Assembly (NCBI GenBank): GCA_030549335.1
Contig: CM060194.1
Coordinates: 21,454,171-21,518,170, forward strand
Direction: 5' to 3'
DNA: 64,000 nucleotides
Source: Pontederia crassipes
Lineage: Eukaryota > Streptophyta > Magnoliopsida > Commelinales > Pontederiaceae
The notes beneath the pieces were generated by a model. That model was not told the origin of the DNA, did no database searches, and saw nothing but the letters and a program-made list of their open reading frames with translations. Both the position numbers and the translations under genes were made by a program. The stretch's first letter is position 1. Every line of letters starts with the position of its first letter. Shown here in pieces: positions 1 to 64,000 of the stretch.

Positions 1-584
1 AATATTTACGATTAGCTCCACCAATAAATAGACGATAATCCATCGCGATGACTATGACTAAAATGTTTGTGATGATCATATTAAAAATATTCTCTAAGTT
101 GAACGTTGTTAGATTTTATTATAATTCTTACTTGCAGTTAAATCTAGTCGTAATGTACGAGCAGCTAGTGCTGTGAAGGTAATTAAATGGGCATTTATTT
201 CTTGAAAAAGGAATAGCTATAAATTAAATATATGAAACATTAACACTAGTAAGTTACAATGAGACAGACTAGCTAACTCGATTTTGGAAGTGTGTGAAAA
301 GAAAAAAAATTAAATCTGACACATGCGCGCGCGCACAGCTTATTAATTCTGCGAGCCATGGCATTAATTAAGTGTTACTTTGACAAAGTCCTAGCTTTAG
401 ACATTGCTTACATAATCAGTGCTAAGCCCATGAAAACTTCTAGTTTGACGAATTTTCTTTTCTTTAGAATAACAAAATAACAAATATCAAATTCTATATT
501 TCGCTGTCTCTGAGCTCAGGGCTTTATGCTGAAGGAAAATGAACTCCGTGTTTCCTTGTGATTGCTTGATTTGCATGAACAAAT
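1..584. other. AT-rich non-coding flank
   Basis: I see no gene, RNA or clear transposon terminus here. The stretch is AT-rich with one short alternating purine-pyrimidine run (cgcgcgcgc, around 327). It is the host flank of the LINE that begins at 598; its last 13 bases (585-597) are the left copy of that element's target-site duplication. Confidence 0.6.
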
Positions 585-701
585 AAAGTTACTTGGTTGG
601 GCCTTGTCTGTTTCCACCGCGGATGAATCGGCCATCAAAAGGAAAACTGTCCGCTGGGCACACAACCGGAGCCGCAAGCTGTACAGGAACATGTTGCCAA
701 T

Positions 702-903
702 GTGCATAAGATTGTCGACGCCGACTACCCACGCAATGATGATGCTATCCTTCGCGCAACCATAGGCTCGCCTGCAGATGTTCCATTTGGTCCTTGGATC
801 ATGGTCCAAAGGAGAAGAAGGGCTCAAAAGGTTACGCGCAATGCATCAGGAAACTCTGTTCCGGCATCCGACGTAGAGGAAGACAACCAACGGCTAGCCT
901 CAT
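702..903 (+). pseudogene. LINE ORF1 (gag-like) C-terminal remnant
   Basis: The frame starting at 702 reads DVPFGPWIMVQRRRR at about residues 27-41. This matches the FGPWMxVxRRxRR motif that follows the zinc knuckle in plant L1-type ORF1 proteins, which are RNA-binding and Gag-like. Only this tail survives upstream of the hAT insertion at 904. ORF1 sequence should resume in short pieces at 1753-1783 and after 2405, but I cannot follow a clean frame there. The assignment rests on the motif and on its position upstream of the endonuclease. Confidence 0.6.
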
Positions 904-1744
904 TAGGACTGAACAAATTCGGGACCGGGTCCGGATTTCAGCGGACCCGGTCTCGACCCGAATTATGTCGGGTCAAAAATTTTTTATCCGGTTCTGTGTC
1001 AGATCCGGCAATCCGGGAAAGTCATAGGGTTTGCGGCCGAGAATGAATCGGCTCACCATGCCCGACGTCCGAATCGGCCGCTAGTGGCCAAATTCGACGC
1101 CTGACGGCCGGATCGCCGCGAGTGGACAGATCTGACCACCAGACGACCGAATTTGGCCACTGGCGGTCGATCTGACCGCCAGGCGACCGGATCGATCGCC
1201 AGCGGCTAGATCCATCTGTCAAGCGGTCGGATTTAACCGCCAACGGACAATCTGACTGCCAGGCAGTCGGATCCGATCGCCCGCCAAGCGCTCGATCCAG
1301 CCATCAGCGACAGATCTGGCGCCTGGTGGCCGGATGTGGCAGCAAGACGTCGGATCTGGCCGCCTGGAGATCGGAGGAGAGAGAGGGAGTCAGGAGAGGG
1401 GGAGGGCTACCGGAGGAGAGACATTCGTCGGAGTCGCCGCCGCCGTAAGAGAGAGGGAGAGAGTGTCAAGCGAGGCGTGAGACAGTGAAAGAGATGGGAG
1501 AGAGAAAGTCATGTGTTAAATGAAAGAAAGAAATGACTAGCGGGTTTATATAGTGAATAATAAATCAGGTCAGGTCTGGGTCGGGTATTTGCACTATAGA
1601 CCCGGTTCTGACCTGAAACCCACCGAATTTTTCACCCATTAGACCCGGTCCGGACCGGATCTTGTCCGGGCCAGATTTTTATCCAGTTTTTCGGGTTGGT
1701 GCGGTCCGGGTCGACCGGGTCGATCCGGACCGTGCTTAGCCCTA
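904..1744. mobile_element. non-autonomous hAT-type element, 841 bp
   Basis: The element is flanked by a perfect 8-bp duplication, AGCCTCAT (896-903 and 1745-1752), which is diagnostic of hAT-type insertion. The termini are imperfect inverted repeats: TAGGACTGAAC at the left and TAGGGCTAAGC reading in from the right. Both are followed by GC-rich CCGGGTCCGG-type sequence. The interior is GC-rich with a recurring gccggat/gaccgcc motif (1070-1380), then a GA-rich stretch (1375-1510), then gtttatatagtg at about 1542, which resembles a TATA box. No transposase is present. It splits ORF1 of the LINE and is therefore younger than it. Confidence 0.85.
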
Positions 1745-1791
1745 AGCCTCATCTTCCTTGCATAGAGGCCAAGGCCCATCTCACCTACCAC

Positions 1792-2396
1792 TAAGGTTAT
1801 CAAAATCGCGATCTTGATCATAAGATCGTACCTAAAATCTACTATCTCGGTCTCAACTTTGAGATCGTTTTTGTAAGATCGGTAGGATCGTAATAGTAAG
1901 ATCGTAAGATCCTACCGATCCTATTAATCCAATTTTTTTTCAATTTTTTGTTTTGTTTTTTAAATTTTCACCAAATGCAATATGATTTTTTAAGAAATAA
2001 AATTAAGAAAAAGGTTACCGGTTATAATTAAAAATTTAAAAATATTTTTACACAAAATAAATTTATTATAAATGTATATTAAAAGTTATTATATAATGCT
2101 ATTTCATATTCACCATATTATTGACATTTTTTGTCAATCTATCTTAAATTATTATTATATAAATAGTATATATATGAATTTGTAACAAGTCTTAATAGGA
2201 TAGTACTCAAGATAACACTATTTATAATTTAAAATATTACAAATTTATTTTAAAAATATTATTTTACTTAATTTTATATATTAAACTATTATTTTAATAT
2301 ATATGTAGGATCTTACGATCCTCGATTCAATTTTACGATCTTCGATCTTACGAACCCCTTTCGATTTTACATAAGATCCCGATCTTGACTACCTTG
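1792..2396. mobile_element. AT-rich hAT-like MITE, 605 bp
   Basis: This is the second insertion into the LINE ORF1 region. An 8-bp direct repeat, CCTACCAC, lies at 1784-1791 and 2397-2404 (10 bp if the following TA is counted). The termini are inverted repeats, TAAGGTTATCAAAATCG versus CAAGGTAGTCAAGATCG, and both subterminal zones are packed with short copies of the motif aagatcg/cgatctta. The core (1920-2300) is AT-rich and non-coding. The TSD length favours hAT; Mutator is less likely. The interior has no protein-coding trace. Confidence 0.7.
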
Positions 2397-2857
2397 CCTA
2401 CCACTACCCCTAAGGAACGTGCTCGAACACTTCGTTGTGGCACCCGTCAGGCAAAACTTCCGAGGGAGGCGCCCCGACGACTAACCGCATTAATCGCAGT
2501 GCGGCCACCAATGCTGAACCTTACAACAACGTACCCCCTAAACACGCAATCATAGCAGAATTATTCCGAATGACACTGCGCCCCTCAGCCAATCCGGGAC
2601 ATGTGGGCTCTTGCATACTCCCCATGCAACTCTAGCACAGTCTCCTACCTCCTCTATGGTCCTGGTGCCAGATGACGTGGTAGTCCCTGCCATCATCTGT
2701 GACCCGATGATTGAGGAATTGGACATGGATTCAGGCACCCACAAGGTAACATCCATGGTAGAAGCTAGAGACATTGCTATGGTCGGGGTCTTGTTCGGTC
2801 AGGATGCTTAATCTGCACTGCTCATTGGCACTGTCTCCACCAGACAATAGTGATATG

Positions 2858-5800
2858 TTAGCTAACATTCTTCTTTGGAATTCGCGTGGAGCTGGAAATC
2901 CCCGATTCCCGAAGCCTTGAAGGACCACATAAGAAATCATTGACTAGATATCATCATCATGTTGTAACCCAAAATTAGTGGAAGACGTGATGAAATTCTC
3001 ATACTATTTGCATCGCATTGAGGCGATTGGCTTCTCGGGCGGCATATGGATTCTCTGGCTGCCTATACCCGCTCAGCGACCATGACTAGGGGTTCCTATG
3101 TGAAATCATCGATGGCAACCTTCGTTGGTTTCTTACTGCGATCTACGACAACCCGCAGGATCACGATGCCTTGCACTTTGGGACGAGCTATCCACCCTAA
3201 AGGACAATTTTCACCCTCATCCCTGGCTTCTAATAGGAGATTTCAAGATCTCATGGATACGGCAGAAAAATCTGGAGGTGGCCCCTTCAACCACCACAGT
3301 GCAAGCCATTTCCGCGACGTCCTCTCCCTATGCGGACTCCTCAACCTGGGTAGTGTGGGACCTAGGTTCACCTGGCGTGGACCGGCCTCGTCGGGATCTG
3401 CCCCTCTCCTTGAGAGGCTGGACAGGGCTGTATGTAATGCTGCTTGGAGAATGAAATTTGAAGATGCCCTTGTCCGTGTTCTCTCGCGCACATCATTTGA
3501 TCATCACCCCTCCTACTTCAGATCCTCCCTACCGCAACCAGGCTGAGATGCAATTCGCCCTTCCCTACCTCGCCGCCTGGCACACTCATTGTGGCTTTAA
3601 CGACTTCCTCTGGGAGGCGAATGCTTCGCTCCTCACCAACCTCGCGCACTTCAAAACTCAGGTGAAGGAATGGAACCACTCAACTTTTGCAATATCACTC
3701 GACCGAAGACTCGGCTATATGCTCGGCTCTCAGGTATACAAGATACTCAGCAAAAGCACCATAGAAATAATCTAGCCACATTAGAGGCCAATCTCAGAAC
3801 CGACCTTGCGACCACGTTCTCCCAAGAAGAACTTCTCTGGTTCCAAAAGTCTAGATGCGACTAGATTCTTGCGGGAGATCGCAATACGTGCTTCTTCCAT
3901 ACTAGGGCCATCATGCAACGTAAGAGGATTGCCATACACACTCTCATGAATTCTGAAGGACATTGGATATCCATGGCCTCCGCTCCATGGCGTGACGCAC
4001 TTCTCCAACACTTACAAGGAGCAGAATGCGGAAATGATAGATCCCATCAATAACCTTTTCCCAGCAAGCACTGTGGACTTGCTTTCCCCTCTTTCGGCAA
4101 GGGTCACTTTGGTCGAAGTAAAGCAAGTTGCCTTCTCCCTGAACGCCCATGCTATTTTCTACCATCACAATTGGAACACTATTCAGCACGCTGTGTGCAA
4201 TCACATTGCTGCCGTCATTGATGAAGGGGAGTTTGTGGCGTCACACAACTAGACATATGTCGTCTTAATCCCGAAGTGTGAGCGACCTGACTCATTACCT
4301 ACAAACTTATTACAAAGGTCATTGCCAATTGCCACTCGCCTCCAACAATATATGAAGGACCTAATCGCATCGTTCCAGTCGAGCTTCATCCGTTGGCAAA
4401 GCATCCACAACAATATTTTTATAACCCAAGAGCTTGTTCACTTCATGAGTCATATGAAAGGAAGGAAGCAGTTCATTTCCATTAAAATTGACCTTAAAAA
4501 AGCCTTCGATCGCGATGAAGCTTCATCCTTGAGACCCTGCACGGTGTCCCACACAAAATATGCTGCACTATTATGGACTGCCTCTCCACTGCTACCCTCC
4601 AAGTGCTCTGGAATGGTACCCCCACCGATGCCTTTCACATGGAGCATGGAATCAGGCAAGGATGCCCATTGACCCCTTACCTATTCGTTCTTTGTGTCGA
4701 GCACTCTCAACCATCTCATTCTTGCAGTTGTCGACTATGGCGAGTGGGAACATATCAGAGCTGGCAGGTATGGTCCCCCATGTATCATCTTATGTTCGCT
4801 GACAATGTATTTCTTTTCACAGACGCTGCGTCCGTCCAACTAGACATAGTCCTCCAGGTGCTCAACAAGTTCTGCATAGCGGCGGGCCAGCGGGTCAATC
4901 CTACTAAATCAGCCATCTTCTTCTCCAGGATGGTTCCTTCGGCGACCAGAGCTAGCATCATCTCTCGATCCTCCTTTCAGGTTGTCACCTCCATTGGGAA
5001 GTATCTGGGCATGCCAATCATCCATGGGTGCGTGAGAAAAGAAAACTTTGCCAGCCTCGTTGACCGGGTCCGATGTAGAGTGGACGGTTGGGCATCCAAC
5101 ACCCTGTCCCTGGCCAGAAGAATCACTCTCGCCCAATTAGTAATACAAGCCATCCCCTCGCATGCCATGCACACTGCCCAAATCTACTTGCAATGAGATC
5201 CATCGGATTACCAAAGATTTCATTTGGGGACACTCGTCATTGCATCACCGTATACATCTTGTCATAAAAAACTGGAACGACATCTCACAACCCAGAGACT
5301 ATGGGGGCCTTGGCCTTCGGCGGTTCTCCATCCTCAACGATGCCATGATTGGCAAGCTGGGGTGGGGTGTTGCATCGAGACGAAACTTTCTTTGGGTGCA
5401 TATCCTCATTGGCAAATGTGCGGGGCGTTGCAGCTCGCATGGACACCTACGCGCAACGTCCTCTCACTCATGGTTGTGGAAGGCCATCTGCAGGGCTTCG
5501 AACCCCTCGTTGGATCAGTACATTGGAAACTTGGGGACGACTCTACCATCACCTTCTGGGACAATGCCTGGCTCCAGGTGGCGTCACCCTCGCACCGAGG
5601 GCAATCGTCACGATCCCACCCGACATAAGGGACCTCAGGGTTGGCGACCTTGTGGATTGCTAGGTCGTTGGGACCTTCCTAGAATACATGATTCGCTCTC
5701 CATGGAGGACACCATTATGGTTATGGGCTCATCACTCCCAAAACCCCGGCTAAGTCCAGATACTATGTACTGGCCGTTGGAGCTAGATGGAAGTTACTCT

Positions 5801-6670
5801 GTGAGATCAGCCTACCATGTGCGGTTGACTCTGCATCTCAACCAAAGAAATCATCTCTGGAAGCTCATTTGGAGTTGGAGGGGGCCGCAAAAGATTCACA
5901 CCTTCCTTTGGCTGGTTGAGCAGGGCCAAATCCTCACTAATGAACAACGCTACCGTCGAGGATTCTCCTCCTGCGATGGATGTGTTCGGTGCAACACCAA
6001 CACAGAGACCCAATTACATGTGCTTTGCAACTACAATTGGGTTTCTCGCGTTTGGAGAAGATTGATCCCCAACTCCTTTGCCCTCTCCTTCTTCAATTGC
6101 ACTCTTTCTAATTGGATTTCTCTCAATTTGTAGGTTAGGTTATCGGTCGAAGATGGCCATTCTTGGCCCCTTATCTTTGGAGCTGCATGCTGGCTTTTCT
6201 GGACGTGGAGAAACCGCCTTGCCTTCTACCACGCCGCGCCGCCATCCAATCCTCGCTCTGCCATCCTTCAGCTTGCGGCACAACTCAGCCTTACCACGTG
6301 ACTCCATCTGCCACCCGCCCCAGCCCTGCACCCCGTCGGGTGGCCCCTCTGGTGGGGGTGGCTCAAATGCAACGATGTTGGTGCTACCTCCACTATTGGA
6401 AATTGTAGCAGCTGTGGGGCGCTCATCTGCGACCACACCGGCCAATGGATTCGCGACTTCATGGCACCCATTGGGCATGGTAATGCGCCGAAGGCTGAAC
6501 TGCATGGTGTGCTTATGGGCCTCCAAGCCTTATGGAACTTTGGCGTCAGACGCATCAACATCGAGACCGATTCTCTATATGCCGCTCAACTCGCACTCAA
6601 CCGCATTTCTGCGGCCTCCCATATCGCTAAGCTTGTGCAGAATATTCACACGCTATTGGCGCACGACTAG
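2858..6670 (+). pseudogene. LINE ORF2 remnant: endonuclease, reverse transcriptase, zf-RVT, RNase H
   Basis: ORF2 can be followed through several frames. Around 2858-2915 the reading LLWNSRGAGNPRF matches the start of the L1 apurinic endonuclease. The segment at 3310-3530 contains FTWRG and LERLDRAVCN, typical of its C-terminal half. Reverse transcriptase begins near 4255 (VVLIPK) and includes IKIDLKKAFDR (about 4481-4513), GIRQGCPLTPYLF (4650-4688) and the active-site block FADNVFLF (about 4795), where the usual FADD has become FADN. LGMPI follows at about 5010. A zinc-binding domain typical of plant LINEs (GSYSVRSAYH, then a Cys/His cluster) lies at 5780-6050. An RNase H piece (APKAELHGVLMGL, ETDSLYA) lies at 6485-6670. 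Multiple frameshifts and stops show that it is dead. Confidence 0.88.
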
Positions 6671-6895
6671 GACATCGCAGTGCTTCACGCTAGTCGAGAG
6701 GCGAGCAAAGGCGCTCTCATTACACATCTTCCCTCCAGCGTCGCTTGGGAGTACTTTTGGTTTAATGTTCCCAACGATATGTCTTTTTAATTTTTAGTTC
6801 ATTTTTAGTCTTTTTATTTTTTTAGTTCACTTTTAGTTATACGCGTAACCTCCCTGGCGCCGGCCTTATTCCCAACGAAAAAAAAGTTACTTGGT

Positions 6896-7564
6896 GAAGA
6901 GAACTAGAGAGATGTCTTGTCTAGGATTTTGTATGGGTGCTCTCTTTCACAAATCAATTACTAGATTATTAGAATGAAATAAATGTATGTAGCTAACTTC
7001 CTCCTGCGTTGTGTGAATTTTCAACTAAACTAATTGGTTAAATACGAAACAATTTTGTTTTCACAATTTCAACAATAAAAAATCCAAGAAAAAGAGAGCC
7101 AAAATAAGAAGACTTCAATAATTATATGGGATAGGATAAAAACTGCATGAGAGTAAATAGTGATATTGAGTCATATATATAAGTCACTATTGAATCATGA
7201 TTTGACAGTTCATAAATAAGTATTATTAAAATATTTACAATTAAATGTCTATTTATAAACTGTTAGATTATAATCCAATTCATATATATGGATCATTTTT
7301 TTACTCACACAATCTTTATTCCCCTTTAATAATGCTTAAAAACATCTCCTTTATTGAATTCCTTCCCCTGTTTTTTTTTTCCTGGAAGAATCAATGACAA
7401 ATAAAAACAACGAGTAAGAGACAGAGATGACATTCTAAGAAAAATAAGACAAAATAATCTAACAAAACGACGACGACGAGAAAATATTCAAGGAGACAAA
7501 ATAAAGTCCCATCGGGAGAAGGGAAAAAAGAACAAGACTTACCTTTTGTAAAATTAAAAAATAA
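6896..7564. other. AT-rich intergenic stretch
   Basis: The sequence is non-coding, with no long frame and no inverted-repeat terminus that I can pair. It lies between the LINE TSD (ending 6895) and the RTE fragment TSD (7565-7574). Confidence 0.5.
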
Positions 7565-7574
7565 ATATAAGATA

Positions 7575-8325
7575 CAACAACAACAACAAAGCCTTATCCC
7601 ACTAGGTAGGGTCGGCTACATGGATCATACGACGTCATTCCGCTCTATTAGTAATCAAACCTTTCGGTATATTATTCACCAATAGATCTTGCTCTATTAG
7701 TTCGCCAAGTGTCCGCCTTGGCCTCCCTCTCCCTCTTTTAATCGGACTCCAGATTATTTGATCTACTCTTCTTACTGGCGCATCTAATGATCTTCTCTGA
7801 ACATGACCAAATCATCTCAAACGATTCTCTACCATTTTCTCACTAATAGGAGCCACTCCGACTCGTTCACGTATATGGTCATTCCTAATCTTATCTAATC
7901 TTGTATGACCACACATCCATCTCAACATCCTCATTTCGGCTACCCCCACTTTACATTCATGTTGTCCCTTCATAGCCCAACATTCACTACCATATAACAC
8001 TGCTGGCCTTATAGCAGTACGATAGAATTTTCCTTTAACTTTATTGGGTACTTTTCTATCACAAAGAACTCCAGTGGCTTTCCTCCACTTACATCAACCA
8101 GCTTGAATTCTATGATTAACATCGTCATCAATCTCACCATCTTGTCTTATAATTGATCCTAAATATTTAAACTTTGTCACTTGAGGAATTATATCCTCCC
8201 CTAGCCTAACTTTCAAATCGTCTCTAAGTTGTTTATTTGTGAAATTGCTATGCATATATTCTGTTTTATTCCTACTTAAACGAAAACCCTTTGACTCCAA
8301 CGTATTTCCAAAAAAAAAAAAATAG
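7575..8325 (-). mobile_element. RTE-type LINE 3' fragment (reverse-transcriptase tail)
   Basis: On the minus strand two frames give the end of an RTE-clade LINE protein: GFRLSRNKTEYMH...FKYLGSIIRQDGEI at 8300-8100 and MLYGSECWAMK...MLRWMCGHTR at 8000-7812. The 3' end of the element (minus strand) is a short (TTG)n tail, read here as caacaacaac at 7575, which is the usual RTE tail. A 10-bp direct repeat, ATATAAGATA, lies at 7565-7574 and 8326-8335, so the whole 5'-truncated insertion appears to be present. A frame break between the two pieces (about 8000-8094) shows that it is non-functional. Confidence 0.85.
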
Positions 8326-8335
8326 ATATAAGATA

Positions 8336-9514
8336 TTGATAGAAAATTAGTCCTAGATTATAATGATTTTAAAAATGAGATATTGTACTAAAAGTATTAA
8401 ATTTACATACATTAGTAATTAATATTATTCCGTCAATGAAGAGGCTTAATCATAGTATTCTATATAAAAGCAATATTCTATATATAAGAACATTACGATG
8501 TTTAGCAAATGCATTAGCTGACACATGGCCTTTAACATGTTATACTCTAGTAATTTGATTGAAAAGTTAATTATTGACTAACACATTACTAGATATAAAC
8601 ATTTTATTTTTGCACCATCTGGTCGTGCGGAGCATAAATTAGCTGTAGGAAAGGGTCTCACAAATAGCCATCGACTAACGAATGATGCAGTACACTAAGT
8701 TAGCACAGAGTGATAAACAGTAGCTGATTTGCTGACAATAGGTTCGTATATGATTTTTCTTTTCAGGAAAAGCAGCATAACCATTGGTTGCAAATGGCTC
8801 AAAACACAAAATCTAGAATATCTTTACCCGCTTCGATCACACCTCCATTTCTTCTTTTGTACATATCAACTGATAGTTTTTCCATTAAAAGAAAAAAAAA
8901 ACAAAAAAAAAACATCATTGATATAAGCACAGATGAAGATGAGCCATGAGTTCCACAAAAGGTTCAGTTGTTGTATTCATTAACGGGTTCTTATCGTACC
9001 GAAGCCTTCGTTCAAGCAACATACAACCATACAACAGTAAAATCCTCACTCAATTTGTTGATAGTATCACAAATGAAGCCTAAAGATTTAAGCAACCTCA
9101 CAAGTGATACCAAATTTCCCATTGCAAGTGAAAGAAGCAAGCTGCAACACAGAAAGGCCTAAGTCGAAAGAACAGATGAAATTTGACAAACAGATATACG
9201 AACGAAGCGCTGAAGCATCCTTCGCACAAAAGCAGCTCCATAGGTAAAACAATTAACATAGGCATATTTTACCAAACATTCATCTCCTCACTTGTATAAG
9301 AGGATTTAAAACAAATGAAGAATAAAACTGCATCTTCGCAGGTGTAAATAATATTACATAAAATCCATGAATGAGACCACAACTCAACCAAGAATATTGT
9401 GATTGAGCTTATAAAAGCCAATTATTTCTCATATTAAAATGGAAACAATCAATTATCTCTCTCTTTGTTGGGTATGGAACCGCAAATCATTAATAATTGA
9501 ATTGAAGAATCTAT
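8336..9514. other. non-coding; includes the 3' flank of the HIG1-domain gene
   Basis: I see no coding exon or transposon boundary. The part nearest 9514 is expected to hold the 3' UTR of the minus-strand HIG1-domain gene, but I cannot place its polyadenylation site with confidence. Confidence 0.5.
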
Positions 9515-11580
9515 TCAATCCTTATGTGGCTGACTGAAGAACTGATTAGCATATTTTTCCACCTTTGAATCAGATTTTGTCTGATGATCATAATATTCAA
9601 CAACTGCAGCACCGGCTAATGCTGCTAACGTCAGAGCCTGTGCATGTAGCCTGAAAATTTAAAAGCAACAATGTTAAGCCAAAAAGCGACATTCCGTATG
9701 AAGCCTAAAACATTACTAGAACATCCAAAAGACAACAACCACGAACCATCTTCCAACAATTAACGTAAAGAGCATTATCTAACTAAGAGGATCACACCTC
9801 TGGCCCTGGGAAAAAAGATCATCCTAGGCATTCAAGATCAACAAACCTAGTTTATGCACTAGGACATTTACCCATGAAAGAAATAGAAAGCATTGTTTTA
9901 TTTTAGATCCATATCCACATGATTATTTTGTAGAGAACTTTAGTGAAATCTCTATGGAAGAATGTCACTTAAAAATAAACTTGGATGCCTGCACAATCAT
10001 CCTTTACTCTATAGAAAAAGAGTGAAGACAGCCGTCGACATGAAAATGGATGGATTGAAAATCACAATCTCCTCGTTATAAGTATGCATGGGAAAGTATC
10101 AATCAAACCCAACTTATCAAAATGTTCACAAATGCAAAGCACAAGAGATTTCAAAACTACTTTAAAAAAGGGAATCAAGACCTTTCAGATCTGCCCTCAA
10201 TATTGGTTATTATACTGTGCCATATCTGACCCCCAAAGGGTCCATTTTTTCATGATGGTCTTCCCAGCATTGACATCCCTCCTCCACATTTATGTAACTT
10301 ATATCAGATTTCCTGGTTTCACATTTTTTGCCACTACCACATAGTAAATATCCACTATGAAAATGCTACTATAGCAAATCCCTAGTTATTTTATGGAGTG
10401 TCATGGAATGAGAATATATTAAAAAAAGACTTTCATAGGCAGTACAAGTGGCATAACATTCATCTAGACTCCTAAATGTAGCATATACGTCACTTCCTTT
10501 TACATCCTTTTTTTTTTTTGGTGAACTGGCATATACTACATTTAATTGTCCAGATGACCACTTGTATCTTTTTTTTTCCCTTTGTCCATCTACATAGGCA
10601 ATAATTCCCTTGTCGGCCGTGTTTCCCCTACTGAAAAGCTGTATCCCTAGAGGCACGCATGACTAATAAATAACCAACATTTTCAATTTTGTATGAACTG
10701 AGTTTTCTGTGGAAAAACGATGAGAGTAGAGGACTGTTGGATTTACGGATATTCTTTAAACAAAAATAAAATTGTCTAAAAAATTATCATCATAATTTTC
10801 CATGATTCTGCTTTTCGTCATGTAATTCCTTCTTCCTTGTATTGGCTGATTCTTCTTCCTTCTTCTGCAGTTCCAAACTAAAAAGAAAAACACTCCTTCC
10901 TTTTATATAAAACAAAAAAGACACGAGTAGAGGCTCTCAATGTTATTTCCTACAAGTCAAGTCAATACACCAAAATAAAACCCTCAAAAAGGAATCTTTC
11001 CTCTCCTTAGCCATTTATTTTTCGAGTTAATCTTGTTTATCCGAGTTTCATGATGACATCCATTTAATAAGTAAAAAGGAAAACATCAAATTTGCCGAGG
11101 GTATAAATGGACGCTAAATTCAATTCCATAGTCCTTGAAATTACAATAATCATTAAAATATAACGGGTATAACAATTCATTAACGCCATGGATCAATACA
11201 TGCCAATATCAACACCAATATAACTGGCTTATATTAGGACGAAAACTAAAGAGAAGAAAGGATAAGAAAGAAAAAAGAAGCATCAAACCTTGCGTGGATG
11301 ATCTTGACGCTGGGTTTCATGTTGGGCCTCGACCAGTTGTAAGCGATCGAACCCCCGATCCCGCTCAGCCAAAGGCAACCTTTCGTATCGGTCCCAGAGA
11401 TCAAACCCAAAGCATTAGCAGAAAAGGAATTCCTCGAAAAGAAAAGAAAAAAAAAACACCTAAAAGATCACCAAACAGAAAACAACGAGAGGTAATATTA
11501 GATCCATTACCCACAGCACGGAGCTTGTGATCCACGACCCATCTCCTGAACGATTCCAGCGAGTTCCCGTTCTCCGCCAT
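9515..11580 (-). CDS. HIG1-domain (hypoxia-responsive family) protein, 3 exons, 98 aa
   Basis: The exons on the minus strand are 11511-11580, 11289-11379 and 9515-9650 (70, 91 and 136 nt), with GT..AG introns of 131 and 1638 bp. Together they give a complete 98-residue protein from ATG to TGA. It starts MAENGNSLESFRRWVVDHK, continues with the glycine-rich membrane segment LWLSGIGGSIAYNW, then HARLHAQALTLAALAGAAV, and ends near QFFSQPHKD. This layout matches plant hypoxia-responsive HIG1-domain proteins: small mitochondrial inner-membrane proteins with two membrane spans, related to factors that stabilise respiratory supercomplexes. There are no in-frame stops and the phases join cleanly, so I read it as functional. 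The family assignment is by recognition; the mitochondrial role is known for the family and is not shown here. Confidence 0.9.
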
Positions 11581-11599
11581 TGTTTCCTTCGAATTTGCC

Positions 11600-11660
11600 T
11601 TGCGCTCTCTTCTTTATATCGCCCTGTCGGAAGCCAAAATAAATATAAAACGGCGGGTCG
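11600..11660 (-). promoter_or_regulatory. candidate core promoter of the HIG1-domain gene
   Basis: Upstream of the ATG (11580, minus strand) two TATA-like sequences occur on that strand: GATATAAAG at about 11612-11620 and TTTTATATTTATTTT at about 11636-11650. The more distal one would place transcription start roughly 30-40 bp before the ATG. The assignment is by position and composition only. Confidence 0.35.
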
Positions 11661-12118
11661 CGTAGCGAGCGGAGAAGGCGGCTTACATCGGAGGTTTTAT
11701 ACAGGCAGAAGTGGGCCGGCGGCTTACATGGGCCGTCCATGTTGACAGTGGATCCCGACCGGTCAATCTGAGCAGCGGTGTAAAATTCGAGTTCCGTGAA
11801 CAAAGCTCTCGCCTCAAATTCCTAAAATGTCTCAACTACCGAAAAAAAAATTCCTAAAACGTGTGAAGATTTCTTGCCCAGCTGTACACTTGGCAAGACT
11901 TGAGTGGTCCACCGTGTCACCACTATAATCAAGTGTTTGTCCTTATGTTTCGCCTATTTGAAGTTATCGTGTACACAATTTATGATCGTCTTCATCAAGT
12001 CAAAGATAATGTACTTTGCTTAGGAAATGCATGGAATACTGGTAGTTGGGCCGTTTGATTAGGGAATAAAATGACATGAAATAAAATAATATAATATAAT
12101 ATGATATTTTCAAAAAAT
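11661..12118. other. intergenic between the HIG1-domain gene and the Helitron block
   Basis: No coding signal is evident. The sequence is moderately GC-rich near 11661-11760 and becomes AT-rich toward 12118. The right part is the presumed host flank of the outer Helitron-like element. Confidence 0.5.
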
Positions 12119-12671
12119 TCAATATATATATATATATATAAGTAGAGGTAAAAGCATGCTGAGAGTTTGACAAATGGCATAATATTATAATGACACGTGT
12201 CATTTAATAAAATTAAATATCTAATATATTTTAAAAAAATAACTAACTTATAGATGAATATAATTTAACCAACTAAGTCTTGATGAAAAGCAAAAGTTTA
12301 GATTTAATACTATATATAATCCTAATAAGTGACCATCTATATTTTTAATCCTAATTCAACTAATATTAGTACTTTGTATTGATTAAATAAATAGTATTTC
12401 CTTTTAAGAATTAAGAAATATATTATTTTTCATTTTGAAAAATCTGTATTATAAGATAATAACAGTTAATTATATAAGATGATAATATATGCAAATTATT
12501 ATAAAATTAATAACCATAAAGTTACGTATCCTAACTTATATTACATAATTAATCTTAAAAAACATAATAATTGTATTATTTTCGAACTTTTTTCAGAAAA
12601 TAAGAAATATCATGAAATGGATTTAGTTATTAAATAAGGTAATAATATTATATAATGGACTTCAATTAATC

Positions 12672-12867
12672 CTAATCAAATTAAATTTATCCTTCAGATT
12701 TAATCTTTTCTTATTACGGGTCCTACAAATATTACGGATATACTAAAAGCTAATAATTGAATCCTAATACTAATCAAATTAAATTTATCCTTCAGATTTA
12801 ATCTTTTCTTATTTCGAGTCCTACAAATATTACGGATGCACTAAAAGCTAATAATTGAATCCTAATC
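12672..12867 (+). repeat. two tandem copies of a 98-bp unit
   Basis: The segment 12672-12769 is repeated at 12770-12867 with only a few differences (for example attacggg versus atttcgag and gatatac versus gatgcac). The copies join head to tail. The sequence is non-coding and lies inside the AT-rich outer Helitron-like block. Confidence 0.85.
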
Positions 12868-14639
12868 CTATTTAAATTAATTAACTGTTTTTCTTTTTTA
12901 AAAGACAAATTCAATTTCATATTAAAGTTTATTTGTATGATTTGAATATGATTAAAATAAATATTGTTTCCTTTTAAAGATATTGTACAAATATAATATG
13001 AATTTTTTTATATTATAATATCCGTATCCTAATATATAATATCTAAGATTTTTTATTCGAACAAAAGTAAACTAACTTTGTGTATGACTTAAATAAATAA
13101 TCTTTTGTTTTCCCATAATCTTCAGCGATTCATGTTTTTTTCTAAATTAATTCCTTTCTTGATTTCTTCTCTAATCCATGAACGCTAACTTTTTATGTTT
13201 TATTAGAAGAAAAAAATATATTACAAGATATATTATATTATTTCAAAATCTAATCCTAAGATATTATATTATAATATCCGTATCCTAATATCTAATATAG
13301 TATAAAATTATCTTATAATAAAAGTTCGTTATATAAGCCTGAAATAAAGAAAGATTAAATCTATAAAAGTAAATTAATTTGATTACAAGTTGGACAGTTT
13401 GTTTGATTAAAATATTATAAAATAGAAAAATATATGATTAAATTCAAAGATAAGTCTAATTGGATTACAAATAAGGTTCTACTGATTAAACAAAATAATA
13501 CTTATTATTATTCTCAATTGTTTTTCCAAAAATATAGCGATCTTATAATAAAAGATTATTATATAAGGAAATAATATCCATAATATTTGTATATAATATT
13601 TACTATTAAATATAAAAAAATATGCAATTGAAAATTAAAATATCTATATATATATAAGGTAAACAGTGGAATGCCAGGTGGCATCTCCACAAATTTTTGA
13701 AAAAATATTGAATAATAATAATACAGTTAAAAAAGAGAATTTAAACAAATATTAATAATCTAAATTATATCCTAATATTACGATATAATTAACTATTGAC
13801 ATATCTAACTATATCCTAATATTACGGTATCTAAACAAAACTATATCCTAATATTACTGTTAGTATAAATTAATTATAAATAAAATTATATCCTAATATG
13901 GCGCCTAATATTACGGTATGTCAAGAAATGTGCATCCTAATATTTAAATCCTAATTTATTTCACTACATCCTAAGATTAATATTATATATCCTAATATTG
14001 AGTATTTAACTATGCTAATATTAATTTATTCCATATAAATTGATGATTATCCTGATTTATTTAAAGTTTGAATCTTAATCATAATTCTAAAAAATCGCGT
14101 ATCCTGATATTGAGTATTGCATAAAATTCTACATCTATTCTAATATTAATATGTATCTTAAAAAGACTCCTACATAAAATTTAATAGCATTTATGATATT
14201 ACATGTCTCCGCATCTGACGAAGGAATTAAAAAGTTCAATCCTTTTAACTCAATTTTTCAAAGATTTCGTATTATTTTTAGAATTAAAAAAATAAATGAC
14301 TATGAATAATTTAAAACAAAGCATAACTAAAATTAATTTGATTAGAAGTAGAATTTTCGGATCTGTAAAAGTTTTTTTGCTGAGTAAATATAATAATATT
14401 AATATTTTTTAATCTATTTACAGAATATTATAATAAAGTTTGTTAAATTATACAATAACATTTCTGAAATTAGAAGAGAGGATTACCTTTAAAAGATAAA
14501 TAATATACACAATAATTATAAAGTTTCTTATATACACAATAATATATGTCCAAATTAAATGGAATTTTATATGAAAATTAATTCAAGAAGAAATAGGAGA
14601 CTTAGTAGGTTCAAATGAGAAAAATTAAATAATTCAGAA

Positions 14640-15530
14640 TATAATTTTTTAAAAAAAGTTAATTTATTCTTATTTTCATATTTAGAAAATAACGTTTGTA
14701 AGATCAAAATAAAAAAAGTAAGTAAATTTTAAAAGTAAATATAATCTGATTATATGAGTAAATCTGGTCATATTATTATTTTCAGGTTTATTTATAGAAA
14801 ATAAAAATATTTTATAATAACAAGTTTATTGAATTAGGTAGCCACATTTCTGAAAAAATATTAAATTTAAAAGGTATATATAATTTGATTAGGAGTATAT
14901 TCAGATTTGCAAAAATAAAAGATTATGTAACCTATAATAATGGAATTTCATATTAAAATTAATAAAATTATTGAGTAGAAGTAGGAGACTTAGTAGGTTG
15001 AAATGAGAAAATAAATAAATAATTCAGAATAAAATACAAAAATAAAGTTAATTTATTCTTATTTTCATATGTAGAAAATAACATTTGTAAGATCAAAATA
15101 AAAAAAAGAGTAAATTTTAAAAGTATATATAATCTGATTAGGATCAAGAAATTTTGTATGAGTAAATCTAATCATATTATTATTTTCAGATTTATTTATA
15201 TAAAATGAAAATATCATATAATTTGATTAGGAGTATACTTTTCTTATTTTTAAAAATAAAATTTTAATATTTTTTATATAACCCAATAATAATGGAGTTT
15301 CATATGAAAATTAATTAAATTAATTTGAATAGAAGTAGGAGACTGTAAAAATAAAGTTAATTTATTATTATTTTCATATTTAGAAAATAACATTTATAAG
15401 ATCACAATAGAAAAATGAGTAAATTTTAAAAGTAAATATAATATGATTACGAGCAAGAAATTTTGTATGAGTAAATCTAATCGTATTATTATTAGGTTTA
15501 TTTATAGAAAATGAAAATATCTTATAATAA
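14640..15530 (+). repeat. three diverged direct repeats of a roughly 300-400-bp unit
   Basis: The block that starts aaaagttaatttattcttat and contains tttagaaaataac, gtaagatcaaaataaaaaa, taaattttaaaagta and aatctgatta recurs at about 14655, 15045 and 15350. The spacing is uneven and there are many point differences. This looks like old tandem amplification inside the Helitron. Confidence 0.6.
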
Positions 15531-16258
15531 AGTTTGTTAAATTAGGTAACCACAATTCTAAACAAATTTATTAAATTAAAAAGGTAAATATAATTTGATT
15601 AGGAGTATATTTTTTAGATTTATAAAAATAAAATATTAATAATAATTTTTATATAACTCAGTAATATATGTTCAAAATAAATGAAATTTCATGTGAAAGT
15701 AAGAGTACTCTTAATAAGTAGGTTTGAATTGATAAAAAAAGAACGAATTGAATAAATATAAAACTACATTAAAAAATGAATTGAATAAATAATTAGTCGA
15801 GCTTCCATGTATGTAAATAACTCAACCTATAATTAAATTTGTTAAATACTAACAATTTTTATTAATCTTTTTAAGTGATGACGTAGAGAGATATATAATG
15901 ACCATGTGCATGTTAAACTATTAAGCATACTGTTTTAAATATATATAACATTGTTAGTCAATTATATATTTTATTTGATGAATTGGAGATCACATTCAAG
16001 AACACATGGAATTTAAATGGAAAATGAACTTGTAGGTGTTAAAATAATTAATCAATCTAAAATTAATTATGATAAATATTAAGATAAATTTTCTTAGTCT
16101 TCTAAATTATGACTTTGAATATGTGGGCGTATGTAATAATGGTATGCATGATATAATAGTATGCTACTAACATGTTAATTATGATTTAATATATGTATAT
16201 AAATGTAATAATTTTTTTTCTTTATGACAAAGTACTGAGATATAGGAGATCCAAATCA

Positions 16259-17402
16259 TAAATGCGACAAATGTTGATCATATTTTTTTATACGAGTAAC
16301 GTATTAAAATACATTAAAAACCTATTTAAAAAATATCTATTTAAATTATATCACCATTAGATACATATGATATGATTATCAATTTATAATATAACATTGC
16401 AAATGCCAAAAAAATGATCACTTTCGAGAATATATTAGAAGCGGCAATTTTATATTTTTATTTACTTCAATGGGCGAAATCAATAAATAAAATAAAAGGG
16501 CCAAGCACTTTCAATGTGCAATTGTGCATGCTCAAAATTATCATCATATTAAAAATTTGTTGCCTTGGGATGGATGCTTTCCAAAGTTTGCATAATTGTA
16601 TAGTTTTTTATACACGGAATAAAGTAGAAGATAGACTTCATACCATGAGGCCACTTTCCATATATAATGTCATCCTTAAATTTTTGCACATAATTATTTT
16701 AGTAAGTTTGCCTAATTCTCCTTTTTACAGCTTCGGAAGAAAAAAAATCACAAGAATATTATTGCTGACTTGAAACAAATGTTGGATGAAGTGATGAGCA
16801 TAATGTTTTAGCAAAGACCTTTAGAATGATAAGAGACAAAATTTAAAAGGATAAAAACTCTATAGTAAAACTCAAATTAATAGGGAAAAGAAATATTGAT
16901 AGAAGAACATACAATTTATCAACAACTTCAGAAGTATTTGCTTTGGTAGTGGGAGATTTTAAATTTTCTAGAGGTGATCGAGATATTATTGTTCAAACTA
17001 GATTTATGCAATTACAAAGGATAAATGCGCTAACACGCTACTTATTTAAGTGTACAATATTAGTTGCTTGATCCTTATGTAGAAGATAGTTGTAGGGGAG
17101 ATATTTCATTAAATAAAATAATACTTCAACTAAATGAAGATAATGTAAGAATATTTTTCTTAAAAATTTAAAGAAAGGAAGGATGAAATATCACTAATTG
17201 TATTATCAAGGGGATTATTTCAACATCTTTTTATTGAAGCTTCTCAACTGAAATATATAAAGCTGAATGCCAAAAAGTAATTAAGGACACCATTAAAATT
17301 TGATCAATGAATGACAGTCATATGATACAAGAGTATCATTCAAAATTTAGTGTAGACAATTTTCAGTGATATATTTTTCAATGAACATTAATAAAAGCCA
17401 AG
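16259..17402. other. Helitron interior without recognisable content
   Basis: One frame of 119 codons exists (16414-16773), but its residue composition is that of AT-rich random sequence and it matches no family I know. I see no further structure before the TRIM element. Confidence 0.4.
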
Positions 17403-17407
17403 ATCAA

Positions 17408-17837
17408 TGTAATGACCTGAGGTCTAAGGACCAAGATGGTCTCAAATAGTCCCACATGGACAAAACATGAAGGTGATCATGAGCTTATATGTAGCTACCC
17501 TCTTTACTATAAAGACGCGTTTTAAATTCGTACGGGCCAATGACCCAAAGCGAACAATATCTTGATCGAGTTGGAGGGTGTTACATATGGTATCAAAGCC
17601 ACTCCGCGTGAACCTCCGTGCATGATGGGGTGCGATCACTCAACGAGGGCGTTGAGTCCCCTAAGGGGGGAAGGGTGCATGAGGCATGCCTTGTATTAGT
17701 CCCACATGCATAAGTCACAGGAGAGATACTGGGTATATATGAGAATATGTTCTTGTCTAGGTGTGATGCGTTTTGGTAAAATCGTGTGAACCGAGGCTCA
17801 AAACTGAGAATATCACACGCTGGTCAGGTATGTTACA
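17408..17837 (+). mobile_element. TRIM element (miniature LTR retrotransposon), 430 bp
   Basis: The element is flanked by the 5-bp duplication ATCAA (17403-17407 and 17838-17842). The 5' LTR-like part, 17408-17585, starts TGTAATGACC and ends GTGTTACA. Two bases later comes TGGTATCAAAGCC (17588-17600), a near-perfect primer-binding site for initiator tRNA-Met. A purine-rich tract (aaggggggaaggg) ends at 17673, directly before the 3' LTR-like part, which starts TGCATGAGG and ends TATGTTACA. The two LTRs share blocks such as TAGTCCCACATG but are strongly diverged, so the copy is old. There is no coding capacity, which is normal for TRIMs. Confidence 0.75.
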
Positions 17838-17972
17838 ATCAATCATTGTTTTACATGAGATTATTTCTTAAGAAACTTAATATTTTCACACGAATAATTT
17901 TATAGCTCTTTCACGTGTGGCAAATAGATAATGCCTCAAAATTTTTAGTTTATGATGAAGATGATCAGGTAA

Positions 17973-18250
17973 CAGGGGTGAGCAAAATCGAATTTATGTC
18001 GTTCGGTCTCGATTTGATTTGCTCTGGTGTTCCAGTTAAATCGAAACAAAAATAAAAAAAATTTCGATTATTTTAGTTTGACCATAAAAAATATATACAT
18101 ATATAATAATAATTTAATTAAAATAAACATAATTACAATATTTTAAAATATTTTAATATTAATATAATCTATTTAATCGGATCGGGATGCGCCGATCTCG
18201 ATCCGAGAAATCTGAGTCAGTGCGATCGTCCCGTCCCGTGCTCACCCCTA
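17973..18250. mobile_element. hAT-type MITE, 278 bp
   Basis: The terminal inverted repeats are CAGGGGTGAGCA at the left and TAGGGGTGAGCA reading in from the right. The flanks are an 8-bp duplication with two mismatches, TCAGGTAA (17965-17972) and TCCGATAA (18251-18258). The interior is non-coding. The terminus is a very common one among plant hAT MITEs. Confidence 0.8.
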
Positions 18251-19889
18251 TCCGATAACAAATGGAATAAAGGATGTGGTTTATAAAAAAAGTATTTCTA
18301 AATATGATGCAAAGGTATAACAATGTTCAATTTCTTTAATATACATTCATACTAAATAATAATGTCACAAATTTAAATTATTACCTTTTTAATTATATTT
18401 AAAATTTTTGTAAGAACCGTGCATCGCACGGGTTCTTGATGCACGGTTCTTAGACTAGTAAAGTTAAATTACTAGGAATAGGATTTTTTTGTATGATTAA
18501 ATTAAGAAAAGAAATGTAGAAATCAGATGAAAATTAAAATCTTTAAAATAACTGAAAATTGTTTAGTACGATTACATCCAATTATGATATATGTATGTAT
18601 AACGGAAAATTAAATGAAAGTAAATAAAAAAAAGTTATTTTTTTCTTTTTTGAGTAGGAGTAGGATTTTTGGTATAATTAAATCAAAGAAAACAAATTAA
18701 GGCATAACTAAAAATGAAGTTGGATTACATTTAGAGGCAGAAAAAATGATACATCCGTCTAAAACTTTATCCTAATAATCCTTCTAACACTCAATAAAAT
18801 ACCTTTACAAATTAAAAAATTACCACACATTTCATTGTATTTGTGAACCAAATTAAAAGGCTTATCCTCCTAATTTAGGAGGATGTAGTATTACCCTTCA
18901 AAAGAAGTAATTGAGTCAGTAAAGTAAGAATTTTGACAAATTTTTTTTCATTTTTTCAGATATATTTAAAATTTAAAATATTTACACAAAGGATTTATTA
19001 TATAACATTTTATATCCTAAAGATAATTCACAGTATAACAATAAAATTCTAATCCCAAACATAATCCCAATACAAATCTATCAATATATAATATCTGATT
19101 CAAATATTAATATAATTTATTATTACTTTTGAATTTATTTGCAAAAATAAAAAAGTGCTATAATAAAGTTTAAGTAGTAACTTTCGTAATTATGTTAATA
19201 GTTCCCTTTGAAAAAATAAGTACCTTTGGAAAGAGATAATTTAGGTAAGACACCTAGACGCAGTTCTATAATAAAATTTGAAAATTTAATTTAATAATTC
19301 CAATCTCATATTTTTATATAAGGTGAAAATATTGATAAGCAATAAAAGAAAATAAATTTAAATTAAAAACAGAAACTAATTTATTTGGAAATGGGATTCT
19401 TTGTTTAATTAAAATATTTATATTCACGAGAAAATAAAAATATATTTTGATTAGAAGTATGATTCTTTTAATTAAAAATGAATATATTATTTCACTAAAT
19501 TCATTACATAATAAAATTTATTCATCAGAAAAACTATAAGAAAACATCGTTAAATAAGATAATAATATTTACAATATTAGAAATAAAAGAATATTAGATC
19601 TAAAATTTACAACATTTTTATTAGAAGTATGATTCTTTGTTTGATTAAAATATTTATAAGCCTCAAAATAAAATTCTAATTTGATTAGATGTAGGACTTT
19701 TTTAAAATTAAATGACGGAATATGTTATTTTTCCAAAAGTTCTTATTTTTTATATTATTTAATACAACAAAAATTGTTTAATACTTATTTTAAGAGATAA
19801 AATAAGCTTTATAAAAATTGGAATATTATTTCCATGCATAAAATGTTTGATTTTGACATTTTTAAAATAAGGATTTAAATTTGAGTCAA

Positions 19890-21180
19890 ATTGATAGTAA
19901 TATTTAATTTTTATCAAATTGAGAATGATTAAAATAAATAATATTTTATTTCTAAAAGATAATGTGTAGGTAAATAATATTTCTTTTTTAAAAGATAATC
20001 TGTTAAGTTCGTATTAAAAAATAATTTAAAATGAAGATCTCAATTTGTGTCAAATTAATATTTTCTTTTTTATCACTTTGTGTATAATTTAATTAAATAA
20101 TATTCATAAAGTAAATAATTTAATTTGAGTCAAATTAATATTAATATTTTCTCTTTATTAATTTGAGTACAATTAAAATAAATCATAGTTTTCTTTTTAA
20201 AAATAATGTACAGGTAAATAATAATTAATTTTTAAAAAGATAATTTGTCATTTCGAAATTAAAAACAATTAAAATAAGGATATAAATTTGACTCAAATTA
20301 ATATTTATATTTCATTTTTTATCAATTTGAGTATGACTGAAATAAATAATATTTTATTTCTAAAAGATAATCTGTAGGTAAATAATATTTATTTTGTAAA
20401 AGATAATTTGTTAATTTCTTATTAATAAATAATTTAAAATGAAGATCTCAATTTGTGTCAAATTAAAATTAAAATTTATTTTTTATCAAATTGTGTATAA
20501 TTTAAATAAATAATATTACCTTTCAAAAAAATAGTTATAAGTGAATAGTAATTCATTTTTAAAAGAAAATTTGCTATTTTATGAATTAAACAAATAATTT
20601 AAAATAAATAATTCTATTAGAGTTAAATTAAGATTAATTCTTTCTTTTTATCAATTTGAGTATTATTAAAATAAATAATATTTTCTTTCTAAAAGATAAT
20701 GTGTAGGTAAATAATATTTATTTTGTAAAAGATAGTCTGTTAATTTCGTATTAAAAAATAATTTAAAATGAAGATCTCAATTTGTGTCAAATTAAAATTA
20801 AAATTTCATTTTTTTATTGTGTATAATTTAAATTGAATAATATTACCTTTCAAAAAAATAGTTATAAGTGAATAGTAAATCATTTTTAAAAGATAATTTG
20901 CTTTTTTATGAATTAAACAAATAATTTAAAAAAATAATTCAATTACAGTTAAATTAAGATTAGCTCTTTCTTTTTTATCAATTTGAGTATTATTAAAATA
21001 AATAATATTTTCTTTCCAAAAGATAATGTTCATGTAAATAACAATTCTTTTTAAAAGATAATTTGTTATTTTCATAATTTAAAATTTATTGTAAATAAAA
21101 TGTCAGATTAATATTAAACTTTCTTTCTTATGAATTTGAGTATTATTGAAATAAATAATCTTAGAGAGGTAATACACAAA
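19890..21180 (+). repeat. diverged tandem array of a roughly 330-410-bp AT-rich unit
   Basis: The segment with attaaaataaataatatttt, ctaaaagataatgtgtaggt and atgaagatctcaatttgtgtcaaatta recurs at about 19925, 20330, 20665 and 20990 (shifted and partly eroded). The marker aagatctcaatttgtgtc itself appears at about 20033, 20443 and 20773. The unequal spacing indicates indels after amplification. It is non-coding. Confidence 0.65.
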
Positions 21181-22090
21181 ATATAATAAAATAAATGATA
21201 TGTACTAAAAATAATGTGTTATTTTTTTTGTATTAAATAAACATTATTTCCTTTTATAAAGGCAACGTAGAAGCATAATAAAAAATAATATTTCATTTTA
21301 CATTATGTTATAATAATTTGTTACGTAAGCTAACACAAATAATTTATTAGCATAATTTGATCAGAAGGTGTTTTTTTAGTATGATTAAAACAAATAATAT
21401 TGAGATAATTTATTATTTTCAGATTTAAAGATTTTAAATAAATAATTCATTTTCAGTCAAATTAGGATTAATATTTCCATGTTATCCCTTTGAGTGTGAT
21501 TAAAATGAATAATCATCCCTTTGTAAATGGTGATGCAAAAAATATAATAAAATAAATAATATATCATTTCTAAATGTAATGTATTATTTTTGTGTGTAAA
21601 TAAATACTATTTCCATTATAAAAGGCAGTGTACAAGTCAATAAAATTAATAATATTTCATTTTTAAAAGATAAATGTACTATTTTCGAAATAGAAAAACA
21701 TAAAACAATGAATTCAATTGAATCCAAATAATTTAAAATAAAGAATTAAATTTTAGCTCAATTAAGATTAATCTATTCTTATATTTTCTTTTTTAAAAAC
21801 ATTGGACAAGTATAATCTATGCTCGGACGAAGCTCCTGTCGGGCAGGGCTGGCTTGGTAGAATTTCATTAAGGTTGCGTGCCGGACGAAGTAAAATTTTA
21901 TCTTTACCTATTTGTCACATTAGGTGATAATAAATTAATTTTGATAATTATTAAAAATTATAATATTACAATTATGTATTGCATTTTTTATAATATCGAT
22001 CATCTTTTGAAAATAATGATATATTATAATATTATAATTATATAATATATAATATTTGTCGTCCGTGCATCGCATGGGATTTAGGACTAG

Positions 22091-22376
22091 TACTATTTGA
22101 TTGGAAGAAAATATATTTTAAAAATATAGTATTTTATAGTAAAAATATTTTATTATAAAGAGTTAATATTTAATATTATAATAATAGTAAGCACATTAAT
22201 ATAATAATATATGATTAAAATTTTTTTAAAAATATAATTGAAAAAGTTGAAAAAGATGAGAATGTATATATTTTTTTGTTCTAGAAGAATATGTATATTG
22301 TCCAATTGGAAGTTAAAAATGATGATTTTAGGTTTTTTAAATGGTTTCACAATTTTTAAAGTTTGACCCCGAATGT
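22091..22376. other. AT-rich spacer between Helitron end and plastid DNA
   Basis: This is a short AT-rich sequence without features. The 65-codon minus-strand frame here is low-complexity. Confidence 0.4.
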
Positions 22377-23015
22377 TCTAATTCTATCTATTATTTAGTT
22401 ATATTTTAGAAACAACTACTCTGGATTCTTTCATTTCCATGTAAAGATCATTTTCTTCACAAGTACGTTCACCTACTCCACCAAATACAGATACATCCGC
22501 ATGGCTTTGGCAATGTTGTTGATCAATTCTACGATGAGTACTGTTTTACCCACTTCGGCTCCCTCAAATAGTCCTATGTTTTATCCACGGTGATAAGGAG
22601 CTAAAAGATCCATCACTTTAATTTCTGTTTCAAAGATTGATAATTTCGTCTTTGATTGTATGAAAGCAGACGCGGATATATGAATAGGAGATATTGTGCG
22701 AGTATGTATAGGACCTAAATCATCAATAGGCTCCTCGAGAACGTTGAAAATTCGTCCAAGAGTAGCTCCGCCGATAGGAACACTTAGAGGAGCTCCCGTA
22801 TCAATCACTTCCATCCCTCTCGTCAGTCCGTCGGTAGCACTCATAGCTACAGCTCTAACTCGATTATTTCCTAATAATTGTTGTATCTCACAAGTCACAT
22901 TAATTTGCTATCAGACAGTATCTCGACCCTTAACTACCAACGCGTTATAAAAATTAGGCATCTTGCCCGGAGGAAAAACGACATTTAGTACTGGCCAATA
23001 ATTTGAGCGACACGC
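22377..23015 (-). pseudogene. atpB: plastid-derived atpB fragment (NUPT)
   Basis: On the minus strand the sequence reads as the N-terminal and central part of chloroplast ATP synthase beta subunit. Around 23010-22960 it gives RVAQIIG and PGKMP in different frames. At 22898-22581 it gives [20 protein letters not shown] and [12 protein letters not shown]. At 22570-22500 it gives [20 protein letters not shown], the Walker-A neighbourhood, although the P-loop GG..G.GK start is damaged. Stops after GRDTV and several frameshifts make it non-functional. The C-terminal half of the gene is missing. The divergent orientation relative to the rbcL remnant matches the normal plastid order. Confidence 0.92.
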
Positions 23016-23390
23016 CCTATGTTAATATGCTTGTGACCAACGTGGTCATCAATGGCCGACTAAAATGCTCCTCCATGGATCGATTCTTACGGCATGCACT
23101 GGTCGTGGGAGGACGCGGACGAAACGACATTTTTGGTGCTGGTGGAAGGGCGGACGATGGTGATGCTCAAGCGCCTATATAACTCTCCTGCGTGAGATGG
23201 AATGATCACCGTTCGGGAGCCCACATCCACAAGAACATTTCTTTCACTGGTATCAGAGCCAAGTTTTGTGAAATCCGGTGAACTTCATTTCGAGATCTGA
23301 AATTGATGGTGCCGGAGGCCTCTCACGCCTGCTACGAACCTCTTGACCTTCAACCTGCAGAAAACCTTCATATTGATGTATATGGAGTAG
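23016..23390 (+). mobile_element. LTR-retrotransposon scrap (LTR end plus primer-binding site) inside the NUPT
   Basis: This segment is clearly more GC-rich than the plastid DNA on both sides and matches no atpB sequence. It contains a TATA-like ctatataactctcc (about 23175) and then TGGTATCAGAGCC (23251-23263), an exact initiator tRNA-Met primer-binding site, just after a plausible LTR end (ttctttca). It therefore looks like the end of a 5' LTR and the first bases of an internal region. No coding part is left. Its insertion or capture removed the 5' end of atpB. Confidence 0.6.
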
Positions 23391-24221
23391 AAGGGATAGG
23401 ATTGATTTTCATAATTATAATAAAGTGAAATATGTCAATTTTTTTTTGGAATAGTGCCAAATCTAAAATAAAAAAAATGTCCAATAATAGGTTGATCGGT
23501 TAATTCAATAAAAAAAATAAATAAGAGTTAGCACTCGATTTTGTTAGTACCACCCAAACAAATACGGTTCAATTGTTTACTCATGGAACGAGTCAATTTT
23601 CAAGTTCAACTAATTTTTTTTCAAAATAAAAAATTATAATAATATATTCTTTCAGTTTTCTATCATTATAGAATATAGTATCCATATTATATTATCTATG
23701 GAATTCGAAACCGAACTTGATTTCTCGTTCATTATTTTGATCTCATTGTCTGTTGTTCTTTCCCTTTTGGAATAAATAGTTTTTAATTTATATGTCCACC
23801 TAGTTTTTCTTTATACTATTTCATGAAAAAATTATGTCTATTTTTATATATAGGATTTACATATACAACATATATCACTGTCAAGGGGGAATTCTTTTTA
23901 GTATTTAGATATTTAGACTTTAAATAAAAAAGTCAGAATTCAACAATTAGAAACTTTCGAAACAAAGATTGGGTTGGGCCATATATATCAAACAGTATAC
24001 AATAATGATGTATTTGATTGATGAATCAAATACATGGTCTAATAACGAACCATTTCATTTTAACATAACATTTCAATTAGTTGATAATATTAGTTTAGTT
24101 GAATTTTTTATTAGTTTAGTTGATTTTTTTTGAAAGATTTTTTTTCATTCACGCCTAATCCATATCGAGTAGACCTTGTCATTGTGAGAATTCTTAATTC
24201 ATGAATTGTAGGGAGGGACTT
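23391..24221 (+). other. plastid atpB-rbcL intergenic spacer (NUPT)
   Basis: The stretch has the character of the plastid atpB-rbcL spacer: AT-rich, with poly-A/T runs, and leading directly into the rbcL start region including a Shine-Dalgarno-like ggGAGGGA at about 24211. It is collinear with the flanking atpB and rbcL remnants. The match is by recognition and gene order. Confidence 0.7.
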
Positions 24222-25333
<1,112 letters not shown>

Positions 25334-25334
25334 T

Positions 25335-25690
25335 AATTGAATCCTTTCCTTCATGAGGAGCTGGATGAGAAGAAACTCTCATGTCCAATTTTGGAGTAGA
25401 GATGGAATTAAGAAATAACCATCAACTATAAACCAAAAGAACCAGATTTCATAAACAACATAGAGAAAGAATGAAGGGAATATCTTATCGAGGCAATCGT
25501 ATTAGTTTCGATAAATACACTCTTCAGGCACTTGAACCTGCTTGGATTACAGCTAGACAAATCAAAGCGGGGCGAAGAGTAATGACACAATATGCACGTC
25601 GTGGTGGAAAAATATGGGTACATATATTTCTCGACAAACATGTTATAGTAAGACCACGTATGGATTCGGAAAAAGGATCCTCGAGTTGAA
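25335..25690 (+). pseudogene. rpl16: plastid-derived rpl16 fragment: group II intron 3' end plus exon 2
   Basis: At 25355-25392 the sequence reads gaggagctggatgagaagaa then actctcatgtcc, the domain V hairpin of a plastid group II intron. After it, exon 2 of rpl16 starts near 25433 and gives [21 protein letters not shown], then [20 protein letters not shown] and [13 protein letters not shown]. The frame stops at 25689 inside the protein, so the C-terminal part is lost. In plastid genomes rpl16 is far from rbcL, so the direct join at about 25322-25335 is a rearrangement. Confidence 0.9.
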
Positions 25691-25928
25691 AGTCCATTCC
25701 ATCATCGAGCCCAACTAATCCGGTAAAAAATCAAAATAGGGTTGATCAATTATACATTAAGTACATTTGATCAATTATATAGGAAACCAAAATGTTACAC
25801 ATAATTTTGGTTAAAAATTGATATAGAATGGGGTTGAAAGTTTGAATAATTTGATAATGGACGGTTTTTAAGCAGAAACTTTATTTATGTACATCTAAAT
25901 TAGAGCAACTTTTGTACCCAAAATAAAA
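25691..25928. other. short non-coding gap
   Basis: AT-rich sequence lies between the plastid-derived DNA and the kinase pseudogene. It may hold the 3' end region of the latter. Nothing else is visible. Confidence 0.4.
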
Positions 25929-29525
<3,597 letters not shown>

Positions 29526-29734
29526 GTTTAGTATCAGAGCCTAAGTTCTTGGCTCCTTTATTGATCATAGTAGAGTAGATGTTCATGCATGGTATTCATT
29601 GTTTATATTGTACACAGCTCACAGTAAAGTCATGTGCAAGCTTCTCAAGCATTTGCGGCACCACCCCTCAAGTAAGTAATAAGTACATTCCTATGTGAAT
29701 CATACTTATGTTAATAAATTAATTTGTGTTATAG

Positions 29735-29992
29735 ATGCCTCCACGCCGCATGGTAACCAAAATTGTACGAAGGGGTAGGGGTCATATAGTTGGGATACAT
29801 GTACGCCCACTAGATTCTCCAACCCCACCACAACCTGCTCCAGAGGAACCGGAGCATTCAGATTTAGAGAGCGTGGAAAGTAATGATCCGGAGTTACCCT
29901 CCCCACGCCACCTCTCCCCCATTTGGACACGTGAAGAGATGAATCAAATGTGGCACTTGCTGACGAGAGGGGGACGTATTAGCAATCCCTGA
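29735..29992 (+). pseudogene. gypsy gag N-terminal fragment
   Basis: The 85-codon frame starts MPPRRMVTKIVRRGRGH and ends PIWTREEMNQMW..LLTRGGRISNP. Its basic, proline-rich beginning and its position 210 bp after the primer-binding site fit the first residues of a Ty3/gypsy Gag. It stops at a TGA exactly where CACTA-type sequence begins, so the rest of gag-pol is missing. Confidence 0.65.
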
Positions 29993-30347
29993 AAGTATAT
30001 TATTAGGAACCAATTTTTTGGTGTCAATTACTTGATTTTTTGGTGTATATTATTAGGAACCAATTTTTGGTGTCAATTATTGATTTTTTTGTTGCCAAAA
30101 CTATTTTGATTTGGGACCAAAAGTAGTTATTAGAGACCATTGCATAATTTTATAGGGACTAATAGATTAGTATCTAAAAGTGATACTTTTGGGATCCAAC
30201 ACATTTTTTGTTCCCAAAACTTTTAAAGACCAGCTTTTAGGAGCTGATGGAGGCCAAAAAAATTTTTGTCCCGAAAAAAATAGGGACCAAAATTGATGAG
30301 TTTGGAATCAAATTTTTTTGTCTCAATAAACATATTTTGTTGTAGTG
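29993..30347 (-). mobile_element. CACTA-type transposon terminal fragment
   Basis: On the minus strand the fragment begins CACTACAACAAAATATG (from 30347), a typical CACTA/EnSpm terminus. It continues with subterminal repeats of the type tttgggaccaaa/ggtcccaaa. Two copies of tattattaggaaccaatttt (about 30001 and 30049) are internal direct repeats. The other terminus is not visible; the fragment abuts the gag remnant. It ends inside the coding sequence of the VAP27-like gene. Confidence 0.7.
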
Positions 30348-31184
30348 GGAGGGCATGCATATACCCTGAGTTTCACTTCAACAAGGGGAACTCCTCTATC
30401 GAACTTTTCGCCAAGTCCCATGTAAAAAATTTGCCAAAATAGTGAGGACTCGAGAAAAAACACACACATATATAAGCATATATAAGCATACGGACATTTA
30501 CCATTTCTCTGGCTACATCATCAATCCTTGTTCTATCATCAACTACAATGCTCTGAATAAGGAATTTACCTTCACATCCCGAGTTAGGTGGCATATCCAT
30601 TGAATTAACTTGCACAGTCACTGAGATAACGAATACAAGTGTAAAAACCAAATTATACACTGTGTGTTTCATCTTTTTTCTTTTAAAAAAGTCGAAGAGT
30701 TTGAGAAAATTAATATGCTTCCTTTTATTAATATCTTCAGGCTTCTGGCATATAGAAATATTATTAGTTCTTTATATTTTTAAATTTATTGTTTTCTGAT
30801 ACAATAAAAAAGGGGCAACTGAAATGATTTTTTTTTAAACTTTTACTTGTTTCAGAAATAATGTTTACATGTAACGATGCATCTCGATCGAGGAGGAATA
30901 ACTTCTTTGTTAGGCGTCGCAGCATATTCCTTTCTGGTAGCCATCACCTGAAAATGATCATTAGTGCATCATCACGAGATTTACATGTATAATTAAACAA
31001 ATGGACAATTAAATTAATTCACATAGTTCCTTTAGTAATATGACAAATCGAACGAGGTGAAGTAAAAAAAAAAATCAGAACAGTACTTAGGTATACTTAC
31101 TTTAAAGGCTACATATCGATCAGTCTTGTTGACGAGTTCCATGGTGCAAGAGGGGATCGACTGGTTCTCCAGTTCAACTTCTCA
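30348..31184 (-). pseudogene. VAP27-like MSP-domain gene fragment, interrupted by a CACTA element
   Basis: Four consecutive exon pieces on the minus strand splice in phase with GT..AG sites: about 31101-31181 (ELENQSIPSCTMELVNKTD, RYVAFK), 30869-30947 (ATRKEYAATPNKEVIPPRSR), 30502-30620 (TVQVNSMDMPPNSGCEGKF, LIQSIVVDD) and 30348-30403 (FDRGVPLVEVKLRVYAC). This is the major sperm protein domain of plant VAP27/PVA proteins, which anchor to the ER and bind FFAT-motif partners at contact sites. A TGA at 31182-31184 and the missing first exon spoil the 5' side. The CACTA terminus at 30347 cuts the fourth exon, so the coiled coil and membrane anchor are lost. The intact splice phases suggest that the locus was a gene until recently. 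Confidence 0.72.
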
Positions 31185-31890
<706 letters not shown>

Positions 31891-32050
31891 GCTTGTTCGC
31901 TATTTTATATAATGCGTTCGCCATTAGCTCGCCATAAGAGTTATCCAGTCTTTCCCTACAATATTTTTAACAATTTCCGACGTCAAATTCATCGCAGATA
32001 TCGTAAAATTCATCAAAAAATCTAATTTCCGACGAGAAGACAAAATAACA

Positions 32051-32364
32051 CACGTCCATAACAATTTTTCAACAAATGCATGAAATTATCACTATTTTCA
32101 AAGGAATCACTTGTCGAAACCTCCAGGGATGATGGGAGTCTCCCTTCGGAATGTCGAACGGGAGACTGCCATTGGAACCTCTGAGATCCTGACGAGTAGA
32201 CCACCGTCGGAACCTCCGATGGGGGTACAAACCTAAGGAGTTCTAAATTTCCAATGTATTTAGCCGTGGAACTTTTTTGTAAAATATAAAAAGGTTAAGT
32301 CGTCGATCTAGTCGTTCGGCTTGCAGGCAACCAGGATCGGTCGCCTGCTGCCAGATCCGACTGG
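32051..32364. repeat. left copy of a roughly 315-bp direct repeat flanking the LTR element
   Basis: The segment starting cacgtccataacaatttttc and ending ccgactgg recurs almost identically at 34162-34479. It lies immediately outside the LTR element on both sides, where only a 5-bp TSD would be expected. It is non-coding. Confidence 0.85.
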
Positions 32365-34161
32365 TGGAGCTACGATTGTTGCCGGAGATAAACGATCGGA
32401 AACTGGACGGAAGGAAAGAAGAAGAAGCAGAGAAACAACGGGGGAAAAAATGAAAGCTACAATGATTTCATTCGAAAATGTCTTTATGGATTACAACTTA
32501 CTACACCTATTTATACTAATGGAAATCGTTACAAGAATTGATTAAAATGATATTACAACTAAAAACCTGATACAAGTAAATGACGACACTGCTACAATCC
32601 AGATGCTCTATAACTCTGCAACTTTCCAGTTCGCCAGCTGCCCGGAGATGGAGATGAAGACGACGACATTTCTAACACTCCCCCCCAAGTTGATAGCGAG
32701 GAAAAACCGAGTAGAGCAACTTGCACATGTCATCGAGGCAAAGCAGACACCAACGGCTAAATTGAGAAGAACGACATCAACTTGAAGATCAATAAGCCGT
32801 GACCGGAGACAAAGTTGCGATGATGACAACTCGTCGAGCAATGAAGCACATCATCAAACACCTATAATTCGTTGAGCACTTGCACCATGATTCTGCCGAG
32901 CATGGACGTCACACCCAACAGGAAGCAAACAAAGAGAAATTAACTACATTCGACTGACCGAAAGGAAACAGCTAGGAAGAATAGAAAGAACTACAAGATG
33001 ACTAATGAAGGAAAAGAAGTAGATCGGACGGAGCAAGAACGCAAGAACAAACGCACACGATCCATCGTCGCGGTGACTTGAGGAAACTCTTACGATCCAT
33101 CGTCAAATATGTGATGACCTGAGGAATTGTTTGATCGCGATCCATCGCCGATTTTGTGATGACCTAATGAACGTTTTGAATAGATCTTCCATTGCAGTTT
33201 GATACGCCAGCGAGGAGCAAACTCAAACACGATTAACGACTTGTTGGAGACTATATAGAAAAGTGACGGATCATAGAAGAAAGAACAAGAAACTAAAGAA
33301 CAACCAACGAAGCTAAGGATAGAACGAACAAATGTGGATCAAAGATCTGTGAGAACAAAGGTAATATAGGGAGGATATAAAAGCAAGATGGAAAAATGAA
33401 AGACAACCAGAAGAAAGAGCCAAAAACATTTCGTCGAACACTTGCTGAGCGTCGGAGAAACAAAAGAGAAAATACGATGGAGAAAACCTGAGAATGAACT
33501 TGCCAACAATAGATTGGAACTGAAGACTAAGGAAAAAACAAGAAGAATGAATCACAAACGAAGAACCATAAGATGGGAAAAAAATGGGAAAAACAAAGAT
33601 GTCGATCCATATGTATCTTGATGTCGATCTTGCTGATCTGCAGGAGCGCGCAATGAAGACCTCGACCAGATCTCTTCGGCCAAGTCCAGATCGGCGTCGA
33701 CCACGACAGATCAGCGTTGGCCGGAACTTTCTGGAGCCATGGATGTTGATGGCCCTCACCAGCGACGGCAAGCTTGAAGACGATCTTCCGGCGGGCTGAC
33801 GGCGAAGGAGCTAGGCAGGACCTTCAATGGGTTGGCTCTGGTACCATGTTAAAATGGAGCTACGATTGTGCTGGAGACGATCGGAAACTGGACGGAAGGG
33901 AAGAAGAAGAAGTAGAGAAACAACAGGGGAAAAATGAAAACTACAATGATTTCATTCGAAAATGTCTTTATGGATTACAACTTACTACACCTATTTATAC
34001 TAATGGAAACCGTTACAAGAATGGATTAAAATGATATTACAACTAACAACCTGATACAAGTAAATGATGACACTGCTACAATCCAGATGCTCTATAACTC
34101 TGCAACTTTCTAGTTCGCCAGCTGCCCGGAGATGGAGATGAAGACGACGACATTTCTAACA
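32365..34161 (-). mobile_element. non-autonomous LTR retrotransposon, 1.8 kb
   Basis: The element lies on the minus strand. The 5' LTR is 33847-34161 (315 bp, TGTTAGAAATG...TTTTAACA). Directly after it is TGGTACCAGAGCC, a one-mismatch initiator tRNA-Met primer-binding site (33846 downward). The 3' LTR is 32365-32677, preceded by a polypurine tract AACTTGGGGGGGAG (32690-32678). The LTRs are nearly identical, apart from small indels and the absence of the last 8 bases (TTTTAACA) from the 3' LTR. The internal region, about 1.17 kb, has no gag-pol frame. High LTR identity implies a recent insertion that must have depended on another element's proteins. Confidence 0.88.
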
Positions 34162-34479
34162 CACGTCCATAACAATTTTTCAACAAATGCATGAAATTGT
34201 CGCTATTTTCAAAGGAATCACTTGTCAGAACCTCTAGGGATGATGGGAGTCTCCCTTCGGAATGTCGAATGGGAGACTGCCATTGGAACCTCCGAGATCC
34301 TGACGAGTAGACCATCGTCGGAACCTCCGATGGGGGTACGAACCTATGAAGGAGTTCTAAATTTCCAATGTATTTAGCCATGGAACTTTTGTGTAAAATA
34401 TAAAAAGGTTAAGTCGTCGATCTAGTCGTTCGGCTTGCAGGCAACCAGGATCGGTCGCCTGCTGCTAGATTCGACTTGT
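34162..34479. repeat. right copy of the roughly 315-bp direct repeat
   Basis: This corresponds to 32051-32364 with a few substitutions and a small insertion (cctatgaagg). Here it continues past the repeat end into tggatagtcgatccgg, which the left copy lacks because the LTR begins at that point. Confidence 0.85.
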
Positions 34480-35329
34480 GGATAGTCGATCCGGCCACTT
34501 GGCGGCCTGAGTTGGAAAAGAGGGAGGTCAGAGCCGAAGTCACCGGAGCCGTGAGACCGAGTGAGAGAGAGAAATGAAGAGGGGAGAGGGAGAGATGGAA
34601 AGAGAGAGATAGATAAGAGGGAGAGAGAGGGAAAATTAGATGGGAAAATTAGGTGGGAACGATGGACGGGAGGAATTAGAGCTTCTAGCGGGTCTAACTT
34701 TCGGAATTATCGAGAATCCAAAGGTTGGACCCGTCGCAAATATTGATATTAAAATATTATATTTTAACTCTTATATTATATTATATCCATTTCTCTTCTT
34801 AAAATATATATAAGTAAACTTATATATATTATATTATTAATTGTAGTTAAATTATTATTAAAGTGTATATTAATCATATCTACACGTGCTCTTCTATATC
34901 AAAGAGGACGTTAATGATGTTGAGTATGATACTTAATTTAAAAGTGTTCTCTATTTATAGCTATAAATATGGTGTATATATATATATATATATCATTATT
35001 ATACTACATTACTATATTTGACTTCATAAGTAAGTATCAAATTGAAATACGTTTTGAAGTTGAATAATCTATTTAAAATTATAAAATAATAATAGTAGAC
35101 TGACCCAATAAAATTAACTTATTTAACATTACTAATTTGATTTCTTCTATTATTAATGAAAAAATAAGGTGACAAATGACTAAAAAGATAAAATATTAAA
35201 GAAATTATGAGAAAATGAAAAATAAGTATAACTTATTTATTATATTATTTTACTAATGCATCAAGAAAAGAATATAAGAAAATCTAAAAAGTTATATATA
35301 TATCACACATATTTTATTATAAATATAAT
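34480..35329. other. GA-rich then AT-rich non-coding sequence
   Basis: At 34490-34740 a gccggat/cggcc start passes into a GA-rich tract (gagagagagggaa), resembling the interior of the hAT element at 904-1744. From 34740 on the sequence is AT-rich with an (AT)n run at about 34975-34993. No gene is visible. Confidence 0.5.
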
Positions 35330-36223
35330 TATCAACATATTTAGCCTTCGAAAGTACTAATGTATTCAAATTCATTGGTACTTCTGAAGGCTAAACCCAT
35401 TGGAAACATTAATACCAAAATATTAAACCTACGCTTATATTGTATTATGTATATTTTTTATTATAAATATAATTATCAACGGGTTTAGTCTTTGGAGGTA
35501 CCAACGGATTTGAATCATTCGGAAATTTCAAAGGCTCAATCCATCGATAACATGAATACTAAAATATTAAGAATTTATTATATAATACTATGACACATTT
35601 TATTATTAACTCAAATACTGACGCCCCCTTCGGTATTACAGACGGATAGAAATCATTGGATAATACAGAAGGTTAAGCCCATCGGTAATATTAATAATAA
35701 AATATTAAAATTTTATTATATAATACTATAACATATTTTATTATTAATTCAAATATCAATGGTTTGTTCTTAGGTATCATCGACGGATGAAATTCCTTTG
35801 GTAATTTCGAAGGCTCAACTCGTCGGTAAAATTAATACTAAAATATTAAGATTTTAATATATAGTACTTTAACATATTTTATTATTAATTCAAATACCGG
35901 CGGCCCCTCCTTCGGTAAGACTTGACCCGTCAATAATATTAATATATAATACTATAACATATTTTATTATGAATTTAAATATCGCCGAGTCTTGTTTTCG
36001 ATATTACTGACGGATGAAAATTCTTCGATGGGTAATATTGAAGGCTAGACCCATCGGTAAAGTACCAATGGATTTATGCTGTCGGTACTAGAGAAGGATT
36101 TTTTTTACTGTTGATATTTTAGAAGAATATTTTATCCCATCATAAATTTCATTAGAAAATGCGAAGGGTATTTTTTTTGTCGAAAATTGGCCATTAGAAA
36201 TTTGACATTTTCTTGTAGTTGTG
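35330..36223 (-). repeat. subterminal repeat array of a CACTA-like element with degraded terminus
   Basis: A unit of roughly 110-150 bp, with a variant of ttcggtattaccgacgg, a variant of ttcgaaggctcaacccgtcg and an AT-rich spacer with tattttattattaattcaaat, recurs about six times. The array ends at ttttcttgtagttgtg, whose complement CACAACTACAAGAAAA resembles the CACTACAAGAAA terminus of CACTA elements with a small insertion. The opposite end and any transposase are not visible. Confidence 0.6.
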
Positions 36224-36815
36224 TTCGGGCAAACCAATTTCATTTATTTCCAGCAACTTTAAGTTCTTTTCATTATATTTTGACTATTTGGATAAAGAAT
36301 AGCTTATATGGTGCTAATTGAGTGGACTATCATCATATTCCAATAATACAACCATATATGGGATATAATAGGAATAACTTAGTCAAACATTATTTTTTTA
36401 AAAAATATCATTTTTAAACTCACGATAAGAATATAATTATTTTTTTTGAAATACAAGAACACTTTATTCTCATCTTTTCAAAATTTTCAATGGTATTTTA
36501 TTTTTTTATAACTTTCTCATGTATCATTATATTATTATCTATTATAACAAACATCAAATATTTATAATATAATTCTTTATTTATAAAATATTATATTCTC
36601 TTGAAACCAAACATAAGTGAGAATAAAAATAAACTCACTTCAAGATTATATTATTACGTTAGTATATTCCACTTAAAAATAGTCTCGAATCAAATGACCC
36701 CATAAATAATACTAATTTTTATTCTCAAGAAGTATAATATTCCGGTTGACAAAAAAATTTCATTCTGACGAATGGATAGAATTCGTCATGACCGAAAACA
36801 AAAACCGATAGACTA

Positions 36816-37132
36816 AGGGTTTGTTTGGCTTAGCTGATACAGAATAATTGATAAGTTAAAGTGCTGATAAGTATTTTATTGGCTGAAACTTATTTTTAAA
36901 AGTAAGCAGTTACGCGTTTGGATAAAATTACTTATATTAATAACAACTAGTTAGTTATGAGACAACTAAATGACTTATTTTTTAGAAACAAAATAAGCAC
37001 TCCTCCTCCTGCTTATTTTTTTATTTATAAGTAGATTTGATATCTACTTGTCAGTAGAATTTTTAAGTTACCAAACGCTGAGATTTTTTTAAATTAACTT
37101 ATAAGTGACTTATAAAGTTAGCCAAACAACCT
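36816..37132. mobile_element. Tourist-like MITE, 317 bp
   Basis: The ends are inverted repeats, AGGGTTTGTTTGGCT and AGGTTGTTTGGCT. The 3-bp flanks are CTA on both sides (36813-36815 and 37133-37135), which fits the TWA preference of PIF/Harbinger elements. The interior carries matching inverted blocks with cttataagt-type sequence and is non-coding. Confidence 0.7.
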
Positions 37133-37135
37133 CTA

Positions 37136-38459
37136 AACATAGTAGTATTTCATTTTTTTAATATGGTTTAGACAAAAACGAAGTTTGATCGATTTAATCT
37201 TATTCTTGACTCGACTATGTTATTAGAATAACGAAGTATTCCATCATTTATCCATCAATCAAACAATGAGAATAATAATGAAAAAATAAGAAAATATATT
37301 ATCGAGAATATGATATTCTATCATGATATTATTTATTGTGTTTGGATGTTTTAAAATGATGACAGATGTTTATTCTATCTTGTGTTTGGATGTTTTAAAA
37401 GTTTAGTTTAGGATTGCAATCGAAGTGAGACTTTTCTATCTAACTAATAAAATGATATTAATAATTTAATTGATAGCTATTTTTTTTTATCACGGATACA
37501 AGTGACTTTCCTTGAATAAACTAAAATATTAATGACTGTAAAGTTTGATTATTGAATTAAAAAAGGTTATTTCCAAACTTTAAACTATGAACTTGCAAAT
37601 TTTTATTCTTAAACTTCTTTGAATTTGACACATTAATTTCTCCTTCAACTTTCATCCACAATTCTATGAAGTTATTTTTGTAATAATTATGAAACATCAA
37701 TTTTACCCTTACTTCTTTAACATAGAAATAATCTTGGAAAATGACAAAGTCATATTGATTACTTTTTTTAAAAAATGCAATAAAAAACAAAGATAAAATA
37801 GTTTAATAAAACTTTGAGCGGAAGTTAACGGAAGGATGTAAGTGCTAAATTTGAATAAGTTTAAGAATTCTGTTTATAATTTAAAGTTGTACAAATAAAT
37901 AAATAAATAAATAATTGAAGGGGGTTAGAGAAATAATTCTTTAAAAATGATTTAGTTAGAGGATCGTTGCCAAAGTTTACTTTAAATATGATCGGCTAAC
38001 ATGATTTAATTATTGATTGAACTACGGACACGTATATAATCAAATCAAAGAACTAACATAGGGGCAAACAAGACTATATTCACTCAAATAACATGAGATA
38101 AGATGAAATGCTAGGTGGCTCTTCCTTAAGTAAGGTTTTAAATTTAAGTTTTTGTGAATGTAAAATATTTTTATAAGAAGCTTCGTCAGCCTAAGACGAA
38201 TTTAATCGAATTAATTTATCTCGATAATGGATCGACTTTAATTTGTGATCAATATATTTTTAGCGTGGTATGAATTAAATTGTCGACATCGTTTCTCACA
38301 TAATTGGTCCAAAAAAAACAAAAAAGACTGTTTGCACTCATCATCATCTCAAGTTCTTAGATTGAATTCAGATTTGTAGTACCCCAAATAAAAGAAGAAA
38401 AACTTTTGGTATATCATGATTAGACCTTTTCTTTTCTTTTTTTTTTCCTTCCTCGTGCA
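37136..38459. other. AT-rich intergenic stretch
   Basis: I find no coding or transposon feature. A poly-pyrimidine run lies at 38428-38458. The part next to 38459 could hold the 3' UTR of the fusion gene. Confidence 0.45.
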
Positions 38460-38730
38460 ACACCAATTAGGCCTCTGTCAAAGAACAGATGATCCTGCCA
38501 ATGAATGCTGAGATAAAGTGATAAGATCTCGACGTGGAAATATCATCCACCAATGCAACTCGAAGAGACATATTGATAATCTGAATTTCGATCCGTCCAC
38601 TTCTGGACACACAGAAGAAGAGGAAGAAAGTACGCCATGCCCGAGCATCGATCCACACTGTCGCAGACGAAGGCAGTATGTCACTAACTCTGCAAGCTGC
38701 TACACCACCGTTATCTTAGTCTTTGCACTG

Positions 38731-41700
38731 TCAGCTGAGTCGGTAGTGGTCGTTCATATCCCTAACAATGGACTCGAGAGTGCTCCAAACTTCCCCCGCG
38801 AGGTCCGGGCGGCTCCGCCTGCTCCCCTGACAGCAACTCAAGCCCAGACGCGCCAGCCGATTGGCCTGGGGGAGTGGCCAGTCGCCCGCCGAAGGGTCGA
38901 CCACGATGTGCAGGCACTCCTTGTCCAGCACCTCCTGCACCACTTTGGCCACGCCCAACGCGGGCCTTCCCGTCAGGAGGCGCAGGATGATGATGCCGAA
39001 GGAGTAGACGTCGGACCCCGTGGTGAGTTCCCCTGTGCGGAGGAACTCCGGGTCGATGTACTGGATCGTGCCCTTGGGCTGTGTGTTGCGGTAGGGGCTG
39101 GCGGTGCTCGTCTCAGAGTGGATGGTCAGGAAGCGGGAGATGCCGAAGTCGCTGAGCTTGCTGGCGAAGTTGGAGTCGAGCAGGATGTTCGCAGGCTTCA
39201 GATCGCCATGGACGACGGGGTGGGGCTTGATGGAGTGGAGGAAGACGAGGGCAGAGCACATCTCGACCATGATGCGGGTGCGCACCTGCCACGTGAGGGG
39301 CGTGGACCCATCCCTGTGCTTGAGGAAGTCCTGGAGGCTCCCATTGGGGAGGAACTCGTAGATAAGCGCCAAGACTTCGGGGCATGCTCCTATCAGGGTC
39401 ACAAGGTTCGGGTGCCTCACCTTGCTGAGAATAGCCACCTGCAAGCATTGATATTTAGTCTTCTTTGTTTGCTCCTGATCGAAACTAAACTCCTAATGAA
39501 ACTTTAGACATGAAAAATCGGATCAGTATGTGTCAGAGCTAGTTACATGTTGTGTCATGCCAAGGAGCTCGGCCACAGGCTGCAACCTCTATGTCTCCAA
39601 AGAAAATAGAGTAATGGACGCAAATGCGACTAGAGGAGAACTCGGATTAGTTACCTCGTGATGGAACTCGGTTCGGCCCTGCATGCTTTGCGGATGCAAC
39701 ACCTTTATGGCTACGTGTGTGTTGCGAAGGAAACCCTTGTAGACGATCCCGAACCCTCCTTCACCGATCTTAAGCGAGCTGCTGAAGTTTCGAGTTGCTT
39801 CCTGGAGCTCCTCGTAGGAGAACTCCGAGCCGCAAGCTGCAGAAATGCTCGTGCTCATCTGCTCAACCTTGTGCCGCAACTCCTCGGCTTCTAGAACGGC
39901 CATGTCCAGCTGCTTCTGGAGCGTGTTGCAATCTGCCCGCAGCGAACGAACTTCCTCCTTCAGCATCTTCGCGGTGTAACTAGAATCAATGAGCTTGAGT
40001 TCCAACTCTAATTTCTTCTTGTTTGCCTCCTGGAGTTGTCGGGAGACATCATGATGCTCAACTTCGAGTTCTTGGGCTACTCTGATAGCTTCGTCTCGCT
40101 CCTTCTGCATCGCCTTGCTGTCTTCTTCAAGCGCGCGGAGTTTCTCTTCCATTGCTTTCATGACATGATTCGTCCTAACAGCCAAATTCTCCATGCTTTG
40201 GCCATCCGGTTCACGAATATTTATGTATTCTCTCGTCAAATCATAATTCTAGAATAAGGAAAATGGTCGATATGAGATCCTAATGTTGCAACCAAATTGT
40301 AATTGAAACGACCAAAGTTTGTATCAGATTATGATGCAAACCTGGCCTGACAAAGAGAAGCATATATTTGGGGAAGAATCAACAATGTACCTTCACATCA
40401 TTGTGGCCAACGGGTTTAAAAGTCTGGAACGAATACATAAATCTCCTGTCTGTGCTTGTTATGCTTATCATGGCACCAGCTTTGCTCCCTCCTGCAATAA
40501 AACTTGGCGCTGAAAAAACTGTGACCAATCTCTTATCAGCAAAAAACTGATACCCATTCTCGACCACCTGAAGGAACAAAAAGATGCAATACACTAATTA
40601 CTTATCAAAGAATGAATTGTGAGGAGAAAAAAAAAGTGCCGATAATTCTTTTACTGACATCATGACCTCGGCAGATAAGATCGAGATGAGTTCTCTCCAA
40701 GAACTCCACGACTGCACCAGCACCATACTTAAACATGCCACCCTGAGCAGATTCAGTCCATGCCCACCTTCCACCATCCGGATCAAGATCATTCAGCAGT
40801 AAAGAACGGTGATCGAATTCCAGGAAGTCGACTGGCTTCCCCAATTTCTTGATTTGGTTCAAGCTCTGCAACTGCGGGGAGAGGCCGCTGTGGATGCAGA
40901 ACACAGAACTGTTTATTACGGCTGCCACAGGCAAGCAATTGAGCACATCGCAGAACACATGCCAGAGCTCGTTGCTGAATCTTCTCTTGAATTCAGCACA
41001 GAAGTTGCAGAGAGTTATGTCCTGGGTGTTCTCCCAATTGCCCCTCAGGAGGAAAATTTTACCCGGATACTTAACTTTGTAAGCTAGAAGCAGAGCTGCA
41101 GTCTCCAAACTCTGCGACCCGCCCTGCATATTTCCGGCGCGGCCGTCCAAGAAATTTCCCAGAAACAGGTACGTCGTGCGAGGAGGATGGCCGCCGATAT
41201 CAAACAGCCTCAAGAGATCATCATACTGACCACGTACATCTCCTGCAAGACAGGGAAGTAATGTAAAATTCTACCTTTCCTTTCTCGTTCGATTGCAGCA
41301 CGCACAGAGATGCTAATAAACCTAAAAAAAATTTATCTTTGTCTAGAACTACCATACAGGATGACCAAATCAAAACAAACGTATGGAAAATATAATAATA
41401 ATGATAATAAAAGAAAACATCTTTAGCTTGTTTCGTCTCGTCCTTTTCATGATTCAGGCGAAGTACGCATGAGTATTAAACAATGCCGCCATTGTTGACT
41501 TCAGCCTTCAAACTCGGGATGGTTTCGTTTATTCCACAGAAAAAAAAGGAGAAGAGAATGTAGATATGCTATCTAAATCAAAAGAGCGGATGCTACCAGT
41601 GCTGTATGCAAACAGAGTCATGGGAATTGGGAGGGAAAGGAGAAGAAGAACTGACCACAGATGTTGATTGGAGCGCGAAGGTCGAGCAGGCAGGGCTCGG

Positions 41701-41884
41701 AGAGGAGTAGCGTTTTGGCCTGTAGACAGAGCTGCCGGAGCTTGCTTTCCTTGAGGTCCAACTTCCGCCGTCCTCCGCCGCTGCCTCCGCAGTCCAGCAG
41801 CCGCTGTATCACGTCATCGACGGCCGCCTCCTCTCTACCTCCTTTAGCAATTACTTGACCTCGCTTCTTTCGCAGCATCTCCAT
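38731..41884 (-). CDS. predicted pseudophosphatase-coiled-coil-kinase fusion gene, 5 exons, 763 aa
   Basis: The exons on the minus strand are 41656-41884, 40659-41242, 40391-40567, 39655-40248 and 38731-39438. All introns are GT..AG, and the lengths total 2292 nt with every junction in frame. Residues 1-330 are a PP1/TOPP-like fold ([44 protein letters not shown]) with catalytic positions lost: GDxHG is GDVRG, GDYVDRG is GNFLDGRAG, and GNHE is GNWE. Residues 331-480 form a coiled coil. Residues about 487-735 are a kinase with [26 protein letters not shown] (a non-RD loop) and DFG, close to RLCK-IX/U-box kinases, but no U-box follows. Intron 3 (40249-40390, 142 bp) is the key inference: without it the phosphatase frame ends after VHC-stop at 40379, and the kinase lacks a start. 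Two separate genes remain possible. Confidence 0.72.
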
Positions 41885-42291
41885 GATTCCTAGTTTTGCC
41901 TGCTAATTAAACTGTTGATTGGGATCGTGAGGAGGAGGTGAGGTCTGGGGATGATCTCCATTTCGAAGAAATCGTCACCAAGGGGCTTTTGCAGCACGCA
42001 AAAGAAAAGAAAAAAGCATCTCACCCCGTGGACGAAATGTTTATGCTTCGGGTCAACGCCCTGCTTGGTTATCAATATGTATTGGTCCCTGCAACGAGGC
42101 CAAGTGCCCCGATTGACGTGTTTGTTATATTTTAGTAGCAAGGACATGAGATTAGCTGATTACACTGTTTTTCTTTTCCTTTTTTTTTTTTTTGAAAGAT
42201 TAGTGTTTCTGGAATCGTTCACCATAAATTAATGTCCGTATGAAGAGAGAGGGGAGAGAGAGTGAGCTGGACCTAAATGATGATGTAAGTT
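41885..42291 (-). promoter_or_regulatory. 5' flank of the fusion gene
   Basis: On the minus strand an in-frame TAG (41891-41893) lies just upstream of the ATG at 41884, which supports that start. The interval to the Mutator-like element is only about 400 bp, so the element (boundary 42301) sits in the proximal promoter. A poly-T/A run is at 42181-42193. I cannot define a TATA box with confidence. Confidence 0.35.
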
Positions 42292-42300
42292 TTTATTTTC

Positions 42301-44911
42301 GGAAATAATGGGTGTCCCCCTAACTAAAATGGGGGACATTCTTCCATATCAAGGTGCCCGTCCTATTTGAATTGGATTGGCACCGTTGAAATGTGAATTT
42401 TTTATGATGAACCAGTGGTTCACTATGAAAAAAAATCATCGGTTCATTCGAATGCGTTCAGCCCGTGAAGGTGAGTACAAAAGGGCGGGGTAAAAATTTT
42501 TTTACCCATTTTACTCGTTCTCTCTCTCACCTCTCTCGCTCTCTAGATCCGCAGCCGTCGAGAAGTCCGTCGATGACGAGATTTCTGCGAGTGCGATTGT
42601 CGGCGAGATCTCCGCGTCCGACCATCCTAGATCTGTGCAAGTACGACCGCCGGCGAGATCTCTGCATCCACAATCGTGTCCGACCAGATCTGACGGACGC
42701 CGACCAGATCTAGTCCTCGGCGACCTCATCCACCTAGATCCGCACGGAGCCGATGAGATCTAAGCCTCGATGACCGCCGCCGTCGACATCTGCGACCTCC
42801 GAGAGCGTGTCGATTCCAGATCCGTCCACGTCTGTGTCCGCTGCCGATGATATCTACGACCTTTGACCTCCTATCACTTCCTCCGTGTTGCTGTCGACCT
42901 CCCGCAACCCCGCACCATCGCAGCCACCGAGCTCGCCCACCTCGCCGCCACTGCTGTTGTCGAGCCTGCCCGCCCTCCGCTGTCAAGCTCGCGCACTGCC
43001 ACCGTGACAACCTCCCGCGACCCCGCACCACCGCTGACCCCTCACATCGAGCGCCGCCACACTCCGCCACCCCCTCACGCCGCGAGAATGCCGAGTGCCA
43101 TTGCACGACGTATGCCGAGCACCGCCGAGTTCGACCGTGCGCCGCCGTCGACCCCACACGCCGCGACCCTGCCGCATGCTGCCGCCGCACCTTTCACGTT
43201 GTAATTAGTTGTTAGTCGGCACTATAATTTGGTGTTAATCATTCTATAATTAGTTGTAATTTGCTAAACATGTAATTTGTTATATTGCTTAGGACTAAGC
43301 ATGTAAACTGGCTAAAACTGCCAGTTTCGTTTGTGCTCTTTAATATTATGAAGCATGTAAACTGCGATGAAGCATGTAAAATTCTTGAAAACTTATGCTA
43401 TGCTAGCATAAAACCTCATGCGTGTTTCATTCCTTTCAAATTGTAAGCCACAAAACCTCATGCATGGTTCATTCCTTTTCAAATTATAATAAGCCACAAA
43501 AAAGGCAGGATGCAACTTCACAAAATGTTATCTACTTACCACAAAGTTAATCTACACAAACTAGTAATAAGAAATCATTTGTACATAATCAGCAGTTTAT
43601 AAAAAGTACTTAATTGTCTTGAGCGAGTCACCACCCTGTACAAGATAACACCCCTCATGTCGTGCCCTCTTCATTCTTTCTTTCCAATTCCATGCGACAA
43701 GTTGTAGATTCCACAGGAGTGGCAATTATGCACTTTGTCCTCATCGAGTGATCACAGAACTTTGAATGCAACTTGGAGTCAGGTGAAGAATAGCGATGAA
43801 GATTGTGCTGTTGACAATCACTTATCTATACCAGCGGGAAGTCCGGAATGGGCAAGAATCAACAATTACAGATTCCAAATTCTCAATTACAGATTCCACA
43901 TACATCAACAAGCTCATTGGAGTTTGAGGGGGGAAAATCAACAAAATAAGCCAATCTAAGGAAGTTAATCTATACACAAGAATGTGAATGCAGTGTGTGT
44001 GCGGGGGTCGCATCATGGCATGACGAAGGTCGGCGGGGTCGCGGTGTGAGTGGGTCGGCGGCGGAGCTCGAGGGTGGTGTTCGGCAGCGTAGTTCGAAGG
44101 GGGTCAGCGGCGCTCAGAGTTCTCGAGGTCGGCGGCACTAATGCAGTGTGTGCGGTGGGGTCATAGCATGAGGGGGTCAGCGGCAGAGCTCGAAGGCGGC
44201 GTTCAGCAGTGTAGCTCAGAGGTGGCGTAGGCACTGCGACAAACAGAGGATGGCGGGGGTTGCGGCGTGAGGGTCGGAGGTGGAGCTCGGAGGCATGCTC
44301 GAGGTCGGCGGCACTCGTCGTGCTCGAGCTTGGCGAGGAGGTCGCGGCGGGGGTGCTCGTCGGTGGGGGTGCTCGTCGGCGATGAGGTCAGAGGCGAGCA
44401 GATCTACCGGGATGCAGTTGCACGGGGGTCGCAGGCTGTCGCAGATCTCATGGCGGTGGGCAGATCTGGTCGGATGCGATCGTCAAGGTGCAGATCTCGT
44501 CGGCGGCGTGCAGATCTGGTCGGATGCGGTCGTCAAGGCGTAGATCTCGTCGACGGCAGACCGAACTGGACGGACGCGATCGCAGAGGCAGAGATCTTAT
44601 TGGCAGCGGGTCGAGTTCGCCGTACGGAGAGGAGGAAGGGGGAAAAAGCTCAGATGTGCAGATCAATCGGCGACGGGCCGATTTCTGGTGGCGTCCGTTG
44701 TGAGAGAGTGAAAGAGGTGAGAGAGAGAGAGAGTAAAAGTAAAAGGGGAGAAATTTTTTACACGGCGCCTTTTGTACAACGGAATCAGATCGGACCGCCC
44801 ATGTTTTTTTTCATGGTGAACCACTGTCGACCGCCTGATTACGATGAAAAACTGCATTTTCATCGGCACCCGTCCGATGCCCATTTAAGTTGGGGGATAC
44901 CCATTATATCC
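42301..44911. mobile_element. non-autonomous Mutator-like element with long TIRs, 2.6 kb
   Basis: A perfect 9-bp duplication, TTTATTTTC, lies at 42292-42300 and 44912-44920. The termini are GGAAATAATGGGTGTCCCCC and, reading in from the right, GGATATAATGGGTATCCCCC. Similarity continues inward for at least 250 bp (the GTGGTTCAC box, a ctctctctcacctct tract) and then, more loosely, through GC-rich sequence with recurring gagatct and gaccagatct motifs. The 9-bp TSD and long TIRs are typical of MULEs. Proline- and arginine-rich frames in the GC-rich arms look compositional. The centre (43200-44000) is AT-rich. No MURA transposase is seen. Confidence 0.88.
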
Positions 44912-44935
44912 TTTATTTTCTCTCTTTTTCATGTC

Positions 44936-46170
44936 TAGGGGTAAAGATTATTGCGCAGGCCGCATGGCCTGCCCAAAGGCCATGCCGACTCGACCCAGCA
45001 TAGACACGGTTTGCGCACAAGACAATGGGCCGTGTCGTGCTACTTCATACCAGGCCGATCATCTGCACTATAGGTATGACACGATATGAAACGGTGAATA
45101 CGAATCCGGCACGACACATTATTTTTTTTCGTGCCAACATCGACCGTGTATGGCGCACAAACATGGCCCGCGCTATGATCACACAACCCACGTTATTTCG
45201 CTTTGACAACACGTTCACGGTCGTGTTCACGGACAACACGGGCCATGTTAAAATTAACACAAAACGCGGACCATGTCGAGCTATTTTTATTACTCTCCGT
45301 CATCTATAAAACACGGCCCAACTCCTCCTCCCTCTTCTTAACACTTCCTCATTCCCTTCCCCACATGACCACATCATACACATCTCTCATTTTCACTCTC
45401 AATCTTCTTCCTCTTCTCTCATTAAATATTTTAAATAGCATTCTCACAATAGTCGCTCTTAAACTCATTTTCAGTGATATTATCTTTTCACTTGAAATTA
45501 ATCTAAATAGCGACTGTTGCGAGTATACTATCATAATTACTCAATGAGAGTTTAAAAATTTTAATATCTACAGGTGGCTAGGAGCAGGGCGAAAAAGTTC
45601 AAATGAAAAATAAAAAAGAAGAAAAAGAAAAATGGGCCGCCTGACTCGATTTAGTCGGCCCGATCAGGCCGGGCCCGAACCATGTCAAGGTCGAAAACTG
45701 ATCGTGTGACATGACAGCCCGCAGCACAGTTAAACACAGGTTATATGGATCCGTGAACCCAGACGATGTCATTGGTCAAGTTGGACCCAATCCGATCCGA
45801 CCACAATTCGAAAGGTGGTTGGGTCGAGTACATGTTGGGAAATCTTAACACGAGTCGATCTGACCCGATTCAAAAATTCAAATATCAATTTATTTTTTGA
45901 TATTTTTTACTTTTTTTATTTAATTTTAAATCATGTTAAATAATATTAAAATAAAGTGTTTTAAGCAAGAAATAAATATTTAAATATTTGAAAAATGTAT
46001 TTTATACTTTAAAACAAATGTTAAATAATATTTTTCATATTAAATAATACAAAAATAATAAGAATTTTTTTTAAAATGATGATCGATTATCCGACCATCC
46101 AACCCGATCTGACCCGGGTTGAGTTGGGTCGAGTAACCCTTGAACACCTCTATCAATCACATCTATCTGT
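44936..46170. mobile_element. probable hAT-type remnant(s)
   Basis: The sequence at 44936 starts TAGGGGTAAAGATTATTGC, and that at about 46160 reads, on the minus strand, TAGAGGTGTTCAAGGGTTAC. Both are common hAT MITE-type termini, followed by GC-rich blocks (ggccgggcc, gacccgatctgaccc). They do not form an obvious matched pair and the 8-bp flanks differ, so this may be two overlapping, damaged copies. No coding potential is seen. Confidence 0.4.
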
Positions 46171-48176
46171 TTCTATCTATCCTCCATTTTTTTTGTTAGG
46201 AAATTGGGGTGATATAGCTGAATTCGTCAAAAAACTTTACGAAGAAATCAAAATCTAGAACTAATGATACATTATCTCTGTTTTGTTTTATCATAATCAA
46301 CGAGAATGAGCAATATGCCAATATACAAGTTGATCAATTCCTCTTTCTTTACATGGTACGGCCAGAATTTATCACGAAATCTTAGCACTCCACCACCCTC
46401 ACCCCCCATAATTACTAACCTCTGCGATCTTGTCGCACCCATCGAGAAGACTTGGTCCGAGTCTGGTCCTCTCTTTGGGTCAACTTTTGATTTCAATATA
46501 ATCATGTTAAGTTTTTTATAATAAGAGAGAAAAGTAACTAATTTTTAAAAAATTTGTGAACTCGTGATACACACTACATTTGCCTTTTATTTCTTTTTCA
46601 TTTTTTTGACATTTAATTCACAAATACTTCTACTTCTGCTAAACTTGAATTAACTTTTTCAATAATTAATTATTATTCAATCATGATATTGCGATGTATA
46701 AGAATTCTCAAAATTATAATTTTAGCAGTAAAGAGTGATAATTGAGTCGAACTATTTTAAAATATATTAACTTTCATTAATTAAATCATATTGGAAGAAA
46801 GATTATAAGATGTCGGTGTAATTATATTTAACCACCTCTACTTTTTCATATATAAATATATGTGTACATAAAGATATAGACAAAACTTTTACCATTGTAT
46901 TTTTATTTGTAAAATATTATATTTAAAAAAGTTAACTAAAATTTAAAAAATGATGAGCATTCATGCATCATATACAGCCACTATTTTTTTTGTTCTCTTT
47001 TAGAGAAGATATATTCCGGATTTAATACAACAAAAGCTTCTTCTCGTGTTAAAATTGGATTAAGTTTCTTTAATAGTTAGTCTCATCTAATATATTTTTA
47101 AAAATATTTCTTGTCATTTTTCACTTTATATTATAAAAAAGATAATTTGTTACTTACTAACATTCCTGCTTATAAATACTATTACAGCAGAAATATATAT
47201 TTTTTTGTAAAACCCAAGAATATAAAAAGGGTAAATTTTTAAAAGATAAAATTTTATGAGCATGTTATGTGGCAGGAATTAGTGCCATTTTTATTTTCTT
47301 AATAAATATTTTCATTGTTTAATTCAAACCAAATTAAATTAACCTATTTACTATTTAAACTCATTTATATTGCATATATAATTCATACATGCTTTTCCTT
47401 TTGTCTATTTCAAAATAAGATACTTTTTCTTTGTTTAACCCACAGAAAAGAGTACTATATTATTTAGTTACATAATAAAATGTTATTAATTATTATTACT
47501 ATTTTGTTTAAAACATTTCAAAACAATAAAAATAGATAGTTTTAGATAAAAAAACTTATTGTCATTAAGGACTACGATATTTATTTCTCTAATTAAACTA
47601 AGAATTTTACTTATAATCAAATATATTTTCCATTTATATTTAATTTTATTTTAACTTTAGGATTATGAATAAAATTATCTTTTATAAGAAACTATGATAA
47701 TATAATTTTCACTTTCTGAAAAAAAAAAACAATATTTAGTTATATCTGTATAAATAATTCAAAATTCCGAAAATAACAGTAAGCTATATTATTTATTTGA
47801 CGAATCTCATTAACTAATGGAAGTTGTAAAGGAATTAAATATTTCTTTCTAGAAACAAATAATACTAATCTAATCAAATTAGATTTACCGTATGGATCTT
47901 TTATTTTTAGGCTTATGAATATTGTTGTCTTATTATCTAATCAAATTAGTTTTATTTTGAACTTTTACAATTTTTTTGTTAGGGTAGTTGAATTCCACGT
48001 CTAGGCAGTGTTTTTTTAAAATTTTATACTGATCTCAGTCATAGTCCTAATATTTATCGATATTTAAAGATAACATTGAGAAGATCAGATATACAAAAGT
48101 ATTGAAGGATTAAATATTAGTATTAGTGTTGGTATTAACGTTGAAAGAATCAGATACATGTTAGGGATGTGAAAGT
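46171..48176. other. AT-rich non-coding stretch
   Basis: Its composition is like the Helitron block at 12-22 kb (short ataat/ttatttt motifs, frequent tcctaat-like words), but I see no CTRR-hairpin terminus. I find no gene. Confidence 0.45.
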
Positions 48177-48181
48177 TCTAA

Positions 48182-50670
48182 CGTAACACCGAAAATTCCA
48201 TGGAATTTAAAATTTTTATTAATGCTGACGTCGTATCAGCAGAGTCTGAAACCTTCTGACCCGCTATCATCACCGATTAACGATCTTAATGGACGCACTA
48301 CCGAATGATCGAAATACTTTCAGACGTCCAGAAGTGCAACAGACAGAAAACGAACGGGGAACTGATCTCTTCACATGACTTTTCATTAACACATGGATTT
48401 TGAGGGATTTAAAGGATCACGAAAACCCCTTCATTCAAGGCTATAAGAACCCGTTTATCTACCTCTCTTCTTCTTTTCATCTTCACTGTTGTTCCTGATT
48501 CTTCTCTATGTGTTTGTGCTCCCTCTCCATTGGTCTCGACCAAAGCACGAGAGGGCAGATCCGACAAATCCTTCAGGAGCGAACGACACAAGAGGATGAG
48601 GGGGAAAACTAGAGTTCAATCCAGCAAGGACGAACCGCGAAGTGCGACTAAAAAAAGTGTGTTTTTGCGATCTGGGTCATGGGGTCACTTCCAGACAAAT
48701 TTTTGCATGTTCTAAGGATCTTATTAGACTTAAGAACCTTTCTAGATTGGGTAGTATGCATGCCTTAAGGTTCTATTATAAAATCATGATTGATCACGTC
48801 GATGTTTGATGAACTGAATGCCTTTATTGATGATCTACATGAAATGATGTTTGCTACTATATAGATCCATTCTTGTATGATGTTTGATCGTTCTAAAGAA
48901 TAGTATTTGCATGAAATGATTTTAGAAATCCTTAGTTGAGATCCGATTATAAATGATATGTATAAAGGTTGAAACGTCGCATGTGAAGAAAAGAAAATAG
49001 ATTTGGACTATGTTTACCTAACTGCATGATCAAGAATTCTTAGATATGTAGTATTCACATCTTGAAGCATGTTAGTTGTTAGATTTATATGTAAACATGA
49101 TAGGGTTTATGTTTGGGTTAAAAACTTGATTAAAAACGTAAATATCCACAATGACATACGGTTTGCCGATCTGAAATAGGCGACTGGAACCTCTTTCGAG
49201 CGTCCGATTCATCTCGACAGAAGTATAGTGACATCTATATCGGGCGTCCAAAACCTGATCAGATGCAGAACGAAAGTCTAAAACATGACCGAATTGAAAA
49301 ATGTTGAGACTCGAAAATGATGATGATAATCGGTCGATTGACCAAAAGTTTTTTGGATGACCGATTTGAATTATCACACCGTAAGAGCTTCCAATGGATG
49401 GCAGAGAACCATTTTCGATTGACCAAGGAAGACGACTATTTCCAACGATGACAGATCGAGTTTTCGGCCGACCAAAACTCTTGACCGAAAGTTCGAGAAT
49501 CTCCTTACGTATAAGGGATGATCGAAAACCTTTTGGTCGACCAATTCATATATGATCAATGGACGATCTTAGAACGAACGATTGCACTCTTTTCGGTCGA
49601 CCGATGAACATAAACAAAATGAGTGTCCGCTCCTCTTTTGGACAATCACTGAATGCACACCAAATGGACGACTGCTCGACCTTCGGACATATGATATGTG
49701 AAAAGAAAGAATATGACTTTAATTTAAACTACTTGATTTGATAAGTTTCTCTCCACTTGATTGATACCGATTGATATGAACCTAAAGGATGATTCAAAGC
49801 CACCTTGTTCTCTGCAGCCTTGATTGATCCAAGTGATAAAAAGAGGTGCATGATTAATAAGATAAAATGAGGGTTACCATTTGCCTATCTAGATGGGAGG
49901 TTTTCCCTATAAATGTTTCTGCTTTAAATGAGGTCATCTTGCCCAACGGGGCACTGGCCGTGACATTGCTCCCTCATTGGTCCACCATGGTATTCCATAA
50001 AAGCTCTCCAATCCGTGGATAAGATGAAAGAACACGAATGGCTAAATATGAATGGAAGGACTTTGTCCTTATGAATATGAACATAGGAACATGAATTATG
50101 AACCATGAATACGAACATGAGTATGACTATGGAATGAAGGACTATGATAAATCCTCGTCCATTGATCTTATATAATGATCCACTCTTATAATTGATTTAT
50201 TTTAATTGTCTCATGCTTATTCTGATGGATTATCCTATGATCTATATGAACTCACCCTTAACGTTATGCTAATGGTTGAGTTTGCTTCCCTATGTGATCC
50301 TCATAGGTACATGAGATGATTGCGAGCTAGATGTGTGTGCGGCGACTACAGCTTAGTTGCATGTGCACATGATTATCTAGAGTTATATTAAGTCTTTTAT
50401 TTTATCGAGTTGTATTTGGAACTATGGTTGGACCTATCAAGTTGTATATGGCATGGACTTTATACGCCTTATGAGATGATATACTTTTATTCTATTTAGC
50501 ATCCACATTTTGTTTTTTATGATTGTAATATTTTATTCTTATTAAGTCTTCTGCTTACGTGTCACTCTTCTTTACCATCTGAGTCAACGAAAGAGTTCAA
50601 AAAGACCAAGAAAAGTAATACACGAATGAAAATTTCATCACGGGATGAGGTCAAATTTCGAGATGTTACA
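48182..50670 (+). mobile_element. solo LTR of a gypsy-type element, 2.5 kb
   Basis: The element is flanked by the 5-bp duplication TCTAA (48177-48181 and 50671-50675). It begins CGTAACACCG, most likely a TG-to-CG change at the first base, and ends GAGATGTTACA. A TATA-like ggctataagaaccc lies at about 48439, followed by a pyrimidine-rich leader. The region 49290-49690 has several ggtcgaccg-type palindromes. No internal region or second LTR is present, so this is the product of LTR-LTR recombination. It has no coding capacity. Confidence 0.85.
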
Positions 50671-53584
50671 TCTAATATTATGATAAGTATTAGGTTTGGC
50701 CATTTGGGATTGGTTTTAATCAATTTTATATCCCTAATTTAGGGTTAGAATTTGTAATAGATTGAAATTATATATATGTATATATATTATAGATTGAGAC
50801 GATTAATTTAATTACTAATATTTTATTAGATGGCATGTATGATCGTGTGGCGACACCACTTGTGGCACTCTCATACTTTACCTTTTCTTTTATAAATATA
50901 TAAATATACAAATGCGAATGGCAACCACAACTGAATAGCCAATCATTTTTCTTCTTTAGGGAAATGTTTGGTGACAGGAGAACTTGGGAATTCAAGTTCT
51001 CGAAACTTGAACGAGTTGAAGCAAAAGTCCCAATCGAGTGTTTGGCCATGTTCGGGAGTCAAGGGGAACTTTTTTGTTGATTCGACGTTTAAATCCTTAG
51101 GAAGTTCTCGTCGGCATTCGACATCAGTTCCCATCTGCTGGCGCCTAAAATAAATGACTCATCCTAAGCGCATTTTAGTCCTGCAACTTATCAGATTCTA
51201 TGAAACAAAAATGAAGTTTCAAGTTGCAATTAATTTCTTGAACCAGTCAATATTAGAAACTTATGTTCTTGCTAGATACCTGCTAATTGACTACCTTTCT
51301 TAATCTGGTACAACTTTTGGATCCTAGGTAGTGAAGATGTTAAGACAATGTGTAGAGGCTGATAACACGAATGTGTAGAGGTTGATGGTACCATCTAGTA
51401 CATCTTTTGGATCCGAGGTAGTGAAGATGTTAACACAACTGTATAACGCGAAGGAATGTGAAGCTAATGCTACAATATGGTACATCATTAAAGAACATAA
51501 ACTAAGCACAATACACAATGTGTAGAGACTGAACCTCAAACTAATCAACCAAAGGATGCAGAGTTTGATCAGGCGAAATGTTATCATCCGAAGAAACCAA
51601 TGTTATATAACAAAGTAGACAGGTATTCTAACAACAACAAAAAAATGGTTACTATGAACTCACAATTCAACATAAGTTTCCTTCTAACACTTGAGCACAT
51701 GCATAGAAGTAATCTCTACTAAAAAATTTAAGAGAGTAGAAAACATACAGATAATACATATGGCAAAAACCAACATACATATCAGTTCACAATTAACTTT
51801 AGCAACATAAGTTCAGCAAGGTGCGCCAAATGGCAAAAGGTTAACATTTTGTTCAACATATGTCAACATTAAGCTTAATCCATATATGACAATAACCTGC
51901 AAGGGACAGTCCAACAAAAGGATACATGATTGTCCCACATGAGCACATGAGTTGACAACATAACAATACCAAGTAACCAAGTACACATTACACATGATAT
52001 TTTGGTTCAAGGCTCCCCGCAACACTTGTCAATTATAAAAAACTGAGTTCATACGAAATGAAGGCACACAACGCTAGCACCTCGAAATTACTCCTACACT
52101 TGCACCTATAGTTCATCGAAGGGACTCGTCATCAACTTCAACTTCCCCAAGTTCAACATACTTCGATTGTGGCTCAATAGTAGATGGATCGTAGTGTGTG
52201 CTAAAGTAATTTTCCAACAAAGTAGATGCTACATCATAGGTATCAAATTTCTTATACGCACAGTAGCGATAACCAAACACCTGACAATCTGTCCACGTGT
52301 CATATACCCTGGACTTGCGACTTTCGTAGACAACATAATATTTTTTATTGCCATTCTAATTCTCCGTGTCTTGATATCCTACAATATGAATAAATTTGAG
52401 CAGATAAGGACCTAGCCTACCATGCTGCATGTAACAAAATTAGCATACTTAAAGGTCAATGATGACACATTGCTTGCCAAGTACTATAGTTAACATAATG
52501 ACGAATTAAAAAAGATTGACAATGTGGATTACTTGGATGGGAATCATGGATTTCCTTGTAGCATATGTTACACATTACCTAGCAACATATCATACTATGT
52601 TTTCCACTATCAATCCATTACATTGCAATTTGAAGGAGCATAGAGAGATAGAGAAACAATTGACCACCTCATGCTAAAACATGATAGGAGCTAGGTTATG
52701 TTAGTTTTTTACACTATGGCCGATTATGTTGCTTCTTTAGACTATGGCCATGTCTCTAGTTTCAAGTGGCATTTTCTTACCCTCTAGCATACTAATGATA
52801 GGAGCCAAGTTTTGTATTTTGAAGAAGTGAGGAACTAGTTTGGAGTTCTTCAAATTTCTCTAGTAGGTTATCTTGCTTTTTTATATGAATATGTCTACTC
52901 CTAATCATCATGAACAGAAGAGAATTACTCCATTCGGGTGCTTTGTTCTTGTAGATCATGTAGAGGACAGCTTCTTTTCTTTGTTAGGTGCAGTTAAACT
53001 TGTCATTTATGGGAGAAAAATAAGAAAAAAACATCTGCAACTTGTGAGTGCACGCACGAGCTCAGGAACTTGGATTTGGTGCTTTACAAAATGAAACCAG
53101 TGTGAATGTTGCTTGCTCCAGTTAAATGACTGAATGCACAAGAGTCATATAAAAAGATGTCTAAAGCTGCAACATTTATGGATTGTTAGCAATGGGTTGT
53201 ATTAATGGACACAAATACTTCAATGGTTAAATGACTAAATGCACAAGATTCTAAGAATAATTAATAATAGTGAAATCAGATTACATACCTAAAGTTGTAT
53301 CCTAATACCATTCTAACCGGTTGATACATAGTGAAGTATGTGAAACTACAAGATAAGGCACTAACATAAATATATAAGCAGACGCTATCCATAAAATCAA
53401 TATTATGTAGATTGCTAACAACCACTAACAATGTCGAAGAATAGAACTACTAACAATGTTCAAAAGTAGAAGTCATTTAATCCCATCATGCATATTGTAA
53501 GTACATATTAGGACAATGTTCGAACTAATTATCAAAAGAAGAGTGCATATTAGGACAACGCTCTAACTAGTCTCTATCTCTGAA

Positions 53585-56500
53585 GTAGGTCACCTCTTGT
53601 TTTCTCAATAGATGAAGTGGGCATAGAAGGCACAGGTCGGATAGTCATATTGAAGTACTTGTCGTCCCTTTGATTCCGTCTAACGAAGTTGTATATCACA
53701 TAATAGGCTATGACAATAAGCTTCTAAATCTTCAATGGATATTGAATGGAGTGACGAAGCAACTTAAACATCTTCTTCAATATTCGAACGACTTTTCCAC
53801 ACAATTTCTCAATTGTGTATGTCTGTGATTAAAAATATCTCTTGGATCATGATACTTGCCCATTGGTGTGTTATCTATAAAAGTACTTAAATGATACCTT
53901 CCACCCTGATATGGTGCTAGGAACTTATCGGATTTGGCATAACTTAAATCGATAAGATAGTACTTCTCTATGGCGAAAGTCAATTCAAATGATCAATAAA
54001 TAAATTACACAACATACAAAAATAATTGAGATATAGGGAGTATAAAAAATTACACAACATACAAAAATAATTGAGATATAGGGAGTATCGATTGATACTA
54101 TCAAGTACAATGAAGTCATTCCTCTCAAGAGAAAAATGTAGTCGAATGATGTCACCGCCATGACATTCTGTGAAAGGAAACATTTTCGGTTTTGATAAGG
54201 AACCACTTTTGACTTTTTCACATGAGCTGGAATGTGGGTTCCATCAACCAACACCTAATGCATTCTACATTGACACAACAGACAGAAGGGTTAATGAGAA
54301 TATTCATCTTATTGTCATACGTACTTGTTTGGGGTCACAACTTATTGCAAAGTATGGGAAGAAAGTGCGAGAGTCCCGCACTCGTGGGTGGACCCCACTA
54401 CTAGAAAAATGCTGAATACCGACGGTCCGGACCGTCGGTAATCAGCCCGAAAACCGTCGGTAACGCAATTACCGACGGTTTTTTTAGTCGGAATCGATCC
54501 GTCGAAAAAATGCTCGTCGTAAATCGATTTGCGACGATTGAAAAAAATTCGTCGAAAATATCAACGGTTAGAACCATCGGAAAAGTCCCCGTCGGTTCGA
54601 ACCGTCATAATTTTCGACGGTTGCAACCGCCGGAAAAGTCCTCGACGGTTCGAACCGTCGAAATTTCCAACGGCTGCAACTGCCGAAAAAGGTCGGTGGT
54701 TCGAACCGTTGAAATTTCCGACGGTTGCAACCGCCGAAAAAGGTCGGCGGTTCGAACCGTCGCAACTTTTCGACGATCGCAATTGTCGAAACTTTCGACG
54801 ATCATCGCAACCGTCGATCTTTCGGCGGTCGCAATCGTCGCAAATAATTTTTAATTTTTTTAAATATAAAAAAAATTAGCGGCCGGATCGGGCTGCGGCC
54901 AGCTCCGGCCGCAGCCAAATCTGGCCGCCCACGGCTGATCCGGCCGCAGCCAAATCTGGCCGCCCACGGCTGATCCGGCCGCAAGCCGGTCTATCCGGCC
55001 GCTGGAGGACGGATCCGGCCGCTTGGCGGCCGATCGGCTGCTGGGGGCCGGATCCGAACGGCCACGGCCGGATCTGGCTGCCAGCGGCGAGATCCGGCCG
55101 ACAACGGCCTCTGGCCGGAGAGAGAAAGAGAGAGAGACGCCGGCGCGGGAGCGGAAGAAGCAGACGCCGGCGCAATCCCCTTCTTGGCCGGCGCGGGAGA
55201 GGGTCGCCGGTGCGGGAGAGGGTCGCCGGCGCGGGAGGGTCGCCAGCGTCCGATGTGGGAGAGGGACGACCGGTGCCGGGAGAGAGAGAGAGAGGAGTGG
55301 AGGGAGGAGTTATATATAAAGGGAAAAAGTGGAAAGAAAGCAGAAAAAGGAAAAAAAGCAGGATAACGAAATTTCAATTACCGACGGCTTCGGCCATCGA
55401 AAATATAAATATTAATTATTTTTATAATTACCGATGATTGTGACCGTCGAAAATATATTTAGTTATATATAATATTTATTTTTTATTTTATCGACGGTTT
55501 GAATCGTCGGTAATCATTACCGACGATCAAAACCGTCGATAATTGCGACGGTTTGGGCCATCGCTACTTATATTAATAAAATACTCTTTATATGATATTA
55601 TTATATATTTACCGACGGTTATGAACTTCGAAAATTATGGCAGATTTTGCGACGGATGGATATCCGTCAAAAATATCGACGTTCCTAATCGTCAAAAAAT
55701 TAAATAATAATATAAAAAAATACATAATTTAATTTTTCATTTCCGACGGTCATAACCGTCGGAAAATTCTTCGGAAAAATTAAATAATAATATAATAAAT
55801 TACATAATTTATTTTTTTTATTTCCGACGATCGTGACCATCAGAAAATTCGTCGGAAAAATTAAATAATAATATAAAAAAATACATAATTTAATTTTTTC
55901 ATTTCCGACATCGTAACTGTCGAAAAATCCGTCAAAAAAATTAAATAATAATATAATAAATTATATAATTTATTTTTTTATTTTTGACGATCGTGACCGT
56001 CGGAAAATCCATCGAAAAAAATTTAATAATAATATAAAAAATACATAATTTAATTTTTTTATTTTCGACAGTCGTAACCATCGGAAAAGCCGTCAGAAAT
56101 TGCGACGGATGGATATCCGTCGGAAATATCGACGTTCCTAATTATCGAAAAATTAAATAATAATATAAATCATTTCCGACGGTCATAACCGTCGAAAATG
56201 AAACCGTCGAAAAATCTGTCGCAAATTGTGACGAATTTAGAATCGTCGGAAATTATCCGTCGAAAAATTGCGATTTTCTTGTAGTGCCCTACATCGGCAT
56301 CTGGGAGTTGTATGAACTCATTGCTCAATGAACAAATTGCTTTGAGGATGTTCCTAAAGTGTCGTAATATCGTTTCTCCGGAGTGTTAGAACTCCTCCTG
56401 CATGTCTCAATTTGATTGGTCCCGACGAATGCCATATAAGAAAATTGTCAGTTGTTCTCATGTGCTTACATACTTTGTGGACGCAAGAAGCTCTCGGGAT

Positions 56501-56640
56501 ACAAGCAGCTCCTCGAATATCAAGAAGGGGTGTCCATTCAACATTTCATTGACCAGCTGATCTCTCGTGAATGAACGTGTCCTGCAAGGCATCCTCATAA
56601 TGTGGCCAAAAGTTGAACTCCTACTAGTGACATCATTGCT
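53585..56640 (-). pseudogene. Harbinger transposase (DDE_Tnp_4 type), split by a CACTA element
   Basis: Reading the minus strand from 56600: HSGETILRHFRNILKAI and SLSNEFIQLPDADVG (about 56390-56290), then the CACTA insertion, then RDSRTFFPYF (54370-54340). Next come VDGTHIPAHVKKSKVVPYQN and NVMAVTSFDYIF (54250-54120), then YYLIDLSYAKSDKFLAPYQG, FNHRHTQLRNCVEKSFE (53960-53780) and HSIQYPLKI..YNFVRRNQR (53740-53640). DGTH supplies the first catalytic Asp of the PIF/Harbinger DDE domain, and the HxxxRNxVEKxF motif near its end is a family hallmark. Stops and frameshifts are frequent. A 40-bp tandem duplication (54000-54088) interrupts the central part. Confidence 0.85.
54396..56286. mobile_element. 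non-autonomous CACTA element, 1.9 kb
   Basis: The ends are CACTACTAGAAAAATGC at the left and CACTACAAGAAAATCGC reading in from the right. The 3-bp flanks are CCC on both sides (54393-54395 and 56287-56289). Subterminal regions are full of the motif ACCGACGGT/CGACGGTT in both orientations (54415-54840 and 55375-56275), the expected transposase-binding arrays. The GC-rich core (54880-55310: ggccggatc repeats, then GA-rich sequence and tatatataaag at about 55310) is promoter-like and resembles the interior of the hAT element at 904-1744. Proline- and arginine-rich frames across it are compositional. No transposase is present. Confidence 0.9.
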
Positions 56641-57089
56641 ACTTTGTGATATAAGTGACATATCGTCTTAAAAAATGTCATCCTCAATGAGAAAAGACCA
56701 CATTTGTGTAGTATTCATCTAGGAAAAGACATAACATAAGTGAATTTAAAAAGGCACATCAAGTCATATAATCATTCAACTGAAATAACATAACCAACCT
56801 ACAAGAGCATTTGTTCATAGTTTAGACAAAGTTACATAGCATCACGTAGATTCATACAAGAGTATTACTTGGACGATTTTTTCGAATGACATTCCAGTTT
56901 GCACCGTCAGTGCATTCAATAGTACAAAAGGAAGAACTACACAACACAACATGCACTAAGAAATGCCTACTTTGTCTCGCCCGAGGATGCACGAGCATCA
57001 TTGGATCAAGGCAGAATAAATCGATGAGAAGGTAATGCATTCGATGGGTTTAGGGGCTTACTTTTGAAGGGCTGAAGTGAGGACTGCCC

Positions 57090-58040
57090 TTCTCGTGTGT
57101 CGCCACTCCTGGAGACATGACAAAGGCCTTGGAAGAACCATTGCGGGCAAAAAATGCTACATGGAGATTAGGCGATTGCGAAGGGCCCTATTTAGATAAC
57201 ATAGAAGTGAAAGGCATAACTAGCTGAGTCGGCAAAGGGATACGATAATAATCAGATACGCATCTTGATATTCACTTTTGTAGCATCTCATCATCGCACT
57301 TCATAAATGTCCATAAATCCCACTAGTCCTTGAAGGACTCTGCAATTGCCAATTTAATGTTAGATAGAAGGTTTGTCAATTTTTCCTCCAATTTCGCCCA
57401 TTCAATAGTGTAAGTGATAGGGTTCATTGTCCTATCCCGCGCAAGCATTTGCTCCACGAGTGCCAACTTCTTCATGGCCCACCATGTCCACCTCACCACC
57501 GACTTTTTTCTACTTAGAGGTGAGTGGAACCCGACCGAGTCCTCTTGCCAGTCGATGTTGTCCCACAGGAGGAAGGTAACATGTGCTCCATGAGGCAGGA
57601 CTGATTATCATTGTCACCACCAATTATCAAAGCACCATTGTTGTCCAGTGGACATGTCCATTATGTTCTCGTCGGGACTTCCTTTCTCATCTAAGTTCAC
57701 GACGTCGAAGCTTGTGCATGCTCCCTTGTCGGTGGTAGTGTTCTTGGCAAAAAGGAACATGGCATCATCATAGTGGGGGAATGGCCTATTCCTCACCTTG
57801 GCATACTCTTCGTTCCTTTGGCAAAAAGTTTTCTAGATCTCATCCCCATCCAGACTTGTTTTCTAGGACTTTGTACAATTCAAAGTTCCTTTTCATCACC
57901 TTTAAATGGTTCTTGAGGTGTTCCACATCCTTTTCCACGACTCCCTCGTGAAGCAGTTGTGCATGAAGTGGTTGTCGATGTTCTCCTGCAACATGAGTCC
58001 GACGAAGGTCTCATTCATTGTCGATGACTAATGGCTGGAT
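57090..58040 (-). pseudogene. Harbinger-associated Myb/SANT-like protein remnant
   Basis: On the minus strand the sequence gives FVGLMLQENIDNHFMHNCFT then RESWKRMW (about 58010-57925), HLKVMKRNFELYKVLENKSG then WGWD (about 57915-57845) and RNRPFPHYDDAMFLFAKNTT (about 57796-57740). This is the trihelix/Myb-SANT-like domain of the accessory protein encoded by plant PIF/Harbinger elements, which works with the transposase in DNA binding and nuclear import. Frameshifts separate the blocks. The rest, toward 57090, is poorly preserved. Confidence 0.72.
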
Positions 58041-59396
58041 ACTATCTTTTCTCAGGATGGTGCCATCTTCTCCTTACCCTTTCTCATGCTCATTGCTATG
58101 AAGGCAAAAAAATTGGAATAACAAGTGAAAGAAGAACGTGTCTTCGTGATGATTTATTATGTGTGGAGACTCATGCCTATAAGATGAAAGGGTCAGTCAT
58201 CCATGGCAATGCAAAGAGTATGATAAATTGTTATCATAGCTGATTAATTGTTATTCTCACCTTATCCTATTCCTCACCTTGACTTACAATTTGTTTCCAA
58301 GTTTATCATGTTATGGTGCTTCCTCAACTTCAGTAGTCATGAAACTTCTATTGTGCATTATCACTTGCCTACCTTATGTATTTGTGTAGCTCTTTATTGT
58401 CTAATTTCGCAAGTCTTATAATTAATAACATCACGAACGTAAACTAAATAATCGCATACAATTGCATCATATGTTAAAATACTTTTCATACTCGAGAGAC
58501 ATCACAATGCATTTGTAGAATACAACGTAGTATCAATTACAAACTTCACATACCCGATTCACTAACCTGCTCAAAGAGAAGCTCAATAGTAATAACAGTT
58601 CGACGGGTTGAAGTTGGTGAAACATGTTGATTTGAATGATGAGTTCTTACACTTAATCGAATGAGAAGTGTCATTGGTCAAAGAAGAAAGGTATGTACAT
58701 AACAATCTGAAAAAATGAACTACGAACTCCACGCATGAAAAAAAATTGAAATCACGTAAATTTGATCTGTAAATGCAAAAAATTTCGGAGACAGGCGTGC
58801 TGATGCCGAAGGCCATTAGACACTCGCTGGCTGGATCCCTTAAGTGCCAGCCTCCTCACCCTCGATCAGGATGCTAGTTGTCTCTGCCCGGATACAGTCA
58901 GACGCGTGAGGGATTTGCCTGAACGTCATCCGATCCCACACCAGGGCCCCCGATCTAGCTGGATCTGCCCGCGTCGATGGCACTGAAGTGAAATAAAATA
59001 TTAACAGAGCCGAAGAAGAAGGGGAGAGCTTCTCACCTCGTCGCAGGAAGGAGACGGATCTTCTCTTCGCTGGAGGCTCCAAAATGTGTTGGCCAGAGGA
59101 AGTGGCTGAGGTAGCTGACATTGGAACCTCCTTCGACGCGTTTACAAAGGCGAAAATGTGGGAATGAAGGAGTGGTGGAAAGAGAAGGGGGAGTTGGATG
59201 AATACGGTTCATGAGAATCGAGGAAGTTAGGCTGAGAAAAAAGTTCAAGCGTAGAGGCGAAACTTTTTTCTTGAAACTTTTGAAAATTTTTTGCTTTGAC
59301 CAGAACAAAAGTTCCCTTGGGTCCCACGGGAACTTTTTTTGCTATTTAAGTGAATTTCGTCTAGTTCCGACCGATAGTTCCACACCAAACACTGCC

Positions 59397-59787
59397 TAGA
59401 AAAAATGTCGTACGTACATCGTACAATTTCAAAGTTGGCCCATATAATGGGAATATGTGATGGGTGATACTTCAATATGATCAACCACACATCTTTTTGG
59501 GTGATGCTTCAATGGGATTAAAACATTGGAGGGGAATGGTAAGCGATGATTCTTTTAAAAATTTAACCACGATTCTTTATTAATGTAGAAATTTTTTTAC
59601 ATAGAAAATTTATTTTGACAATTTTATCTATCACTATGTACACGATGCGAGACGATTAGTTCGATAATGGACTGAGCTTTCAACATGTGAATGCGTATAA
59701 CCATTGACGTCGTATAAATTAGGTCATCCACATCGTTTTCCAAATATCGGTGGAAATTAACTAAAAAAAGTTGGATCACATAATTTA
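59397..59787. other. short non-coding spacer with a displaced repeat
   Basis: No gene is seen. The 26 bases at 59457-59482 (gtgatgggtgatacttcaat and on) recur at 62751-62776. Confidence 0.5.
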
Positions 59788-60464
59788 GGATTATTTTCAT
59801 AAATCTCTCCTGAACTATAGCGATTTTTCGCATCTAACCTTAATAATAAGAACTCACCATAGACGTCTCTAAATTATACCAAAATTTCCACTTTAGTCCA
59901 TCCGTATAATTCTATTAATTTTTCATTTTTTTGTATTTATTAAAAAACTAAATTACACTTTTCTTTTAATATTTAAAAATTTTATAAAAAATGAAAAAGG
60001 GCACTGCCCCCTCGCCGATGCCGGAGGGAGGGGGTTACACCGTGGGGGTGGGGTGGTGGTGGGAGGAGGACATAGGCGCTCCGGGGGGATGCCATCATCG
60101 ACACAGACATTGGGGGGATGGGGGGAGGGGACACCATCAAACATGGGGCGACTAGCACCGGTATGCTGCCGGAGGGAGAGGTGGTCTTTCAACTACGCCT
60201 GATGAGGCTGCCGGAAGGAGAGGAGGGGGTAGTGCCCGATGAGATTGCCAAAAGGAGAGAAGGATGGGGGCAGCGCCCCCCTCTTTTTTTTATTTTTTTA
60301 TATTATTATATTTTAAAAATATTAAAAGAGAGGAGGAAGATAGTTTAGTCATTTAATAAATAAATAAAATGTTAACAAAATAAGATGAATAGACTAAAAT
60401 GAAATCTCGTTATACTTTAGAAATGCACTATAGTAAGTTCAAGAGAAATTTAAGGAATTAATCC
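59788..60464. mobile_element. inverted-repeat element, about 680 bp, unclassified
   Basis: The left end GGATTATTTTCATAAATCTC then TCCTGAACTATAG is mirrored at the right by (minus strand) GGATTAATTCCTTAAATTTC then TCTTGAACTTACTATAG. The inverted similarity continues through the ttttagtcca/tttagtctat region. The core (60000-60290) is unusually GC-rich (ccggaggg repeats). No clear TSD was found. A MULE-like or foldback element is possible. The frames in the core are compositional. Confidence 0.6.
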
Positions 60465-60605
60465 TATATTTTATTTTATTAAATTTAAATTGCTATAAAT
60501 TGAATTGATAACTCATAAACTTTTATTACATATAGATACAAATCAATTTGTTGAGTTTGATGCATCATCAATGTTTACTTATTTGAGAACCTTCGCGTTT
60601 CCTTA

Positions 60606-61741
60606 GACTGTGATTGAATGGTAGAACTTGAGTTGGGCAAAACTTGCCCAAGTTTTGTCAAACACTCGTAAAAAAAAGTATTCCAAAACAAAAGTTCTGT
60701 TGAAATGGTCACATGACCTAAAATCTTCACAAAAAAATTCTTGCCCCAAAATTTTACATACAACCTCTTTTTTATTTTTTTCTCATGTAGGCCTAAAAGT
60801 AGGTGGTCCTACATTTAGACCTACTAATCCTATCTAATATTATATATTACATATTACATATCATATGTTATATATATAATTATCTCTTATTAATATATTA
60901 TATCACAATATTATAAGAAATAAATTTATTTATATCTATTAATAAATAAAAATTTTATTGATTACAATATTTTACTTAGTATTATAGTAAAATAAATTTA
61001 TATAATTATTTATTTGTTAATGCATAATCATTCGGCTCATAAAATAAATATTATAATCCAATATGGAATAATTATTTTCTTACTTATGCATTATTAGTAT
61101 TATAGTATGCTAAAATATAATTATTTAATATTTACCTTTAATATTAGGCATATATATCTATTAATTTATATATACATGTGGTTATTTATTTATTAAATAC
61201 AATATTATAAAACTTATAACATAAATTTATTAGATCTAATAAATAAGTAGTTACTTAGTATTATAGCACAATAAAATTAAAGAAATTCCATGACAAAATT
61301 AATTTAAATCTTATTGTATTCAAATAAATTTTACTAATTAGAACTTTCAATTGCTTTAGAAAAAAATATACATGATATAATTTACATTATATTATAATCT
61401 TATTAACATATTGTTTACGTTATAGTATTAATTTCATATTATAAAACCCTTTTATCAAAATGAATATTAATATATTGTGCCATAACTTAAATTTTTAATA
61501 GAAGCCAAAAATTTTAATTAAATTAAAAACATATAAATACATATAGTAATAATATAATTCTTATGAAACATAAATATTTTATCATATAAAATAATAAAAT
61601 TTTACTAAAACTTATCTACCAAATTAACTTTTTAAATCTTCATCATTACATTTTTCATCCAAATACAAAACATAAAATTTTCTATCTAATCGATTAGTTC
61701 TCAAGAACTAATTAGAACTTAAGTTCTATCCAAACACACCG
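60606..61741. mobile_element. Tourist-like element A, 1.1 kb, AT-rich
   Basis: TTA occurs at 60603-60605 and 61742-61744. The termini GACTGTGATTGAATGG and (from the right) CGGTGTGTTTGGATAG are related inverted repeats, followed by agaacttgag/agaacttaag on the two sides. The interior is AT-rich and non-coding. The termini resemble those of the Harbinger element that ends at 59396. Confidence 0.6.
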
Positions 61742-61744
61742 TTA

Positions 61745-62640
61745 GGCTGTGTTTGGTACGAGAATTTTAAAAAAAAAAGTTAGTTCCCGAGAACTAATCG
61801 ATTAAATATAAAAGTTTAGATTGGTGTTTAGATTAAAAAATGTAATGATGGAAATTTAAAAAGTTGATTTGATAGATAAATTTTAGTAGGTGTTTGAATA
61901 AAAGGTAAGAAGTAAATATATTTTTTATTATTTTATAAGATTATTTTTATATTATTAATTGCACAATATTTTTATAATTAGCAAATTAGATAGAAATAAA
62001 AAATTAAGATAAACTAATGAATAGCTAAAATGAAATAAAAAATTTAACATCATATTTATATAAAATAATTATATATTTATCACTTATTTAGAATACCATG
62101 TTTAATAATTATACTAATATCATACTAATTAATTTTTGTTATGATATATGATAAGTAAAATAAATAAAAATATTTACATCAACATTTAAACAAAAAATAT
62201 ACATTTTCATAATAAATAATAATGGAAAATTTTATTTTATTACAACACTAAGTAAATTGTAATAAATCATAAATGTACTTTTTTTGTTATCCTAAATAAA
62301 CTATAAATTTATGATAATGTATAAATAATAAATAAATATAATATATATGTACATAATATATAATATAATATATGCATATAATATATAATATCTAATATAT
62401 ACATATAATAATATTTTTAAAATAATATGTTATAAGTTTAAAAGTAGCTCCACCTACTTTTAGATTTATGAAAAAATTTAAAAAAATATAACTGTTCTAA
62501 GTCCTTACTAATTGCAAGAACTTACGATGAAAACTTTTGGTCAAAAGTTTTCGCCGTACGTCACGTGATTCCCGTCGTAGAGGCTATTTGACAAAAACTT
62601 GTACCAAATTTTAACCTAAGTTTCAAAGCCAAACACAGAC
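61745..62640. mobile_element. Tourist-like element B, 0.9 kb, AT-rich
   Basis: It begins GGCTGTGTTTGGTACGAG directly after the TTA shared with element A. It ends ...CCAAACACAGAC, giving GTCTGTGTTTGGC from the right. The right-hand TTA is not preserved. The interior is AT-rich and non-coding. Confidence 0.55.
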
Positions 62641-63266
62641 GAGCACTCGATGAAGGTTCCAAGACCCTTTTTGTACAGGAACGAATAGTCACACAGTTCG
62701 CATGGAAGAAATGGAGCAAATCAAACTTAAAAGACAAAAAATGGGAACAAGTGATGGGTGATACTTCAATATGATCTAAACCATTTAACATACTCCTAAT
62801 TAGTGAGTATCAGTGGACTATGCCACCCCACATTTTATATAATTTATTATCCAAATATAGACTTTTTAATGACACACCACGTCATCCCACCCATCACTCA
62901 CCACATCACCCTATCCCATTCCTTCATTAGTTATTTGCCAAACAGATCTGACCCTTGAGGACTGAGTATATGAAAGAGAAATAAAAGATATCACATCCCT
63001 GCAAACACAAATATTGAGTCGATTCTTAATCAACATAAAACAAGTGTCAAAGCATATATAAAAGGGCCATTACTGCACTACTGAGACCCAACTCCAGAAA
63101 TGGAACGAATATTGGACACGGGGGCGCCAATATAGTTGACTCCCAACTCCTGAGCCAAGTATTCATGAACCTCTGTAAAAGCTGTGATGCAAGACAAGCA
63201 TAGAATGACTCCAGGCACGAACATGCAGCTGTGAAAAAGAGATAGTATGGATGTGGTCACTGGGAA
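62641..63266. other. 3' flank of the CAP-D3 gene
   Basis: This is the expected 3' UTR and downstream region of the minus-strand condensin gene. A 60-codon minus-strand frame at 63078-63260 has a splice-acceptor-like ttgcatcacag at about 63182, but I cannot connect it to the upstream coding exon. Otherwise it is non-coding. Confidence 0.45.
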
Positions 63267-63968
63267 CTAGTTATCTTCATCAGATTCGAAAGACTGTCTT
63301 CGTCGTACGGATTCAAGTACGTCAGATGGACGATCCCTGTTTCCCACTCTAACTCCACCAGCAGCAGTCTTCAACCTAGGGACGCTCATGGTATGGAGGG
63401 GTGGAGTTGGAACGTTTTGGTTCACTTCCTTGAGGACTGACCTTGCTTTAGCTCTTGCAGCTGCATCTGCTACTGCGGACGCAATCTTTCCGCCAGTTCC
63501 CAACTTCTCTGAGACTTTGTTGTACACAACAGAAGAGGACAGGCCATTTGGTGAGCGGTAGTTTTCTGACCTTTGCACGGTTGCCACTGTCTCCGCAACT
63601 GTTGACCTAGCCTTGGCAGTCTCATACTTCTGCATGTCGTAGAGAAGCTCCTTCTGGAGTTGTTTGTCGCCAACCAGTATCTCTTCAATTTCATTCTTGA
63701 AGTCCTTGAGGAGGGTGCGTAAGCACTCCATAAGGCAGCCAGTGAGTGGACTGTTCTTGCTCTCGAGCATTCGCTTCAATTCAATAAATATTGGGACAGC
63801 AATCTGAATCAGATTTTTCTTCGCCACTTGTGTGACCACCCTGCCCTTAGCAGCAGCAAGAGCAGCACTTCCTCCGCCATCACCACCTTCATCATCCATT
63901 TCATTTGTGTCAGAAGCACGACTAGGATGGATTCTCATCTCTTTGCAAGAAAGAAGATGCAAAGCATC
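63267..63968 (-). CDS. CAPD3: condensin-II complex subunit D3, C-terminal exon (partial)
   Basis: The exon starts after a TGTGCAG acceptor at 63969-63975 and runs 702 nt to a TAG stop (63267-63269), encoding the last 233 residues. Recognisable blocks are VAKKNLIQIAVPIFIELKRM, ESKNSPLTGCLMECLRTLLK, DFKNEIEEILVGDKQLQKEL and YDMQKYE, typical of the end of the HEAT-repeat part of CAP-D3, then a basic, low-complexity tail ending RRRQSFESDEDN. CAP-D3 is the HEAT-repeat subunit of condensin II, which compacts chromosomes and helps organise interphase chromatin. The upstream exons lie beyond 64000. The frame is intact. Confidence 0.88.
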   Translation of the reverse strand, partial: DALHLLSCKEMRIHPSRASDTNEMDDEGGDGGGSAALAAAKGRVVTQVAKKNLIQIAVPIFIELKRMLESKNSPLTGCLMECLRTLLKDFKNEIEEILVGDKQLQKELLYDMQKYETAKARSTVAETVATVQRSENYRSPNGLSSSVVYNKVSEKLGTGGKIASAVADAAARAKARSVLKEVNQNVPTPPLHTMSVPRLKTAAGGVRVGNRDRPSDVLESVRRRQSFESDEDN

Positions 63969-64000
63969 CTGCACATTTGGAATATTTTTATATTAGGTGG

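Follow-up and report, generated by a model that had tools for sequence, protein, structure and literature searches.

A predicted single gene joining a PP1-like pseudophosphatase to a coiled-coil kinase in Pontederia crassipes

Gene structure and surrounding features

The window, meaning the whole stretch of DNA that was analysed, covers 64,000 nt of Pontederia crassipes CM060194.1 (contig C12:21454171-21518170), and the gene described here lies on its minus strand. Five exons running from 41884 to 38731 are joined at GT..AG borders with intron phases 1, 0, 0 and 0, and are read as a predicted fusion product of 763 residues in which a PP1-like domain is followed by a linker, a coiled coil and a kinase. 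The exons, the intron that joins the two halves, and a related kinase copy elsewhere in the window are listed below.

41656..41884, minus strand: exon 1, with the start and the N-terminal region of the PP1-like half (STPPase_N, residues 22-70), from the gene model and Pfam; conserved on C7 and C8
40659..41242, minus strand: exon 2, PP1-like Metallophos core (domain residues 72-273); 584 nt at four loci
40391..40567, minus strand: exon 3, C-terminal part of the PP1-like domain (with Y272F); 177 nt at four loci
40249..40390, minus strand: intron 3, joining the two halves, with an in-frame stop TGA at 40381-40379; stop offset equal at four loci
39655..40248, minus strand: exon 4, linker (residues 331-358), coiled coil (about 359-470) and start of the kinase; 594 nt at four loci
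38731..39438, minus strand: exon 5, remaining kinase (16 protein letters not shown) and stop codon, with no U-box found beyond it
25947..27203, minus strand: decayed sister coiled-coil kinase with stops and frame breaks, from similarity search and the kinase tree

A Pfam search of the predicted product gave matches to STPPase_N (22-70, E 1.5e-12), Metallophos (72-273, E 1e-24) and Pkinase (488-707, E 1e-41). No PP2C domain was matched at E 0.001 or better, and no Usp domain was matched by Pfam, PP1-like domains being found instead. For the first half, a match to human PP1-gamma (E 9e-88) spans the entire domain, at 50% identity over 292 residues, and the kinase half matches plant receptor-like kinases and IRAK4. 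Third-position GC is high in exon 5 (0.86). Exon 3 ends in GHNDVK, followed by the donor context AAG/GTACAT, and if unspliced the PP1-like frame would meet the TGA nine bases inside intron 3, so that a lone product would end in KVHC. An earlier sequence-only reading of this DNA had described the five exons with their borders and phases, the 142-bp interval and the length of 763 residues, all of which were recovered, as was the stop it had placed 9 nt past the donor. The same reading had called the donor context perfect; it is in fact ordinary, agreeing with MAG/GTRAGT at 7 of 9 positions, where the other three donors of the gene agree at 6, 6 and 7.

The decayed kinase at 25947-27203, which had gone unnoticed in the sequence-only reading, has a match of 65% identity at C11:50467611-50468072. 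The idea that this copy was also once fused was rejected, the best match to the PP1 half in the window outside the fusion gene having an E of 0.11. Other parts of the window were characterized by composition and by eye. Open frames at 22581-22907 (minus strand) and 24698-25123 (plus strand) resemble, by eye, fragments of plastid ATP synthase beta and the Rubisco large subunit, which suggests an inserted plastid stretch. Positions 12001-22000 are mostly very AT-rich (17-21% GC, except for 31% at 16001-18000), a tandem array with a 165/327-bp period is located at 20122-21079, and a chain of open frames at 3022-6670 (plus strand) resembles, again by eye, a decayed LINE-type retroelement.

Conservation of the fusion and state of its two halves

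Two queries were run against the species' own 1.13-Gb assembly of 43 contigs: the Metallophos model, for which 99 of 125 candidates were scored, and the PP1 half, for which 121 of 169 were scored. Among the candidates scored, the fusion class was found at at least four loci: the window (C12), C11 at 50.43 Mb, C7 at 44.71 Mb and C8 at 31.56 Mb. At C11, C7 and C8 too, a coiled-coil kinase lies directly downstream of the PP1 half. The C11 copy is a near-identical partner of the window copy, and the C7 and C8 copies form a diverged pair. Exons 2, 3 and 4 have the same lengths at all four loci and the intron phases are all equal; this recurrence of the exon chain at three further loci makes the chain read in the window more than a product of chance. 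Three of the four copies are open to the end, encoding 763 (window), 756 (C7) and 754 (C8) residues, and in the C11 copy (L009) an A run in exon 1 is longer by one base, which breaks the frame and may reflect either an assembly error or a null allele. Between the window and C7 the exons are 75-84% identical, with no gaps in exons 2-4 and gaps of 15 bases in exon 1 and 12 bases in exon 5, whereas the introns are 56-67% identical with many indels. Intron 3 measures 142, 142, 110 and 109 nt at the four loci and so differs modulo 3, with both of its sides in frame, and a stop is found nine bases inside it at every one of them.

The first half falls within the PPP family, with both STPPase_N and Metallophos present and similarity to PP1 over its whole length. 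Residues of the window, C7 and C8 copies were aligned and compared in PP1-gamma numbering, using what we take to be the roles of the compared residues (metal ligands, general acid, phosphate-binding arginines) and the residue list of the RVxF groove. H66R, D92N, R96G, R221Q and Y272F are common to the three copies, all but the last lying in exon 2 of the window gene; H125 is replaced by W in the window and by A on C7 and C8, where N124E is also found. The window copy carries a seven-residue insert in exon 2, ahead of R96G, and lacks W206, a loss that C7 and C8 share. The set of metal ligands, general acid and phosphate-binding arginines is thus no longer intact, and from its residues the PP1-like half is almost certainly a catalytically dead phosphatase. 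D64, N124, H173 and H248 are kept in the window, and D64, H173 and H248 could be taken to favour an active phosphatase whose metal site is altered, but H66, D92, R96, H125, R221 and Y272 are replaced in all three copies compared, and such activity is barely credible. As the window, C7 and C8 have these losses in common, the PP1 half had most likely ceased to be catalytic by the time duplication separated the loci. In the RVxF groove, 7 of 12 residues are identical to PP1-gamma, compared with 50% over the domain; the proposal that PP1 regulator grooves were specially kept is not supported, this identity being close to the domain average.

The glycine loop, lysine, HGD, DFG and DPEF are present in the kinase half of all three open copies (20 protein letters of the motifs not shown), and the kinase half is probably a working kinase. 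Residues 359-470 have a strong hydrophobic period of 3.5 residues, as in a coiled coil, with a heptad power that was reached by none of 2000 shuffles; the 28-residue linker ahead of them has no such period (its heptad power was reached by 675 of 2000 shuffles). A similar coiled-coil exon precedes the kinase in relatives. The usual layout of RLCK-IX / PUB kinases is USP, coiled coil, kinase and U-box, and we take the kinase group of the fusion kinases to be the RLCK-IX / U-box family. For the U-box, 150 of 171 candidates were scored and matches on the same strand were counted up to 0.7 kb downstream; among the candidates scored, a U-box match was found at 9 of the 11 nearest unfused relatives and at none of the four fusion loci. 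No convincing U-box remnant was found downstream of the window gene (best E 0.29). As for the USP domain, the upstream pieces of relative L058, joined by eye, gave a Pfam Usp match of E 6e-4, which is below the Pfam cut-off, while neither the joined upstream pieces of relative L059 nor single USP exon pieces gave a Pfam Usp match.

Selection on the two halves was estimated as dN/dS between the window and C7 by NG86, a crude estimator. The ratio was 0.22 for the whole gene, 0.14 for the PP1 half (0.09 in exon 2), 0.26 for the start of exon 4, 0.28 for the coiled coil and 0.26 for the kinase. A synonymous excess was obtained in each tested part, with p ranging from 0.009 (start of exon 4, 28 codons) to 1e-30 (PP1 half), and both halves are under purifying selection after the split of the loci. 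The gap between the ratios of the PP1 half and the kinase comes mainly from synonymous rates (p 0.014), dN showing no significant difference (p 0.37). As a dead PP1 domain is being held by purifying selection, the role of the PP1-like half is most likely non-catalytic.

It is very likely, judging from these comparisons, that one gene encodes one fused protein of 763 residues. The sequence-only reading had proposed such a single gene, a pseudophosphatase plus a coiled-coil kinase, and its proposal is borne out by the recurrence of the layout at four loci and by the purifying selection that acts both before and after the junction. If there were instead two close tandem genes, a short PP1-like gene ending in intron 3 and a kinase gene starting inside exon 4, the stop nine bases past the donor would be explained, as would an in-frame ATG at residue 19 of exon 4 (40194) of the window gene, which the C11 copy has in the same position. 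C7 and C8, however, lack this ATG, and in their exon 4 an in-frame ATG is first met at residue 87 and 95, respectively, within the coiled coil; the codons around and before the residue-19 ATG show a synonymous excess (dN/dS 0.26, p 0.009, for the start of exon 4). The gap between exons 3 and 4 is moreover just 109-142 bases, and AATAAA was not found between these exons in the window and C7, the two copies scanned. The two-gene model was rejected because its sole candidate start is missing from C7 and C8 and because intron 3 differs modulo 3 with the flanking codons in frame, and we leave it only a very slight probability. The earlier statement that the kinase half has no start of its own therefore needs qualifying, in that an in-frame ATG does exist at 40194, but it stands insofar as no start is conserved on C7 and C8.

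Two further alternatives to a simple single fusion gene concern its products and its fate. Both a lone and a fused product might be made, retention of intron 3 giving a pseudo-PP1 that ends three residues past the donor and splicing giving the fusion, in which case the switch would tune the kinase. That the stop offset is equal at the four loci despite different codons (TGA and TAG) is consistent with such an arrangement, but common ancestry alone could hold the position of the stop, and we consider it unlikely that both products are made. The fusion could also be a non-functional relic heading for decay, given the frame break in the C11 copy and the decayed sister kinase about 11.5 kb downstream; this is highly unlikely, as three of the four copies are fully open and purifying selection is found in the tested parts after duplication.

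Origin of the fusion

Every fusion locus is accompanied by a PP1 gene (L012-L015) that lies on its contig and strand at a distance of about 180-245 kb. The catalytic letters of these neighbour PP1s are intact, with residues aligned for one of the four (L012), and together they represent a divergent PP1 branch in which NHEDAKINR replaces the usual NHECASINR. In a PP1 tree of 28 rows, built on the exon 2 region, the fusion group and the four neighbour PP1s are set apart from the remaining 20 rows at a support of 99/100, a placement that the long fusion branch may bias. The PP1 introns of the fusion are found at the same places and in the same phases as in the three neighbour PP1s that were read (L012-L014).

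A kinase tree of 27 rows, all from the same genome, nests the fusion kinases in the genome's own U-box kinase group. The decayed kinase of the window is closest to the four fusion kinases, with a support of 99/99 for the five together, the branch of the decayed row being long. The sequence-only reading had suggested that the PP1-like fold took the place of the USP domain, and in outline this is supported: the fusion kinase nests among kinases of its own genome, of which L058 has an upstream Usp match below the cut-off and L059 none. The reading had missed that the loss extends beyond the USP to the U-box. The intron in the fusion kinase is at a phase-0 place, as in the four relatives read, and the coiled-coil exon of relatives starts at a phase-0 acceptor (L022, L024), which means that a new donor past the PP1 core could join to it without a frame problem. 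The fusion may have arisen when a nearby PP1 gene was duplicated and the duplicate lost its end, gaining a donor located a few codons beyond the PP1 core that would have been spliced to the phase-0 acceptor of a coiled-coil kinase exon.

The dS of the C12 fusion gene against C7 and C8 is 0.59-0.61, and that of the neighbour PP1s is 0.53-0.64. This match suggests that both probably moved in one large duplication and that the fusion is older, so that the fusion probably predates the large duplication that it shares with the neighbour PP1s. Lower values of dS were obtained within the pairs, namely 0.04 for the fusion genes of C7 and C8, 0.03 for the neighbour PP1s of C11 and C12, and 0.135 for the neighbour PP1s of C7 and C8. 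C11/C12 and C7/C8 look like haplotype pairs, although for C7/C8 the neighbour PP1s are more divergent.

Known systems and possible role

Like the fusion, RLCK-IX / PUB kinases have a coiled coil and a kinase with a common phase-0 kinase intron, but the fusion has a PP1-like domain in place of the USP and no U-box. Plant PP1 catalytic subunits (TOPPs) resemble the PP1 half in their fold, as judged by sequence, and in their introns, the nearest being the intact neighbours on the same contigs; the fusion differs from them in having lost catalytic residues and in having a kinase half in place of the C-terminal tail. BSL/PPKL phosphatases, which consist of Kelch and a PPP domain, likewise join a phosphatase domain to another module, but BSL is without a kinase. 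There is also a separate PP2C-cyclic-nucleotide-kinase protein in which a phosphatase is joined to another module, but it is of the PP2C type, and it was not found in our search of the open-access literature. Sr43 is reportedly a wheat kinase fusion protein. The wheat kinase fusion protein Lr9 (PMC10260399) is like the fusion, in which kinase and non-kinase domain share one predicted frame, in joining a plant kinase to a foreign domain, and unlike it in its partner domains and its reported resistance role. VTC3 of Arabidopsis is reported to contain serine/threonine kinase and PP2C domains (PMC12675267), and so is similar in combining a kinase and a phosphatase domain in one plant protein. Its phosphatase is of the unrelated PP2C family and is not called dead in the excerpted source (PMC12675267), where its kinase is named just a serine/threonine kinase. 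The sequence-only reading was aware of no published protein of this kind, and a PP1-type phosphatase joined to a plant kinase was not found in the open-access literature, as covered by titles and the starts of abstracts. This is a weak indication that the layout is new, as copies in related species may have been annotated without being discussed.

The explanation that we favour as a whole, with moderate confidence, is that of a dead PP1 fused to an RLCK-IX-type kinase without USP or U-box, having the origin outlined above and a targeting role. Its least certain part, for which the chances appear about even, is that the dead PP1 fold serves as a targeting or scaffold module, much as the sequence-only reading had supposed in proposing a phosphatase-shaped scaffold. 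Such a module would bring a dimerised kinase to PP1 partners or substrates, the coiled coil pairing the protein and the kinase acting on whatever the PP1 module holds. As the RVxF groove is kept no better than the rest of the domain, a PP1-like docking role is without sequence support. It is conceivable, if somewhat unlikely, that the kinase poses as a PP1 catalytic subunit, entering the network of PP1 regulators and substrates and phosphorylating where PP1 would dephosphorylate. An integrated decoy, in which the dead PP1 half would bait PP1-targeting pathogen effectors and the kinase would signal immunity, as in other plant kinase fusion proteins, seems doubtful: effector-facing domains usually change rapidly, but the PP1 half is under strong purifying selection (dN/dS 0.09 in exon 2), and nothing ties the locus to resistance. 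The idea draws on reports that plant PP1 is a target of Phytophthora infestans and Ralstonia effectors (PMC4740116, PMC10273071) and that the Lr9 tandem kinase fusion protein gives wheat leaf rust resistance (PMC10260399).

Returning to the favoured reading of a dead PP1 fold that targets a kinase, it is unusual for a pseudophosphatase to be joined to a kinase that appears active, and since the layout is kept in duplicated copies the dead phosphatase half apparently still has a job. If the kinase does pose as a PP1 catalytic subunit, a phosphatase address would have been turned into a kinase address and kept through a large-scale duplication. A single genome here allows loss of catalysis, fusion and subsequent purifying selection to be placed in temporal order, and it also supplies natural controls in the form of intact sister PP1 genes and unfused sister kinases. 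The fusion locus offers a testable case for a PP1 fold that no longer removes phosphate.
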